DNA from: Pseudomonas anguilliseptica
Lineage (GTDB): Bacteria > Pseudomonadota > Gammaproteobacteria > Pseudomonadales > Pseudomonadaceae
Direction: 5' to 3'
Length of the DNA: 64,000 bases
Assembly (NCBI RefSeq): GCF_900105355.1
Contig: NZ_FNSC01000001.1
Location: 1,674,001-1,738,000, forward strand
In this document: one piece after another, positions 1 through 64,000 of the stretch
How the letters are laid out: every line of letters begins with the position of its first letter
How positions within the stretch are numbered: the first letter of the stretch is position 1
The notes under the pieces: generated by a model
Databases searched by the model: none
The model's input: only the letters and a program-made list of their open reading frames with translations
Told to the model about the DNA's origin: nothing
Program-made: the position numbers and the translations under genes

Positions 1-1346
1 AGCAGCTGACCTTCGACCAGATCGACCTGGCCCAGGCTGCACCCTATGCCGCCGAAGATGCCGATGTGACCCTGCGTCTGCACCAGCACCTGTGGAGCAA
101 ACTGTCGGCTGAGCCGAGCCTGGCCAAGGTGCTGCAGGAAATCGAAATGCCGCTGGTGCCGGTGCTGGCGCGCATCGAGCGTCAGGGCGCGCTGGTCGAC
201 GCCAACTTGTTGGGGCTGCAAAGCAACGAACTGGGTGAGAAGCTGGTGGCACTGGAGCGCCAGGCGTTCGAGATTGCCGGTGAGGAGTTCAACCTGGCCT
301 CGCCCAAGCAACTGGGTGTGATTCTCTACGAGAAACTGGGTTTGCCGGTGCTTAGCAAGACCGCCAAGGGCCAGGCATCCACCGCCGAAGCGGTGCTGGC
401 CGAACTGGCTGAGCAGGATTTCGAACTGCCCAAGGTGTTGATGCAGTACCGCTCCCTGAGCAAGCTGAAAAGCACCTACACCGACCGTTTACCGGAGCAG
501 ATCAACCCGCGCACCGGGCGTATCCACACCAGCTATCACCAGGCGGTGGCGGCGACCGGGCGCTTGTCGTCCACCGACCCGAACCTGCAGAACATCCCGA
601 TCCGCACCGCCGAGGGACGGCGGATTCGCCAGGCCTTCGTCGCACCCACGGGTTACAAGCTGCTGGCGGCGGACTATTCGCAGATCGAGCTGCGCATCAT
701 GGCTCACCTGGCCAAGGACGAGAGCCTGTTGGACGCTTTCCGCCATGGCCGCGATGTGCACAAGGCCACTGCTGCCGAGGTGTTCGGCGTGCCTTTGGAG
801 GCGGTCACCAGTGATCAGCGCCGCAGCGCCAAGGCGATCAACTTTGGCCTGATCTACGGCATGAGCGCCTTCGGCCTGGCCAAGCAGATCGGCTGCGACC
901 GCAAGCAGGCGCAGGCCTATATCGATGTGTATTTCGCCCGCTATCCCGGCGTACTGGCCTATATGGAGCGCACCCGCGAGCAGGCGTCTGAGCAGGGCTT
1001 TGTCGAAACCCTGTTCGGCCGTCGTCTGTACTTGCCGGATATCCATGCGAAGAACCAGGCGCTGCGCAAAGGCGCCGAGCGCACCGCGATCAACGCGCCG
1101 ATGCAGGGTACGGCTGCGGACATCATCAAGCGTGCGATGGTCACCGTGAACAACTGGCTGAGTGAATCCGGCCTGGATGCCAAGGTCATCCTGCAGGTGC
1201 ACGACGAACTGGTGCTGGAAGTGCGTGAGGATCTGGTCGAGCAGGTCAGTGAGCAGATCAGGCCGCTGATGGGCAATGCCGCCGCGCTGGATGTACCGCT
1301 GCTGGTTGAGGTCGGTGTGGGCGATAACTGGGATGAGGCCCATTGA
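1..1346 (+). CDS. polA: DNA polymerase I, C-terminal part
   Basis: This is the 3' part of DNA polymerase I, which removes RNA primers and fills gaps in replication and repair. The reading frame is open from base 3, so the gene starts upstream of the window. The visible part holds the end of the 3'-5' exonuclease-like domain and the whole polymerase domain. Family A motifs are clear: the template/primer region with [18 protein letters not shown], motif [13 protein letters not shown] with the catalytic Asp, motif B with [16 protein letters not shown], and motif [11 protein letters not shown] with the second catalytic Asp. The stop codon is followed by the ersA-like sRNA and the opposing engB gene, the usual Pseudomonas arrangement. 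No defects are seen. Confidence 0.97.
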
Positions 1347-1448
1347 TGTCGGACCGCAGCATCGCTGCAGCGCCCGAGTGACGGGCACTAAAGGCGTATG
1401 AGTATCAATACGGGCTTGCTTATAACTAATTAATTACAGCTAGCGTCT

Positions 1449-1476
1449 GAACTTTGCGTCTGCCTACCTACTCAGA
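1449..1476 (+). promoter_or_regulatory. AlgU (sigma-22/RpoE-type) promoter of the ersA sRNA
   Basis: A -35 element GAACTT (1449-1454) and a -10 element TCAGA (1472-1476) are separated by 17 bases. This fits the AlgU consensus GAACTT-N16/17-TCTGA with one mismatch. Transcription should begin near 1482. P. aeruginosa ErsA, in the same polA-engB gap, is known to be driven by AlgU, so the site and location agree. Confidence 0.72.
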
Positions 1477-1481
1477 GCTTA

Positions 1482-1611
1482 CGAATGGCCTAGACAACCA
1501 TTCGATGCTCCTTTGTTGTGTTAAGTGTTGGCAGATTCTGGACCCCGCCCTAGCGGTTCAGATGTTGAACCCCGAAACTTCCCTCCCCCATAAGAAGTTT
1601 CGGGGTTTTTT
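1482..1611 (+). ncRNA. ersA: Candidate ErsA small RNA (Spot 42-like position)
   Basis: The gap between polA and engB carries an AlgU-type promoter, about 130 bases of non-coding sequence and a strong intrinsic terminator. ErsA of P. aeruginosa is an Hfq-dependent sRNA of about 132 nt in the same gap. It acts in envelope stress, exopolysaccharide and biofilm control. The predicted length here (about 1482 to 1611) is nearly identical. The segment contains pyrimidine-rich stretches suited to Hfq and target pairing. The assignment rests on synteny, promoter type, length and terminator, not on sequence alignment. The exact 5' end is inferred from the -10 element. Confidence 0.72.
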
Positions 1612-1612
1612 T
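1570..1612 (+). terminator. Intrinsic terminator of the ersA-like sRNA
   Basis: CCCCGAAACTT (1570-1580) pairs perfectly with AAGTTTCGGGG (1595-1605) across a 14-base loop. Seven T residues (1606-1612) follow. This is a strong rho-independent terminator and sets the 3' end of the sRNA. Confidence 0.9.
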
Positions 1613-1639
1613 ATGGCTGCCAGCCAGCGAGCGCTTTAA

Positions 1640-2293
1640 TCAGGCGTCGACTTCTTCGTCATCTGGCAGGGCAAACTCGCCCAGTTGCATCCATTGCGCC
1701 AGCACTTCCTGAGCCTCTTCGATGCCAATGCGCTTGGGCGCAGAGAACAGCTGGATGCTGACGCGATCCCCCCAGCCCTTGTGAATATCCTGACGCACCT
1801 TGAGCAAGGTGTTCTTCGCTGTGCCAAAAGCCAGCTTATCGGCCTTGGTCAACAGGATATGCATGGGCATTTCGCTGGCAACCGACCAATCCAGCATGAG
1901 GATATCGAACTCGGTCAGCGGCTTGCGGATGTCCATCATCAGCATCAGCCCACGCAGGCATTCGCGGCTGCCCAGGTAGGCTTCGAGGTGCTTCTGCCAG
2001 TGCAGTTTCAACGGGATCGGCACCTTGGCGTAGCCATAACCCGGAAGGTCGACCAGGCGGCGCTCTTCGTCGAGCTTGAAGAAGTTGAGCAGCTGGGTGC
2101 GTCCCGGCGTCTTCGAGGTGCGCGCCAGGCTGGCGTGGGTCAGGGTATTCAGGGCGCTGGATTTACCGGCGTTGGAGCGCCCGGCAAAGGCCACTTCATG
2201 GCCGAAATCCTCGGGGCACTGGTCAACTTTGGCCGCGCTGATAAGGAAAGTGGCCTGTTGGCACAGGCCGATAATGGGGTTCTTGGCTTGCAT
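1640..2293 (-). CDS. engB: Ribosome biogenesis GTPase EngB (YihA/YsxC)
   Basis: This 217-aa protein is a TRAFAC-class GTPase needed for late 50S ribosomal subunit assembly and probably essential. The G1 P-loop GRSNAGKSS lies near residues 32-40. The G3 motif is [10 protein letters not shown] and the G4 motif is TKADKL. Length and motif order match the family. It is transcribed toward the sRNA terminator, convergent with polA. The region upstream of its ATG is shared with the divergent cytochrome genes. Confidence 0.97.
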
Positions 2294-2398
2294 CTGGGTA
2301 TCCGTGAGGGCGAGCGTGGGGTGGCGTTACAGGCGCGATGCCCTTGCGACATTTGCGCGCAGCCTGCCTGTTGCCGCATAGCGCGGCAAGCTGCGTCG

Positions 2399-2427
2399 TT
2401 TCCGTTTCAATGGCGCCAGTATATAAT
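2399..2427 (+). promoter_or_regulatory. Likely sigma-70 promoter of the cytochrome c genes
   Basis: A perfect -10 hexamer TATAAT lies at 2422-2427, with a weak -35 candidate TTTCCG at 2399-2404 and 17-base spacing. It sits about 115 bases upstream of the first cytochrome start codon, in the divergent gap between engB and the cytochromes. Confidence 0.45.
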
Positions 2428-2540
2428 GGCGCAGATTTTGTGTGCGCTTTCTCCCGCTGTTGGATAAGTGTTCACGGGAACGATTTAGATCATCTGCCCC
2501 TAGAAAGCAGTACGTTCCCCTCCCTGATGAGGTTGATCTG

Positions 2541-2831
2541 ATGAAAAACTTGCTGATTGCAGCCGGTGTATTGATGCTGTCGCTGAGTGCTCAGGCTGCA
2601 CAGGACCCAGAAGCCGTTTACGCGCGCTCTTGTGGGGTGTGCCACAACGGGGCGATCCCCACCGCGCCGCTGAAAGGCGACAAGGCTGCCTGGGAACCGC
2701 GCCTGGCCAAAGGCACCGATGCACTGGTACAGAGCGTCACCAATGGTTTAGGTGCCATGCCGCCACGTGGCTTGTGCATGGACTGCTCGGCCGAGGATTA
2801 CCAAGCCGTCATCAAGTTGATGACCGAGTAA
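2541..2831 (+). CDS. Cytochrome c5 family monoheme protein
   Basis: This is a small periplasmic c-type cytochrome of 96 aa. A signal peptide of about 20 residues ends in SAQA. One heme attachment motif CGVCH follows. A second cysteine pair near the C-terminus (CMDC) is typical of the cytochrome c5 group. The start was placed at the ATG at 2541 because the signal peptide begins there; an in-frame start further upstream would put a poor leader before it. The diheme cytochrome c4 gene follows after 46 bases. The pair is the usual Pseudomonas arrangement and supplies electrons to terminal oxidases. Confidence 0.88.
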   Translation: MKNLLIAAGVLMLSLSAQAAQDPEAVYARSCGVCHNGAIPTAPLKGDKAAWEPRLAKGTDALVQSVTNGLGAMPPRGLCMDCSAEDYQAVIKLMTE

Positions 2832-2877
2832 GCCCGGCTTATAAACTCTTTCTCTTAGCCGTAAATTGGATTAGCTG

Positions 2878-3483
2878 ATGAACAAAGTACTCGTGAGTCT
2901 GCTGTTGACCCTGGGCATCACCGGCCTGGCACATGCCGCAGGCAATGCTGAAGCCGGTCAGGGTAAGGTTGTTGTGTGTGGTGCGTGCCATGCTGCCGAT
3001 GGTAATAGCGCTGCACCGAACTTCCCGAAACTGGCTGGTCAAGGCGAGCGTTACTTGCTCAAACAGCTGAAGGACATCAAGTCCGGCGCCCGCCCTGTGG
3101 TGGAAATGACCGGTTTGCTGGATAACCTCAGCGACCAGGATCTGGAAGATATCTCCGCCTATTTCGCCAGCCAGCAGATGAGCGTTGGCGCAGCCGACCC
3201 GAAACTGGTCGAGCGTGGCGGCGAGCTGTTCCGCGGCGGCAAACTGGCTGAAGGCATGCCTGCCTGCACCGGTTGCCATTCGCCGAATGGCGCTGGCCTG
3301 GATGCCGCCGGTTACCCGCAACTGGGTGGCCAGCACGCAACCTATATCGCCAAGCAGCTGACTGACTTCCGCGAAGGCAACCGCACCAATGACGGCGACA
3401 GCATGATCATGCGTTCGATCGCAGCCAAGCTGAGCAACAAGGACATCGAAGCGGTATCCAGCTTTATTCAGGGTCTGCATTGA
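2878..3483 (+). CDS. Diheme cytochrome c4
   Basis: This 201-aa periplasmic cytochrome has a signal peptide ending near AHA and two homologous heme domains. The first domain carries CGACH and the second carries CTGCH, with Met ligands expected in each. Cytochrome c4 passes electrons from the bc1 complex to cbb3-type oxidases. It lies downstream of the monoheme cytochrome, probably in the same transcript, and is followed by an intrinsic terminator. Length and domain duplication match the family. Confidence 0.95.
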   Translation: MNKVLVSLLLTLGITGLAHAAGNAEAGQGKVVVCGACHAADGNSAAPNFPKLAGQGERYLLKQLKDIKSGARPVVEMTGLLDNLSDQDLEDISAYFASQQMSVGAADPKLVERGGELFRGGKLAEGMPACTGCHSPNGAGLDAAGYPQLGGQHATYIAKQLTDFREGNRTNDGDSMIMRSIAAKLSNKDIEAVSSFIQGLH

Positions 3484-3516
3484 TCCGCTGACACCGCGAC
3501 ATGTCGTAATGAAATA

Positions 3517-3539
3517 GGGTGGCTTAGGCCACCCTTTTT
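3517..3539 (+). terminator. Intrinsic terminator after cytochrome c4
   Basis: GGGTGGC (3517-3523) pairs with GCCACCC (3528-3534) around a four-base loop TTAG, followed by five T residues. It separates the cytochrome operon from dsbA. Confidence 0.85.
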
Positions 3540-3636
3540 CGTTATGGGCACCGCTACAATGCACGGAACCCCAGTTTGCTTCGCGGGTCGAACTTCGGTT
3601 CGTCATCACGCACCGTTTATAGCCAAGGAGTAACGC

Positions 3637-4266
3637 ATGCGTAATCTGATTCTCAGTGCCACTCTCGTCACCGCCAGCCTGTTTGGCCTGAGCGCCCACG
3701 CCGAGCCAATCGAGGCCGGCAAACACTACGTCGAGCTGAATAACCCGGTTGCGGTTGCCAAGCCAGGCAAGATCGAAGTGGTCGAGCTGTTCTGGTACGG
3801 CTGTGGCCATTGCTACAAGTTTGAAGAAACTATCAATCCGTGGATCGACACCCTGCCGGATGATGTCAATTTTGTGCGCATCCCGGCCATGTTTGGCGGC
3901 ATGTGGAACGTCCACGGCCAGCTGTTTATCACCCTTGAAGCGATGAAAGCCGAGCACAAGGTGCATGCCGCAGTGTTCGACGCCATCCACGTGCAGGGCA
4001 AGAAACTCGCCACTCCGGAAGAAATGGCAGACTTCCTGGCCGCCGAAGGCATCGACAAGGACGCCTTCCTCAAGACCTACAATTCCTTCGGCGTGAAGAG
4101 CCAGCTGGAAAAGGCCAAGAAACTCGCTATGGCTTACCAGATATCTGGCGTGCCGGTGATGATCGTCAACGGCAAATACCGTTTCGACATCAGCAGTTCG
4201 GGCGGTCCGCAGCAAACCCTGCAAGTGGCGGATCACCTGATCGCCAAAGAACGCGCCGCGCAGTAA
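3637..4266 (+). CDS. dsbA: Thiol:disulfide interchange protein DsbA
   Basis: This is the periplasmic disulfide oxidase of 209 aa. It has a signal peptide ending in SAHA, a thioredoxin fold and the redox motif CGHC (Cys56, Cys59). The cis-proline loop reads GVPVM near residue 170. Between them lies the helical insertion typical of DsbA. It oxidises secreted proteins and is itself reoxidised by DsbB. A Shine-Dalgarno AAGGAG sits just before the ATG. The next gene (EEP family) starts 23 bases downstream, as in P. aeruginosa. Confidence 0.97.
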   Translation: MRNLILSATLVTASLFGLSAHAEPIEAGKHYVELNNPVAVAKPGKIEVVELFWYGCGHCYKFEETINPWIDTLPDDVNFVRIPAMFGGMWNVHGQLFITLEAMKAEHKVHAAVFDAIHVQGKKLATPEEMADFLAAEGIDKDAFLKTYNSFGVKSQLEKAKKLAMAYQISGVPVMIVNGKYRFDISSSGGPQQTLQVADHLIAKERAAQ

Positions 4267-4289
4267 CTGGCGTGCGCGGATAACGCGTA

Positions 4290-5153
4290 ATGCTCAGGCG
4301 CTGGCCGGCCAGACGGGCGATTGACCTGTGCGATCCACAGGTCAATCCACGTTGCGCGGCAGCGGACGAATGGCCGCAGAATGGCAGCCTGCGATTGCTC
4401 AGTTTCAATATCCAGGTCGGCATCAGTACCCAGCGTTATCACCACTACCTGACACGCAGCTGGCAGCATCTGCTACCGCATGCCGGGCGCAGCGGCAATC
4501 TGCAACGGATTGGCGATCTGCTCGGTGATTTCGACCTGGTCGCGTTGCAGGAGGTCGATGGCGGCAGCCTGCGTTCGGGCTACGTCAATCAGGTCGAGCA
4601 CCTCGCGCACCTCGGGGCTTTCCCTTACTGGTATCAGCAACTCAACCGCAACTTCGGCCGTCTGGCGCAGCACAGCAATGGCGTGCTCAGCCGTTTGCGA
4701 CCCAGCCTGCTGGAAGATCATCCATTGCCCGGCCCGCCTGGCCGTGGCGCGATGTTGCTGCGCCTGGGCGAAGGGCCGGATGCAGTCGCCGTGGTAATGA
4801 TGCACCTGTCCCTTGGCGCGCGTACCCGTACGCGCCAGTTGGCTTATATCCGCGAACTGCTGGGTGACTATCGGCACATAGTGCTGATGGGTGACATGAA
4901 CACCCATGCCAATGACCTGCTGCAGCACTCACCGCTGCGCGATCTTGATCTGGTTGCTCCGCAGATCGAAGCGACCTTCCCCAGCTGGCGGCCGCAGCGC
5001 TGCCTTGATCACATTCTGCTTAGTCCTGGCCTACCGCTGGAGCGCTGTGAGGTGTTGTCGCAGCCGATCTCCGATCACTTGCCGGTGGCGGTGCAAATTC
5101 GTCTGCCCACTTCACTGTATGGGCCGGCAACGCCTATGCTGATTGAACCCTAA
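4290..5153 (+). CDS. Endonuclease/exonuclease/phosphatase family protein
   Basis: This 287-aa protein has the EEP (DNase I-like) fold. Signature segments are LSFNIQVG (metal-binding Asn), LQEVDGG (catalytic Glu), MGDMNTH (Asp/Asn pair) and the C-terminal SDHLPV (catalytic Asp-His). The substrate may be DNA, phosphoinositide-like or another phosphodiester and cannot be told from sequence. No clear signal peptide is seen. It follows dsbA closely and is probably co-transcribed. The P. aeruginosa gene in this position is also an uncharacterised EEP protein. Confidence 0.9.
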   Translation: MLRRWPARRAIDLCDPQVNPRCAAADEWPQNGSLRLLSFNIQVGISTQRYHHYLTRSWQHLLPHAGRSGNLQRIGDLLGDFDLVALQEVDGGSLRSGYVNQVEHLAHLGAFPYWYQQLNRNFGRLAQHSNGVLSRLRPSLLEDHPLPGPPGRGAMLLRLGEGPDAVAVVMMHLSLGARTRTRQLAYIRELLGDYRHIVLMGDMNTHANDLLQHSPLRDLDLVAPQIEATFPSWRPQRCLDHILLSPGLPLERCEVLSQPISDHLPVAVQIRLPTSLYGPATPMLIEP

Positions 5154-5155
5154 GA

Positions 5156-5290
5156 ACCTGTTTATGATCTGCTGCGCGTCGGCCCTGCTGCGTTAAAAAC
5201 AGGCTCGGAATGCTCATTTACACCAGTAAACTCCGCTTCCTCGCCTGTTTTTGCCTTGCAGGACTCTAGCTCGCGAGATCGTAAAACAGC
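5156..5290 (+). repeat. Pseudomonas intergenic repeat element
   Basis: The gap before the diguanylate cyclase holds a structured segment with CCTGTTT (5157-5163) inverted against AAACAGG (5197-5203), then TCGCCTGTTTTTGCCTTG. A 25-base piece (5234-5258) recurs exactly at 17764-17788. A related segment in opposite orientation lies at 21467-21518. Such dispersed copies point to a non-coding repeat family. Function is unknown. Confidence 0.6.
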
Positions 5291-5311
5291 TTCTACGTTT
5301 GGACTGCAACC

Positions 5312-7174
5312 ATGACCGATGATGCCCAGCGCTGGAAAAGCAAGTATCTGGAAAGCCTGGAAAAGCAAGAGAAGCTCGAACGCAGCTGGGATGCCCGACT
5401 CGATCTGCTAAGACGCGGCTTGGTGCGTAGCTCGCTGGCTGCCGAAGGCAGTGACAAGTCGGTCGACCAGTGCATGCAGGAGCTGCGCGGTATTCTGCGC
5501 CGCGATGATATCGATAAGGGGCTTTCGGCACTGATTCCGCGTCTGGAAAAGGCTGTGCTTGACTCTGAAAAACACCGTCAGGATCGCGTCGAGCAGAACA
5601 TTTCCGGTGTGACGAGTCTGACCGATCAACTGCTCGCCCTGGAGCCGCCGCGCGAGGTGCGCAAAGCGCTCAAGCAATTTGCCAAACGCATCGAGGAACG
5701 TGCCAGTCAACCGCGCGAACTGCCCGCGCTGCTCAGTGAATTAAGCAATCTGCAGCAGCAGGCCCTGGCCGCGCTTGATTGCGAGGTCAGCCAGGCGCGT
5801 CCGGGGTTTCTCCAGCGTCTGTTTGGCAGCAAGGAGGCTGCGCCTGGTAGCCCTGATGACAGCGCGCCGGCGTCAGCCGATATGCTGCCACCCGCAACGT
5901 CAGCCCCGGCTGTTATCGCGCAACCTCAAGCCGCAGTACAGGCTGCTGAAGTGGCGGTAAACCCGAACAACGAGGCGCCTGCGCCCGCCGCACCTGCCAC
6001 GCCAAATCCCGTGTTAGAAGCACAGCCGGTGGTGGCAATCCCGCCCAGCGCAGCAGCGCCAGCAACAGTTGCACCCGCTCAGGGCTCTGGCGATCCGGTC
6101 TATGCCCTGCCGGAAATTCCCGAGCCGGGTTATAGCGCCGTCGCCCCGCATATCGGTGACAGCCTGATGGGCCTGCTCGATGAACTGGAGCTGCCGGAGC
6201 GCCATCAACCGCAGGGCGAGGCCTTGCGCCAGCGCGTGCAGGGCGGCTTGAACTGGTACGAGCTGGTGGCGGTGCTGGACGATCTGGCGGTGCTGGTGCT
6301 GGCCGTGACCGACAGTGGTCAGCGTGAGTTTGCCAGTTACCTGAAGCAGCTCAATGAGCGCCTGGCATCGTTTCTCAGCACCCTCAGTGAGGCCCATGAG
6401 GGCTACAGCGAGTCGGTAGAAAGCGCGCGAAGCTTTAATCAGGAGCTGCGTGAGCAGGTCAGCGGTTTGCAGGCCAGCGTGCAGGATGCGGTTGATCTGC
6501 CGACCCTCAAGCAATCACTGGAAGCGCGCCTGGATGGCTTGCTCAGCACCGTCAGTGAGCATCAGAAGCATCGCGACGGTCATGAGGACGAAGTGGCGCA
6601 ACGCCTGCAAAGCCTGACTCAGAAGGTCGCGGATATGGAGCAGGAAGCGCAGAGCTTCCGCGATCACCTCGAAGAGCAGCGGCAGAAAGCTCTGATCGAT
6701 CCGCTTACCGGCCTACCTAATCGGGCCGGCTGGAGCGAGCGCCTGGAGCTGGAGATGGCGCGCTGGAAACGCTATGGCGGTGAGTTGCTGCTGGCGGTGC
6801 TGGATATTGATCACTTCAAACGGATCAATGATGGTTACGGCCACCTGGCTGGCGACAAGGTGTTGAAGATCATTGCCGGCGAGCTGGCCAAGCGTCTGCG
6901 CAAAACCGATTTCATTGCCCGTTTCGGCGGCGAAGAGTTTGTTCTGCTGATACCTTCGACACCCATGGAAGGTGGGCAACAGCTGCTGCAAACCTTGCTC
7001 GAGGGCGTCGAGCAGTGTCCGTTCCACTTTCGTGGTGAGCGCGTGACCATCACCCTGTCTGCGGGCTTGACCGCTTTTACCGGTGAGGAAGGCAGCGACC
7101 AGGTGTTCGAGCGGGCCGATCAAGCGCTGTATCGGGCCAAGAGCGGCGGACGCAACCGGGTTGAGCTGAGTTAA
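5312..7174 (+). CDS. dgcH: GGDEF diguanylate cyclase (DgcH-like)
   Basis: This 620-aa protein makes the second messenger c-di-GMP from two GTP. The C-terminal GGDEF domain (about residues 450-620) has the active motif GGEEF at residues 539-543. An intact inhibitory I-site RKTD lies five residues upstream, so product feedback is expected. The first half is a long Glu/Gln-rich helical region with an Ala/Pro-rich linker (about 180-260) and a second coiled coil before GGDEF. No membrane segment or known sensor domain is recognisable. Position after the EEP gene corresponds to P. aeruginosa PA5487 (DgcH), which gives the name. Confidence 0.9.
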
Positions 7175-7180
7175 TTCGGC

Positions 7181-8599
7181 TCAGGCCACTGCGTGCAGGT
7201 AGGGCTTCCAGCTTTCCGGAATGCTGTCCAGCTGCGGGTAGCCGAGGCTGCGCAGGTGTCCGCCGGCGAGCAGGAAGGGCGTATGCCGCAGCGCCTGCGG
7301 CACATCGCGCAGCTCGGGTAGCCAGAGGCTGACGTACTGCGCCTCGGGATCATATTCACGGGCCTGGCGTAGGGCATTGAACACCCGGTTGTGCCGTGGA
7401 TCGTTGCCCACGCCAGCCAGGTAAGCCCAGTTGCCCCAGTTGCTGGCCGGGTCGTAATCGATCAGGTGTTCCTCGAACCAGGCCGCACCGTGGCGCCAGT
7501 CTTGTTGCAGGTCATTGATCAGGTAGCTGGCAACCACCTGCCTGCCGCGGTTGGACATAAATCCGGTGGCAGCCAGTTCGCGCATATTGGCATCCACCAG
7601 TGGCATGCCAGTGCGCCCGCGTGACCAATCCTGAAAGCGTTGATCCAGTTGCTGCGGCGCGCGTTCGGTGGCCTTCAGGCCGCCGGCTTTGAACAGTGCG
7701 CTGCCGTGGCGAAGCAGGGTCCAGCGGAAGAAATCACGCCAGAGCATTTCCACCCACAGCCACTGGGTCGAGTCGTTGCGTTTGTACTGTGCCTCGTGAC
7801 GGCGCAGCTCGGCCACCACGCGGCGTGCAGACAGGCTGCCGTTGGCCAGCCAGGGCGAGAATTTCGATGAATACTCGCTGCCGATCATGCCGTTGCGGGT
7901 TTCCTTGTACTGCCGTACGCCCTGGGTTTTCCAAAGGTAGTCACGCAGCCGGCCTAGCGCAGCGGGTTCGCCACCGGAGAACGGGAAGGCACTGGCCGGC
8001 ACACTGAGCGGTTCGCCCAGGCCCAGTTGTGACAGTGTCGGCAACGGTTGCAGCAGCGCCAGCGCGCCATCCGGCAGCACTGGTAGACGATCCGGGGCAT
8101 GGCGTGGCTGGAACACCTGCAGGCGCTCTTCCACCAGGCTTCGAAAGCGGCTGAATACCTGCGGCAGTTGCTCGATGCTGAACGGCAGTTCATCCGCGCG
8201 CAGCAGGTTGTTGGCTGGCGCCTGTTGCAGGGGAATGTCACCGAGGCGCCGAGCGACACGGGCCACCTGCGCGCGTTCGTCGGGAGCGATTTCTTCCAGG
8301 GTCAGCACCTGGTTCAGGTTGAACTGAGCAACCAGCTGAGCAATGGCCTGTTCCGCCGAACCGATCACCACCAGCAGGTGTGAGCCGCGCTGGCGCAATT
8401 CGCCTTCCAGCGCCAACAGGCTTTCCAGCAGAAAGCGCGCGCGGTGTACGCCCATGCGGCGCATGCCGAATTCGTTGAGCTGCAGCAGTGCAGGGTCCAG
8501 TACATACACCGGCAGCAGACATTCTGCCGTCAGGCCAGCCTGCAGGGCGGGGTGGTCATCAAGGCGTAAATCCTGTTTGAACCACAGCAATGCGCGCAT
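7181..8599 (-). CDS. DASH-type cryptochrome / photolyase
   Basis: This 472-aa flavoprotein belongs to the photolyase/cryptochrome superfamily. The N-terminal alpha/beta antenna domain starts ALLWFKQDLRLDDHPAL. The C-terminal FAD domain has TRNGMIGSEYSSKFSPWLANG and the DASH signatures FMSNRGRQ, DYDPASNWGNW and AGVGNDPR. Cry-DASH proteins repair UV dimers in single-stranded DNA and may sense blue light. The start is placed at the ATG at 8599, preceded by AAGAG; an upstream in-frame ATG would add 15 unlikely residues and run into the operator. A perfect inverted repeat lies just upstream, suggesting light-responsive control. Confidence 0.92.
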   Translation of the reverse strand: MRALLWFKQDLRLDDHPALQAGLTAECLLPVYVLDPALLQLNEFGMRRMGVHRARFLLESLLALEGELRQRGSHLLVVIGSAEQAIAQLVAQFNLNQVLTLEEIAPDERAQVARVARRLGDIPLQQAPANNLLRADELPFSIEQLPQVFSRFRSLVEERLQVFQPRHAPDRLPVLPDGALALLQPLPTLSQLGLGEPLSVPASAFPFSGGEPAALGRLRDYLWKTQGVRQYKETRNGMIGSEYSSKFSPWLANGSLSARRVVAELRRHEAQYKRNDSTQWLWVEMLWRDFFRWTLLRHGSALFKAGGLKATERAPQQLDQRFQDWSRGRTGMPLVDANMRELAATGFMSNRGRQVVASYLINDLQQDWRHGAAWFEEHLIDYDPASNWGNWAYLAGVGNDPRHNRVFNALRQAREYDPEAQYVSLWLPELRDVPQALRHTPFLLAGGHLRSLGYPQLDSIPESWKPYLHAVA

Positions 8600-8626
8600 G
8601 GTGTTGATCTCTTGGTTGATACGATA

Positions 8627-8655
8627 GCTGTACAAAATCTCCATATTTGTACAGC
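8627..8655 (-). promoter_or_regulatory. Inverted-repeat operator upstream of cryptochrome
   Basis: GCTGTACAAA (8627-8636) and TTTGTACAGC (8646-8655) form a perfect 10-bp inverted repeat with a 9-bp centre, 28 bases upstream of the start codon. It contains two TGTACA boxes separated by 13 bases. Class II LitR (PplR) MerR-type light regulators of Pseudomonas are reported to bind TRTACA-N12-TGTAYA upstream of photolyase/cryptochrome genes. The spacing here differs by one base. Regulator identity is inferred. Confidence 0.6.
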
Positions 8656-8779
8656 TATTAGTCTAGCAGCGCCAATCCGCTCTTGCTTAGGCAATAGACC
8701 AGCGTGGTTGTTCTGCCGGATCAAAGGCGTTTTCTACTGCCAGAGGCACTAAACTCTGCCGATCTGTTGAGGAGTAGCT

Positions 8780-9373
8780 ATGGATATTTTCGGCATCGCC
8801 GCGTTGATCTTTCTGGTCACCGACCCCTTCGGCAATATCGCCATCTTTATCGCCGCACTGAAGAACGTGCCGGCCAAGCGTCGCCTGTGGGTTGCCGCGC
8901 GTGAGCTGTTGTTTGCTCTGGCACTGTTGCTGCTGTTCCTTACCTTTGGTGACAAAGTGCTCAGCGCCCTGGGCCTGTCGCGGGAGGCAACTGCGATTGC
9001 CGGCGGTATCATCCTGTTCGTGATCGCCATGCGCCTGATCTTCCCCGGCCCGCAAGGGGTGTTGGGTGATGTGCCGGATGGCGAGCCGATGCTGGTGCCA
9101 TTGGCCACCCCGGCGGTGGCTGGGCCTTCCGCTCTGGCAGTGTTGATGACCTTGCGCAATACCCACGACGGGCCGCTCTGGGAGCTCTACGCCGCCGTGC
9201 TGCTGGCCTGGGCGGCGACCGCATTTATTCTGTTGCAGGCCTCGTTGCTGCAGCGTTTTCTCGGACCTCGCGGGTTGACCGCAGTAGAGCGGCTGATGGG
9301 CATGCTGTTGATCATGCTCAGCGTCGATATGCTGCTGGATAACCTGCAAAGCGTGTTGCATATCAGCCCATGA
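8780..9373 (+). CDS. MarC family integral membrane protein
   Basis: This 197-aa protein has six predicted membrane helices and the MarC-family N-terminus with TDPFGNIAIF. The second half repeats the fold with LATPAVAGPSALA. The family was named for linkage to the mar locus in E. coli, but its substrate is not established; small-molecule export is a guess. The ATG at 8780 is preceded by GAGGAG. Its stop overlaps the start of ampDh2 by 4 bases (ATGA), so the two are translationally coupled. Confidence 0.92.
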   Translation: MDIFGIAALIFLVTDPFGNIAIFIAALKNVPAKRRLWVAARELLFALALLLLFLTFGDKVLSALGLSREATAIAGGIILFVIAMRLIFPGPQGVLGDVPDGEPMLVPLATPAVAGPSALAVLMTLRNTHDGPLWELYAAVLLAWAATAFILLQASLLQRFLGPRGLTAVERLMGMLLIMLSVDMLLDNLQSVLHISP

Positions 9374-10155
9374 GAGTTCTTTGCCTCAGTTTTCTACTTC
9401 TAGCGCTGGCCGGTTGCAGCAGCGGTTTACACATCGACGACAGCCATACCGCCACTGGACAGAACAGCCGCGTGCAGTACATCGTGCTGCACTACACCTC
9501 CACCGACATGGCGCGCTCGCTGCAGCTGCTGACCGAGACCGACGTCAGCAGTCATTACCTTATCGGCGAAGCCCCGCCGACCATCTACCGCCTGGTCGAT
9601 GAAAACCGCCGCGCCTGGCATGCCGGCGACAGCCAGTGGCAGGGGCGTACCTGGCTAAATGGCACCACGATTGGCATCGAGCTAGTCAATCAGGGTTTCT
9701 ATGACGGGCCCAATGGTCGCTACTGGCAGCCCTTTGCCCCGGCGCAGATCGATGCACTGATTGTGCTGCTCAAAGACATCATGCAGCGCCACCAGTTGCC
9801 ACCTGGCAGCATCCTGGCGCACAGCGATGTCGCGCCGCAGCGCAAGGTCGACCCCGGCCCGCTGTTCCCCTGGAAACGTCTGGCCGATGCCGGCCTGATG
9901 CCTTGGCCAGATGCCGGTGCCGTGGCACGTCAGCAGGCGCTGTTCAGTGCCAGTCTGCCAAGCGTGCAGTGGTTTCAGGAGCAGCTGGCACGCCAGGGTT
10001 ATGCCGTGCCCAGCCATGGCGAATTGGACCAGGCCACGCGTAACGTGATCGCCGCCCTGCAGATGAAATACCGCCCGGCCCGCTATGACGGCGAGCCGGA
10101 CGCCGAAACGGCGGCGCTATTGGTGGTGCTGGCCGGAATGGCTACGCAGTACTAA
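9370..10155 (+). CDS. ampDh2: N-acetylmuramoyl-L-alanine amidase AmpDh2 (AmiD-like lipoprotein)
   Basis: This 261-aa zinc amidase cleaves between MurNAc and the peptide stem. A lipoprotein signal with lipobox LAGC places it in the outer membrane facing the periplasm. The amidase_2 domain (about 30-175) shows the first Zn ligand in IVLHYTS and the others in LAHSDVAPQRKVDPGP, with His and Asp. A C-terminal peptidoglycan-binding-like segment follows (about 195-250). P. aeruginosa AmpDh2 lies in the same neighbourhood next to kinB. It probably trims peptidoglycan fragments, affecting AmpC-related signalling and recycling. The start overlaps the marC stop. Confidence 0.92.
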   Translation: MRVLCLSFLLLALAGCSSGLHIDDSHTATGQNSRVQYIVLHYTSTDMARSLQLLTETDVSSHYLIGEAPPTIYRLVDENRRAWHAGDSQWQGRTWLNGTTIGIELVNQGFYDGPNGRYWQPFAPAQIDALIVLLKDIMQRHQLPPGSILAHSDVAPQRKVDPGPLFPWKRLADAGLMPWPDAGAVARQQALFSASLPSVQWFQEQLARQGYAVPSHGELDQATRNVIAALQMKYRPARYDGEPDAETAALLVVLAGMATQY

Positions 10156-10183
10156 GTCGCGCTTTTCGGTTCTAGTGATTGTT

Positions 10184-10218
10184 AACCGCCGAAGCAGAGT
10201 CTGCCTCGGCGGTTCTTT
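10184..10218 (+). terminator. Candidate terminator after ampDh2
   Basis: AACCGCCGA (10184-10192) pairs with TCGGCGGTT (10206-10214), with a further internal GCAGA/TCTGC pairing, followed by a short T-rich tail CTTTAT. The U-tract is weak, so efficiency is uncertain. Confidence 0.55.
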
Positions 10219-10219
10219 A

Positions 10220-10328
10220 TGTCTACATGTTTGCTTTTAGACTGTGCGTCCATGATTCGTTTTGGCGACGCTCTTTTGATCTGAAATGTATACAAAGTTG
10301 TAGCCAAGACACTTTTCGTTTGTCTACA
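10220..10328 (+). promoter_or_regulatory. TGTNTACA box cluster upstream of the nucleobase permease
   Basis: Three 8-mers of the form TGTNTACA occur in the permease leader: TGTCTACA at 10220-10227, the palindrome TGTATACA at 10287-10294, and TGTCTACA at 10321-10328. GntR-family regulators commonly bind TGTATACA-like palindromes, and the gene encodes a purine/pyrimidine-type permease. Binding by a GntR repressor is inference. Confidence 0.4.
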
Positions 10329-10362
10329 TTGCTCGCACAAAAACAACAGCGAGCAACTCAGC

Positions 10363-11836
10363 ATGACGATTTCACCTGTTACGCCGTCGTCCGCGCAGCG
10401 TCCGGAAGACGAAAACCTTGGTATCGGTGCCAACCTCGCCTATGGCCTGCAGCATGTACTGACCATGTACGGCGGCATCGTTGCGGCGCCCCTGATCATT
10501 GGTCAGGCCGCCGGTCTGTCCCCTGCCGAAATCGGCTTGCTGATCGCCGCCTCACTGTTTGCCGGCGGCCTGGCGACCTTGCTGCAAACCCTCGGGTTGC
10601 CGTTCTTCGGCTCACAGCTACCGCTGGTACAAGGGGTGTCCTTTGCCGGGGTGGCGACCATGATTGCGATCCTCGGCAGTGACGGCGCCGGCGGTCTCCC
10701 TGCGGTGTTCGGCGCGGTGATCGCAGCCTCGATTATCGGGCTGTTGATCACCCCGGTATTCTCGCGAATCACCAAATTCTTCCCGCCGCTGGTCAATGGC
10801 ATTGTCATCACCGTCATCGGCCTGACGCTGATGCCGGTGGCGGCGCGTTGGGCCATGGGCGGCAACAGTGCCGCGGCGGATTTCGGCAGCATGGCCAATA
10901 TCGGCTTGGCCGCGTTGACCCTGGTCACCGTGCTGCTGTTGAGCAAACTGGGCAGTTCGAGCATCTCGCGCCTGTCGATCCTGCTGGCCATGGTCATCGG
11001 TACCCTGGTAGCCGTGGCCCTGGGCATGGCGGATTTTTCCAAGGTGACTGAGGGGCCGATGGTGGCGCTGCCCAGTCCGTTCCACTTCGGCATGCCGACC
11101 TTTCATGTCACGGCCATTATTTCGATGCTGATCGTGATTATCGTCACCCTGGTGGAAACCTCGGCGGACATCCTCGCGGTCGGTGACATCATCGAAACCA
11201 AGGTCGACTCCAAACGCCTGGGTAACGGTCTGCGTGCGGACATGATCTCCAGCGTGTTTGCGCCGATCTTCGGCTCTTTCACCCAGAGTGCCTTTGCCCA
11301 GAACGTCGGCCTGGTGGCCGTGACCGGGGTGAAAAGCCGCTATGTGGTGGCCTCGGCCGGTTTGATTCTGGTCACCCTCGGCCTGCTGCCGGTGATGGGT
11401 CGTCTGGTTGCTGCCGTGCCCACGGCGGTGCTGGGTGGTGCTGTTCGGCACCGTGGCGGCCAGCGGGATTCGCACCCTGTCCAAGGTCGATTACCGCAAT
11501 AACATGAACCTGATCATCGTCGCGACTTCGATCGGTTTCGGCATGATCCCGATTGCTGCGCCGACCTTCTATCATCACTTTCCAACCTGGTTCGAGACCA
11601 TTTTCCACTCGGGCATCAGCTCGGCGGCGATCATGGCGATTGCGCTCAACCTGGCCTTCAACCATTTCAAGACCGGCAACTCGGACCAGCAGTCGGTATT
11701 TGTTGCCGGCCACGAGCGTACCCTGCGTTACCAGGACATTGCCGCACTCAACGATGGCGATTACTTCAAGGGCGGCAAGCTGTTCGACGCCGAGGGCAAG
11801 GAAGTGCCGCTGATCAAGGAAGCGTCAGGGCACTAG
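10363..11836 (+). pseudogene. NCS2 family xanthine/uracil-type permease, frameshifted
   Basis: This gene encodes a nucleobase:cation symporter-2 membrane protein. The N-terminal part has QHVLTMYGG and VQGVSFAGVATMIAI. The conserved substrate/Na motif region reads QSAFAQNVGLVAVTGVKSRY, closest to the xanthine/urate branch. The frame breaks near 11435-11445: it enters a wrong frame after VPTAVLGGA, while the true continuation FGTVAASGIRTLSKVDY runs in the +1 frame to 11836. The pattern fits loss of about 11 bases between two TGGTGC repeats. A full product would be about 495 aa with a hydrophilic C-terminal tail. As written, the protein loses its last two or three membrane helices. Sequencing error is possible. 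Confidence 0.85.
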
Positions 11837-11856
11837 CCGGGCTGGCCACCACGTCA

Positions 11857-12261
11857 TTAACGCGGCGTGGTGGCGATCAGGCGTGAGTCGGCCAGGGCCG
11901 CCGTACGGTGTTCGGTGGCTGTGCGGTACTCCGGGTCGGCAAGCATGCTGAGAAAGGCCGCCTTGGACGGATAACGCACCAACAGCAGTTCATCCCACTG
12001 CTCGTCCGCTGGGGCAATCAGGGCCGCTTGTGCGGCGGCCATGACCTGCACCTCACCACCCACTCCGCGCACTTTGCGCAGCGCCGTCTGGCTGTAGCGT
12101 GTATAGGCTTCGCGGCCACTGCAAGGGGCATGGATGCTGCCGTTGGGGTAGCTGGCCTGGGCCTGAAAGCGCAGCAGGTTGAGCATCAGCAGCGGCGTGT
12201 CATCCGCCACCTTGGCGGTGAATGCGGCCAGTTGGTCAGGACTGGGGTTGATGCTGGGCAT
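11857..12261 (-). CDS. DUF1330-like small dimeric alpha/beta-barrel protein
   Basis: This protein of about 134 aa resembles DUF1330/NIPSNAP-type ferredoxin-like barrels. Recognisable segments are PLLMLNLLRF, SGREAYTRYSQTA, DELLLVRYPSKAAFLSMLADPE and the terminal HRTAALADSRLI. These small proteins are usually dimers of unknown or varied function. The start is at 12261, 8 bases after the ribosome binding site GAGGAG; a longer in-frame version has no such signal. It sits between the permease and kinB, on the strand of kinB, with no obvious functional link. Confidence 0.75.
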   Translation of the reverse strand: MPSINPSPDQLAAFTAKVADDTPLLMLNLLRFQAQASYPNGSIHAPCSGREAYTRYSQTALRKVRGVGGEVQVMAAAQAALIAPADEQWDELLLVRYPSKAAFLSMLADPEYRTATEHRTAALADSRLIATTPR

Positions 12262-12355
12262 GGCGGCGCTCCTCATGTGTGGAGCGCCCAGTGTCGGCAT
12301 GCATCGGCCAACAGGCAATCTGCATCAGCCTTGCTGATTGCGCGTAATCGATGCC

Positions 12356-14127
12356 TTAAACCGGCAACGCCACATAGAACTGCGCGCCTTGCCCTGCGCG
12401 TGAATGCACGCCGATCTGTCCGCCATGCAGCTGGACGATTTCCTTGCACAGCGCCAGGCCGAGACCGGCGCCGCCTTTCTTGCGGCTGACCTGGACGAAG
12501 GGATCGAAGATCCGCGTCTGCTGGCGATAGGGGATGCCCTCGCCGTTATCTTCCACGCTAAGCACCACCCGCTCGTCCTGCTGCCGTGCCTGCAGGCGGA
12601 TGTGCCCGCCAGGGTGGCTGTGGCGCAGGGCGTTGCCGATCAGGTTGTCGAGCACCCGTTCGATCTGCAGCGGGTCGATCTGTACGTCCGGCAGCTCGCC
12701 GTGCACCTCGCAGGCCAGACTGACCTGCAGTTCGGCGGCCTGGGTGCTGAAACGTTGCTGGGTTTGCAGCAGCAGTGGCTCTAGAGCGCAGGCCGACAGC
12801 TCCAGGGCTTGCAGGCCGTTCTGGTAGCTCGAGAAATTCAGCAGATCGTTGATCAGTCGCAGCAGGCGCTGCATTTCCTCGTCCACGGTAGTCAGCAGGT
12901 CGGCCTCGCGGGACTCGGCGGCAAACTGCAGGCGCTCCTGCAGCAGGGCGAACGCCATCAGCATGCCGGTCACCGGGGTGCGCAGCTCGTGTGAGGCGCG
13001 CAGCACGAACTCGCTGCGCACCCGTTCAAAGGCGCGTTGCTCGGTCACGTCGCGCAGCACCATCACCGCGCACATCAGCCGCCCCTCACTGTGGCTGACG
13101 CCTGACAGGCTGTAGGCGAGCAGGCGTTTCTCTCCGTCGACCTGCACCTGCACATCGTCCAGCAACTCATCCAGGCTCTCGCCCTGCAGCACCTTGTGCA
13201 GCTGCTCGGCCAGATCGGCGCGTTGCAGCGCCACATCGAGGGTCTGTCCGAGCTGCTCGGCGCCCCAGCCCAACTGGCACAGGGCCACCGGGTTGACGTG
13301 CTCGACCCGGCCGGCGCAATCGAAGATCAGCAGGCCGTCATCGATGCTGTCGAGTACCGCCTGCAGGCGTTGCTGCTCGGCCTGCAATGCTTCGACATCG
13401 CTGTTCTTGAATTCGCGCAGGGCCTCGGCCATCAGGCCGAAACGCTGGCTCAGCGCGGACATTTCCGCCACCGGGGTCAGCGGCAGGGTGACCTGGAAGT
13501 CGCCCTGACCGATCTGGTCAGCGGCCCGCGCCAAAGCCTCAATCGGCCGGACGAAGCGCTGGGCGATGCTATGCGCGGGGACAAAGCCGATCACCAGCAC
13601 CGCCAGGCCGATCATTCCGAGCAAGCCGGCGATCAACCAGGCGCGCTCACGTGCGCGGGCTTCTTCGTATGCGGCGGCATCAACGTAGCGCGTCTGTACC
13701 GCGTTGATGCGATCACGCAGGGCTTCGATGGCGCGGCCGAAGCTGTCATTGCGCAGCAACTCGCGGCGTACGGTCAGGGGTTTGGCCAGCAGGTCATCGA
13801 GGTTGGCGTAGGCGCGCTCGACTTCGGCAATCGCCTGGCGGTCGCTGTCATCGGTTGCGCTTGCGGCGGCCCGTTGCAGCCAGCGTTTGAACTGCAGATC
13901 GGAGGCTTTCAGGGCCTCGCGGTCGAGGTCTTCGGCGAGCAGCAGAATCACCTGCTTGCCCAGCTCCTAACGCAATCCGAGGCTGGCGTCGATGATCTGC
14001 AAATTGCGGGTCATCGCCTGGCTCTGCACCTGAGTCAGCTGCAACACGCTGAACATCCCCAGCAGCAGCCCGACAATAGCCACGGTGAGCAGCGCGCTAC
14101 TGCTGATAAACAGCCGGCTGCGCAGGT

Positions 14128-14131
<4 letters not shown>
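12356..14131 (-). pseudogene. kinB: Sensor histidine kinase KinB, interrupted by amber codon 55
   Basis: KinB is the membrane histidine kinase/phosphatase partner of AlgB, acting on alginate and virulence genes. The full frame (591 codons) starts at a GTG whose GTGA overlaps the algB stop. TM1 spans about residues 6-27, TM2 about 180-205, followed by HAMP, PAS, HisKA (RASHELRTPVTG, with the phosphoacceptor His), and HATPase (DNGEGIPY, GAGLGLALCKEI). Codon 55 (13967-13969) is TAG where P. aeruginosa KinB has Gln, fitting a single CAG-to-TAG change. The rest of the frame is intact. Reinitiation at the GTG at 13951 would lose TM1. It is therefore broken or reduced. Confidence 0.9.
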
Positions 14132-15486
<1,355 letters not shown>

Positions 15487-15732
15487 CTCCTTCTTGTCCC
15501 GCCCCCAGTCATTGCGTGCACAGGGTTAGCCCACGGTGCGTCGTGCAAGTTGCACGGCTGTTCTGTGACGATCATGCAAGCTGCAAGCCTGGCGTCTTCG
15601 CTGATCTTTAATAAGTTATTGATATTTATGAACTTATATCGATAGATAAAGCTGGCATGGCACTTGCCATCTATCAGTAACGACGGCGATAAACGGCCGT
15701 CTGCTTGATTGTTATCCATTGGAGGAACTGCC

Positions 15733-16599
15733 ATGCATCAATTGAAAACTCTGGCTCTGGCTCTGGCTCTGGCTCTGGCCACTGCGACCGCCGGCCTGAT
15801 CGTCCTGGCCCCTTTCGCTGCCTATGCTGCCGAGGGTGATACCAGCCGTGCGTTGAGCGAGGCGCGCCAGGAAGGCTCGATCTGGACTGCGTTTGCCCTT
15901 AACCGCCACCTCAACCCCTTCACCATCGACGTGGATGTGGAAAACGTCAGCGCCAAGCTGACCGGTAAGGTGGAAACCGATGTCGAGCGCGATTTGGCTG
16001 ATCAGATCGCCCTGGGTATTGAAGGGGTGAAGAAGGTCGACAACCTGCTGACCCTCGAGCCGAACTTCGAAGCCAAGGCCAGCGCCGAGCCGAACCTGTC
16101 GCAACGTTTTGACGATGCAACTCTGGTAGCCACGGTGAAATCCAAGCTGTTGTGGAACAGTAATACCGAAGGGTTGGACATCAACGTCAACGCGCTCAAC
16201 GGCAAAGTCAGCCTGATCGGTAGTGCGCAGAGCGCTGAGGCCAAGGACCTGGCCGGTCGTCTGGCGGCCAGCACCGAAGGCGTGCGTGAGGTGAACAACC
16301 TGCTTAGCGTTAGCGCCACTGACAGCAGTGCGGCCAAGGCACAGAACGCGGCCGATGAAACCGCTGCGGCGATCAGCGATGCGTGGATCACCAGCAAGGT
16401 GAAATCCAGCTTTATCTATAGCCGCAACCTCGACGGTTTGAATATTTCGGTCGACACCCAGAAGGGCATGGTCAGCCTCAGCGGCAGTGTGCTGAGCAAC
16501 GCCGAGAAGCAATTGGCCGTTGAAACCGCCCGCTACCTGTTGTCTGAGGCTGCCTTGCCGCTTGGGCAGCCGCTACATCTCACAGGAGATCCACCATGA
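15733..16599 (+). CDS. Periplasmic protein with three BON domains
   Basis: This 288-aa protein has a signal peptide ending in YAAEG and three BON (OsmY-like) domains, at about residues 38-98, 112-178 and 210-275. BON proteins are periplasmic, stress-induced and thought to bind phospholipid. The third domain ends unusually: after VETARY the sequence leaves the normal GV..V.N pattern, so its end may be altered. The start at 15733 follows GGAGG. The signal peptide is built on four exact CTGGCT hexamers (Leu-Ala). The stop overlaps the next gene by ATGA, forming a coupled operon with the DUF2383 and DUF1328 genes. Confidence 0.85.
   Translation: MHQLKTLALALALALATATAGLIVLAPFAAYAAEGDTSRALSEARQEGSIWTAFALNRHLNPFTIDVDVENVSAKLTGKVETDVERDLADQIALGIEGVKKVDNLLTLEPNFEAKASAEPNLSQRFDDATLVATVKSKLLWNSNTEGLDINVNALNGKVSLIGSAQSAEAKDLAGRLAASTEGVREVNNLLSVSATDSSAAKAQNAADETAAAISDAWITSKVKSSFIYSRNLDGLNISVDTQKGMVSLSGSVLSNAEKQLAVETARYLLSEAALPLGQPLHLTGDPP
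15751..15780 (+). repeat. CTGGCT hexamer repeat in BON signal peptide
   Basis: Four exact CTGGCT units (15751-15774) are followed by CTGGCC. They encode alternating Leu-Ala in the hydrophobic core of the signal peptide. Unit gain or loss stays in frame and would alter core length. Confidence 0.85.
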
Positions 16600-17030
16600 C
16601 TGACACCACCGAACAACTCAACGAACTGATCGAAATCACCCGTGACGGCCAGCGCTTCTACCAGCACGCTCACGATGAAGTGAAGGACGTACGCCTGCAG
16701 GTGCTGTTTCGCGACATGTCGCAGAGCAAGAGCGAGTTGATCCGCGCGCTGTCGGTGAAAGTTGCCGCCAACCAGGAAGTCCCGGCCAGCGGCGGTACCT
16801 TTGTCGGCAAGCTGCGTCAGGTTTATGCCGATACCAAAGCTAGCTTGGCCAGCGACACCGAGGCCACCTACGTGGCGCAACTGGAAGAAGCCGAAGACCG
16901 CATTCTGCATGCGTTTGAGGATGCTCTAGAAGGTTCAGAGCCGAGTGTGCAGGCCCTGTTGGCGGTAGAAATGCCGAAAGTTCGTGCCAATCATGACCGT
17001 ATGCGCACCTTGAAGCAGTCCATGCAGTAA
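16596..17030 (+). CDS. PA2169-like four-helix-bundle protein (DUF2383)
   Basis: This 144-aa protein is all-helical and ferritin-like. It starts with LNELIEITRDGQRFYQHAHDEV and holds further Glu/His-bearing helices resembling the DUF2383 family (PA2169-type). These are cytoplasmic stress proteins of unknown biochemical function. Its start codon overlaps the stop of the BON gene, and a DUF1328 gene follows 78 bases downstream. The grouping suggests a stationary-phase or envelope-stress operon. No defects are seen. Confidence 0.85.
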   Translation: MTDTTEQLNELIEITRDGQRFYQHAHDEVKDVRLQVLFRDMSQSKSELIRALSVKVAANQEVPASGGTFVGKLRQVYADTKASLASDTEATYVAQLEEAEDRILHAFEDALEGSEPSVQALLAVEMPKVRANHDRMRTLKQSMQ

Positions 17031-17108
17031 GCACGCTACGGTGTGGCCTGTGCCACACCGGGTCATCTAGCGCCGCGGCGCACACCTGAGTAGACAAGGA
17101 GTATCGCC

Positions 17109-17273
17109 ATGCTGAGTTGGGCCATTACCTTTCTGATTATCGCCATCATCGCTGCAGTTCTGGGCTTCGGTGGTATCGCCGGCACCGCCACGGGTATCGC
17201 GAAGATTCTCTTCGTGGTGTTCCTGGTGATGTTTATCGTCTCGTTCATCATGGGCCGTCGTCCGCGTGGCTAA
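17109..17273 (+). CDS. DUF1328 small membrane protein (YtjA-like)
   Basis: This 54-aa protein has two hydrophobic helices. It begins [14 protein letters not shown] and ends MGRRPRG. The central [17 protein letters not shown] is the DUF1328 signature. Such peptides sit in the inner membrane and are often stress-induced; the function is unknown. The ATG at 17109 follows an AAGGAG ribosome binding site. The ivy start codon follows 11 bases after the stop, so both may share a transcript. Confidence 0.92.
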
Positions 17274-17283
17274 AGGAGCACTC

Positions 17284-17741
17284 ATGACCATCAAGACGCT
17301 GCTTGCCGCCCTGTTGCTGGGCGGCAAGCAGCGGCTTTGGCCGCAGACACCGACGGCCAATTCCGCCTCAATGAACTGCTCGCCAGTGACCCTGCTTATC
17401 AGCAAAGCTGGCAGGATCTGGTGCAAGAGGAAAGCCGTTTGCCGGAGTGGGTGATCAACCTCAACGGCATCGCCAGCCCTATGCAAAGCCTGGATGATGA
17501 TGGCGACAAGTACCTGGTCGGCCAGCTGTGCGAAGCGCACAACTGCTTCAACCAGCGCCTCTACGTGGCCTTCAGCTGGGACAAGGAAGACGCCTATGCA
17601 CTCTATGTGCAACTGCCCGACGGCCTGCCGACGGACAGGGCTCCCAGCCAGCACGCCACCCTGCGCTAGCTTGGCGAGCCGGACGAAGGGACTCAGCAGT
17701 TGCTGCAGGAGCAACTGAAGAGCGATCCAAACTGGTACTAG
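17284..17741 (+). pseudogene. ivy: Inhibitor of vertebrate lysozyme (Ivy), double-broken
   Basis: Ivy is a periplasmic C-type lysozyme inhibitor. The ATG at 17284 follows AAAGGAG and opens a signal peptide (MTIKTLLAALLLGG). The frame is lost at about 17325, and the rest (AALAADTDGQFRLNELLA...) reads one frame over. The inhibitory loop appears as CEAHNC, matching the CxxHxC pattern of Ivy. Then LR is followed by TAG (17667-17669), where the family has Trp (LRWLGEPDEG), fitting TGG-to-TAG. The natural end would be NWY-stop at 17741. Two independent lesions make this a probable pseudogene. Its position matches P. aeruginosa PA5481. Confidence 0.85.
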
Positions 17742-17763
17742 CAGGTGGTTGAATAATCACCTG

Positions 17764-17788
17764 CGCTTCCTCGCCTGTTTTTGCCTTG
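17764..17788 (+). repeat. Fragment of intergenic repeat (copy of 5234-5258)
   Basis: The 25 bases beginning CGCTTCCTCGCC and ending TTGCCTTG match 5234-5258 exactly. They lie in the 216-base gap between ivy and the VIT gene, in which no gene is seen. Confidence 0.7.
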
Positions 17789-17957
17789 TCTCGGCTGCCT
17801 CGCCTAGGTTTCTCAACGGCCAGCTAAGTGGCGCAGCTCCGTTATGGCGATCTGTGGATGCAAGAATCCACACAATCGCCACAACGACTACTAACTCCCA
17901 CCACAAAGCGACCTCAGCATGGCCCCCGTGTTTGCATAACTTACGGGGAACTTCGCC

Positions 17958-19980
17958 ATGTTTGATTGTTTATCCATTCCTAAGATCAGCGTCGGTCGCC
18001 GGTTTGTGCTGCTGATCGCCTTGGTTCTGGCGCAGCCCGCGCTGGCCAGCGAGCAATCCGCCGCCGAGCACAGCGAAAGTCCTTATTTCGCGGTACAGAG
18101 CGACGATCCCGCAGTGGATCGCTTACCGCTCAAGGCCACCAAAGTCGAGGTGCGGGTATTGGGGGTGATCGCCGATGTGCGGGTTGTTCAGCAATACCGC
18201 AACGAGGGTACGCGGGCGCTGGAGGCGCGTTATGTGTTTCCCGGCTCGACCCGCGCGGCGGTGTACGGCATGACCGTGCGCTTGGGCGAGCGTGAACTAC
18301 AGGCGCAGATCCGCGAGAAGCAGAAGGCCCAGCAGGAATATCAACAGGCCAAGAGCGCCGGTAAAACTGCGGCCCTGCTCGAACAACAGCGCGAAAATGT
18401 ATTCCAGATGAATGTCGCCAATATCCTGCCCGGTGATGTGGTCGACGTGGAGCTGCGTTATACCGAGTTGCTGCTGCCCACCGATGGCGTCTACAGCTTC
18501 GTTTTCCCTACCGTGGTCGGGCCGCGCTACAACGGCAGTGCCGGCAGTGAGAGCCACAAGGCTGGCCCCTGGGTCAGCACACCATATTTGCCCGAGGGCG
18601 AAGCGACGGGCGATGCTTTCTCGCTCGCGGTGGAGTTGCAGTCGCCGGTGCCGTTGGCCGATATCCGCTCGCCAAGCCACAAGATCGAACTGCAACAGAG
18701 CACGCCGAGTCAGGCGCGGGTCAGCCTGGGCAGCGATGCGGGGCAGAGCAATAACCGCGATTTCATCCTCGACTATCGTTTGAGTGGCGCCACTTTCGAG
18801 AGCGGCGTGCTGCTGTCCAAAGGCACCGAAGATAACTTCTTCCTGGCCTTGATCGCGCCGCCGGCGAAGGTGAAAAGCCAGATGCTGGTGCCGCGCGAAT
18901 ATATCTTCGTGGTGGATATCTCCGGCTCCATGCATGGCTTCCCGCTGGATACCGCCAAGCGCCTGCTGAAGAATCTGCTCGGGCGTTTGCGCCCGGTCGA
19001 CAGCTTCAATGTGCTGTTGTTCTCTGGCAGTAGCAGCATGCTCGCCGATGAGTCGCAGGCGGCTACCCCAGCGAATATCGAGACTGCGTTGGGTATGCTC
19101 GACACCACGATGGGCTCGGGCGGCACCGAGCTGCTGCCGGCGTTGCGCAAGGCACTGGCTGTGCCGAGCGATCCCGAGCGGGCGCGTAGCTTTGTAGTGG
19201 TCACCGATGGTTTTGTGTCGGTTGAACGCGAGGCCTTCGAGCTGGTGCGCAACAATCTGGACAAGGCCAATATGTTCGCCTTCGGTATTGGCAGCTCGGT
19301 CAATCGTCAGCTGATCGAGGGCCTGGCGCGGGCCGGGCAAGGCGAGCCTTTTGTAGTCCTCAACGAGGCGGCGGCGGACGAGCAGGCCGAGCGCTTTCGG
19401 CAGATGATCGATGCGCCGGTGCTGGCCAATCCGCAGGTGCGTTTCGCTGGCTTGCAGGTCTATGACGTCGAGCCCGTGGCCCTGCCGGATCTGTTCGCTC
19501 AGCGGCCTCTGGTAGTGTTCGGCAAATGGCGCGGCGAGGCGCGCGGCAGCCTGCAAGTGGAGGGGCGCGGCGCGGCCGGGCCGTATCGAGGTACCGATCA
19601 AACCCGAGATGGCCAGCGAGAACAATCGGGCGCTGGGCTATTTATGGGCGCGGCATAAGGTCGCCAGCCTTACCGATCAGGAAACCCTCGAAGGTGACTA
19701 CGTCCATAGCCAGGCGATTCTCGACTTGGGTCTGAAATACAGCCTGCTGACGCCTTACACCTCGTTTATCGCCGTGGACGAACAGGTGCGCAACCCCGAC
19801 CCGGCCGCTGCCGCCAGCGTCAAGCAAGCGCTGCCGTTGCCCCAGGGCGTGAGCAATCAGGCGATAGGTGCGCTGGTGTCGAGCACCCCGGAGCCGAGTA
19901 CCTGGCTGATGTTGCTGGTCGCGGCTCTGGGTATGGGTTGGCTGGCGCGCCAGCATGCTCGTCAGGAGCAACTTGAGTGA
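17958..19980 (+). pseudogene. VIT/von Willebrand factor A surface protein with PEP-CTERM-like tail, frameshifted
   Basis: This encodes an exported protein of about 675 aa. The parts are a signal peptide (about 1-31), a VIT domain (about 45-175; starts near VEVRVLGVIADV), a vWA domain with the MIDAS motif DISGS at about residue 320, and a C-terminal sorting tail. The tail has the PEP motif (STPEPSTW), a hydrophobic helix and a basic end (ARQHARQ). The frame breaks near 19588-19598: the first frame ends in nonsense at 19658, while MASENNRALGYLWARH continues one frame over to 19980. The change fits loss of about 5 bases. The adjacent exosortase is the likely processing enzyme. As written, the product loses its sorting tail. 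Confidence 0.82.
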
Positions 19981-21373
19981 TGTCGGCGCTCCCAATGGCT
20001 TGGTCGCGCGTAGGGGCTAACCCGCCGACGTGGCTGTGGTTGCTGCTGCCGGCATTGGCGCTGTGGCCGGTGTGGCAGTGGAGCGCGCGGCGAATGAGCG
20101 ATGGCTCCGACGATCCGTTCGGCATAGTCGCGCTGCTTGCCTTAGTGCTGATGCTCTGGCGCGAGCGCCGCCAGTTATCGGCCGCGCCGCGGCTGCCCTG
20201 GTTACTGCTGACAGTGCTGCTCTGCGCGGCGGCCGGGTTGGTGCCAGGCTTGCCGCCGTTATTGCGCGCGGTAGTGGCGGTGCTGACGCTGTTCGCCGGG
20301 GTGCTGGCGCTGCGCGCGCCGGGCCAGGCGCTGCTGGCCTGGCTGGGGTTGGGCTTGTTGGCGCTGCCGATCATGTCGTCCCTGCAGTTCTTTATCGGCT
20401 ATCCGCTGCGGGTGCTGACCGCTGAGGTCAGCGCCTGGTTGCTGCGCGCCGGCGGGCTGGAGGTGCTACGCCAGGGCAGCACGCTGGAAGTGTCCGGGCA
20501 ACTCATCATGGTCGATGCACCCTGTTCGGGCATTCAGATGGCCTGGGTCGCCTACTTCACTGCGTTCGCCACCGCCGCCTGGCTACGCATGGGCGATCGT
20601 CAGTTACTGCGCCGTTTGCCGCTGCTCGGGGTGTTGATACTGGCCGGCAATATTCTGCGCAATAGCCTGCTGATCCTGCAGGAAACCGGGCGCCTGGATT
20701 GGCCCGGCTGGATGCACGAGGGCACCGGCTTGCTGGTGTTCATCGGCGTTTGTGCGCTGGTGCTGCGCTATATGATGGCGAACGGTGTGGCCCACGAAGT
20801 CACGCTTGCGCCACTGGCGCCTGAGCTGCCGGGCCACCGGCCGTCGTTGCAGCCGGCGTTGCAAGTGGTGGTGCTCACGGCGTTCGTGGCTGTGGCGCTG
20901 TGGCGCTGTGGCCGCTGTTGGCAGCGCCTGCGGCTATTGAGCCAAGGTATGGCAGCTTTGTCGAGTGGCCAGCGCAATACGCTGGCGAGCCACTGCAACC
21001 TTTGGCCTTGTCGGCGGTGGAGCAGCGTTTCGCCGCGCAGTTTCCCGGTGCTATCGCCCGTTTTAGTGCGGGCGCGCGGGCGGTCACGCTGCGCCATGTG
21101 ACTCGTCCCACGCGTAAGTTGCATCCGGCCGCAGACTGCTACCGCGGTCTGGGGTATCGCATTCAGGCCATCCATCTGGAGCAGCGCAGTGATGGCGCCG
21201 GCTTGCAGCGCTGTTTTGTCGCCAGTGGTCATGGCGTCGACCTGCGTGTATGCGAGTACATCGAGGACGCCGCTGGGCAGAGTTTTAGCGATAACTCGGC
21301 TTGGTACTGGTCGGCGCTCAGTGGGAGCTCGGTGGGGCCATGGCGAGCTGTGAGTACGGCTGAGCGGTTGTGA
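19980..21373 (+). pseudogene. Exosortase with EpsI-like C-terminal domain, frameshifted at an 8-bp repeat
   Basis: Exosortases are polytopic transpeptidases that cleave PEP-CTERM tails. The multi-helix domain holds the catalytic set: Cys182 in DAPCSGIQM, Arg227 in GNILRNS, and His246 in MHEGTG. After about residue 305 the frame breaks within three tandem copies of GCTGTGGC (20889-20912). The downstream frame (to 21373) encodes an EpsI-like domain (LHPAADCYRGLGYRI, RVCEYIED). With two copies the frame is continuous. The catalytic core would still be made, with a wrong tail ending at 21101. The ATG at 19980 overlaps the stop of the VIT gene (TGATG), so the two are coupled. Confidence 0.85.
20889..20912 (+). 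repeat. 8-bp tandem repeat GCTGTGGC x3 in exosortase
   Basis: Exact copies lie at 20889-20896, 20897-20904 and 20905-20912. A unit of 8 is not a multiple of 3, so each gain or loss shifts the frame. Two copies give the natural reading VAVALWPLLAAPAA; three copies give the observed break. Confidence 0.92.
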
Positions 21374-21466
21374 AAGCGCCCGCTGCGGCGGACAAGGTTT
21401 CGCCCTCTCCGCCCGGCGACTGCTAGTGTTGTATGCCTCGCGGCTCAAGCGGTTAACCCCACCCCA

Positions 21467-21518
21467 GCCTGTTTTTAACGCCGCGATGGCAACGCAGGTA
21501 GTTTTTCAACAGCCTGCT
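21467..21518 (-). repeat. Inverted copy of intergenic repeat family
   Basis: The segment reads, on the minus strand, ...GCGTTAAAAACAGGCT, sharing the 14-base core GTTAAAAACAGGCT with the repeat at about 5192-5205. It lies in the 190-base gap before the nucleoside-recognition gene. Confidence 0.5.
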
Positions 21519-21563
21519 AAGCCGCGCTATCATCCCGACCATTGATCGGGGGGGAGATACGGC

Positions 21564-22793
21564 ATGCTCAATTGGCTGTGGCTGGGTTTTTTCGTGGTGG
21601 CGGCCATTGCCGGCCTTTCGCGCTGGTTGCTCGGTGACGACCCGGCGGTATTCGCTGCCATGGTCGAAAGTCTGTTTGCCATGGCCAAGTTGTCGGTCGA
21701 GGTGATGGTGCTGCTGTTCGGCACCCTGACCCTCTGGCTCGGGCTGCTGCGCATTGCCGAGAAAGCCGGCCTGGTCGATGCCCTGGCGCGCATGCTCGGC
21801 CCGCTGTTTGCGCGGTTGATGCCGGAAGTGCCACGCGGTCATCCCGCCCTCGGCTTGATCACCATGAACTTCGCTGCCAATGGCCTGGGCCTGGATAACG
21901 CCGCCACGCCGATTGGCCTGAAAGCCATGCGCGCGCTGCAAACCCTCAACCCCAGCAGCACCACGGCGACTAATGCGCAGATCCTGTTTCTGGTGCTTAA
22001 CGCCTCGTCGCTGACCCTGCTGCCGGTGACCATCTTTATGTACCGCGCCCAGCAGGGTGCGCCGGACCCGACTCTGGTGTTTCTGCCGATTCTGCTGGCT
22101 ACCAGCGCCTCGACCCTGGTCGGCTTGCTGTCGGTGGCGCTGATGCAGCGCCTGCGCCTGTGGGCCCCGGTGGTGCTGGCGTACCTGATCCCCGGTGCGC
22201 TGCTGCTGGGTAGCTTTATGGCCGTGTTGGCGACTATGTCCGCCACGGCCTTGGCGGCGCTGTCGTCGCTGGCCGGCAACCTCACGCTGTTCGGTATCGT
22301 CCTGCTGTTTCTGCTGCTCGGCGCGTTGAGGAAGGTTGCGGTGTACGAGGAGTTTGTCGAAGGCGCGAAAGAAGGCTTCGATGTGGCCAAGAGCCTGCTG
22401 CCCTATCTGGTGGCGATGCTCTGCGCGATTGGCGTGCTGCGTGCCTCCGGTGCGCTGGAGTTCGGCCTCGATGGCATTCGCTGGCTGGTCGAAGCCGTGG
22501 GTTGGGATACGCGCTTTGTCGAGGCGCTGCCCACCGCGCTGGTCAAGCCGTTCTCCGGCAGCGCAGCGCGCGCCATGCTGATCGAAACCATGCAGACTCA
22601 CGGCGTCGACAGCTTCCCGGCGTTGATTGCTGCGACCATCCAGGGCAGTACGGAAACCACCTTCTATGTGCTAGCGGTGTACTTCGGCGCGGTCGGCATC
22701 CAGCGCGTGCGGCATGCTGTGGGTTGCGCGCTGCTGGCCGAGTTGGCCGGTGTGGTGGCGGCCATCTTCGTCTGTTACTGGTTCTTCGGCTAA
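21564..22793 (+). CDS. Nucleoside-recognition (spore maturation A/B-like) membrane protein
   Basis: This 409-aa polytopic protein fuses two nucleoside-recognition (Gate) domains, as in SpmA plus SpmB. The first has GLITMNFAANGLGLDNAATPIGLKA, with a conserved Asn/Asp pair. The second has FSGSAARAMLIE and IQGSTETTFYVLAVYFG. In non-sporulating bacteria the role is unknown; nucleoside or small-molecule transport or sensing is inferred from the domain. The ATG at 21564 follows GGGGGAG. Both flanking gaps contain repeat elements. No defects are seen. Confidence 0.9.
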   Translation: MLNWLWLGFFVVAAIAGLSRWLLGDDPAVFAAMVESLFAMAKLSVEVMVLLFGTLTLWLGLLRIAEKAGLVDALARMLGPLFARLMPEVPRGHPALGLITMNFAANGLGLDNAATPIGLKAMRALQTLNPSSTTATNAQILFLVLNASSLTLLPVTIFMYRAQQGAPDPTLVFLPILLATSASTLVGLLSVALMQRLRLWAPVVLAYLIPGALLLGSFMAVLATMSATALAALSSLAGNLTLFGIVLLFLLLGALRKVAVYEEFVEGAKEGFDVAKSLLPYLVAMLCAIGVLRASGALEFGLDGIRWLVEAVGWDTRFVEALPTALVKPFSGSAARAMLIETMQTHGVDSFPALIAATIQGSTETTFYVLAVYFGAVGIQRVRHAVGCALLAELAGVVAAIFVCYWFFG

Positions 22794-22824
22794 GCGTTCG
22801 GTAACGATCTGCTGCGCAAGAACC

Positions 22825-22910
22825 GTAGGTTGGCGTTGAGCGCCGCGAAGCCCAACAGGACGTTGAAGCGGCGTTGGGCTTCGTAGCTTTGCTCCTCAAC
22901 ACCAACCTAC
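22825..22910. repeat. Long imperfect palindrome (GTAGGTTGG family)
   Basis: The outer arms are GTAGGTTGG (22825-22833) and CCAACCTAC (22902-22910). The inner arms GAAGCCCAAC and GTTGGGCTTC also pair. It lies between two convergent genes. Such palindromic elements are common in Pseudomonas and may act as transcription stops. A related palindrome lies at 58311-58381. Confidence 0.75.
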
Positions 22911-22913
22911 CGG

Positions 22914-23918
22914 CTACTCCACCACCTTAAACCGCAGCACCCCAATCATCTGCCCGGCTTCGGTCAGCACCTGCACCTGCCAGCGGCCGACGGCGTCGGC
23001 GGGGAAGTTCTGTTTGTGGGTCCAGGCGCGGTAGCCTTCCTTGCGCCCGCCGTGGATATCCAGGGCGATGCGTTCGACTTCACCGCCATCGCGGCGCCAG
23101 ACGTGATAAATCCGCTCGTTCAGCCCGCGCGGTGCACTGATCGCGGTGTAGGCGAACAGGCCCTGGCTGCGCAGTTGCGCCACGCTCAATTCCTTGATGC
23201 TTTCGCCCGGAGCGCGGTTCTGGTTATCGAACTCACTGGTAACCGCCACCTCGGTCAGCCACAGGGTGGCCGGTGGCACCCAGGTGCGCGCCAGCCAGCC
23301 GGTTGCACCAATCGCTAGAGTCAGGCCGACCAGCAGCAGGCCACGCCACCAGCGTTGTACGGTGATGATCGTGAACAGCGAGGGAAACGACAGCAGCACA
23401 GCCGCCGCCAGCGCCAGTTGATAACTCTGTGGCGTGGTCAGTTTGAAGATGATCGGCAGCGCGGTGAGCAGCACCGCGAACAGCGCCAGGGTGTGATAGG
23501 CGAGAAACAGCCAGCGCTTGGGCGCCAACCACTTGTAGTACAGCGGGTCAATGATCGAGATCAGCGCCGCGCAAGCCAGCAGGCCGCTGAACAGCAATTG
23601 GCCGCTGTTCCAGGTGGTGGTGATAAAGAAGAACGGCAGAACGAAGAACAGGCTCTCCTGGTGGATCATCTGCGTGGCATAGCGCAGCAGCGGCGGCGGC
23701 AGCTCGAAGCCGAACCAGCGGGCGATGCGCTCGCGCAGGATGTTTTCCAGAATCAGCCACAACAAGCTGACCAGCATCACCAGCGCCAGTACTCGCGCCA
23801 GCTCGGCCTGGCGCTCGACCAGCAGAAAGCTCGCCAGCCCCGAGGCAAAGCCGAAGATCGCTACCATCCCGGGATTGCGCTGAATCAGCGTGATCAGTTT
23901 GAACAGCTGTTGTTTCAC
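22914..23918 (-). CDS. DUF5924/DUF2914-like membrane protein
   Basis: This protein of about 334 aa has seven or eight hydrophobic helices in its first 210 residues, then a soluble C-terminal domain. The N-terminal helix region reads NPGMVAIFGFASGLASFLLV. The C-terminal part, with IYHVWRRDGGEVERIALDIHGGRKEGYRAW cut into beta-rich pieces, resembles DUF2914. No enzymatic motif is seen and the function is unknown. A GTG at 23918 is the preferred start, as no ATG lies in a suitable place; another GTG at 23927 is possible. The VOC gene ends 20 bases upstream, so co-transcription is likely. Confidence 0.75.
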   Translation of the reverse strand: MKQQLFKLITLIQRNPGMVAIFGFASGLASFLLVERQAELARVLALVMLVSLLWLILENILRERIARWFGFELPPPLLRYATQMIHQESLFFVLPFFFITTTWNSGQLLFSGLLACAALISIIDPLYYKWLAPKRWLFLAYHTLALFAVLLTALPIIFKLTTPQSYQLALAAAVLLSFPSLFTIITVQRWWRGLLLVGLTLAIGATGWLARTWVPPATLWLTEVAVTSEFDNQNRAPGESIKELSVAQLRSQGLFAYTAISAPRGLNERIYHVWRRDGGEVERIALDIHGGRKEGYRAWTHKQNFPADAVGRWQVQVLTEAGQMIGVLRFKVVE

Positions 23919-23938
23919 GGCGTGCACGGGGCGTCCGC

Positions 23939-24286
23939 TTACTCCGACCACACGGCCAGGCGATTGCCACTGGGATCGCGAAACTCGAAACGTCGCCCGC
24001 CGGGAAAACTGAAGATCGCCTGGGTGATCTGCCCACCGGCGGCGGCCACCTGGGCGCACACGCCTTCCAGGTCCGAGGCGTAGATCACCACCAGTGGCCC
24101 AACACCGGCGGCGCTGTCGGTGGTAAAGCCGCCCGTCATGCGTCCGTCGGTAAAGCTGCTGTAGTGCGGGCCATAGTCGGTAAAGCGCCAACCGAAAACC
24201 TGTTCATAGAACTGCTTGAGCAGCGGCAGGTCGACGGCGGCGAACTCGATGTAGTCGATACGCAGATTCTGTTCGGCTTGGCTCAT
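23939..24286 (-). CDS. VOC (glyoxalase/bleomycin-resistance fold) family protein
   Basis: This 115-aa single-module vicinal oxygen chelate protein has YIEFAAVDLPLLKQFYEQVFGW at the N-terminus (split here as a family signature) and the closing FEFRDPSGNRLAVW, with the Glu/His-type metal ligand positions only partly kept. Substrate is unknown. The start at 24286 is an internal ATG chosen because the VOC fold begins directly after it; a longer in-frame version has no supporting signal. It lies upstream of the DUF5924 gene on the same strand. Confidence 0.82.
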   Translation of the reverse strand: MSQAEQNLRIDYIEFAAVDLPLLKQFYEQVFGWRFTDYGPHYSSFTDGRMTGGFTTDSAAGVGPLVVIYASDLEGVCAQVAAAGGQITQAIFSFPGGRRFEFRDPSGNRLAVWSE

Positions 24287-24491
24287 GGCGGCATACCTGG
24301 GGAATGGCGGGGCGCAGAGCATAGCGCGCCCAGCCGGCCAGGGCACAGGCATCTGTCGCCTTTGGCCACGCTGTTTGGCCAGCCTCGCCACTGTCTCCCC
24401 GCAACGCGCTGGATAGCCTGCAATGGGTAAACACAGTCGATGAAAACGCAGCGCCCGCACCATGGGACCGCGCTGCGTTATGGAGAGTTAA

Positions 24492-25040
24492 ATGCGCGTC
24501 TTGATCACGGGGGCAGCCGGCTATATCGGCCAGCAGCTGCTTAACCAACTGGCCGTTCAGCACCCGCAGTGGCTGCTGATTGCCGCCGATATCCGCCCGC
24601 AGAACCGTGCAGGGATGAAGCTGAATATCGAACCGGTGCTGCTCGATATCAGCCAGCCGGCCGCCGTGGAGGATTGCGTCGCGACCTGGCAGCCACAGGC
24701 GATTGTTCACCTGGCCTCGGTAGTCACTCCGCCACCAGGCATGAGCGAGGCACAGCTGCATGCCATCGATGTCGGCGGCACCCAGGCGCTGATCCAGGCG
24801 GCTGCGGCCCATGGCGTCGAACACCTGATCGTCACCAGTTCCGGCGCTGCCTATGGCTATGACCCGCAGAATGCCGAGTGGCTGGATGAAGACCAGCCGC
24901 TGCGCGGCCATGCGCAGTTCGCCTACGCCAAGCACAAACGTGAAGTGGAGGTGCTGCTGGCTGAAGCGCGGGTGCAGCATCCGCACCTCAAGCAGATGGT
25001 GCTGCGCCCCGGCACCATCCTCGGCAAACAGGTGAACAAC
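24492..25040 (+). pseudogene. NAD-dependent epimerase/dehydratase, 3' end lost to IS66
   Basis: This extended short-chain dehydrogenase begins with the Rossmann motif GAAGYIGQQLL. It shows the DIR dinucleotide specificity segment, the TSSGAAYG serine region, and YAKHK, the catalytic Tyr-x-x-x-Lys. The reading ends at PGTILGKQVNN (about 183 residues), where the IS66 left end begins at 25041. Family members are about 300-320 aa, so about 130 residues (the substrate-binding part) are missing. They are not found elsewhere in the window. A good ribosome binding site, GGAGAG, precedes the ATG. Confidence 0.88.
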
Positions 25041-25123
25041 GTAAGCGCTCCATAAACCTCATCTACAAATGATCCGCAGGCCAGCCAATGCTGAGCTCCA
25101 ATTTCTTTCTGGAGCCAGCCGTC

Positions 25124-25483
25124 ATGATGCGCCCCGACGCCAAAGTCGAAAAAGTCTATCTATACCCCAAGCCGGTGGATTTCCGAAAATCCATCGATGG
25201 CCTGGCCGCCCTGGTCGAGCTGGATATCAAGGTGGCGGTGTTCGACCCGGTGCTGTTCGTCTTCCTCAACCGCGCGCGCAGCCGGGTGAAGATTTTGTAT
25301 TGGGAGCGCAACGGCTTTTGCCTGTGGCTCAAGCGATTGGAGGCTGAACGCTTCAAGTCGCATCCGGAACCTGGCGAAGATGCGATCGTGCTGACGGCCC
25401 AGGAGTTGAACTGGTTGTTGGACGGTATCGACCTGTGGCGCAACCGGCCGCACCAGGTTTTGACCCCTAGGTTCGTCACCTGA
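25124..25483 (+). CDS. tnpB: IS66 accessory protein TnpB
   Basis: This 119-aa protein is the IS66 Orf2 (TnpB) type. It starts MRPDAKVEKVYLYPKPVDFR and has the conserved ILYWERNGFCLWLKRLE. TnpB is needed for transposition of many IS66 elements, but its biochemical role is unclear. The start at 25124 matches the family N-terminus; an upstream ATG at 25088 would add 12 residues. tnpC follows 18 bases downstream. Confidence 0.93.
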   Translation: MMRPDAKVEKVYLYPKPVDFRKSIDGLAALVELDIKVAVFDPVLFVFLNRARSRVKILYWERNGFCLWLKRLEAERFKSHPEPGEDAIVLTAQELNWLLDGIDLWRNRPHQVLTPRFVT

Positions 25484-25501
25484 GCCGGTATAATCCACGG
25501 C

Positions 25502-27058
25502 ATGATTTCTGTGCCCGAAACCCTTCCTGATGACCCCGCCGCGCTCAAGCAATTGCTCGCTGAGGTGTTGTCGTCGGCGCAGGAATTGGCCAAGGACAAG
25601 GATGGGCAGATCGAGCGCCTGCGCGAACAAAACGCGCTGTTGATCCAGCGCCTGTTCGGCCGTAAATCCGAGCAGAGCAGCGACCCGGATTCACCGCAGC
25701 TAGAGATGTTCAACGAAGCGGAAAGCCTGGCCGAAGCGGCGGCTGAAGCTCCGGCCGCTGAGGTCGAGGAAGAAGTCGTTGCGCCGACCAAGCGCCGCGG
25801 CAAGCGCAAGCCGTTACCGGCCGAACTACCGCGTGTCGAGGTCATCCACGAACTGCCCGAACACGAACTGACCTGCGAATGCGGTTGCCGCAAGCAGGCC
25901 ATCGGCGAAGAAACCAGCGAGCAGCTGGAAATCATCCCGATGCAGGTTCAGGTGATCCGCCACATTCGCAAGACCTATGCCTGCAAGGCCTGCGAAAGCG
26001 CGCCGGTCACCGCTGACAAACCGGCCCAACTGATCGAGAAAAGGCTGGCCAGCCCGAGCGTGCTGGCGATGCTGCTGACCAGCAAATACGCCGACGGCAT
26101 CCCACTGTATCGCTTCGAAAAGATGCTCAGTCGCCATGGCATCGACATCCCCCGGCAGACCCTGGCGCGCTGGGTGATCCAGTGCGGCGAACTGCTACAA
26201 CCGTTGCTCAACCTGATGCGCGACAGGCTGCTGGACAGTCCGGTGATCCACTGCGATGAAACCCGCGTGCAGGTGCTCAAGGAGCCTGGGCGCGATCCGA
26301 GCAGCCACTCCTGGATGTGGGTGCAGACCGGTGGCCCGCCTGGCAAACCGGTGATCCTCTTCGACTACACAACCAGCCGCGCGCAGGAGGTGCCGCTGCG
26401 CCTGCTCGACGGTTATCGCGGCTACCTGATGACCGACGATTACGCCGGCTACAACGCCGTGGCCGCACAACAAGGTGTTGAGCGCCTGGCCTGCTGGGCG
26501 CATGCGCGGCGCAAGTTCGTCGAAGCGCAAAAGGTGCAACCGAAGGGCAAAACCGGGCGTGCCGACATCGCGTTGGGGATGATCAACAAGCTCTACGGCA
26601 TCGAGCGCGAACTTAAGGATGCCAGCGATGAACAGCGCTACCGGGGCCGCCAGCAGCACAGCCTACCGCTCCTCGATCAGCTCAAGACCTGGCTGGAGAA
26701 AACCCAGCCGCAGGTCACGGCGCAGAATGCCCTGGGCAAAGCAGTGAACTACCTGGCGAGCAACTGGAGCCGACTCGAACGCTACATCGAGGCTGGCCAC
26801 CTGCCGATCGATAACAACGCTGCCGAGCGCGCGATCCGGCCCTTCGTCATAGGTCGCAAGAACTGGCTGTTCAGCGACACGCCGAAAGGCGCGACCGCCA
26901 GCGCCCAACTCTACAGCCTGGTGGAAACCGCCAAGACCAATGGCCAGGAGCCCTACGCCTGGCTGCGCCATGTCCTCGAACGCCTGCCGCTGGCCAACAG
27001 CGTTGAAGCCTACGAAGCGCTGCTGCCTTGGAACTGCCAACCAACGACGCCACTGTAA
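25502..27058 (+). CDS. tnpC: IS66 transposase TnpC
   Basis: This 518-aa DDE transposase has an N-terminal coiled coil (residues 15-55), the zinc-finger-like ELTCECGCR and YACKACES segments, and a central catalytic domain. The catalytic Asp residues lie in [11 protein letters not shown] and [11 protein letters not shown], and the Glu region in [20 protein letters not shown]. The C-terminal IS66 domain ends at LPWNCQP. The gene appears intact, so the element may still be active or may supply transposase in trans. Confidence 0.95.
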
Positions 27059-27104
27059 AACGCAAAACCTCTCCAGAGGGAGGTGGGGTCTATGGAGCGC
27101 TTAC

Positions 27105-27758
27105 GGAAGAAAAGCCGTACCCAGCGGATCAACCTGCTGCGCGGCATCCTGCGCGAAGCGGGTATCGAAGCCCCGGTCGCCACCGCCGCGTTTATCCGTG
27201 CGGCCCACGAGTTGGTTGAGCGCCCAGAAGTCGCCCCCTTGAGCCATCAACTGCATATCGTCCTTGCGGAAATCAACCTGCACGAACAGTGCGTGGCCGA
27301 GTGTGAGCAGCAACTCAAACGCTGGCACGCCGACGATGAAGTGGTGCGCAAACTCGATGAAGTCAGCGGTATTGGCCTGCTGACCGCCAGCGCCCTGAAA
27401 AACGCAGTCGGCAAGCCCGAGCGCTTTGCCAGTGGTCGTCAACTCAGCGCCTGGCTGGGCCTGACACCACGCGAATTCAGTAGCGGCGACCGGCGCAAGT
27501 TGGGTCACATCAGCCGACAGGGCAACGTCTATGTGCGCACCTTGTTAATCCACGGCTCGCGAGCGGCCTTGCTGGCAGCACAGCGCTGTCAGGCTCGCTC
27601 ACCGGAAAAACTGACCCAATTGCAACGCTGGGCCGTCGAGACGGCAGCCCGTATCGGCCACAACAAAGCGGCTGTAGCCCTGGCCAACAAGTTGGTCAGG
27701 ATTTGCTGGGCCGTGTGGTGCCATGAGCGGCGTTTCAGTGGTAACTGGCAAAGCCTAA
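27105..27758 (+). pseudogene. IS110 family transposase remnant (C-terminal part)
   Basis: The frame continues from the IS66 right end into RTQRINLLRGILREAGI and on to the transposase_20 domain. That domain shows VSGIGLLTASAL, SGRQLSAWLGLTPREFSSG, KLGHISRQGNVYVRTLL and the closing NKLVRICWAVW. The N-terminal DEDD catalytic domain (about 140 residues) is absent, because IS66 abuts the middle of the gene. The IS5 element begins at the 3' end. Since the other half is not on the left of IS66, the region has been rearranged. Confidence 0.85.
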
Positions 27759-28949
27759 GGATGGTCTGAAGTAGCCATGTATTTCTGGCTGACTTCAGCC
27801 CCGCCGATTTTGAAAGCGGCAAATCGATCAAAAACGATCAGATTACCCATTCATTTCTGTGTTTTTAGCCGCCGCGAGTAGCTCGCGGCAGCCATTTCCC
27901 GCATTACAGGCGCACCTCTCCTGCATTGGTCAGTAAATGTCGGCGTGCCATCCACAGGTTCGACAGCGCGAACAGCGTCACCAGTTGCGCCGTGTTCTTG
28001 GCCAAGCCACGGAAGCGTGTCTTTACATAACTGAACTGACGCTTGATCACCCGGAACGGGTGCTCAACCTTGGCGCGCACCTGGGCCTTGGCCTTCTCGA
28101 TCTTGCGTTTGGCTTTGTACAGCGGGCTGCTCTTACCCAGCTTCTTATAGGTGCTGCGGCGGGCAGCAACCTGCCAGATCACCTCGCGCCCATCATGTTC
28201 GGGGCGCTTTTCGACGCCGGTATAACCCGCATCGGCGCACACCACGTTTTCCTCGCCGTGCAGCAACTTGTCGACCTGAGTGACATCCGCCACGTTGGCC
28301 GCCGTGCCTACCACGCTGTGTACCAGCCCCGACTCGTCATCCACGCCAATGTGCGCCTTCATGCCGAAGTAGTATTGGTTGCCCTTCTTGGCCTGGTGCA
28401 TCTCTGGGTCGCGTTTGCCGTCCTTGTTCTTGGTCGAACTCGGCGCATTGATCAGCGTGGCATCGACGATGGTGCCTTGGCGCAACGACAGGCCACGGTC
28501 GCCAAGATAGCCATTGATGACGGCCAGGATGCCGGCAGCCAACTCATGTTTCTCCAGCAGACGACGGAAGTTGAGGATGGTGGTTTCGTCGGGGATACGT
28601 TCCAGACTCAGCCCGGCGAACTGCCGCAGGATAGTGGTCTCGTACAGCGCTTCTTCCATCGCCGGGTCGCTGTAGCCGAACCAGTTCTGCATCAGGTGCA
28701 CACGTAGCATCGCCATCAGCGGATAGGCCGGCCGACCGCCTTCACCCTTGGGGTAATACGGTTCGATCAGTGCGATCAAACCCTTCCACGGCACCACCCG
28801 ATCCATCTCGATCAGGAACAACTCTTTGCGGGTCTGCTTGCGTTTGCCGGCGTACTCGGCATCGGCGAAGGTCATTTGCTTCATCGGAAAACTCGGCGGG
28901 TGGCGTCCGGGCATTTTGCCAAAATCAGGAAGTCTTATTCAGAGTTTCC
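27759..28949 (-). mobile_element. IS5 family insertion sequence
   Basis: The right end, read inward, is GGAAACTCTGAATAAGACTT, which resembles the IS5 end type GGAANNNNNGAATAAG. The left end GGATGGTCTGAAGTAGCC matches it at about 13 of 20 positions. The size is about 1.19 kb, as expected. The flanks are CTAA on the left and TTAG on the right; both fit the IS5 target YTAR but they differ, so no clean target duplication remains. The left boundary is less certain than the right. Confidence 0.7.
27904..28884 (-). CDS. IS5 family transposase
   Basis: This 326-aa DDE transposase starts KQMTFADAEYAGKRKQTRKE after the Met. Catalytic motifs are the first Asp in GTIVDATLINAPSS, the second Asp in VCADAGYTGVEKR, and the Glu in RAKVEHPFRVIKRQF (Y-(2)-R-(3)-E-like). 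The N-terminal helix region has FGYSDPAMEEALYE. The frame is intact. The start at 28884 matches close relatives; ten extra residues are possible upstream. It faces leftward, opposite to the IS66 and IS110 genes. Confidence 0.95.
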   Translation of the reverse strand: MKQMTFADAEYAGKRKQTRKELFLIEMDRVVPWKGLIALIEPYYPKGEGGRPAYPLMAMLRVHLMQNWFGYSDPAMEEALYETTILRQFAGLSLERIPDETTILNFRRLLEKHELAAGILAVINGYLGDRGLSLRQGTIVDATLINAPSSTKNKDGKRDPEMHQAKKGNQYYFGMKAHIGVDDESGLVHSVVGTAANVADVTQVDKLLHGEENVVCADAGYTGVEKRPEHDGREVIWQVAARRSTYKKLGKSSPLYKAKRKIEKAKAQVRAKVEHPFRVIKRQFSYVKTRFRGLAKNTAQLVTLFALSNLWMARRHLLTNAGEVRL

Positions 28950-29822
28950 TTAGGTGTTGTTCGGCCAGTTGCTGGCGGGTGTCGTTAAGCAGTTGTTGGT
29001 AGTTGCAGCCTTCATCGGCCAGGCGTCGTTGCAGGGTGCGTTCGCTCAGGTGCAGGTGCCGCGCCAGTTCACTGCGGTCCGGCTCGCCACGTGCCAGCTG
29101 CTCACCCAGTAAGGCCACCACGCGGGCGCTGAGCCCTTCGCTGGGCAGGCGCGCTGGCGCAGCAGGTTCTGCAGCGGCGGATTGGCCTGGATCAGCGGCG
29201 CACTGGCCAGGCTGCGCGGCAGGACGATGCCGTAATCACTGGCGGCAAACTGCAGCGGGCAGGCAAAGGTCTTGGTGTAACTGCCCAGTGTCGGCGGCTC
29301 TGGGTGAACAAACTGCGCACGCAGCAGCTGCCAGTTATCCAGCAGCGGATGCAGCATCTGCACCCAACAGGCCATCAGCGCCAGGACGCGGGTGCGGGTG
29401 GCCGGCAGTTCGGGATGCAGGGGGCGATAGAGCAGTTGCAGCTCCTCGCCTTGTTCGCGCAATTGCACCTCGCCGCCCTCGCCGCCCAGACGCTGATAGC
29501 GCAGCCCGGCAGCCAGGGCGTCGCCCAGGGTCGGGCTACTCTGCAACAGGTAGCCGAGCACGCTGAACGGGCCAGGGGCGAGGTTGCAACCCAGGGCCAG
29601 GCCGGGTTCGGCATGCTCGATGCGGCTGAGGTGTTGCCACAGGTGTTCCTGCGTGGCGAAGGGCACGCGTGCATCGGGGTCGCTAAGCTGGCTGCCGTGC
29701 AGCTCGCAGGCGCTCATCAAGTGGGCACGATCAACGCCCAGGCGGCTGGCGGCATGCAGCACTGCGAGGGTGATGCTGGCGCTGACCGAGGTGTGTTGCG
29801 AATCGAGTGTGTGCTTGGGCAT
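28950..29822 (-). pseudogene. AraC family regulator, frameshifted and 3'-truncated by IS5
   Basis: The N-terminal ligand domain (about 225 residues; LAVLHAASRLGVDR, GPFSVLGYLLQSSPTLGDAL) is of the OruR/arabinose-binding-like type used by many Pseudomonas AraC regulators. The frame is lost near 29150: after LLRQRA the correct sequence LPSEGLSARVVALLGEQLA runs one frame over. The first HTH (LSERTLQRRLADEG) is present. The second HTH, normally after LAEQHLR, is gone because the IS5 end begins at 28950. The regulator cannot be functional. Its former target is unknown. Confidence 0.85.
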
Positions 29823-30004
29823 AGCCTGATTCTGCCCAAAGCTGTGGCTTGGCGGTAGCGTTAAGACGTCTAGCTCAACACTTGGTTACTGGTGCAGCCG
29901 GGATTACTCCGTGCAACCTGTGGCTGAGCAGTTAGACTCTTGTCCTTCCGGGCGCACTCAAAAGGTGCGAACGGTTCAAAAATAAACAGAAAAGGAGAAC
30001 TCCC

Positions 30005-30973
30005 ATGAAAGGTAAATCCCTGGCATGGGCCCTGTCGGCTGCACTCGCAGGTATTACCCTGAGCAGCGCCGTACAGGCCGAAGAGCAATTCGTCACCATC
30101 GGCACCGGTGGTCAGACCGGCGTTTATTACGTTGCCGGTCAATCGATTTGCCGCTTCCTCAATCGCGGTGCTGCTGAGCATGGCATCAAGTGCAACGCCC
30201 CAGCCAGCGGCGGCGGTGTGGCCAACGTCAACGGCATCCGCAGTGGCGAATTCAATTTCGGCATCATGCAGTCGGACCACCAGTTCAAGGCCATGAAGGG
30301 CGTCGCGCCGTTCGAGAAAGAAGGCGCCATGAAGGACATCCGTGCGGTGTTCTCGCTGCAGAGTGAGGTGTTCACCATCCTCGCCCGCCGTGATGCCAAG
30401 ATCGCCAGCTTCGATGACCTCAAAGGCAAGCGCGTCAATATCGGCAACCCAGGTTCCGGTCAGCGTGACACCCTGGAAGAGATCATGCAGGTCAAAGGCT
30501 GGGACCGTTCAGCGTTCTCCCTGGCGGCCGAATTGAAGCCGGCCGAGCAGGCTTCTGCTCTGGGCGACAACAATATCGATGCAATGACCTACTTCGTTGG
30601 CCACCCTAACGGTGCCATCCAGGAAGCCACCACCACTGACGCGGTACTGGTACCGGTGACCGGTGCGGAAATCGACAAGCTGCTGGCTGAGAAGAGCTAC
30701 TACACCAAGGCTGATATCCCAGGTGGCGTGTACAAGGGCAACGATGCGCCAACCCCGTCGATTGGCGGCAAAGCGGTGCTTTCCACCTCGGCCAAGGCCA
30801 GCCCGGACGTGGTCTACCAGCTGGTTAAATCGGTATTCGACAACATCGATCGCTTCAAGCGTCTGCACCCTGCATTTGCCGACCTGAAAGAAGAAGACAT
30901 GATCAAAGTCGGGCTCAGCGCTCCGCTGCACGAAGGCGCAGTGCGCTATTACAAAGAGCGCGGCTGGCTGTAA
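30005..30973 (+). CDS. TAXI family TRAP transporter solute-binding protein
   Basis: This 322-aa periplasmic receptor has a signal peptide ending in VQAEE. It has the TAXI hallmark VTIGTGGQTGVYYVAG near the start and IGNPGSGQRDTLE in the middle. It captures a substrate, probably an organic acid or amino acid-like compound, for the fused TRAP permease downstream. The ATG follows AAAGGAG. Two hundred bases with no gene lie upstream. A hairpin in the gap to the permease probably sets the higher expression of the receptor. Substrate is not predictable. Confidence 0.93.
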   Translation: MKGKSLAWALSAALAGITLSSAVQAEEQFVTIGTGGQTGVYYVAGQSICRFLNRGAAEHGIKCNAPASGGGVANVNGIRSGEFNFGIMQSDHQFKAMKGVAPFEKEGAMKDIRAVFSLQSEVFTILARRDAKIASFDDLKGKRVNIGNPGSGQRDTLEEIMQVKGWDRSAFSLAAELKPAEQASALGDNNIDAMTYFVGHPNGAIQEATTTDAVLVPVTGAEIDKLLAEKSYYTKADIPGGVYKGNDAPTPSIGGKAVLSTSAKASPDVVYQLVKSVFDNIDRFKRLHPAFADLKEEDMIKVGLSAPLHEGAVRYYKERGWL

Positions 30974-31020
30974 GCGGCCCACGCTGCCCGTCCCAACGGG
31001 CTAGTGTCTCTAGATAAGCA

Positions 31021-31048
31021 AACCCGCAGCTGCAAGGCTGCGGGTTTT
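31021..31048 (+). terminator. Partial terminator between TAXI receptor and TRAP permease
   Basis: AACCCGCAG (31021-31029) pairs with CTGCGGGTT (31038-31046), followed by TTTT. It lies in the 109-base gap between receptor and permease, where partial termination would give more receptor than permease. Confidence 0.75.
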
Positions 31049-31082
31049 GCCGTTTCCGTACTCTCGAATGCAGGTTCAACCC

Positions 31083-33641
31083 ATGCATGACAAGCAACTG
31101 TCCACCGAAGAACTGATCGCTCAGGATGTCGGCGCGCGTCTGCCCGTCGGCGCCATGGCCCAGGTGATTACCGGCCTGGCTCTGCTCTGGTCGCTGTTTC
31201 AGCTGTGGATCGCCTCGCCGCTGCCGTTCGTGTTCGGCATTGGCGTGTTCAACGACACCGAAACCCGCTCGATCCACCTAGCGTTTGCCCTGTTGCTGGC
31301 GTTTCTCGCCTACCCGGCATTTCGCAAGTCGCCGCGTGACCGCGTGCCGCTGCTGGATATCGATCTGGGCCTGGTCGCTGCCGCCAGCGCCGCCTACCTG
31401 TTTATCTTCTACCAGCAGCTGGCCTTGCGCCCCGGTAGCCTGACCACCGCGGACATGCTCACCGCCTGTATCGGCATCCCGCTGCTGCTGGAGGCCACCC
31501 GCCGCGTACTCGGCCCGCCGTTGGCAATCATCGCCTTGCTGTTCCTCGTCTACAGCCTGGCCGGGCCCTATATGCCAGGGATGCTGGCGCACCGTGGGGT
31601 CAGCTTCAATGCGATGGCCAACCACCAGTGGATCACTACCGAAGGGGTGTTCGGCATCGCCCTCGGCGTATCCACCAGCTTCGTATTTCTCTTTGTGCTG
31701 TTTGGCGCCTTGCTCGAGCGCGCCGGCGCGGGGCATTACTTTATTCAGCTGGCCTTCAGCATGCTTGGCCACTTCCGCGGCGGCCCGGCCAAGGCGGCCG
31801 TGGTGGCGTCGGGGTTGACCGGGTTGATCTCCGGCTCCTCGATTGCCAACGTAGTGACCACCGGCACCTTCACCATTCCGATGATGAAGCGCACTGGCTT
31901 CTCGGCCGAGAAGGCCGGCGCGGTGGAAGTGGCGTCGTCGGTGAATGGCCAGATCATGCCGCCAGTAATGGGTGCGGCGGCCTTTCTGATGGTCGAGTAC
32001 ATCGGTATGCCCTATGTCGAGATCATCAAGCACGCCTTCCTGCCGGCAGCGATCTCCTATATCGCCCTGCTGTATATCGTCCATCTGGAATCCCTCAAGC
32101 TCGGCCTGCAGCCAGTGGGCGGGCATCAGCCCAAGCCCTGGCTGCGCCGCCTGACTGGTTTCGCCTTTGGTGCGGCGCTGATCAGCGGCCTGTCGCTGGC
32201 GGTGTATTACGGCCTTGGCTGGCTCAAACCGGCACTGGGTGAATACGCCCTGCCAGGCATCGGCGCGCTGCTGGCGCTGGTCTATCTGGCGCTGCTGAAA
32301 ATCGCTGCCAGCGTGCCGGTATTGCCGGCCGAAGACCCGGATGCGCCGCTCGACGAACTGCCGCAAACCCGCGCCGTACTGCTTTCCGGCCTGCACTTTC
32401 TGCTGCCGGTGGTGGTGCTGGTCTGGTGCCTGATGATCGAGCGTCTGTCCCCTGGCCTGTCAGCCTTCTGGGGCAGCGTGATGCTGGTGATCATCCTGCT
32501 GACTCAGCGCCCGCTGCTGAGTTGGATGCGCCACGACGGCAGCCATGACCACGGCACTTTCATGGACGGCGTGATCGATCTGCGTGAAGGCCTGATCGCC
32601 GGCGCGCGCAATATGATCGGCATTGGCATTGCCACAGCGGCGGCGGGCATCATTGTTGGCGCGGTGTCGCAAACCGGGGTTGGCCTGGTGCTGGCCGATC
32701 TGGTCGAACTGCTGTCGATGGGCAATCTGCTGCTGATGCTGGTACTCACGGCGATCTTCAGCCTGGTGCTGGGCATGGGCCTGCCGACCACTGCCAACTA
32801 CATTGTGGTGTCCAGCCTGTTGGTGCCGGTGATCGTCACCCTCGGCCAGCAGAACGGCTTGATCGTGCCGCTGATCGCGGTACACCTGTTCGTTTTCTAC
32901 TTCGGCATCATGGCCGATGTGACGCCGCCGGTGGGTCTGGCTTCGTTCGCCGCTGCAGCGGTGTCCAAGGGCGACCCGATCAAGACTGGGATTCAGGCCT
33001 TCTACTACAGCCTGCGTACGGCGGTGTTGCCGTTCCTGTTTATCTTCAACACTGACCTGCTGCTGATCGACGTGGATTTCTGGCACGGCGTGCTGATCTT
33101 TATCATCGCCACTGTCGCCATGCTGATCTTCGCTGCTGGCAGCCAGGGCTATTTCCTGGTGCGCAGTCGCTGGTACGAGAACGTGCTGCTGCTGTTGGTG
33201 GCCTTCACCCTGTTCCGTCCGGGTTTCTGGATGGACATCGTGCATGACCCTTACCGCGACATCCCGCCGGCACAACTGGCCCAGGCTCTGAGTGATGTGG
33301 CCGATGGTAGCCAGCTGCGCCTGCGCATCAAAGGTGAGGATGCGGTCGGTGACGCCCGGGAATTCAGCCTGCTGCTGCCTGTGCCGGAAGGTGCCACGGG
33401 TGAAGAACGTCTGGAGAAACTCGACCTGCTGACGTATGAAGAGGGCGGCAAGGTACTGGTCGACAGCGTCACCTTCGGCAGCCCGGCGGCCGAAGCGGGC
33501 CTGGAGTTCGATCAGGAAATCCTCAAGGTCCGCGCGCCAACGGATCGCTGGACCAAGGAGCTGATGTGGATTCCGGGCTTCCTGCTGTTCGCCCTGGTGG
33601 TCTGGTTGCAGCGTCGCCGGCGGGCCAACGGTACGGCTTGA
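31083..33641 (+). CDS. TRAP transporter fused permease (DctQ-DctM)
   Basis: This 852-aa inner-membrane protein fuses the small 4-TM and large 12-TM TRAP subunits. The large-subunit motifs GLTGLISGSSIANVVTTGTF, VEVASSVNGQIMPPVMGAAA and LGMGLPTTANYIV are typical of the TAXI-associated branch. After the last helices, a soluble domain of about 100 residues resembles a PDZ-like/DUF3394 tail (FGSPAAEAGLEFDQEI), followed by a final helix. It is an ion-gradient-driven importer. The start at 31083 is preferred over two upstream in-frame ATGs because TRAP homology begins soon after; the ribosome binding site is weak. Confidence 0.92.
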   Translation: MHDKQLSTEELIAQDVGARLPVGAMAQVITGLALLWSLFQLWIASPLPFVFGIGVFNDTETRSIHLAFALLLAFLAYPAFRKSPRDRVPLLDIDLGLVAAASAAYLFIFYQQLALRPGSLTTADMLTACIGIPLLLEATRRVLGPPLAIIALLFLVYSLAGPYMPGMLAHRGVSFNAMANHQWITTEGVFGIALGVSTSFVFLFVLFGALLERAGAGHYFIQLAFSMLGHFRGGPAKAAVVASGLTGLISGSSIANVVTTGTFTIPMMKRTGFSAEKAGAVEVASSVNGQIMPPVMGAAAFLMVEYIGMPYVEIIKHAFLPAAISYIALLYIVHLESLKLGLQPVGGHQPKPWLRRLTGFAFGAALISGLSLAVYYGLGWLKPALGEYALPGIGALLALVYLALLKIAASVPVLPAEDPDAPLDELPQTRAVLLSGLHFLLPVVVLVWCLMIERLSPGLSAFWGSVMLVIILLTQRPLLSWMRHDGSHDHGTFMDGVIDLREGLIAGARNMIGIGIATAAAGIIVGAVSQTGVGLVLADLVELLSMGNLLLMLVLTAIFSLVLGMGLPTTANYIVVSSLLVPVIVTLGQQNGLIVPLIAVHLFVFYFGIMADVTPPVGLASFAAAAVSKGDPIKTGIQAFYYSLRTAVLPFLFIFNTDLLLIDVDFWHGVLIFIIATVAMLIFAAGSQGYFLVRSRWYENVLLLLVAFTLFRPGFWMDIVHDPYRDIPPAQLAQALSDVADGSQLRLRIKGEDAVGDAREFSLLLPVPEGATGEERLEKLDLLTYEEGGKVLVDSVTFGSPAAEAGLEFDQEILKVRAPTDRWTKELMWIPGFLLFALVVWLQRRRRANGTA

Positions 33642-33659
33642 GTTGAGCCTGACGCCCCA

Positions 33660-33776
33660 CCCGCTGCGCAGCTTGTTGCGCAGCGGGCTGTTGATAAGTC
33701 TCTGGGGATCAGGCTGTAGGCCTTGTAGCCATTGGCTTTGAGCGTGCTGCGCAGAAACCTGCGCAGTCCTGCGCAG
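33660..33776 (+). promoter_or_regulatory. CTGCGCAG repeat cluster, possible sigma-54 enhancer site
   Basis: The palindromic octamer CTGCGCAG occurs at 33664-33671, 33747-33754, 33759-33766 and 33769-33776, with a variant TTGCGCAG at 33677-33684. The first two sites are part of a hairpin (33660-33670 with 33677-33687) that may also end the TRAP transcript, though no T-tract follows. The cluster lies about 120-150 bases upstream of the hcp sigma-54 start, the usual distance for an activator-binding site. The rest of this 302-base gap is AT-rich and has no gene. Confidence 0.45.
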
Positions 33777-33870
33777 CAAGTTGCTCAGCTTTTAGTGATC
33801 TGGCGCACAGTGGGTTTGAGTTCTCGCTTTAAATGATCACAAGACATTGATTTATAAGGTTTTTATTTAA

Positions 33871-33887
33871 TTGGCATGCTTGTCGCT
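33871..33887 (+). promoter_or_regulatory. Sigma-54 promoter of the hcp-vgrG cassette
   Basis: TTGGCATGCTTGTCGCT fits the consensus YTGGCACG-N4-TTGCW with GG and GC elements correctly spaced; one mismatch occurs in each box. Transcription should begin near 33897, 47 bases before the hcp start. The AT-rich stretch just upstream would suit IHF bending. T6SS hcp genes in several proteobacteria are sigma-54 dependent. Confidence 0.7.
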
Positions 33888-33943
33888 ACAGGGAAGGCTC
33901 CCGGATCACTGCAGATCCATGACCCAAGGCAAGGAAAGCACTC

Positions 33944-34462
33944 ATGCCAACACCCGCGTATCTGTCCCTCGAAGGCACCAAACAAGGCCTGATCACTGCC
34001 GGCACCTTCACCGAAGACTCCGTCGGTAACATCTTCCAGGAAGGTCATGAACACCAGATCCTGGTTCAAGCCTTCAACCACCAGGTCATCATCCCGCGTG
34101 ATCCGCAGTCCGGTCAGCCGACTGGCCAGCGCGTACACAAGCCGCTGATGATCACCAAAGTTTTCGACAAGTCCTCGCCGCTGATCTTCAATTCCCTGAC
34201 CTCCGGTGAGCGTCTGAACAAGTGCCGTCTGGAGTGGTACCGCACTTCCTCCACCGGTACTCAAGAGCACTACTTCACCATCGAGCTGGAAGATGCCGTG
34301 ATCGTTGACGTGCAGTCGCGTATGCCGAACTGCCAGGATCCGAACATGTCTCACTTCACCCACCTCGAAGACGTGTACTTCACCTACCGCAAAATCGTCT
34401 GGACCCACGAAGTCTCCGGCACTTCCGGCTCCGACGACTGGCGTACCCCGATCTCCGCCTAA
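33944..34462 (+). CDS. hcp: Type VI secretion tube protein Hcp
   Basis: This 172-aa Hcp forms hexameric rings of the T6SS tube and can carry effectors. Family features include AYLSLEGTKQGLITAGTF at the start, GHEHQILVQAFNHQV, and the C-terminal DVYFTYRKIVWTHEVSG. It resembles the Hcp proteins of orphan hcp-vgrG islands rather than those beside structural clusters. It is the first gene after the sigma-54 promoter. A hairpin after its stop likely allows more Hcp than VgrG. No T6SS structural genes lie in the window, so a remote apparatus is needed. Confidence 0.95.
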   Translation: MPTPAYLSLEGTKQGLITAGTFTEDSVGNIFQEGHEHQILVQAFNHQVIIPRDPQSGQPTGQRVHKPLMITKVFDKSSPLIFNSLTSGERLNKCRLEWYRTSSTGTQEHYFTIELEDAVIVDVQSRMPNCQDPNMSHFTHLEDVYFTYRKIVWTHEVSGTSGSDDWRTPISA

Positions 34463-34487
34463 GCATTGGCTGAGTTCGCGTAATACC

Positions 34488-34520
34488 GCTTCGGCCAGGC
34501 TTGTCCTGGCCGAAGCGTTT
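34488..34520 (+). terminator. Hairpin between hcp and vgrG
   Basis: GCTTCGGCCAGG (34488-34499) pairs with CCTGGCCGAAGC (34505-34516) around CTTGT, followed by GTTTCT. The stem is strong and the T-tract weak, fitting partial read-through from hcp into vgrG. Confidence 0.7.
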
Positions 34521-34651
34521 CTAGTGAGACCTGCGTCGCCAAACACTGACAGGCATCGCGCAAAATCGCGAACAGGCACGGCTGCCAGGCCAAGCCTGGG
34601 TTAGAAATGCGCAGTGGTTTGATTCATGGAACGAAACAAGAGGAACAACGA

Positions 34652-36745
34652 ATGTTCGCCGCCGCCAACCAGACGCATTTCAGCCTGACGATCGAAGGCG
34701 TTAGCCACGATCTACAGGTGCTCGAATTCAACGGTCGCGAGGCGATCAGTCAGCCCTTCGAGTTCGAACTGGAACTGGTCAGCGAACGTCCTGACCTGGA
34801 TCTGGAAAGCCTGCTGCATCAGGCCGCCTTTCTCGCCTTCGATCAGGCCGGCCACGGCATTCACGGGCAGATCTACCGCGTCGCCCAGGGCGAGTCTGGT
34901 AAACGCCTGACCCGATACCACGTGACCTTGCGCCCACAGCTGGCGTACCTGGCGCATCGCACCAACCAACGCATCTTCCAGCACCTGACGGTGGAGAAGA
35001 TCATCAGCCAAGTGCTGCAAGAGCACGGCATTCAGGCCAACGCCTACCAATTCCAGCTCGGCTCGATCTACCCCGAGCGTGAGTACTGCGTGCAGTACGA
35101 CGAATCTGACCTGCACTTCGTCCAGCGCCTGTGCGAGGAAGAAGGTATCCACTACCACTTCCAGCACAGCGAACAAGGCCACGTACTGACCTTTGGCGAC
35201 GACCAAACAGCCTTCCCCAAACTCGCGCCAACGGCCTATCAGCAAGACAGCGGCCTGGTCGCTGACAAACCGGTGATCAAGCGCTTCGGCGTGCGCGTGG
35301 AAACCCGCTCGAGCCGGGTGACCCGCCGTGACTATGACTTCGAAAAACCCAAGCTGCTGATGGAGGCGGACGCCAAGAGCGCGTTCAAACCCGATCTTGA
35401 GGATTACGACTACCCCGGCCGTTTTGTCGACCGCGAGCGCGGCAAACACCTCAGCCAGCGCAGTCTGGAACGCCATCGCCACGACTTCGAATTGGCGCAG
35501 GGCGACGGCGATCAGCCGCTGCTGGTCAGCGGCCACTTTCTGGCGCTGACCGAGCACCCGCGCGCCAGCTGGAACGACCTCTGGTTGCTCACTGAAATCC
35601 ACCACGAAGGCAAACAGCCGCAGGTGCTGGAAGAGTCGGTGACCAGCCACACCGAAGTCAGCGATGGTTTCCAGCAGGGCTACCGCAACCGCTTTACCGC
35701 CACGCCCTGGACCGTGCTGTATCGCCCGCCGCTTAATCATCCGAAACCGCGCATCCTCGGTAGCCAAAGTGCGGTGGTCACCGGGCCTGCGGGTGAAGAA
35801 ATCCACTGCGACCAATATGGTCGGGTCAAGGTGCAGTTCTTCTGGGACCGCGAAGGCCAGGCTGACGACAAAACCAGCTGCTGGCTGCGTGTAAGCTCAA
35901 GCTGGGCCGGCGACCGCTACGGCGGCATCGCCATCCCGCGCGTGGGCATGGAGGTGCTGATCACCTTCCTCGAAGGCGACCCCGATCAACCGCTGGTCAC
36001 CGGCTGCCTGTACCACGCCGAACACGTGGTGCCCTACGATCTGCCGACGAACAAAACCCGCAGCCTGTTCAAAACCCTCAGCAGCCCCGGCGGTGGTGGC
36101 TATAACGAACTGCGTATCGAAGATAAAAAGGGCGCCGAACAGATCTACATCCACGCCGAGCGCGACTGGGATGAAAACATCGAGCACGACCAGAAAATCC
36201 GCATCGGCAACGAGCGCCACGACACCGTCGAGGCCAACAGCTACAGCGAATTCAAAGCCGAAGAACACCGCACCACTCACGCCGACCGCAAAAGCGAAAT
36301 CAAAGCCAACGACCACCTGACAGTGGGCAACAACCAGCATATCAAGATCGGCACCGGCCAATTTATCAACGTAGGCCAAGAGATCCATCTCTCCAGCGGT
36401 CAGAAAGTCGTACTCGAAGCCGGCAGCGAACTGACCTTAAAAGCCGCCGGCAGCTTTATCAAGCTGGATGCCAGCGGCATCACCCTGGTCGGCCCGATCA
36501 TCAAAATCAACTCCGGCGGCGCGCCGGGAAGTGGGTCGGGGGCGGCGCCCATACTACCGGGGATGGTTAAACCGGCGGATGCGGATGTGCCCGGCGCCGT
36601 GCTTGAGCACAGGCTCAAGCAGGCGCGCTTGGCCAACAGCCCGCTGGTCGAGCTTTGCCAGAAGCCTAAAGGCGGTACACCGCTGCAATGTCCGTTGGCC
36701 AACTGTCCGTGTCGCGCCGCACTTCAGGCGGAGTCACAAGTATGA
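34652..36745 (+). CDS. vgrG: Type VI secretion spike protein VgrG
   Basis: This 697-aa trimeric spike protein has the gp27-like base (about 1-370; IYRVAQGESGKRLTRYHVTL), an OB-fold gp5 part (about 380-470; DQYGRVKVQFFWDREG, LEGDPDQPLVTGCLYH), then a beta-helix needle of repeated short strands. The last 70 residues form a Pro/Gly linker and a Cys-rich tail (CPLANCPC) that could bind metal or dock cargo. No enzymatic domain is seen. The start at 34652 follows AGAGGAAC. Its stop overlaps the DUF4123 gene (ATGA), so spike and adaptor are made together. Confidence 0.95.
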   Translation: MFAAANQTHFSLTIEGVSHDLQVLEFNGREAISQPFEFELELVSERPDLDLESLLHQAAFLAFDQAGHGIHGQIYRVAQGESGKRLTRYHVTLRPQLAYLAHRTNQRIFQHLTVEKIISQVLQEHGIQANAYQFQLGSIYPEREYCVQYDESDLHFVQRLCEEEGIHYHFQHSEQGHVLTFGDDQTAFPKLAPTAYQQDSGLVADKPVIKRFGVRVETRSSRVTRRDYDFEKPKLLMEADAKSAFKPDLEDYDYPGRFVDRERGKHLSQRSLERHRHDFELAQGDGDQPLLVSGHFLALTEHPRASWNDLWLLTEIHHEGKQPQVLEESVTSHTEVSDGFQQGYRNRFTATPWTVLYRPPLNHPKPRILGSQSAVVTGPAGEEIHCDQYGRVKVQFFWDREGQADDKTSCWLRVSSSWAGDRYGGIAIPRVGMEVLITFLEGDPDQPLVTGCLYHAEHVVPYDLPTNKTRSLFKTLSSPGGGGYNELRIEDKKGAEQIYIHAERDWDENIEHDQKIRIGNERHDTVEANSYSEFKAEEHRTTHADRKSEIKANDHLTVGNNQHIKIGTGQFINVGQEIHLSSGQKVVLEAGSELTLKAAGSFIKLDASGITLVGPIIKINSGGAPGSGSGAAPILPGMVKPADADVPGAVLEHRLKQARLANSPLVELCQKPKGGTPLQCPLANCPCRAALQAESQV

Positions 36746-37566
36746 CAACGCGTATTCAGCAGGGCTTCCCAGGCGTGACCGGGAAAACCTATTTGCTACT
36801 GGAAAACGGCGATGAAAAGCTAGAGCGCGTCTATGCCCTGGAGCAAGCTCCAGAGCCCATTTATCTGTTCGCCGATACCGATCTGGCGGCTCATCAGGAG
36901 CAAGGTCCACTGCTCCTATGCTTGTCCGGCAGTGCTCTGCTTGATGAATACCGCAATGCACCCAACGAATGGCGCGGCCTGCTTCTGAGCAGCCCGCAAC
37001 CCCTCGAAGAGCTATTGGCGCATTTGAGGCGCATGCTGATTGTCAGCTTCGATGGCAATCGTAAAGCCCTGCTGCGCTACTACGACCCACGCGTCGCCAG
37101 TTACTTTTTTCCCGCTTGCGATGCGGACAGCGTTACGCCCTGGCTAGGGCCTATTCAGCAACTGATCTGGCATGGCGGCACCTGGGCCGACAGCGCCCAA
37201 GGCCTGAGCCACTGGCACCGCTTGAGCAATCTCAATGGCACCGCTGTGACCGAACAACCGCTACTGATGCCGCTCAACCAGCAGCAGACCAACGCGTTAG
37301 AGCGCCAGCAGCTCGAACACTTCACCTACGAGTGGCTACAAGGCCAATCCGGAATGCCCTTTAGCTTGGCCTGGGATTACCTGCAGCAGGGACTGGCCGC
37401 CAGCTTCGATGAAGCTGACGCTCTGCAGGCTTATCTCGATTTGCGCACCCAATATCCTGACCACGCCACTCACCCAATCCCCCCTGCCGGCGACACGCAG
37501 CAGCGACTACAGCAGTTGCGTGCCTACCTGGAAGTATCGCCGACACTCAAGGAGTCCCACGCATGA
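36742..37566 (+). CDS. DUF4123 effector adaptor/chaperone (Tap/Tec type)
   Basis: This 274-aa protein carries the DUF4123 domain (about residues 15-140; KLERVYALEQAPEPIYLFADTD split as a family-like start, and FDGNRKALLRYYDPRV). DUF4123 proteins hold a specific T6SS effector and load it onto its VgrG; they are not usually secreted. The start overlaps the vgrG stop and its own stop overlaps the effector start (both ATGA). Such an overlap chain VgrG-adaptor-effector is strong evidence that the next gene is its cargo. Confidence 0.9.
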   Translation: MTTRIQQGFPGVTGKTYLLLENGDEKLERVYALEQAPEPIYLFADTDLAAHQEQGPLLLCLSGSALLDEYRNAPNEWRGLLLSSPQPLEELLAHLRRMLIVSFDGNRKALLRYYDPRVASYFFPACDADSVTPWLGPIQQLIWHGGTWADSAQGLSHWHRLSNLNGTAVTEQPLLMPLNQQQTNALERQQLEHFTYEWLQGQSGMPFSLAWDYLQQGLAASFDEADALQAYLDLRTQYPDHATHPIPPAGDTQQRLQQLRAYLEVSPTLKESHA

Positions 37567-40500
37567 CTGCAAAAGTTGGAAGTCTGAGCGGTGGTCCGGC
37601 CTGCGAGGCCGGCAAGCTGATCGTCGAAGTCATCGGCAAGGATCACCCGCCAGGACAGCGAATCGTCATCTACGATGAAACCGACAACCAGCAGCAGGAG
37701 GCGCTGACCAAACGCCGCAAGTTGGAGCCGCTGGTCGCCCCGGCCTTTAGCAGTACCCTGCATATCTGGCCCTGGGACAATGAACCAACCCGCCACCTTT
37801 GGCTGGAAGTTGAAACGGAAAAAGGTGGCCCCCTATTCCTGCCACTGATGAATGATGCCAAGGCCACGCCAAGGCAAGTCGATCAGCAATGGAATCAGAT
37901 CGTACCGATTGTGCCTCTAACGCCCATGCGTAGTAGCACGAACGAAAAGGATCAAGGCATCCCTGTCCTAGCCAGGCCCGGCTACCTCTATGTTTTTTAC
38001 CGCGGCAAGCTCTGGCGCGAACTCGAAATCCGTCAGAGCGAAGGTAAGAACACCTATCACGACATAGACGTAAAAGCCTTTCGCCAACAGGACGGATTCT
38101 GTATCGGCCCACGTGATGCTTGCGGTAAAGGCTTGCAAGAAATCTGGCTGCCGGCCCGCTGGAATCGCGATCAAGTGAGCGACGTTGAACTTGCCTTTGC
38201 CGAGGTGCAACTGCCTGCCGCTCGCCTGCACCGCCTGGAACAGGACACTAAGCTGCGCGCCCAGCGTTGCCAGCGTTTCAATATGCAGGCATCCGCTCAG
38301 CAGTTTAAAAAGCTCGGTGCTGGCCCTGACGGGCGTTCCTTGGCTCAGGGATTACTGTTGGCCATTCTCAGTCAGAATGCATCTGCCATGCAGCCTGCCG
38401 CAGAAGCCGAAGCGCGCCGCCGTAGCTTGAACAATCGAATCTTCCCCTTGAATCTGACAGAACCGCAGCGCCTGCGTGAACCTCTGTACGAACCGCAATT
38501 CGATCATCCCACGCACTATCTACATGATCTTGCCGGCGGCTATCCGGCGAAGTGCTACCAAACAGCGCAGAAGCTTGTCGACGGTTACGAAGCCGGACGC
38601 GCTCCCCATCTGCGCAAAGCACCGGAGCTTGACCCGCTGGCGATTTGCCTGGAGCGCAAACTGCTGGCGATGCGTCCATCGCAAGACAAAACCCAGCAAA
38701 CAAAGCAGAAAGAAAAGCTCGAAGAAAGCGTTAAGAACTGGCAGGCACAACCTGCTGTTGCCGATGCGCTAGCCGATGCTCGCACCCGGCAAATCGCCGG
38801 TTTGTTGGTGGAGGACGCGGTATACCGCATGCGTCAATTGCGCGACCGCATTGAAGCCGCCCAAGCAGCGGTGAGCCTGGCCGCCGAACGCGCCAGCCTT
38901 CAGCCCCACTATGCGAGTGCACTGCTCGTGAGCAATTTCGTGCTGCCGTTGCGGATCGACGGCAAAACCAATCCCCTGAGCAGCAGCGCCAAGGCGCTGG
39001 ATGCGGAGGGCCATGAACGCATCAGGCATATTCTTGCCGAGCCGCTTGGTCATCATGCTCAAATCGCTCATGGTCAGGCGCGTAGGTGTCTGGCGAGTTG
39101 CCTTAAAGAGCCGTCCAACCAACAGACCCTGGGTGATCTGTTTTGCTTGGACGGTTTCGACTACTTGGGCGCTTTCGCCCTGACCGGGCAATGCATGGCC
39201 AGCATGGCCAAGCGACTGAATGACCCGCTGAACCTCAGCTTTCGACGCAAGGCCACCGATCAGGAAAAGCTCCTTCTCGATATCGCCGACAACAATCGTC
39301 ATCCCTTAAATGCGATGCTCTGGCCAACAGCTGACCAACAGATCTGCATGGCGCCCTACCAAAGCCCAGCGGGCAAGGAAGAGAACCTGGGCGATGGTCG
39401 TTTGCGTCCAAAGGCACTTGCTGCACTGGAAAACGCCGCACTGCCCAAGCCAGACAAGGTGCAACTACTGGAAGCCGCTGTTCTGATCGCTGCCGCCCAG
39501 CGGGGCGACTTCAAGAGCTTGCTCGGCTTCAAGAGCTCGATTAACGCACTTATGAGCGTACTGGGTGTATTGCAGGGTATCTTGAAGGCAGCGGAAAACG
39601 CCGTCACCACTGCCCAAGGCCGAGTCAATCAGGCGACGGCAGAAGTGGACACCTCCGGCCGTAGTGTAGGCCAGAGCCAGGAGGTGCTGCGCAATGACGC
39701 CCGCTTGGCCCGATTGAACATATATGAAGCCAGAAGCTTTCAACTGGCTCGCACCATGCTTCCCGAAACCCTGGGCGCAATGCGCTTCGAACGCAGTGGC
39801 CGAGTCAATACCCGTGACCACTACATAGTGCGCCCCGACCTGTTGGGCATGACAACAACCGGCCCAGGAACGCGCATGAATGGCACCGTGCGCGACGGGC
39901 AGGGCGGTGTAACCGCTACCAGCAATGCCAGCGAGGCCAGAGCCGCGGGCCTTCCCGCCGGTAAACAGGAACATTTACTGGTGGTATTACCGGTTCGTCA
40001 TGAAACCACCCAGCGCTTGGAGCGGCTCTACCAGCAATTGCGCGAACTCTTCCAGGCACAAGAGAACCTTAACCGGCAGCAAACGAGTTTGAATGAAGCT
40101 AACCGGGCCTATCAGGCACGGTTACGCAGTGGGGTATATCGCACACTTAACTCGCCGATCATGCCGCCGCTGATGATGATGTTTGAGTTGTTTAATGTGC
40201 GGGCCGAATGGGCCTCTTTGGAGGTGACTTTTCGTAGTCGGAGTAGACTTCGCGCTGGTGTTGGTGTGTTCAGTGCCCTTTATGATGCAGGTCTAGCGCT
40301 TGAGCTTCTTGCCGAGCGTGTGGCCCATGATACGAGAGTTATGCGAACGCTGAGTGCGGGCTTGGATCGCACTCTGTTTCGTAACCGACTTGCGGTGGGC
40401 AACCTCTTTGCCGCCAATGTCACTACGCGAATGACCCTAGGGGCGGTGGGCGCGGTTCTGTTCACCGGGTTGAATATCTCTGATTCGATCAATGAATTTG

Positions 40501-41414
40501 CTTTGGGCGACGATGCGGGTTGGGGCTATGCCCTGATGGCCGCCGGCGGTGTCGCCACCTTCGCCAGCGCCTTTATGGTTGGTCCTGCGGCCGGCGCCCC
40601 CTTGCTGGCACTGGGGCCCGCGGGCTGGATGATCGCCATCGGCCTGGCTCTGACCCTGGCGGGGGCAGCCCTGGTCTGGTGGCTGGACGATACCCCAGTC
40701 GAGGAGTGGCTTAAGCTGGGGCCGTTCGGTAAGGATCAGCCCGGCATTTTTATAGACACGGTGCGCCCAGCCCATCTACTGGATGAGAAAGAGGCCTTCT
40801 ATCGCCTGGTCGGTTTGTTTGCCGGCGTGCACATACAGGTTGAAGCCAACCCCGAGCAAGCCAAAGCTCGTAGCAGCTATCCCATACCCGGCCAGGAGGC
40901 CAGGCACCAAGCCATGCGCGAAGCCAATATACGTATCCAGATTGCCAGCAACTTACCGGGCCTAATCAGCTCCCTGGGGGCCAGTCAGATGCGTGTTGGC
41001 ATTTGGCAGCGCTTACACCGCAGCTCTCCCAGCCCAAGGGGGGATCGTATGGTGGAAACTGTGGAGCTGCTGCCGGGGCAGAATTTCTATCTGGACACCA
41101 GCCTGCATGCGGATAAGGCCAAGCCCAAACCCGCTTATCTGTTGTATCAAGAGCAGACCCCGGCGGGGCTCGATCTGTATCTACGGCAGCCGCCAACCCC
41201 ACCCGCCCAGCGCAGCGGCATTAGCATTACCATTCACCGCTATAGCTGGGCCGTACGTGCGCAGGTGATTGCAGATGATGGTAAGCAGCAGTGGCATTTC
41301 CCTGCCCCGCCACCGGTAGCCCCCCTGCGTTTCAATGCCAGTGAGCATGGCAAACCTAATTACACGGCAACTCAACAGGCTTTCTGGGCCGATGAACAAA
41401 GTAATCAGAACTAA
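37563..41414 (+). CDS. MIX/VasX-like T6SS pore-forming effector
   Basis: This 1283-aa protein is probably an antibacterial or anti-eukaryotic toxin. Residues 137-145 read ARPGYLYVF, which fits the MIX-effector motif hRxGhhYhh. The N-terminal 180 residues resemble the VasX/BTH_I2691-type delivery domain. A long helical middle follows (about 200-950). Hydrophobic segments at about 956-972 and 986-1040 (SAFMVGPAAGAPLLALGPAG, IAIGLALTLAGAALVWWL) suggest membrane insertion as in colicin-like VasX. A soluble C-terminal domain of about 240 residues ends the protein. No nuclease or lipase motif is seen. Pore formation is inference. Confidence 0.8.
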   Translation: MTAKVGSLSGGPACEAGKLIVEVIGKDHPPGQRIVIYDETDNQQQEALTKRRKLEPLVAPAFSSTLHIWPWDNEPTRHLWLEVETEKGGPLFLPLMNDAKATPRQVDQQWNQIVPIVPLTPMRSSTNEKDQGIPVLARPGYLYVFYRGKLWRELEIRQSEGKNTYHDIDVKAFRQQDGFCIGPRDACGKGLQEIWLPARWNRDQVSDVELAFAEVQLPAARLHRLEQDTKLRAQRCQRFNMQASAQQFKKLGAGPDGRSLAQGLLLAILSQNASAMQPAAEAEARRRSLNNRIFPLNLTEPQRLREPLYEPQFDHPTHYLHDLAGGYPAKCYQTAQKLVDGYEAGRAPHLRKAPELDPLAICLERKLLAMRPSQDKTQQTKQKEKLEESVKNWQAQPAVADALADARTRQIAGLLVEDAVYRMRQLRDRIEAAQAAVSLAAERASLQPHYASALLVSNFVLPLRIDGKTNPLSSSAKALDAEGHERIRHILAEPLGHHAQIAHGQARRCLASCLKEPSNQQTLGDLFCLDGFDYLGAFALTGQCMASMAKRLNDPLNLSFRRKATDQEKLLLDIADNNRHPLNAMLWPTADQQICMAPYQSPAGKEENLGDGRLRPKALAALENAALPKPDKVQLLEAAVLIAAAQRGDFKSLLGFKSSINALMSVLGVLQGILKAAENAVTTAQGRVNQATAEVDTSGRSVGQSQEVLRNDARLARLNIYEARSFQLARTMLPETLGAMRFERSGRVNTRDHYIVRPDLLGMTTTGPGTRMNGTVRDGQGGVTATSNASEARAAGLPAGKQEHLLVVLPVRHETTQRLERLYQQLRELFQAQENLNRQQTSLNEANRAYQARLRSGVYRTLNSPIMPPLMMMFELFNVRAEWASLEVTFRSRSRLRAGVGVFSALYDAGLALELLAERVAHDTRVMRTLSAGLDRTLFRNRLAVGNLFAANVTTRMTLGAVGAVLFTGLNISDSINEFALGDDAGWGYALMAAGGVATFASAFMVGPAAGAPLLALGPAGWMIAIGLALTLAGAALVWWLDDTPVEEWLKLGPFGKDQPGIFIDTVRPAHLLDEKEAFYRLVGLFAGVHIQVEANPEQAKARSSYPIPGQEARHQAMREANIRIQIASNLPGLISSLGASQMRVGIWQRLHRSSPSPRGDRMVETVELLPGQNFYLDTSLHADKAKPKPAYLLYQEQTPAGLDLYLRQPPTPPAQRSGISITIHRYSWAVRAQVIADDGKQQWHFPAPPPVAPLRFNASEHGKPNYTATQQAFWADEQSNQN

Positions 41415-41429
41415 GAGGCTGCACCTGCT

Positions 41430-42476
41430 ATGAATACGGCTGTCACCACCCACTATGCCGAAGGTGCCTATGACTCCCGGCATATCCCTAATCAGTCGCC
41501 GCAAATCCGTAAGCATGCAGGATTACTGACAACAACTTTGCCTTGGGGTGATACGGAAGATATAGCGCCGTTCAGTTTTATCGATGACTACTCACCAGAA
41601 CGGTTACGGGATTTGGAAGAAGATGAGCGAAAGAATCCCGGTATTCGGCAGCGCAATGAAGCCATTTTTCATAACTCCTGCAACCATCTTTGTTACCGGC
41701 GAGCACATGCATCGCTTTGGACGCAAATATGGTTATATATGTGGGGGCTGGGCCGGGCGCTTACTTTAATCGGAGCTGCCCTGTATTTTTTTATATTTGT
41801 TCCGATAATGGCATACATGGAGATAAAGATAGCAGGAGGACTGCGTGAGGCTGTGGATGATCTAGTAACTTCAGCGTGCTGGGTTTTTATTCCCACACTC
41901 TCTTGTTGGCTAATAGGTCACATAGCTATATATCGGCTTCCCAGTCATTGGATCTTAAAACCCTCAGAAGGCCCGCTCTGGGAGCTTAATCGACAAACCG
42001 GCCAGGTCACTGTTTTTGCGCGTAAGCCCGGACAGTTTTCACATCTAGGTATTGACGGCGATTTCGTTCGGCCATTTTATGAATTCGACGCCTGCGTACA
42101 TATCCTGCCAAGTCGCCAAGGCCTGCCGCAGTACTCCCTGCACTTGGTGCATCGCTATCAGCCCGTAGCCATCGACTTCAAGTCAGTCATCGGTTTGCAG
42201 AGTTCGGAACAGGCCTGTTTTGCGCTCTGGGATATGTGGCAGAACTATATGGATATCAGCCATCCGTTGCCGGAAATACCCACCTGGGAGGAATTCCGCC
42301 CGCTTGACCCAACAACCGCCGAACATGACCGTTTGACGGGTCGCAATCCCAGATATTGGCGCGATATGGATAAGGAAACTTATAAGAACGTCATCGATGA
42401 GTTGCTAATCCGCATCCAAAAACTCGACGCATTCTCCCGCCCTAATCTGATGAGTCAGCATGTGCGGTATCTGTGA
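41430..42476 (+). CDS. Putative membrane immunity protein for the VasX-like effector
   Basis: This 348-aa protein lies 15 bases after the effector. It has two or more hydrophobic segments (about residues 105-135 and 148-170; LTLIGAALYFFIFVPIMAY and WVFIPTLSCWLIGHIAIY) and a soluble C-terminal half rich in aromatic residues. No enzyme motif is recognised. The base composition is visibly more AT-rich than that of its neighbours, a common trait of immunity genes. Immunity to pore-forming VasX is given by a membrane protein in Vibrio, so an immunity role is inferred from position and topology. It could instead be an accessory protein. Confidence 0.65.
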   Translation: MNTAVTTHYAEGAYDSRHIPNQSPQIRKHAGLLTTTLPWGDTEDIAPFSFIDDYSPERLRDLEEDERKNPGIRQRNEAIFHNSCNHLCYRRAHASLWTQIWLYMWGLGRALTLIGAALYFFIFVPIMAYMEIKIAGGLREAVDDLVTSACWVFIPTLSCWLIGHIAIYRLPSHWILKPSEGPLWELNRQTGQVTVFARKPGQFSHLGIDGDFVRPFYEFDACVHILPSRQGLPQYSLHLVHRYQPVAIDFKSVIGLQSSEQACFALWDMWQNYMDISHPLPEIPTWEEFRPLDPTTAEHDRLTGRNPRYWRDMDKETYKNVIDELLIRIQKLDAFSRPNLMSQHVRYL

Positions 42477-42717
42477 CAATATCTTGTATATGACAAGTAA
42501 AGGGGCAGATTTGTTTGTTGGCTTGCACCATTAGTCGAAAATAAATCCGCCCTGTTGTCGAGAGCTCGGTGGTTGCTTTCTTGTTGGGGAGAAAGTTGAG
42601 AGCGGGTCGGTAGGGTTTTTTAATGAGCTGTTGATGTGCAGGCTACTTTAGTTAAAGTAAGCTCCAGCACGGAAGGATTTAAGTGTTTTCTCAGCAACCA
42701 CAACATGGATGATATCG
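42477..42717. other. AT-rich gap without a gene
   Basis: This 241-base gap between the immunity gene and the secreted-protein pseudogene is AT-rich. No convincing gene, hairpin or promoter is seen. Confidence 0.6.
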
Positions 42718-43777
42718 ATGCGTACAAAACCATTACTTGCGATTCTTTCTTTGGCGCTGTTCAGCCAGTTTTCCTATTCAGCTGTTTTATACGATGCTCG
42801 CTTTGCCTCGCCGCCAAATATCGAAGGGCAGTCCATCGTTGTTGACGGTACCCCGCATACGCCTAGCCGGGTAACCATGGGCGCAGTGGAGATGCGTTCC
42901 GGCTTCGCGGGGCAGCTGGGCAGCTGGGCAGCTGGGCGGTTTTCAATGCCCCGGGCTGCAGCTATGACCAGATCCAGTTCAATCTCCCGACAGGGCTGAC
43001 GATGGCCTACGTCAGTTGGGATATGTTCCCGAGCATGCTTAACAACAGCGAGAGTGCCTTTAACGTGCATCTGGACAGTACAGGCTATGGTGCCCGTAGC
43101 CTGTCCATGCATGGCGGTCAGAACAGCATCCAGCTATTCAATTTCGGCAAATCAGCAACGCTTTCCAGTCTTTCCAACCAGACGAAGTACCGTGTACTGG
43201 CTCGGGTGGATGCGGCGAGCGATCAGCTGGAAATTTCGATTAATGGCAATCCGGTATACAGCGGCACCTTCGGTAGTCCTGACCTTACCAGCGTGCGCAT
43301 GACCCTCTCACCTTGGAAGGGCGGGGCAACTCAATGCAATGACAGCGCTGCAGCACTCAGTAATGTCCTGATTTATGAGGACCCAAGCGACCTTGAAACG
43401 CCGCCTGCGCAGAGCATTGGAGTGACCTTCAAGTTGGTACCCGGTTATCCGACCTCCGTATCGGCTAATGGTGGATACCTCAGTTATTACCGTGGTATTC
43501 AAAATAGTGGTGACGTGCCGCTGAATCTCTATACCTGGATCACCGTCGACTTGCCCGATGGCACGGGGTTTCCGTTACGCCAGAGCCACTCAGTGAGCTT
43601 GCAGCCGGGAGCCAGCATGGCCACGGTACAAAACGGTTTATTCATTCCGAAATGGTTTCCAGCCGGTGATTACAAGGCACGCATGGTGGTGGTCAACCAA
43701 GTGACTGGGGAACAGTTTAATCACGATATCCCTTTTTCACTAAGCGACCCTAATCGACGCTCGGTACTCCTGAACAA
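42718..43777 (+). pseudogene. Secreted beta-sandwich (lectin-like) protein, frameshifted at an 8-bp repeat
   Basis: A signal peptide (MRTKPLLAILSLALFSQFSY, then SA) is followed by about 330 residues rich in beta structure. The LEISINGNPVYSGTF segment resembles a concanavalin-like fold. The frame breaks in three tandem copies of GGGCAGCT (42910-42933). With two copies it reads AGQLGSWAVFNAPGCSYDQI and joins the downstream frame. No family is recognised and the function is unknown. The downstream frame runs through the terminator hairpin at about 43774, so the true 3' end is uncertain and may be altered too. Confidence 0.65.
42910..42933 (+). repeat. 8-bp tandem repeat GGGCAGCT x3
   Basis: Exact copies lie at 42910-42917, 42918-42925 and 42926-42933, within the coding region of the secreted protein. 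Three copies put the downstream part out of frame; two copies restore it. Confidence 0.92.
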
Positions 43778-43804
43778 ACGCCCCGTTAATGGGGCGTTTG
43801 TTTG
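43774..43804. terminator. Strong intrinsic terminator (bidirectional)
   Basis: ACAAACGCCCC (43774-43784) pairs perfectly with GGGGCGTTTGT (43791-43801) across GTTAAT, with a T-rich tail (TTTG) on the plus side and A-rich bases on the other. It can serve both the plus-strand gene and the convergent minus-strand operon. Confidence 0.82.
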
Positions 43805-43870
43805 TGAGCCGTGTGCAGGGCATAACCCTGCAAGATTTCCAGCTCAGTTCTGTGTTCAGGCCAAGTGCCC

Positions 43871-44461
43871 TCAGGGTAATTCTGCTGAGGCCGGCATTAA
43901 CTCCGGCCTTTCCCTCTGCAGTTTGCTCTGCAGCATTTCCAGCTGCTCCAGCGCGGCGCGGGCTTCGTCTAGTTCGGTTTGGCTGCGTTCGCCTGATTGG
44001 GCGGCTTGTTCGATGCGCTCGCGGATGGCGGGGATTTGTTGGACACCGCTGGCGTAGGCCATTATCTGATCACGGGTTTGTTGTTCTTCGAAGGCGTTGT
44101 ACTGCGCCGGGTCGGCCAGTTGGGCGGCGGACGCGGGTTGACGGGGGTTGAGTTGGCCGAGGGCCGGGCTGCGTGGGTCGCCTTGGTCGGCCATTAGCTG
44201 GATCAGCATTTGCGCTTCCTGCGCATTCAATTGCGCTTCGTTGGGCGGTTCTTCCATCGGCTTTTCTGCCGGCGCTGGGATTGCTACTGGTTGCTGTGTT
44301 GGCAGCGCGGCGGGTATCTCTGGCGAGCGAATGGCCTGGTTAGATGGCGTTGAGGATTGTGGCGCAACGGCTGGCGCGGTGTCGGCCTGGGGCGTGCGCA
44401 CAACTACGATGGTCACTGCAGTGATCACCCCAAGCAGGCCGATGCCGAGCCAGGCCTTCAT
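43871..44461 (-). CDS. Membrane-anchored protein of unknown function in the phospholipase operon
   Basis: This 196-aa protein has an N-terminal membrane anchor (ITAVTIVVV), a Pro/Ala/Gln-rich linker (about 30-85) and a helical C-terminal part (EQQTRDQIMAYASGVQQIPA; ELDEARAALEQLEMLQSKLQ). It looks like a periplasmic, inner-membrane-tethered helper with coiled-coil character, somewhat like lipase-specific foldases but without clear homology. The start overlaps the PPIase stop (ATGA). P. aeruginosa seems to have a similar gene two places after plcB. Function is not known. Confidence 0.65.
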   Translation of the reverse strand: MKAWLGIGLLGVITAVTIVVVRTPQADTAPAVAPQSSTPSNQAIRSPEIPAALPTQQPVAIPAPAEKPMEEPPNEAQLNAQEAQMLIQLMADQGDPRSPALGQLNPRQPASAAQLADPAQYNAFEEQQTRDQIMAYASGVQQIPAIRERIEQAAQSGERSQTELDEARAALEQLEMLQSKLQRERPELMPASAELP

Positions 44462-45708
44462 AGCCCTTCTACCTTGGCATTGGTCAGCAGGGCGTCGACG
44501 CGAGCCTGGAAGGCTTGGGTTAGCTGCTCCTTGGCGACGGCCTGGTTGACCTCATAACGCACGCTGGGGTCGCTAAGCGGCAGTTGCTTATCCTCACGGC
44601 TGCGCACCTGGACGATCTCGAATGTACCGTCGATCAGCATCGGCTGGGAAATGCTATTGGCCTTTTGCAGCAGTGCGGTCTTGCGCAGAAAATCCAGTTG
44701 CGCATCCTGCGGACGAATCAGGCCGAGGTCGCCGGGTGGCGTGTGGCTCTTGGTATCGGCCAGTGAGTAGCGGCGCACGGCTTCATCGAAGCTCAAGCCC
44801 TTTTGCAGTTCGGCATACACCCGGTCGGCACTGGCTTGATCGGCCAGGCGGATATGGCTGGCCTGCACTTGGGTAACGTTGAGGTAGAGCTGCAGGTTGC
44901 GCTGGTAGTAGGCCTCGGCATCCGCATCACTGATCTGGCTGGCGCGCTCGCGCAGGCTGGCGGTTTCATGGTGGAAGTCGTTATGCAGACCAAGCTGGTG
45001 CAGGTACTTGTGGCGGACGAGTTTGTCGCGCACCAGCTGGCGGATGCCGGCCTGTTCTTCCGCGCTAAAGCCTTTCTCTCCGAGTTGATACCAGAGGTAG
45101 TCACGCAGCGCCTGTTGGCGCACCTGTTCGGCCAGGTACACTAGGTTGCCCTGTTGCAGCTCCACTCGACCTTGTACGTTGTCTCCCTGATACAGCTCCA
45201 GCAGGTTCAGACGTTGTTCGGCCTGACCGGGGAACTGCCAGCTGATTAGCTGTACCTGCGCGGCGTCGGCCTGCTGTTGGGGGCTCAATTGCAGGCTATC
45301 GAGCACTACGCCCTGCGTTTGCGTAGTCAGCACCTGGCGCAGGCGCGCGCTGCTCAGCGCCTGTGGCTGGCGCAGAAAGGGCCGTACATCGTGGTCGAAC
45401 TGACGGCCATAAACTTGCTCGATCAGGTTGGCCGCCTCGCGCTCGACCAGCGCATCCAGATCGCTGCGGTATTTGCTGCTCAGCTCGGCTTCCACCTCGC
45501 GGGCCAGCAGGTGGTTTTCTGCCAGCCCCGTGCGTAGCAGGCGCAGGTCGGTATTGAATTTGACCCGGGTCATGGCCTGCTCCAGCAGGCCGATGCTCTT
45601 GCCGGGCAGGCGTTCACCGTTGATGCACATGTCCTGGCTGCCCAGGGCTGACAGGCAAATGCCGGTCAGCCCCAGTACCAGCAAACTGCGCTGGATAAGC
45701 CCGCGCAC
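44458..45708 (-). CDS. Parvulin-type peptidyl-prolyl isomerase
   Basis: This 416-aa exported or anchored protein has an N-terminal hydrophobic segment, a SurA/PpiD-like helical region and a parvulin domain at about residues 275-375 (VQASHIRLADQASADRVYAE, FDEAVRRYSLADTKSHTPPG, GDLGLIRP). It probably helps fold the phospholipase whose gene precedes it. The start is placed at a GTG at 45708, one base after the phospholipase stop and with the ribosome binding site GGGAGG inside that gene's end; a longer version would overlap more. It is the middle gene of a three-gene operon. Confidence 0.85.
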   Translation of the reverse strand: MRGLIQRSLLVLGLTGICLSALGSQDMCINGERLPGKSIGLLEQAMTRVKFNTDLRLLRTGLAENHLLAREVEAELSSKYRSDLDALVEREAANLIEQVYGRQFDHDVRPFLRQPQALSSARLRQVLTTQTQGVVLDSLQLSPQQQADAAQVQLISWQFPGQAEQRLNLLELYQGDNVQGRVELQQGNLVYLAEQVRQQALRDYLWYQLGEKGFSAEEQAGIRQLVRDKLVRHKYLHQLGLHNDFHHETASLRERASQISDADAEAYYQRNLQLYLNVTQVQASHIRLADQASADRVYAELQKGLSFDEAVRRYSLADTKSHTPPGDLGLIRPQDAQLDFLRKTALLQKANSISQPMLIDGTFEIVQVRSREDKQLPLSDPSVRYEVNQAVAKEQLTQAFQARVDALLTNAKVEGL

Positions 45709-45709
45709 C

Positions 45710-46699
45710 TTACAGGCCTCCCTGGCCATAGAAGGTGTTGGCACCCTTGGTCAGCACGCTGACGGTGAGGGCGATGGACTCCGGAATCAGCTCCTTGGCC
45801 ACCCGCAGGCGCGTGGCGTAGCTGGTGTCGTACAGCGGCTCGGGGCGCTGATAGGCGACCTGGGCGGTCTGGGTCAGCAGATCGCGGATCGGCTTCTGTG
45901 CGTCATAGCTGCCGACGCGATTGGCCACTGCCGCCATATTGTTCAGGCCTTCGCTGAAGTAATGATCGTCCACCCAGCCTTCCCAGCCGGAGTGGCCATT
46001 GCCCGAGGTGACCCAGGCATGGTGCGGCTGCGCCACATCACCGGTGGTGTGCAGCGAGTAGCCGATGGTTTGCAGGGACGGTGCGTTCTTGAACTGATCG
46101 AACCAGTATTTGGCCAGGTTATCGATAGGCTGGAAGGCCGCTGTCTGGAAGTCGCCGTAGTGCGTCTGCCCGTTGGAGGACGTGCCCTGACGGTAATGCG
46201 CTTCGGTAGTGTCGAAGTCGCTTTTCTTCAGCTCGCGGTTGTACAGGTAAACCATGGCGTACCAGTCAACGTCGCCGCTCCAGCTGCCATCCACCTTGCT
46301 GTAGCGGTAGTCGTAGCCGCCGTGGTCGTTGCCGTGGGCGTCGCCCTGGCGGGCCATGTTGATAAAGTGCCAGTAGGACGTGTAATTGACGATGGAGGCC
46401 GCTGCGCCATACACCGGCGCGTGCTCGTAGCCGACCCACCAACCGCCCAGGCGGGTGTCCTGGAAGTCATCGACGTCGTAGGCGGCCTGGCCGAGGATTT
46501 CCCCCGCGCGGGCTTCGCTGCCGGCGGCGCCGACGTAGAACTGGTAGGCGCGTTTCATCTCGGGCGTGGCGTGCGCCGAGTTGAGGAAGGCCAGGGCGTC
46601 CTTGACGATATTCTTGTGTGTAGGTTGCGACCAGGCGCAGGCGTGGCTGGCGCTAAAAGCCAGGCCTAGACCAACGGCCAGGGAGGTGAGGGTTTTCAT
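45710..46699 (-). CDS. plcB: Zinc-dependent phospholipase C (PlcB-like)
   Basis: This 329-aa secreted enzyme hydrolyses phospholipids. A signal peptide (KTLTSLAVGLGLAFSASHAC) is followed by AWSQPTHKNIV: the mature N-terminal Trp is a zinc ligand in the alpha-toxin/PC-PLC family. Further His/Asp ligands lie in QAAYDVDDF, YSLHTTGDVAQPHHA and WVDDHYF. P. aeruginosa PlcB has a similar size and fold and seems to be followed by similar genes. The start at 46699 begins the signal peptide. It is followed directly by the PPIase and anchored-protein genes, suggesting a secretion/folding operon. Confidence 0.82.
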   Translation of the reverse strand: MKTLTSLAVGLGLAFSASHACAWSQPTHKNIVKDALAFLNSAHATPEMKRAYQFYVGAAGSEARAGEILGQAAYDVDDFQDTRLGGWWVGYEHAPVYGAAASIVNYTSYWHFINMARQGDAHGNDHGGYDYRYSKVDGSWSGDVDWYAMVYLYNRELKKSDFDTTEAHYRQGTSSNGQTHYGDFQTAAFQPIDNLAKYWFDQFKNAPSLQTIGYSLHTTGDVAQPHHAWVTSGNGHSGWEGWVDDHYFSEGLNNMAAVANRVGSYDAQKPIRDLLTQTAQVAYQRPEPLYDTSYATRLRVAKELIPESIALTVSVLTKGANTFYGQGGL

Positions 46700-47040
46700 A
46701 GGGAAGGCGCTCTTTTGTTGTTGGAGTTGAGCAGTATTAGCGGTCATTGATGGCAAAACTGTTGCAATGCCGCACGCCAACTTAAAGCCTATGCGCCGGG
46801 TTGTCTCAACCCAACTAAGGGTTGGTGGTGTAGGCCAGCTTCCTTGCGCGCTTTAGGCCGCACCGCTGTTCTTATGGCGCAAGGGCGTCTGGATGCTGAG
46901 GCATTGGCCGCCTGAGCCAAGCTGCAGAGTGTGAGACGTGTCTCGCTTTGGGGCTGCGCATATCACCGACAATGCCGCGCCGGCCGGGACGCCGCTGCCT
47001 CTCGGCTACTCCATTGCCTCAATCCTCAAGGACGATGACC
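46700..47040. other. Divergent intergenic region, plcB / M48 protease
   Basis: This 341-base gap separates the divergent plcB and M48 genes and must hold both promoters. Only small hairpins such as GGGTTGTCTCAACCC are seen. No gene or convincing -35/-10 pair was found. Confidence 0.5.
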
Positions 47041-47793
47041 ATGAAACTGCAGTTCTCCCTTTCCGCGCTCGCGCTCGCCACCCTGCTTTCCGGCTGCCAG
47101 AACATGAGCCCTGACGCCATGCTTAGCACCGGGCTGCAAACCATGCAGGCTGTCACTCTCAGCGATGCTGAAGTGAAGAGCATGGCTGACGATGCCTGTG
47201 TGCAGATGGACGCCCAGTCGCCAATCGCGCCAGCCGATAGCACCTACAGCAAACGCCTGGAAACGATTGCCCGCAACCTCGGCAGCCAGGTCAACGGGAC
47301 GCCGGTTACTTACAAGGTTTACCTGACTGACGAAGTCAACGCCTGGGCCATGGCCAACGGTTGCGTGCGTGTGTACAGAGGTCTGATGGACCTGATGAAC
47401 GACAACGAAGTGGAAGGCGTGCTGGGCCACGAGATGGGGCACGTTGCCCTCGGCCACACCAAGAAGGCGATGCAAGCGGCCTACGCTACTTCGGTGGCTC
47501 GTGGCGCAATTGCCTCTTCCGGCAACAGTGCCGCCATGGCGTTGTCCAACTCGCAACTAGGTGATTTGGGTGAGGCGCTGATCAACGCGCAGTTTTCCCC
47601 GTCTCAGGAAAGCGCAGCCGATGACTTCTCTTTTGATCTGCTGAAACAGCGCAATATTCCGCTGCAGGGTTTGGCCAGTGCCTTCGACAAGCTGGCTCAG
47701 CTCGGCGGTGGCGACAGCAGCATGTTTGACTCCCACCCAGGCTCGGCCGATCGCGCCGCGCATATCCGCCAGCGTATCGCTGCCGAGAAGTGA
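47041..47793 (+). CDS. M48 family metalloprotease, lipoprotein (LoiP/YcaL-like)
   Basis: This 250-aa lipoprotein has a lipobox LLSGC and the zinc protease motif HEMGH (in LGHEMGHVALGHTKK), with the third ligand Glu in SQESAADDFSFDLL. Members such as LoiP and BepA trim misassembled outer-membrane proteins. The start at 47041 is preferred over an ATG at 47035 because it gives better spacing to AAGGA. The gene stands alone upstream of an LprI-type gene, which starts 47 bases after its stop, possibly in one transcript. Confidence 0.9.
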   Translation: MKLQFSLSALALATLLSGCQNMSPDAMLSTGLQTMQAVTLSDAEVKSMADDACVQMDAQSPIAPADSTYSKRLETIARNLGSQVNGTPVTYKVYLTDEVNAWAMANGCVRVYRGLMDLMNDNEVEGVLGHEMGHVALGHTKKAMQAAYATSVARGAIASSGNSAAMALSNSQLGDLGEALINAQFSPSQESAADDFSFDLLKQRNIPLQGLASAFDKLAQLGGGDSSMFDSHPGSADRAAHIRQRIAAEK

Positions 47794-47840
47794 TCGACGA
47801 TGGGCCACAATAGCGGCCCCATCTGTTTCAGGAGTTACCC

Positions 47841-48242
47841 ATGCATAACCGATGCGCTCTGTTGATCTGTGCTTCTTTGCTACTGGCTCCGCAGATAAAT
47901 GCCGCTAGCAGCGATGAGTTGGATGCTCGCTACAATGACTGCCTGGAGACTAGCGAGGGGCTTGCTAACAGCCTGGTTGCAGCCTGCGCTGAGGGTGTTT
48001 CGGATGTTGCGAAGAAACAGATGAACCTTACTTACCAGCGCCTATACCTCACGCTGCAACAAGCTTCGCCGGAAGATGCCAAGCAGCTCGAGGAGGCGCA
48101 GAAGGCCTGGCTTATCTATCGCACCGCGCATTGCGATATGCAGGGCAAGCATATTGGCTCGCCGATGTACTACACCTGCCCAATGGAGCTGAACATCGAC
48201 AGGCTCGTCGAACTGGAATTTTTGCTCGATAACGGCGGCTAG
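47841..48242 (+). CDS. LprI-type lysozyme inhibitor (DUF1311)
   Basis: This 133-aa secreted protein has a signal peptide ending in QINAAS and a DUF1311/LprI domain with conserved cysteines (NDCLE, AACAEG, HCDM, YTCPME) and AQKAWLIYRTAHC. LprI of Mycobacterium inhibits lysozyme; many Gram-negative members have unproven function. In this genome segment the Ivy inhibitor is broken but this gene is intact. A good ribosome binding site, CAGGAG, precedes the ATG. Confidence 0.85.
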   Translation: MHNRCALLICASLLLAPQINAASSDELDARYNDCLETSEGLANSLVAACAEGVSDVAKKQMNLTYQRLYLTLQQASPEDAKQLEEAQKAWLIYRTAHCDMQGKHIGSPMYYTCPMELNIDRLVELEFLLDNGG

Positions 48243-48277
48243 AATCCATCGTTCGCCCGAGGCTAACCCGCGGCAGA

Positions 48278-49924
48278 TTACTCACCCGCTATGTCCTGAC
48301 TGTGCAGTGCCCCTGTCTCGCTGCTTTCCAGCACCACATAGGCACTGGCGCAGAACAACGAGTTGAGGCGTTTCATATCGGCGATCAGCTCCATATGCAG
48401 GCCGCTGGTTTCGATGCTCTGCACCACCTGATGGTGCAAGCGGCTGACGTGGGCGTGGGCCAGACGGCGTTCCTGAGCGCGGAAGCGGCGCTTTTCACGC
48501 AGCAGTTGGCGCGCGCTTTCCTTGTCGGCGGAGAGAAATACCGACAGGCCCAGGCGCAGGTTGGCGGTTAGTTGTTGATGCAGATTGGCCAGCTCTGCCA
48601 GGCCGCTATCGGAGAAGGAGTGACGCTGGGCAGTTTTCTGATCCTGCACCTTGCCGAGCATGCGTTCGATGATGTCGCCGGCCTGCTCCAGGTTGACCGC
48701 CAGCTCGATGATCTCTGCCCAACGTCGGTTGTCGTGGTCGCTCAGGGCTTCGCGCTGGATCTGCGCCAGGTAGAGTTTCACTGCACTGTAGAGCGCATCG
48801 ACATCATCATCGAGGCGGCGCAGTTCCTTGCTAAGTGCCGTATGTCCGCCCTGCAGCACCTCCAGTAGATGGTTGAGCATGGTCTCGATCAGGTCGCCGA
48901 TGCGCAGGGTTTCACGCACCGCATTGGCCAGCGCCAGGCTCGGTGTGGCCAGCGCTGTAGGGTCGAGGTGGCGCGGGCGGGCGACGCCGTTCTCATCCGG
49001 GCGATCCGGCAGCAGCCAGTTGCAGAAGCGCGCCATCAGCCCGACCGTGGGCAGCATCAGCAGGCAGCGTAGGCCGTTGTAGAGCAGGTGAAAGCCGATC
49101 ACCAACTCTTCGGGGCGCCAGTTCAGGCTGTCCAGCCAGTTGGCCAGCGGGTCGAGCAGCGGCATCACCAGCAGCAGGCCAATCAGCTTGTACAGCAGAC
49201 TGCCCAGGGCCACGCGCCGCCCTGCAGGGGTTTGCAGGCTACTGGTGAGAAAGGCCAGCACGCCGCTGCCGATATTGGCGCCAATCACCAGGCCGATGGC
49301 CACGGGCAGGCTGATCAGGCCGGCACCGGTCAGGGTTGCGGTGAGCAGCACGGCGGCCAGGCTGGAATAGGAAATCAGCGCGAACAGCGCGCCGACCAGC
49401 GCATCCAGCAGCAGGTCGCCGGTCAGTGAGGCGAACAGCACGCGGATACCTTGCTCCTGGGTGATTGGCGTGGCGGCAGCGACGATCAGCTCGAGGGCCA
49501 ACAGCATCAGCCCCAGGCCAATGGCCACGCGGCCGAGCTGGCCGGCGCGGGTCTGTTTGCGCGAGAGAAAGAAGATCACGCCGAGGAAGATCAGCAGCGG
49601 GCTCAACCAGCTCAGATCAAGGGTCAGCACCCGCGCCATCAGCGCCGTACCGACGTCCGCGCCGAGCATGATCGCCAGTGCCGGAGTCAGCGCCATCAGC
49701 CCCTGAGCAACGAACGAGGTAACCAGTAATGCAGTGGCGTTGCTGCTCTGCACCAGCGCGGTAACACCGATGCCGGCGGCAAAGGCCAGCGGGCGCTTGC
49801 TGACGTTATGGCTAAGCACCTTGCGCAGGTGCGAGCCATACACCCGCAGGATGCCGGTACGGACGATATGAGTGCCCCAGATCAGCAAGGCGACGGCAGA
49901 CAGCAGATTCAGCAGGGTGAGCAT
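48278..49924 (-). CDS. Na/Pi cotransporter family protein (NptA/YjbB-like)
   Basis: This 548-aa membrane protein has two Na/Pi cotransporter repeats, each with a QSS-type motif (VTALVQSSNATALLVTSF; the second half has SYSSLAAVLLTATLTGAG), and a C-terminal PhoU-like helical domain of about 200 residues (LAQIQREALSDHDNRRW, NLEQAGDIIERMLG). It is probably a sodium-linked phosphate exporter or importer. The neighbours are unrelated. It is convergent with the LprI gene. Frame and length are intact. Confidence 0.92.
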   Translation of the reverse strand: MLTLLNLLSAVALLIWGTHIVRTGILRVYGSHLRKVLSHNVSKRPLAFAAGIGVTALVQSSNATALLVTSFVAQGLMALTPALAIMLGADVGTALMARVLTLDLSWLSPLLIFLGVIFFLSRKQTRAGQLGRVAIGLGLMLLALELIVAAATPITQEQGIRVLFASLTGDLLLDALVGALFALISYSSLAAVLLTATLTGAGLISLPVAIGLVIGANIGSGVLAFLTSSLQTPAGRRVALGSLLYKLIGLLLVMPLLDPLANWLDSLNWRPEELVIGFHLLYNGLRCLLMLPTVGLMARFCNWLLPDRPDENGVARPRHLDPTALATPSLALANAVRETLRIGDLIETMLNHLLEVLQGGHTALSKELRRLDDDVDALYSAVKLYLAQIQREALSDHDNRRWAEIIELAVNLEQAGDIIERMLGKVQDQKTAQRHSFSDSGLAELANLHQQLTANLRLGLSVFLSADKESARQLLREKRRFRAQERRLAHAHVSRLHHQVVQSIETSGLHMELIADMKRLNSLFCASAYVVLESSETGALHSQDIAGE

Positions 49925-50136
49925 GGTGCTGCTCCCTGGCGCGTCAGCCCGGTTGCAGCGTGACGCGCGGCTTTTACTTGTTATAAAGGTCCATCGTGTA
50001 GAAGCGCAGACCCTGTATTTAGCTTTAGCTGGGGTTGGCGCTGCGCGCCAGCGCGCGACACAGCCTGTCGTGCAATCCCGCCAGGCTGCGTGAGCTGATA
50101 ACCTTGCCCGCTACTGAACGGAAGCGACTCCCTCTG

Positions 50137-53100
50137 ATGCTGACGCTTTATCACGCCCCTGACCTGGAAACCCTTGGCGAGCTGGCCACCACCCTGCTCG
50201 CCACCCCCATGCATGACCCCTTCGCCCCGGCGCTGGTGGTGGTGCCGAGCCAGGGCATGGGGCGCTGGCTGACCCTGGAGCTGGCGCGCAAGCAGGGCAT
50301 TGCCATGCAGCTGGAGGTGCAGCTGCCGGCCAAGTTCGTCTGGGACCTCTCGCGCCTGTGCCTGGGGCAACTGCCGGAGCAGTCGGCGTTCAGCCCTACC
50401 AGCCTGAGCTGGCGCTTGTATGACTGGCTGTGCGAGCCGGCTCACCTGAGTGAGGCGCCGCGTCTGGCGCATTACCTGGACGGTGGCGATGAGCGGCGGC
50501 GTTTGTCACTTGCCGTGAAGATCGCCGACGTATTCGACCAATACCTGCTGTATCGCGACGACTGGCTGGCCGCCTGGGAGCGCAATGAGCAGCAGGACCT
50601 CGGCCCGGATGAAGCCTGGCAGGCGCTGCTGTGGCGCGAGCTGACCCGTGACGGCCACCCGCACCGCGCGCGTTTGCTGGAAGAACTGCTCACCCGCCTG
50701 TATGACGCCACACCTATCGCCGAACTGCCCGAGCGCATGCTGGTGTTCGGTATCAGCTCGCTGCCGCCACACCATATGCGCGTGCTCGAAGGCCTGGCGC
50801 GGCACACCCAGGTAATTGTTTTCGCCCTCAACCCATGCCGTGAAGCCTGGGGCGAGATTCGCGATATTCGAGAGCTGGCGCGGCAACCCGAAGCCAGCCC
50901 TGAAGACTGGTACCTGGATGTTGGCCACCCACTGCTGGCCAGCCTGGGCAAGCAGGGGCGCGACTTTTTCGACAGACTGTTCAGCCTGGCCTCCAGCGAG
51001 GGCAGTCAGGAAATCGGCTTGTATTCCGAAGACGCTGACCTGCACGATGCCAGCCTGTTGCAGGCATTGCAGAACGACATCCTGCGCCTGCGCACACGCA
51101 CTGCTGATGAGCGTTTGCGGCTGCGCGAAGACGACCGCTCGCTGGAGCTGCACGTCGCCCACTCGCCGCTGCGCGAAGTGGAAATCCTGCATGACCAGCT
51201 ACTCGCCCGCTTTGCCGCCGAGCCCAGTCTGACCCCGGATCAGGTGGTGGTGCTGACTCCGGACATTGAGCGTTACGCACCCTATATCGAAGCGGTGTTT
51301 GCCCCGCGCGAGGGCGTGCCGCGTATTCCCTTCAGCCTGGCCGATCGCAGCCTGCGCGCGGAAATCCCGCTGATCGAAGCCTTCCTTAACCTGTTGGCGC
51401 TGCCCGATAGCCGCTTTGCCGCCGAGGAAATCCTCGCCTGGCTGGAACAGCCGGCCATCGCCCGCCGCGTCGGCATCGAGGCGGAGGATTTACCGCTGCT
51501 GCGCGACTGGCTGCGCGAAGCCGGCGTGCGCTGGGGTCGCGATGAAACGCACCGCGAGCAACTGGGGCTGCCGGCCGACGCAGCCTTTACCTGGCGCCAA
51601 GGGCTGGATCGCCTGCTGCTGGGCTTTGCTGCGCCACCGCAGTTGGCCGGTCTGGCTGCGCCACTGTTGGGTACCAACTGGCCGCTGGATGCGCTGGAAG
51701 GAGGGAGGGCACAACTGCTCGGGCGCCTGGCTGGTTTTGTCGAGCGTTTGGCTACGCTGGCGCAAGGGCTGCAACGGCCGCGCGGCCTGGGTGAATGGGC
51801 CGAATCCCTGCAAGGGCTGATCGATCAGCTGTTTGATGAGCGCGAGGCCGGTGACACCCTGTTGCTGCTGTCCAAGGCCTGCGCCGCGCTCAAGGAGCAG
51901 GGCGAGGCCTCGGGTGTTGAACGGCCGATCGAGTTGGCGCTGATCCGTCAGCAACTGACCGCCGCCTTGGAACAGGGCAGCGCCGCCTCGGGCTTTCTCA
52001 CTGGCGCGGTGACCTTCTGCACCATGGTGCCGATGCGCAGCCTGCCGTTTCGCCTGGTCTGCCTGCTTGGCCTGGATGACGGTGCCTTGCCGCGCCGCAC
52101 CCCGGCAGCGGGCTTTGACCTGATCAGCCAGAAGCCCCGCTGTGGCGACCGTGCACGCCGGCTGGATGACCGTTACCTGCTGCTGGAAACCCTGCTCTCG
52201 GCCCGTGGCGGCCTGTACCTGAGCTACGTCGGCCGCGACCCGCGCAGCAATGCCGAGCTGCCGCCTTCGGTATTGGTCAGCGAGCTGCTGGATGTGGTCG
52301 ACCTCACCGCCGTTTGTGAAAGTGGTTGTGGGAGGGGCTTTAGCCGCGACGAGTCCGAGCTCGGCGGAAAAGCCAGCGCTCATATCACCCATCACCACCC
52401 GCTGCAGCCCTTCGCCCACGGCAACTTCGCCGGCAACCGCCATGCCGGCTTTGCCGCGCCCTGGTTCCACGCTGCGCAGCGCTTGAGTCAGGCGGTGCAA
52501 ACCCCAACGCCCTTTGCCAGTCCGTTGGATAAGCCGGATCAATATTTGCCGGGCGGCGTTCCGCTCAGCATCGAGCCGAGCCAGCTGATCCACTGCTTCA
52601 AACACCCGGCGCGCTACCTGCTGGAACAGCGTCTCGGCCTGCGCCTGGCGCAGAGCGAGGAAACTCTGGCCGGTGACGAGCCGTTCAGCGTCGAGTGGAC
52701 CAGCCAGCATGGCCTGCGCCAGTTGGCCTTGCAGGCCATCGAGAACGGTTGGAGTGAACGCCAGGAACGCGCCGTGGCGGCGGCGTCAGGCTGGTTACCG
52801 GTGGGCGAGTTGGGCCAGGCGCACTGGGGACAGATTCGCGGGCCGATCCGCGCCTTCGCCCCGACGCTGTTCGATGAACGTCCGGAGGATGCGCCGCAAC
52901 CATTGCTGGTGGACCTGGAGGTGGCCGGTGTACGCATCCATGGCTGGCTGGATGGAGTGACCCGCGCGGGCCTGTTCGACTACCGCCTGCGTGATCTCGG
53001 CGCCTGGGAGCTGGCACCGTTCTGGCTGCGCCATCTACTGCTTAACTGCGCTGCCACACCTGACATCAGCCGCGATAGCCGTCTGCTCTCGCCGAAAAGT

Positions 53101-53445
53101 GAATGGCGTCTGGGCGCGTTGGCCAATGCCCGTGAACTGCTGCTGCCCTGGCTCGAAGCCTACAAAAGCGTGCTGTGCGAGCCGCTGCCACTGTTCGCCA
53201 AATGCAGCCACGGCTTTGCCCGCAAATGGCGCAACCCCGGGCGCAAAGAGCCAATTGACGCCGCCCGCAGCGAAGCGCGGGTGATGTGGCAAGGCAATGA
53301 CTTTATGACCGGCGAAGGCCAGGACCCCTGGAATGCCCTGGCTTTTCGCGACCGTGAAGCGCTGGATGAGCGCTTTGAAACGCTGGCCGAGCAGCTTTAC
53401 GGCCCGGCGCTGGATGCCCTGCAAGGCAGCGGGGAGGATGAGTGA
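50137..53445 (+). CDS. recC: Exodeoxyribonuclease V subunit RecC, with in-frame REP-derived insertion
   Basis: RecC (1102 aa) is the Chi-recognising scaffold of RecBCD, a helicase-nuclease for double-strand break repair and foreign DNA degradation. The N-terminus has LVVVPSQGMGRWL and LQLPAKFVWDLSR-like segments. The middle has VVLTPDIERYAPYIEAVF and LFRLVCLLGLDDGALPR-like motifs, and the C-terminal nuclease-like fold follows. At about residues 727-748 the protein carries an unusual Gly/Cys-rich stretch (CESGCGRGFSRDESELGGKA) encoded by a REP-like sequence, in frame. The start at 50137 fits family N-termini; the ribosome binding site is weak. recB should follow directly but is separated by a Fic gene. 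Confidence 0.93.
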   Translation: MLTLYHAPDLETLGELATTLLATPMHDPFAPALVVVPSQGMGRWLTLELARKQGIAMQLEVQLPAKFVWDLSRLCLGQLPEQSAFSPTSLSWRLYDWLCEPAHLSEAPRLAHYLDGGDERRRLSLAVKIADVFDQYLLYRDDWLAAWERNEQQDLGPDEAWQALLWRELTRDGHPHRARLLEELLTRLYDATPIAELPERMLVFGISSLPPHHMRVLEGLARHTQVIVFALNPCREAWGEIRDIRELARQPEASPEDWYLDVGHPLLASLGKQGRDFFDRLFSLASSEGSQEIGLYSEDADLHDASLLQALQNDILRLRTRTADERLRLREDDRSLELHVAHSPLREVEILHDQLLARFAAEPSLTPDQVVVLTPDIERYAPYIEAVFAPREGVPRIPFSLADRSLRAEIPLIEAFLNLLALPDSRFAAEEILAWLEQPAIARRVGIEAEDLPLLRDWLREAGVRWGRDETHREQLGLPADAAFTWRQGLDRLLLGFAAPPQLAGLAAPLLGTNWPLDALEGGRAQLLGRLAGFVERLATLAQGLQRPRGLGEWAESLQGLIDQLFDEREAGDTLLLLSKACAALKEQGEASGVERPIELALIRQQLTAALEQGSAASGFLTGAVTFCTMVPMRSLPFRLVCLLGLDDGALPRRTPAAGFDLISQKPRCGDRARRLDDRYLLLETLLSARGGLYLSYVGRDPRSNAELPPSVLVSELLDVVDLTAVCESGCGRGFSRDESELGGKASAHITHHHPLQPFAHGNFAGNRHAGFAAPWFHAAQRLSQAVQTPTPFASPLDKPDQYLPGGVPLSIEPSQLIHCFKHPARYLLEQRLGLRLAQSEETLAGDEPFSVEWTSQHGLRQLALQAIENGWSERQERAVAAASGWLPVGELGQAHWGQIRGPIRAFAPTLFDERPEDAPQPLLVDLEVAGVRIHGWLDGVTRAGLFDYRLRDLGAWELAPFWLRHLLLNCAATPDISRDSRLLSPKSEWRLGALANARELLLPWLEAYKSVLCEPLPLFAKCSHGFARKWRNPGRKEPIDAARSEARVMWQGNDFMTGEGQDPWNALAFRDREALDERFETLAEQLYGPALDALQGSGEDE
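52327..52375 (+). repeat. REP-like element inside recC
   Basis: TGTGGGAGGGGCTTTAGCC and the next bases CGCGAC (52327-52351) resemble the Pseudomonas REP class TGTGGGAGNGGCTT-AGCCGCGA. An inverted part (CGGCGGAAAAGCC) follows at about 52363-52375. REPs are normally intergenic. Here the insertion keeps the recC frame and adds about 20 residues. Confidence 0.72.
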
Positions 53446-53511
53446 CGGATATTTCTTGCCATGTAGGTACATAAATACTCTGGCGGGATCTGTAGCGAGA
53501 CGTGCCACTAG

Positions 53512-53580
53512 CTATACAGATGCTTCTTGATATGTATAGAAAAATCGGATAACTATACATATTGTGCTTGGCCCGTATAG
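53512..53580 (+). promoter_or_regulatory. Operator array of four alternating CTATAC/GTATAG half-sites
   Basis: CTATAC (53512-53517), GTATAG (53534-53539), CTATAC (53553-53558) and GTATAG (53575-53580) alternate in orientation with start spacings of 22, 19 and 22. The middle pair extends to a perfect inverted repeat TATGTATAG / CTATACATA (53531-53539, 53553-53561). The array lies just before the fic start in AT-rich DNA and is a likely operator/promoter region. Confidence 0.6.
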
Positions 53581-53626
53581 CAAACGACAGTTTGCTCTAC
53601 ATATGACGGAAACTAGGAAGACTGAT

Positions 53627-54700
53627 ATGCAGGCGCTACAGAACCTCGCCCCAGAACGTTTTGAGACCCGCGCCATCCTGAGGAGGCTTAACGCGACTAG
53701 TCGGGTACTGGCCGAGCTCAAGGGGGTTGCATCGTCTATTCCGCACCAAGGCATCCTGATCAATACCTTGGGTATGCAGGAGGCCAAGGACAGCTCTGCC
53801 ATCGAAAATATCGTCACCACTTATGACGACTTGTTCCGAGATGATGCTTTCCCCGAGTCGGGTGACAACCTAGCGGCAAAAGAAGTACTGCGTTATCGGC
53901 AAGCGCTGCGTATCGGTTTTGCCAGTGTCTGCAAGACCGGCCTCCTGACTACCAACCAGATCATCGAGATCCAAGCCGAACTGGAGCGCAACAATGCCGG
54001 CTTGCGCTGCTTGCCGGGCACTACACTCAAGGATGGCCATGGCCGGGTCGTTTATACCCCGCCACAGTCGGCCTCCGAGGTGATCGAGTTGATGCGCGAT
54101 CTGGAACAGTTCATCAACGATGACGAGAGCTTCGATGCCGACCCTTTGGTGAAGATGGCGCTGATTCATCACCAGTTCGAGAGTATCCACCCGTTTTACG
54201 ACGGCAATGGCCGCGCCGGACGCATTGTAAATGTGCTTTACCTGCTCAAGTGTGGGCTGCTGGATATCCCAGTGCTCTACCTGAGCCGCTATATAGTGCG
54301 GCACAAGGCGGAGTACTACCGCTTGCTACAGGCGGTGCGGGAAGAGGACTGTTGGGAGGGCTGGGTGCTGTTTATGCTTGCAGCCATCGAGGAAACCGCG
54401 CGTCAGGCGATAGAAACTATTCAGGCCATCAAACAGGTGCTGATGGACTACAAGCACCGAATTCGAGACAAGCACAGGTTCTACAGCCAGGACCTGATCA
54501 ACAACCTGTTTACCCACCCCTACACCAAGATCGAGTTCATCGTGCGTGACCTCAAAGTATCTCGGTTGACTGCCACCAAGTACCTAGATGCGCTGGCTGC
54601 CAGCGGTTTTGTCGAGAAACGCAAGGTGGGCCGCTGCAACTTCTATATCAACCTGGGACTCAACGCGATCTTGACCGGGGAGAACTTGCGTGATGATTGA
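53627..54700 (+). CDS. Fic domain protein with C-terminal winged helix (class II, self-inhibited)
   Basis: This 357-aa protein is a putative AMP-transferase. The Fic motif HPFYDGNGRAGR has the catalytic His188. An N-terminal inhibitory motif SSAIEN (residues 56-61) fits the class II pattern S/TxxxE-G/N. The last 90 residues form a winged helix (FIVRDLKVSRLTATKYLDAL), a layout common in Fic/DOC proteins that bind their own operator. The start at 53627 follows AGGAAG; an ATG at 53603 lacks such a signal. It sits between recC and recB, where Pseudomonas normally has no gene. The operator array upstream suggests autoregulation. Target protein unknown. Confidence 0.9.
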   Translation: MQALQNLAPERFETRAILRRLNATSRVLAELKGVASSIPHQGILINTLGMQEAKDSSAIENIVTTYDDLFRDDAFPESGDNLAAKEVLRYRQALRIGFASVCKTGLLTTNQIIEIQAELERNNAGLRCLPGTTLKDGHGRVVYTPPQSASEVIELMRDLEQFINDDESFDADPLVKMALIHHQFESIHPFYDGNGRAGRIVNVLYLLKCGLLDIPVLYLSRYIVRHKAEYYRLLQAVREEDCWEGWVLFMLAAIEETARQAIETIQAIKQVLMDYKHRIRDKHRFYSQDLINNLFTHPYTKIEFIVRDLKVSRLTATKYLDALAASGFVEKRKVGRCNFYINLGLNAILTGENLRDD

Positions 54701-54742
54701 TACCAAGTCCTGCCTGGTGACTCCAGGGCAAAAGTTGGGCGC

Positions 54743-57700
54743 ATGAATCTCGATCTGCAAACCTCCTCCTTCACCGGCCGCTCGCTGATCGAGGCCAGCG
54801 CCGGCACCGGCAAGACCTGGACCCTGACCGCGCTGTACGCGCGCCTGTTGCTGGAGAAGCAACTCAACGTCAGCCAGATTCTGGTGGTGACTTTTACCAC
54901 CGCTGCCACCGCCGAGTTGCGCGAGCGTATCCGCAAACGCCTGGCCGAGTTGCTGGTGGTGTACGAACAGGGGCCAGGCGACGACGCCTTGCTCAATGCG
55001 CTGCACGCCCAGTACCCGGATGCCGCCAGCCACCGGCGTTTGCTGCTGGCAGTGCATGGCTTTGACGAAGCGGCGATTTTCACCATCCACGGCTTCTGTC
55101 AGCGCGCGTTGCAGGATGCCGCGTTTGAAGCGGGTGGCGACTTCGACAACGAGCTGACCTTTGATGACCGCGAAATTATCGACGCCCTGCTCGCCGACCT
55201 CTGGCGGCATGAACTGGCCAGCGCCGAGGCCGAATGGGCAGCGTTTCTGGTGCAGCAGAAAATCACTCCGCAGGTTCTGCGCCAGCGTTTGCGCAACCAC
55301 CTGGGCAAACCCTACCTGCGCATCGAACCGCAACCCGGTACGCGCAGTGAGATGAGCGCCCTGCGCGCCGCCTGGCAGCAGGCGCAGCGTCTCTGGCAGG
55401 GCGAAAGTACGGCCTGGCTGGAGCAGCTGAAAGCCTTCGACGGCTTCAAAAGCAATATGTGCACCGCGGCCAAACTCAGCGTCTGGCAGGCCGAGCTGGA
55501 CGGTTTTTTCAGCGACGCCGCCGCGCTGTTCAGCAAGACCGAAGCGCACTGCCGCCTGGCCCGCGAAGGCTTGAACAAGGCCAGCAAGAAGGGCTGCGAA
55601 GCGCCGGCCAATCCGCTGGCCGCCGCGCTGCAGGAACTCTGCGATGCCCTCGATGCTGCGCAACCCGAAGCCGAGCAACGCCTGATCGATCTTCAGGTAC
55701 GCCTGATCCATCAGCTCAACGAACAACTGCCCGCGCGCAAGGCGGCGCAACGCTTGCTGGCCTTCGATGACCTGCTCAACAAGCTGCAGCAAGCGCTGCA
55801 GGGCGATGGCGGCGAACACCTGGCCAGCACCTTGCGCACGCAGTATCCGGTGGCGCTGATCGACGAGTTTCAGGACACCGATCCGGTGCAGTACCGGGTG
55901 TTTCACCGTATTTATCAGGACGCCGGCGACCTGTGTTTTGTCGGTGACCCCAAGCAGGCCATCTACGCCTTCCGTGGCGCGGATCTGGCGACTTACCTCA
56001 AGGCGCGCAGCGAAGCCGCGAGGCAATACAGCCTAGCCATCAACCACCGCTCCACGCCTGAGCTGATCGCGGCGCTGAATCAGCTGTTCGACCGGCCCAT
56101 GCCCTTTGCCGAGAAGGGGCTGGCCTATCAGCAGGTCGGTGCCAGCAGCAAGGCGCGAGCAAAGTTGGTGTTGCCGAATGTTGAGGAGGAAACCGACGCG
56201 CCGCTGGCGTTGGTCTGGCTGGATAACGACTACCTGGGCAAGGGCGAAGCGGGGGTATTGGTGGCGCGCGACACCGCGCGGCGAATCGCGGCGGTGCTAA
56301 GCGCCAGCAGTCAGGGCCAAGCCTATTTTGAACAGAACGGTACTCGCATACCGCTCAAAGGTGGCGATATCGCCGTGCTGGTCGCCAGCCACCGCCAGGC
56401 TGGCGAAGTGGCTGCCGAGCTGGCCGCCCGTGGCGTGCCCAGCGTGCGCCGGGGTAAGGAAAACGTCTGGCACAGCGAAGAAGCGGATGAACTGTCCGCT
56501 GTGCTCGCGGCTTACGCCGAACCGGGCCGCGAGGGCGCATTGCGTTATGCCCTTGCCAGCCGTCTGCTGGGCCGTAGTGCCGCCGATCTGGCCGCCTGCA
56601 GTGAGGACGCTCAAGCCTGGGACCGCGAGCGCGAAGCCGCCGAACGCTACCACCAACTCTGGCAGCAACAAGGCTTTATGCGCGCCTTCCGCGCCTGGCT
56701 GGATGAGCAGCAGGTGGCCCAGCGCCTGCTGGCCCTGGTCGATGGCGAGCGCCGTCTGACTAACCTGCTGCACCTGGCCGAGTTGCTACAAACCGAAAGC
56801 CTGCAACGCCCGGGTCTGGAGCAATTGCTCGCCTGGTTCAACGCCCAACGCAGCGCCGAGGCCCATGGCGAAGACGCCCTGCTGCGTCTGGAAAGCGATG
56901 CCGAGCGGGTGCAGATCGTTACCATCCACACCTCCAAAGGCCTGGAATACCCGCTGGTATTCTGCCCCTACCTGTGGGACGGCGCGCTGCTGCGTCAGCA
57001 CGAGGACATCACTTGTCACTCCGACGACGGCACGCCGCTGCTGGACCTCGGTAGCGAGCAGCTCGACACGCACCGCGAGCGCGCCCGTCATGAGCGCTTC
57101 GCCGAGAAACTGCGCCTGACCTACGTCGCCCTGACCCGCGCCCGCGATCGCCTGTGGCTGCACTGGGGGCCGGTGGACTGCAAACCGAAAAAGGACGGCA
57201 CCCTTGGCGACAGCGGCCTGCACAGCAGCGCCTTGGCCTGGCTGCTGCACGGCCGCGCGTTGCCCGGTGAGGATGCTCTGGCCGAGCTCGCCGGCCATCT
57301 GCAAAGCCTTAGCCCGCAGGGTTTGCGTGCAGAAGTCGAACAGTTGATCGCTAGCAGCCAAGGCCAGATGGCCCTTCAACCGTTGCGTGAAAGCGAGGCC
57401 AACGCCGCCGGCGAACAACGCGCCCCGGCCCCGCAGCAACTCGCCACCTTGCAGCGCAGCCTGCACAGCGCCTGGCGCATCGGCAGCTTTTCGGGATTGG
57501 CGGCGGGTATGCACATGGAAGCCCCGGACCGCGACGGCCTGGTGCTGCCGGACGCCAGCGAGCCGGGCACGGGCTTTTTCGCCTTCCCCCGGGGTGCGCG
57601 GGCCGGTACTTGCCTGCACGCGATTCTGGAAGATTGGGCGCGGGGCAAGGCGTCGCTGGCTGAGCTGGTGGAGCCGGGGCTGAGCGGCCACGGCATTAGC

Positions 57701-58279
57701 AGCGACTGGAGCGCGGTGGCGCTGACGCAATTGCAGCAGGTGATCGACACCGATCTGGATGGCCAGGGTCTGACTCTCGCTGGTATTAATCCAAGCAGGC
57801 GTTTGCCCGAACTGGGCTTTACCTTCCCTCTGGCCGGGCTGGATGTGCAGCGTCTACGCGCGATTCTCTGCGACCCGGCCCATGGCCTGGCCGCACCGAT
57901 GCGCGAGGCGGCGGCGCGGCTGGAATTCGACAGCCTCAAGGGCTTTCTCAAGGGCTTTATCGACCTGACCTTCGAGCACGATGGGCGCTGGTACATCGCC
58001 GACTACAAATCCAACTGGCTCGGCCCGGACGCCAGCTACTACGGCGGCGAACGCCTGCTGCAAGCCCTGGCCGCCGAGCATTACTACCTGCAATACCTGA
58101 TCTACCTGGTGGCGCTGCGGCGCTTTCTGCGTCAGCGTCTGGACGATTTCCAGAATGAGCAACTGGGCGGCGCCTACTACCTGTTTCTGCGCGGCATGCC
58201 GAGTGCCGGGGTGTATTTCTCGCGACCCAGCGATGGCTTGCTCGATGCGCTGGATAACCTGTTTGCGGAGGGGCGCTGA
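54743..58279 (+). CDS. recB: Exodeoxyribonuclease V subunit RecB
   Basis: RecB (1178 aa) is the 3'-5' helicase and nuclease of RecBCD. Walker A is ASAGTGKT (residues 18-25). Helicase motifs II (LIDEFQDTDPVQYRVFHRIY region) and later TIHTSKGLEYPLVFCPYLW and TYVALTRARDRLWLHW are intact. The C-terminal nuclease has DLTFEHDGRWYIADYKSNW, with the Asp and DYK catalytic residues. No defect is seen. A poor ribosome binding site precedes the ATG, as expected if its translation was formerly coupled to recC. A Fic gene now lies upstream. Confidence 0.96.
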   Translation: MNLDLQTSSFTGRSLIEASAGTGKTWTLTALYARLLLEKQLNVSQILVVTFTTAATAELRERIRKRLAELLVVYEQGPGDDALLNALHAQYPDAASHRRLLLAVHGFDEAAIFTIHGFCQRALQDAAFEAGGDFDNELTFDDREIIDALLADLWRHELASAEAEWAAFLVQQKITPQVLRQRLRNHLGKPYLRIEPQPGTRSEMSALRAAWQQAQRLWQGESTAWLEQLKAFDGFKSNMCTAAKLSVWQAELDGFFSDAAALFSKTEAHCRLAREGLNKASKKGCEAPANPLAAALQELCDALDAAQPEAEQRLIDLQVRLIHQLNEQLPARKAAQRLLAFDDLLNKLQQALQGDGGEHLASTLRTQYPVALIDEFQDTDPVQYRVFHRIYQDAGDLCFVGDPKQAIYAFRGADLATYLKARSEAARQYSLAINHRSTPELIAALNQLFDRPMPFAEKGLAYQQVGASSKARAKLVLPNVEEETDAPLALVWLDNDYLGKGEAGVLVARDTARRIAAVLSASSQGQAYFEQNGTRIPLKGGDIAVLVASHRQAGEVAAELAARGVPSVRRGKENVWHSEEADELSAVLAAYAEPGREGALRYALASRLLGRSAADLAACSEDAQAWDREREAAERYHQLWQQQGFMRAFRAWLDEQQVAQRLLALVDGERRLTNLLHLAELLQTESLQRPGLEQLLAWFNAQRSAEAHGEDALLRLESDAERVQIVTIHTSKGLEYPLVFCPYLWDGALLRQHEDITCHSDDGTPLLDLGSEQLDTHRERARHERFAEKLRLTYVALTRARDRLWLHWGPVDCKPKKDGTLGDSGLHSSALAWLLHGRALPGEDALAELAGHLQSLSPQGLRAEVEQLIASSQGQMALQPLRESEANAAGEQRAPAPQQLATLQRSLHSAWRIGSFSGLAAGMHMEAPDRDGLVLPDASEPGTGFFAFPRGARAGTCLHAILEDWARGKASLAELVEPGLSGHGISSDWSAVALTQLQQVIDTDLDGQGLTLAGINPSRRLPELGFTFPLAGLDVQRLRAILCDPAHGLAAPMREAAARLEFDSLKGFLKGFIDLTFEHDGRWYIADYKSNWLGPDASYYGGERLLQALAAEHYYLQYLIYLVALRRFLRQRLDDFQNEQLGGAYYLFLRGMPSAGVYFSRPSDGLLDALDNLFAEGR

Positions 58280-58310
58280 TGCTGTTGGGTGACCCGGCGG
58301 GGATGTGTTG

Positions 58311-58381
58311 CGTAGGGTGGATGACGCTGTTTTCATCCACCACGGCTAACGGTGGATGGATGAAGCGCCATCCACCCTACG
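58311..58381. repeat. Palindromic repeat between recB and recD
   Basis: CGTAGGGTGGATGACGC at the left pairs with GCGCCATCCACCCTACG at the right, with internal TCATCCACC / GGTGGATGGATGA pairing. The element is about 71 bp long and GTAGGGTGGA-type, related to the palindrome at 22825-22910. It separates recB and recD, which would otherwise be adjacent, and could affect recD expression. Confidence 0.8.
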
Positions 58382-58391
58382 GGAGTGGACT

Positions 58392-60230
58392 ATGACGCTT
58401 GCTGATCTGCCCCTTGGCCCACTGGAGCGCGCCTTGGTCGATAGCCTGCAGCGCCTTGATCCGCAGGCGTCGCCGGTGGTGCTGGCTTCTGCGGCGCTGC
58501 TGTGTGTGGCCTTGGACAAAGGGGATGTCTGCCTGCCGCTGGCGCGATTGGCCGGGCAGCGGCCCTGGCCGGAGCATGAACTGCGCTTGCCGGCGCTCAG
58601 CGACTGGCAGGCGCAGTTGCAGGCATCGCCGTTGGTTGGCGCTGAGGGCGCTTTCACACCGCTGATCCTTGAGCACAGTCGCCTCTATCTCGCGCGCTAC
58701 CAGGCCTACGAACGGCAGTTGGCCGAACAGCTGTTGCAGCGCGCCGCCGATTTACCCGAGGTGGATGAAGCCCAGCTCAGTGAAAGCCTGACTCGGCTAT
58801 TCGCGTTCAACTCTTTATCACCGGCGGGGCAGCAGCAACCCGACTGGCAGCGCCTGGCTGCCGCGCAAGCGGTGCGGCGCAAGCTGGCGGTGATTTCCGG
58901 CGGTCCCGGCACGGGTAAAACCACTACTGTGGTGCGTCTGCTGGCGGCATTGCTGGAGCAGCCCGGCTGCGAACATCTGGCTATCGGCCTGGCCGCGCCG
59001 ACGGGTAAAGCGGCGGCACGCATGGCCGAAGCGATCCGCAATGCCAAAGCTCAGCTGCCGGTCAGCGAGGCGATCAAAGCCGCGTTGCCGGATGAAGCGC
59101 GCACCCTGCATCGCCTGCTCGGCAGCCGCGGCGACAGCCCGCAGGTGCGCCATCACGCGGCCAACCTGCTGGCGCTGGACGTGCTGGTGGTGGACGAAGC
59201 GTCGATGGTCGATCTGGCCCTGATGGCCAAGCTGCTCGACGCCCTGCCGCCCACTGCGCGACTGATCCTGCTCGGCGACAAAGACCAGCTGTGCGCCGTG
59301 GAAGCCGGCGCGGTGTTCGCCGAACTCTGCGAAGGCCGTGGTTTTGATGCTCAGGCGGCGAATGAGCTGCAACGCTTAACCGGTCAGCAGGTGCCGGTCA
59401 GCCAGCCAAGCTCGCAACTCGGCGATGCGGTGGTGTTGCTGACCCACAGCCACCGCTTTGCCGGCGACAGCGGCATTGGCGAGCTGGCGCGGCGGATCAA
59501 TGGCGGCGATGTCAGCGGCACGCTGAACCTGCTCAAGGAAGACCGCCATGACCTGGCCTGGAATGCCCAGCCAACGCCCAATGATCTGCTTGAGCGTCTG
59601 GATCAAGGCTATGGACCCTATATCAGCGCTGCAAAAAGCGCCGACCCAGCGGCGGCCTTCGCTGCATTCAATACCTTCCGCGCGCTCTGCGCCCAGCGTG
59701 AAGGGGCCTGGGGCGTGGCCGGGATCAACGAAGCCCTGGAGGCGCGGATCAAGAGCCGCAGCCAGGTCTCCGCGCGTGAACGCTGGTATGTCGGCCGGCC
59801 GATCATGGTGCGGCAGAACGACTACGCCCTCGGCCTGTTCAATGGCGATATCGGTATCTGCCTGCACAGCGAATACGGCCTGCGGGTGTTGTTTGAAGGT
59901 GAGGATGGCTACCGCCCCTTCGCCCCGGCGCGCCTGCCCAGCCACGACAGCGCCTTCGCCATGACCGTTCATAAAAGCCAGGGCTCGGAATTCAGCGAAG
60001 TGCTGCTGGTGCTGCCCGAACTGCCCAGCCCATTGCTCAGCCGCAGCCTGTTCTACACCGGCATCACCCGCGCCAAACACAAGGTAGAAATCTGGGCCCT
60101 GCCTGCGCGCGTGGGTGAAGCCGTAGCCACCCGAGCCGAGCGGGCGGCGGGGTTGGCTGAGCGATTGGAGATACCAATGTCTGAAAATGCTGCATCTGTG
60201 ACAACGCAGGAACAGCTCGATCTTTTCTAG
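58392..60230 (+). CDS. recD: Exodeoxyribonuclease V subunit RecD
   Basis: RecD (612 aa) is the 5'-3' helicase of RecBCD. Walker A reads GGPGTGKTTTVVRLL at about residue 178. Walker B is LVVDEASMVDLALMAKLL, followed by LILLGDKDQL. Late motifs are FAMTVHKSQGSEF and SLFYTGITRAKHKVEIW. The start at 58392 follows GGGAG; a longer in-frame version is possible but unsupported. The gene follows recB after the palindromic repeat. Together with recC and recB it completes RecBCD, so break repair and Chi-dependent DNA degradation should be possible. Confidence 0.95.
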   Translation: MTLADLPLGPLERALVDSLQRLDPQASPVVLASAALLCVALDKGDVCLPLARLAGQRPWPEHELRLPALSDWQAQLQASPLVGAEGAFTPLILEHSRLYLARYQAYERQLAEQLLQRAADLPEVDEAQLSESLTRLFAFNSLSPAGQQQPDWQRLAAAQAVRRKLAVISGGPGTGKTTTVVRLLAALLEQPGCEHLAIGLAAPTGKAAARMAEAIRNAKAQLPVSEAIKAALPDEARTLHRLLGSRGDSPQVRHHAANLLALDVLVVDEASMVDLALMAKLLDALPPTARLILLGDKDQLCAVEAGAVFAELCEGRGFDAQAANELQRLTGQQVPVSQPSSQLGDAVVLLTHSHRFAGDSGIGELARRINGGDVSGTLNLLKEDRHDLAWNAQPTPNDLLERLDQGYGPYISAAKSADPAAAFAAFNTFRALCAQREGAWGVAGINEALEARIKSRSQVSARERWYVGRPIMVRQNDYALGLFNGDIGICLHSEYGLRVLFEGEDGYRPFAPARLPSHDSAFAMTVHKSQGSEFSEVLLVLPELPSPLLSRSLFYTGITRAKHKVEIWALPARVGEAVATRAERAAGLAERLEIPMSENAASVTTQEQLDLF

Positions 60231-60243
60231 CCAGGAGTTTTTG

Positions 60244-61387
60244 ATGAGCAACGGAATGTTCTGGTGCCGATTGTTGGCGCTCTGCCTGTGTGTGGTTTCA
60301 CCTGCACTACTCGCTGTCGAAGGGCCGCAGGTCTACAGCGGGATGCTGGGCAAGATGGCGATAGTAGTGGAACTCGATCTACGCGACCCCGAGCAGGTCA
60401 CTGGCCGCTACTTTTATCGCAAGCATCACCACGACTTGGCCCTGGAAGGCCGACTGCAAGGCCAGCAGCTCAGTCTGGTCGAAGGCCGAGACCAGTACGA
60501 CGACGTTCCGCGTCCCGAACTGCGCTTGCAGGGGTGACAGGGCGAATGGGTCGGGCCCCAGGGCAAACGGCTGGCCGTTACGCTTACCCAGCCGACTATC
60601 GAGGAGCCGCCAGCGGGAGCCGAACCCTTCTGGTATCGCCTATACGACACATCACCCTACGAGTTCCTGCGTCTCAAGGAGTTGCCGCTAACGTCTGGCA
60701 AACGGCAGGAGTTTATGGGCCATGAGTTGCAGTGGTGGACGGAGCCCGTTTCGGGGCTGACGATGTTCGAAGTGCTGAGTGGTTATCCCCAGGCACAGCT
60801 GGATTCGATCAACCAGCAGTTGCGCGCACGCTTGCAAGCTGGGGGCGGGTGGTAGAGGGGGGGAGTTTCTGCAAACCGTGCAGCCGCGACTGCTGTCGGC
60901 GGATGTTGTAAGCCTGAGCATTTTTACCAGCTACGACTGCGGTGGAGCCCATCCGGATTTCGGTGATGCGCCGCTTACGCTGGATGTACGTAGCGGAAAA
61001 CCGCTGGGTCTGGAGGATCTGCTCTGGGTCGGTGACGGCCCCGCTTTTCACTATCGCGAAACGCGAGAGCACAAGCCGGATGAAGACTCGGTGAACTTCG
61101 ATGTGTTCTCCCAATACCGTAATCGGTACTTCGCACCCTGGTTGGTCGAGCAGTGGCGGCGGATCGTTCCGGAGATGTTGCCAGAGCCTGCAGACGACTT
61201 TGAATGCACCTATGCCGACCCGGACATGTGGGATTTTCCCAGTTGGTACCTCAATGAGGACGGTATTGTGTTCGACCCGATCTTCCCGCGTGTTGCACGT
61301 GCCTGTGAGGGCGCCGAGTGGTCGGTGCTGCCTTATGCGGTGGTCAAGAAGCATCCCGGTCGATTGCGCTTGGCATTGCCGGACTAA
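60244..61387 (+). pseudogene. Secreted DUF3298-like protein, multiply broken
   Basis: An ATG after CCAGGAG opens a signal peptide (CRLLALCLCVVSPALLAVEG). The frame has TGA at 60535-60537 where Trp or similar is expected (LQG-stop-QGEWVG), then continues to TAG at 60853. The rest, EFLQTVQPRLLSADVV, runs in another frame from near the seven-G run 60857-60863 to 61387. The C-terminal part (SYDCGGAHPDFGDAPLTLDV, RSGKPLGLEDLL) matches the DUF3298/RsiV-like theme, whose members can bind lysozyme or peptidoglycan. Two stops and a shift make it a likely pseudogene. Confidence 0.75.
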
Positions 61388-61462
61388 GGCGGGTATTGCA
61401 CTGCGCGCATCATCGGCCTAGGATGCGCGCCTTCTCTCAACCGACAGCAAAGGAGGCACATC

Positions 61463-61504
61463 ATGCAGCAACTGATTACCCTTTGCAGGTCGCGCCTGGC
61501 TTAA
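61463..61504 (+). CDS. Possible 13-residue leader peptide before rtcB
   Basis: A very strong ribosome binding site AAAGGAGG lies 7 bases before an ATG encoding MQQLITLCRSRLA and a stop. It lies 92 bases upstream of rtcB. It could be a translated leader regulating rtcB-prfH, or the remnant start of a lost gene. No attenuator hairpin with a T-tract was seen. Confidence 0.4.
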   Translation: MQQLITLCRSRLA

Positions 61505-61596
61505 CGCATTCCCCACCGCTGCACAGCGGTTTCTGCAACGCCCTGCTTCGACCTGCCAATCCAACTATTTTCGTTTCAACCCATCAGGATTGGACT

Positions 61597-62733
61597 ATGG
61601 GCACTTGCATTCGCAATTTGTCCGACGGCATCGTTTTGATCGCCGCGGACGACACCTGGATCGAAGGAAAAGCGATCCAACAACTTGAAACCACCGCACG
61701 CCTGCCGGGCATGCAACGGGTCGCCGGGATGCCGGATCTGCACCCGGGGCGCGGTTATCCGGTCGGTGCGGCATTCTTTTCCGTGGGCCGCTTGTATCCG
61801 GCCTTGGTCGGCAACGACATCGGCTGCGGCATGGCGCTATGGCGCACCGATATTGGCGTGGCCAAGCTGAATCTGGACAAGCTGGAAAAGCGCCTCGGTA
61901 GCCTCGAAGGTTCCCTTGACGATGATTGGCAGGAGGCCATCGCGGCTTTCGGTCTGCCGCCGAGCGGTCATGAGCGTGCCCTCGGCACCATTGGCGGCGG
62001 CAATCACTTCGCCGAACTGCAGCAACTCGATCAGAGCTTCGACGATGAAGCGCTGGCGAACCTCGGTATCGACCGCAAGCAGCTGTTGTTACTGGTGCAC
62101 AGCGGTTCGCGTGGGCTGGGCGAGGCGATTCTGCGCGAGCAGGTCGACTTGTTCGGTCATCAAGGGTTGGAGGCCGGCTCTGCGGCTTGCGCCCATTACC
62201 TGGGACGCCACGATGGCGCCTTGCGCTTCGTCGAGGCCAATCGGCAGCTGATCGCTCGGCGCATGCTCGAACGGCTGCACGCCGAGGGCGGACAGTTACT
62301 GGATATCAACCACAACCTGGTATCGCCGGCACATATTGCGGGTCAGGACGGCTGGCTGCACCGCAAGGGCGCCACGCCGTCCGATCAGGGTGTGCTGGTG
62401 ATTCCTGGCTCTCGGGGCGATTACAGCTACCTGGTGCAGCCGCTGGCCGACGAGCGCAGCCTGTTGTCTCTGGCCCATGGCGCAGGGCGTAAATGGATGC
62501 GCAGTGACTGCAAGGAGCGCCTTGCTACGCGTTACAGCGCCAAGCAACTGGAGCGCACGGCGCTGGGCAGCCGGGTGATTTGTGCTGACCGGGCGCTGAT
62601 CTACGAGGAAGCGCCAGAAGCCTACAAGGCCATCGACTCGGTGGTCGGTGCGCTGCGCGAGGCCGGTTTGCTGCGGGTTTTGGCACGGCTGAAGCCGGTA
62701 CTGACCTACAAGACACGGGGAGGCTGCTGCTGA
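61597..62733 (+). CDS. rtcB: RNA ligase RtcB family (RtcB2 type)
   Basis: This 378-aa protein joins RNA 2',3'-cyclic phosphate or 3'-phosphate ends to 5'-OH ends, using GTP and Mn. Motifs are [11 protein letters not shown] with the metal Cys, [22 protein letters not shown], and the guanylylated-His motif [11 protein letters not shown]. It is shorter than classical RtcB, as in RtcB2 forms paired with PrfH. The start at 61597 follows AGGA by 7 bases; longer in-frame starts lack support. Its stop overlaps the prfH start by one base (TGATG). RtcB2-PrfH is known to repair ribotoxin-cut 16S rRNA. Confidence 0.93.
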
Positions 62734-63350
62734 TGATGATCCTTCTGCAATTGTCGGCGGCCCAAGGGCCGCAAGAATGCGCCTTGGCGGTGGCCAAAGC
62801 GCTCAAGTGTCTGCTGGGGGAAGCCATAGAGCTGGGCGTCGAGGTGCGGGTGCTGGAGGAGGAAGCCGGCGAACGTCAGGCAACTTTGCTTTCGGTCTTG
62901 CTGGCGCTGAGCGGTGAGGCAGCCGAGCAACTGGCGGATGCCTGGAGCGGTTCGCTGCAATGGGTCTGCGTCAGCCCTTATCGGCCGGCGCATCGGCGCA
63001 AGAACTGGTTCTTTGGCGGCGCGCGGTTCGCTGCGCCGCCGGCCCACCTGGAAAGCCAGATCCGTTTCGAAACCCTGCGCTCCTCCGGTCCCGGCGGCCA
63101 GCATGTCAACACCACGGACTCGGCAGTGCGCGCCACTCACGTGGCCAGTGGCATTAGCGTCAAGGTGCAGTCCGAACGCAGTCAGCACGCCAACAAGCGT
63201 CTGGCGTTGATGCTGATCGCTCAAAAGCTAAGTCAGCGTGCGGAGCAGGCACATGGCGACTTGAGGGCCGAACGGCGCCTGTTTCATCATCAGGTGGATA
63301 GGGGCAGCCCGGCACGGATTTTCCGTGGCTTGAGTTTTACATCCGAGTGA
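62733..63350 (+). CDS. prfH: Peptide chain release factor H (PrfH)
   Basis: PrfH (205 aa) is a shortened release factor homologue. It lacks the stop-codon recognition domain but keeps the peptidyl-hydrolase motif GGQ in [20 protein letters not shown]. The N-terminal 100 residues are PrfH-specific. In E. coli, PrfH clears ribosomes with damaged decoding centres so that RtcB2 can ligate the cut 16S rRNA. The start at 62733 is 9 bases after GGGGAGG; Met at 62736 is also possible. It follows rtcB with a one-base overlap. Confidence 0.93.
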
Positions 63351-63559
63351 TGCGAACGGTACTCGCTTAAAGCCCCGGCATTTGCTGTGCTGCTCGTTTG
63401 GGCAGTACAGCCACTACCTGTGCAAGATCAGCTCTTGGCGTCCAGGCACTGCTCTGGCCTAACTGGGCTAGCCATGACAAGTGTGTCGCCTACACTCAAG
63501 CGCTAACTCTCTGGAGTTATCACCTGCGCCGTCGTATCTGGAGCTAAGGTCAAGAACTT

Positions 63560-64000
63560 ATGTGTGCGCGACTATTTGCCAGCCTGCTACTGGGCCTGCT
63601 GTGTTGTCATAGCGCGGTAAGCGAGGAACTGCGGCTGGTTACGGGGGACGACTACGCACCGTTTACCGGGGAAATGCTACCCGCTGGGGGCATGCTCACC
63701 CAGGTTGTTCAAGCGGTGCTGGCGCTGAGCGATATCGACAGCACACTGGACTGGCAGCCTTGGAATCGCGGCTATCTGAAAACTTTACGAGGCGAGTACG
63801 ACGCCACATTTCCCTATGTGCCCACGCCTGAGCGAGAGAAAGAATACATCTACTCGGCACCATTACTGGTGGTTGAGCATCATATTTTCAGTCGTAGTAA
63901 TGATCCCATCGAGGCCTTGGATCCTGAGCAGATTCGGGGGCGGAGCGAGTGCATACCGCTGGGTTGGCAACCCTCTGCTCTGCTCCAGGGATTTCTGGAT
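63560..64000 (+). CDS. Periplasmic solute-binding protein (SBP family 3-like), partial
   Basis: The first 147 residues are present and the gene runs off the window. A signal peptide (ARLFASLLLGLLCCHSAVS) is followed by ELRLVTGDDYAPFTGEMLP, typical of family 3 extracellular binding proteins. DWQPWNRGYLKTLRGEYDATFPYV and TPEREKEYIYSAPLL continue the fold. Such proteins are either transport receptors or sensor-associated orphans. No permease or kinase gene lies upstream. The 209-base gap before it has no gene. Confidence 0.85.
   Translation, partial: MCARLFASLLLGLLCCHSAVSEELRLVTGDDYAPFTGEMLPAGGMLTQVVQAVLALSDIDSTLDWQPWNRGYLKTLRGEYDATFPYVPTPEREKEYIYSAPLLVVEHHIFSRSNDPIEALDPEQIRGRSECIPLGWQPSALLQGFLD

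Follow-up and report, generated by a model that had tools for sequence, protein, structure and literature searches.

In a 64,000-nucleotide stretch of the Pseudomonas anguilliseptica genome (hereafter the window, numbered from its first letter), the open reading frame (ORF) list and Pfam matches place four genes in succession on the plus strand: recC and a fic gene, with stops at 53445 and 54700 respectively, followed by recB (ATG at 54743) and recD. As listed, recC runs from 50035 to 53445 and matches Exonuc_V_gamma and RecC_C, its true start probably being an ATG inside the listed ORF; recB occupies 54743–58279 (Pfam), with first codons unlike those of relatives that have no insert, and recD occupies 58356–60230 (Pfam RecD_N). 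The interval 53446–54742 is the gap between recC and recB, and is taken up by fic and its upstream region. RecC has a linker (52310–52440) that varies in length, the window's exceeding those of genomes G093 and G888 and G925's being longer still; it holds an odd stretch (CESGCGRGFSRDESELGG) whose origin, at a guess, is repeat-like.

The fic ORF as listed begins with a GTG at 53564 (378 aa) that falls within the array described below; we chose the ATG at 53627, preceded by AGGAAG, as the likely start, giving a protein of 357 aa encoded at 53627–54700 on the plus strand. The upstream region inserted with it (53446–53626, plus strand) has a G+C content of 0.41, against 0.65 for recB and 0.66 for recC. 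On the other side, a spacer of 42 nt (54701–54742) separates fic from recB. It holds no ORF of at least 20 aa, leaving no small antitoxin gene directly behind fic, and a search of it for a terminator or hairpin found neither, its predicted fold being no better than that of shuffled sequences. A single terminator-like site on the plus strand, at 54591, lies within fic itself.

The Fic protein has the domain order Fic_N, Fic, SoFic-like_C, all above the Pfam cut-offs, matches the PADLOC SoFic model (377 bits, E 2.7e-113), and aligns over residues 29–371 with solved SoFic chains in the PDB such as 3eqx and 3zcn. Its score against the NCBIfam model ProtAdlyltaseSoFic (NF046030) is 351.5 bits, below the curated cut-off of 550, and the protein is accordingly a relative and not an equivalog. 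Further SoFic entries in the PDB (9tb0, 9tc4 and others) indicate that this group of proteins is under study by others. Fic enzymes are defined by the active-site motif HxFx[D/E]GN[G/K]RxxR and, in class II, by an N-terminal inhibitory motif [S/T]xxxE[G/N]. The window protein has both, as HPFYDGNGRAGR (54188–54223, plus strand) and SSAIEN (53792–53809, plus strand). SSAIEN recurs in the close relatives G925, G818 and G888; the active-site motif is identical in G925 and G888 and reads HPFYDGNGRTGR in G818. Across 35 aligned sequences (the window protein and 34 of 120 listed homologues), no substitution occurs at E or N of the inhibitory motif or at the active-site residues H, F, D, G, N, G, R and R. 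Relatives at 78–93 percent identity (P0001–P0024) come mostly from metagenomes. The AlphaFold model (mean pLDDT 84.7) ends in a C-terminal winged helix with a two-stranded wing at residues 329–342, and this model, together with the operator comparison below, places the likely recognition helix at residues 313–325 (54563–54601, plus strand). Pfam domains, inhibitory motif and structural model thus agree with the initial annotation, which had described a class II Fic protein with a winged helix inserted in the recCBD operon. A phage origin of the gene was considered and rejected, as the 20 phage records that match it all do so at less than 60 percent identity; five viral contigs match at 51–57 percent.

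Upstream of fic, CTATAC and GTATAG hexamers alternate at 53512, 53534, 53553 and 53575. Hexamer search and matrix scan together delimit four half-sites: CTATACAGAT at 53512–53521 (plus strand), a minus-strand site at 53530–53539 (plus-strand letters ATATGTATAG), CTATACATAT at 53553–53562 (plus) and a second minus-strand site at 53571–53580 (plus-strand letters GCCCGTATAG). Four such sites had been claimed from the first inspection of this DNA; to these we add a degenerate fifth, CTCTAC (CTCTACATAT, 53595–53604, plus strand), which stands in register with a matrix score of 14.6 at −32. The spacings are 22, 19, 22 and 20, giving a repeat unit of 41 bp, or about four helical turns, with inner spacers of 16 bp. 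CTATAC alone is not rare in the window (10 occurrences against 6.2 expected), and four half-sites within 69 bp, alternating at 22/19/22, are far from chance. That a fic insert with such an array lies between recC and recB is confirmed.

We searched the genome for other places where the same protein might act. Allowing at most two mismatches recovered nothing beyond the array's own two palindromes, and allowing up to three gave 37 matches per strand against 106 for a reversed control pattern; with no further near-perfect copy and fewer loose matches than the control, we rejected the idea of a regulon. A scan for a sigma-70-like promoter over the array found none, so that repression, as opposed to activation, is something we infer.

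The array accompanies related genes elsewhere. We took the best 80 matches listed from a contig search, all at other loci and 64–75 percent identical to the window protein (more exist), and scored their upstream regions with a matrix built from these same 80 loci, made independent of each by leave-one-out only. In the 22/19 register, 69 of the 80 show a minimum of two half-sites and 54 a minimum of three, with up to six in a row. Around the upstream CTATAC, positions that had not been selected for are conserved as well, mostly TTT before and AyRT after (121 hexamers, 61 loci). Chains of two or more correctly spaced half-sites occurred in none of 2000 first-order Markov shuffles of upstream regions from 100 loci, a control that took in L001–L020 as well and in which 220 shuffles derive from opposite-strand stretches of 11 of the 19 genus loci L002–L020. 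Among 2827 other windows of the same loci, likewise with L001–L020 included, there was one, and comparison of exact words indicates that its three-half-site chain is probably the array DNA of locus L033. The strict scan left 11 of the 80 homologues without a chain; in two of these, L033 and L110, half-sites are positioned elsewhere, and their chains were perhaps missed through a misplaced start. By record title, carriers of the array, many of them metagenome bins, include members of the Pseudomonadota, Verrucomicrobiota, Gemmatimonadota, Spirochaetota, Thermodesulfobacteriota, Acidobacteriota and Bacteroidota.

The CTATAC version of the array is not universal among SoFic relatives. A scan of the correct strand found no such chain in any of the 19 genus loci L002–L020 (42–60 percent identity), nor in three Pseudomonadaceae relatives at 55–61 percent (L268, L270 and L271). 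A fourth, L269, has two half-sites; four each are present in L111, L112 and L266, relatives of the Azotobacter type. We applied a motif-free measure to a wider SoFic set of 112 upstream regions (19 from the genus, 30 at class level, 3 relatives and 60 fetched by coordinates), scoring, at every lag, 11-mers that recur with 10 or more of their 11 letters unchanged; the class-level loci, picked from the high-scoring end of a ranked list that has some gaps, are not a random sample. Repeats peaked at lags of 30–31, 40–41, 70–72 and 80–81, close to 3, 4, 7 and 8 helical turns, other lags drawing 0–5 regions each. At least one peak lag was present in 49 of the 112 upstream regions against 2 of 112 in-gene controls. 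Shifting the lags by 5 reduced the count to 3 or 4 regions, and shifting them by 10 gave 28 because the shifted lags land on neighbouring peaks; 63 of the 112 regions had no repeat at this strictness. Further SoFic relatives (L144, L138, L147, L150 and others) carry TTTCTTTAATT-like half-site repeats at lags such as 30, 41 and 71. As judged from these comparisons, a phased upstream array is a trait of the SoFic family.

The identity of the half-site follows that of the predicted recognition helix. We tabulated 195 proteins, dropped nine that were too short, and called an array wherever at least three sites were present. Of the remaining 186, 87 have an SRLTATKYL-like helix (group A) and 26 have KRQTASxYLK (group B), leaving 73 that comprise 66 unassigned proteins and a small group C of seven. 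Arrays of CTATACAyRT stand upstream of 74 of the 87 group A genes and CGACAyRT arrays upstream of 5; since group A includes the loci that yielded the CTATAC motif, the former count is not fully independent. In group B the preference is reversed, with CGACAyRT arrays in 24 of 26 and CTATACAyRT arrays in 5, the first figure again not fully independent, as the pattern was read by eye from some of the group's own members. In-gene background was 0 and 2 of 186 for the CTATACAyRT and CGACAyRT arrays, respectively. Site spacing differs as well, at 18 and 23–24 in group A and 15 and 25 in group B by the same measure. Within this table, the half-site sequence changes along with the recognition helix.

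Because the array accompanies fic and its winged helix at other loci, and does not accompany recBCD, it belongs to fic, as the initial annotation had supposed, and very probably serves the Fic protein itself as its operator. How such an operator would be used is suggested by CccR of Yersinia pseudotuberculosis, a Fic protein with a C-terminal HTH that represses itself through a footprinted palindrome in its promoter; deletion of cccR raised the activity of its own promoter 3.3-fold (PMC9755527). By analogy with CccR, whose promoter carries inverted repeats much as the window's Fic and winged helix go with an upstream array, autorepression is the most likely use. The layouts differ: the CccR site is a lone palindrome whose two 10-bp boxes are separated by 26 bp, whereas the arrays described here have 3–6 half-sites at a period of 41. 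In the window, a single palindrome with a 26-bp spacer is not what we find, there being four clear half-sites and one degenerate; a further difference is that CccR is a secreted effector. A second comparison is CbFic2 of Coxiella burnetii, a class II Fic protein with a winged helix that binds DNA; it differs in having no known specific site and in targeting host histones (PMC10628234). According to the same paper, DNA binding by SoFic itself had not been demonstrated as of 2023 (PMC10628234).

At the level of the protein, a close parallel is SoFic (Shewanella SO_4266 and Sofic of E. coli H397), which shares the domain order of the window Fic. Sofic is an anti-phage toxin that requires dimers for toxicity and whose C-terminal domain is moved when ATP is bound (PMC12249575). 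In the Sofic-AS1 pair, a 47-aa AS1-like antitoxin gene lies downstream, for which the window's 42-nt gap is too small. The SoFic proteins and their part in defence are already known, as is a Fic-HTH protein that represses itself. Searches of the open-access literature found no multi-site operator of the SoFic family and no report of genes inserted between recC and recB, and word searches within two SoFic papers did not turn up any operator described for fic.

We surveyed recC–recB junctions in 120 genomes with the window's type of RecB (122 loci, two genomes having two), drawn from 149 genus and 388 family genomes. The two genes are normally adjacent, as had been assumed, overlapping or nearly touching in relatives and no more than 40 nt apart in 91 of the 120. 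Gaps of 81–297 nt were seen in 15, the three inspected containing only short, partly repeat-like DNA; two genomes have 0.6 kb of repeat-like DNA, and in three there is no recC within reach. The inserts whose existence the initial annotation had left to such a survey are present: fic in three genomes, other genes or a remnant in six. The latter are a 477-aa TPR-like protein with no Pfam match in G093 (L273), an arginase and a LysR-like ORF in G027 (L274), a 198-aa nucleotidyltransferase with HTH plus a 146-aa partner in G028 (L277) that match the PADLOC candidate PDC-M05A/B, a protein of about 700 aa in G796 (L379) and G781 (L380), with SLFN_AlbA_2 and HATPase_c_4 domains by Pfam in L379, and in G990 (L334) a remnant resembling the HATPase_c_4 end of the 700-aa gene; the name of the remnant, and those given to the G093 and G027 genes where Pfam had no match, are our own reading. 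PADLOC's Argonaute-associated label for the SLFN_AlbA_2 protein is a weak match that we did not accept at face value. The genus has two types of RecBCD: the window's RecB is matched at E 1e-200 in 20 of 149 genus genomes, and most of 24 other genus genomes searched have a RecB at about 37–40 percent identity. Among 26 relatives with RecB at about 36–40 percent identity, 25 have no insert and one could not be resolved.

The three carriers of recC-fic-recB are the window genome, G925 of the same genus and G888 of another (its Fic, P0015, bears the source label Pseudomonas tohonis); three species and two genera are thereby represented, and in G925 and G888 the complete run through recD is seen. 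The window and G925 share a Fic amino-acid identity of 0.944; for the parts of the two flanking proteins that were compared the value is 0.665 (RecB, first 478 residues) and 0.656 (RecC, last 450), and at full length RecB and RecC are 72–74 percent identical. Four-fold-site identity is 0.67 for fic, 0.71 for recB and 0.63 for recC. From such similar synonymous divergence beside so well kept a protein, fic and recBC have probably been together for long in these two genomes, and Fic, by the same comparison, is strongly constrained. When the two upstream regions are aligned, all five half-site positions correspond, and half-site columns are identical in 43 of 50 cases against 42 of 61 for the others (one-sided p = 0.03), which lends the array modest support; sites 4 and 5 are weak in G925, where no more than two half-sites join into a chain under the strict scan. 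G888 differs at both junctions, with a recB-start-like stretch on the left and fic overlapping recB on the right, and has three half-sites, at spacings of 22 and 20. Whether recC–recB was entered once or twice, the tree, with seven rows for the one-clade question and no firm root, does not separate.

These data bear on whether fic at this site has anything to do with RecBCD, or is a mobile defence gene in a tolerated spot. Homologues occur in many contexts and also on plasmids; an arginase, a TPR-like protein and repeat-like DNA have settled at the same junction; and the four-fold identity of fic between G888 and the window is 0.43, below the 0.67 of recB and the 0.61 of recC, which may fit a separate arrival. 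Against a mere passenger stand the position that the window and G925 share across much synonymous divergence, with strong constraint on Fic, and the precision of the site: across 398 Pseudomonadaceae genomes, eight have a Fic at E 1e-100 or better; in four of these it is at least 80 percent identical, and three of the four have it exactly at recC–recB, the fourth (G818) carrying it in a type I restriction locus. We regard an untied passenger as a real contender that falls somewhat short of probable.

Beyond this junction, RecB, RecC and RecD were absent beside 109 other fic loci (E 1e-8, within flanks of 1.5–6 kb, some cut by contig ends). The proposed link to RecBCD, for which occurrence of the same Fic at many unrelated loci had been named as part of the adverse outcome, fares unevenly: the same kind of Fic does occur at these 109 loci, and the recC–recB position nonetheless recurs. 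Among the best 80 homologues, 62 have a same-strand ORF of at least 100 aa close downstream and 18 have none, some because the contig ends. The downstream gene encodes HsdR in 18 of the 62 (Pfam HSDR_N; 17 by PADLOC), a type III methyltransferase in 6–7 and a further Fic protein in four, and it overlaps fic by 4 nt (offset −3) in 14. On the Azotobacter plasmids L111 and L112 the order is hsdM-fic-hsdS-fic-hsdR, one with a nuclease gene before hsdR, so that two different Fic genes lie within one type I restriction locus. The fic gene between hsdM and hsdS on these plasmids and in G818 is 85 percent identical to the window's, which lies between recC and recB, and resembles it in its array, which has four half-sites, mostly CTATGCA, in a register of the same kind. 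By these gene orders the fic cassette often stands immediately upstream of the gene for HsdR or RecB, each a helicase-nuclease subunit.

Controller proteins of type II restriction systems time the expression of their neighbours, and the winged helix and array could likewise serve chiefly to time a downstream DNA-destroying subunit (RecB or HsdR), with AMPylation secondary. The HsdR and methyltransferase genes behind fic, the 4-nt overlaps, and the overlap of fic with recB in G888 are in keeping with this, but most homologues do not precede a nuclease gene, and the intact motifs in the window and three relatives, with their key residues invariant in 35 sequences, argue for a working enzyme; we consider a mainly regulatory role possible, on the doubtful side. 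Guards of RecBCD occur among retrons, and Fic had also been proposed to sense phage inhibition of RecBCD and then AMPylate an essential target (abortive infection). That is unlikely. SoFic has been reported as an anti-phage protein (PMC12249575) and PADLOC assigns the window protein to it, the position recurs in three species, and defence-like genes at the junction (PDC-M05A/B in G028, SLFN_AlbA_2 in G796 and G781) add a weak and circumstantial hint, but relatives live at loci with no recBCD nearby, as G818 does in its type I restriction locus, and no contact or trigger is known.

The reading we favour, and think likely, is that the insert is a SoFic-type cassette complete in itself, bringing along its own array and a class II Fic adenylyltransferase whose winged helix represses fic and whose occupancy of the array also sets recBD expression. 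What leads to it, from family and motifs to the array, its travelling with the gene, the covariation with the helix, the recurrence at recC–recB and the constraint on Fic, comes from sequence comparison. The C-terminal winged helix would bind the alternating upstream half-sites, which fall on one face of the DNA, and cooperative binding by one Fic dimer, or by several in a row, would repress transcription from the fic promoter, keeping a toxic enzyme scarce until DNA binding is relieved. Since the cassette lies inside recCBD and no terminator was found right behind it, we infer that transcripts of recB and recD start in part at the fic promoter and in part come through the array while it is occupied. 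Occupancy by Fic would then set recBD expression and, given that homologues precede hsdR, may likewise govern how strongly the nuclease subunit that follows is expressed in the type I restriction operons of relatives; from the layout and the parallel position before hsdR, a coupling of fic to recBD expression is plausible. The dimer requirement of Sofic and the ATP-linked movement of its C-terminal domain further suggest possible cross-talk, in which the catalytic state and DNA binding of Fic would be coupled through movement of that domain.

A broader generalization, that SoFic-type Fic proteins form a large class of enzyme-repressors with their own phased arrays, that in operons for DNA-destroying machines (recC-recB, hsdS-hsdR) the AMPylator, through its amount or activity state, sets the synthesis of the helicase-nuclease subunit, and that recC–recB is a preferred site for defence modules in the Pseudomonadaceae, we hold to be rather unlikely as a whole and put forward tentatively. 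With regard to the trigger and control of the SoFic anti-phage proteins, the array provides a concrete candidate operator for dozens of members of the family, with a relation between helix and half-site that can be tested in vitro. The recC-fic-recB and fic-hsdR arrangements are natural layouts in which an AMPylating toxin and a subunit that destroys phage DNA probably share a transcript.
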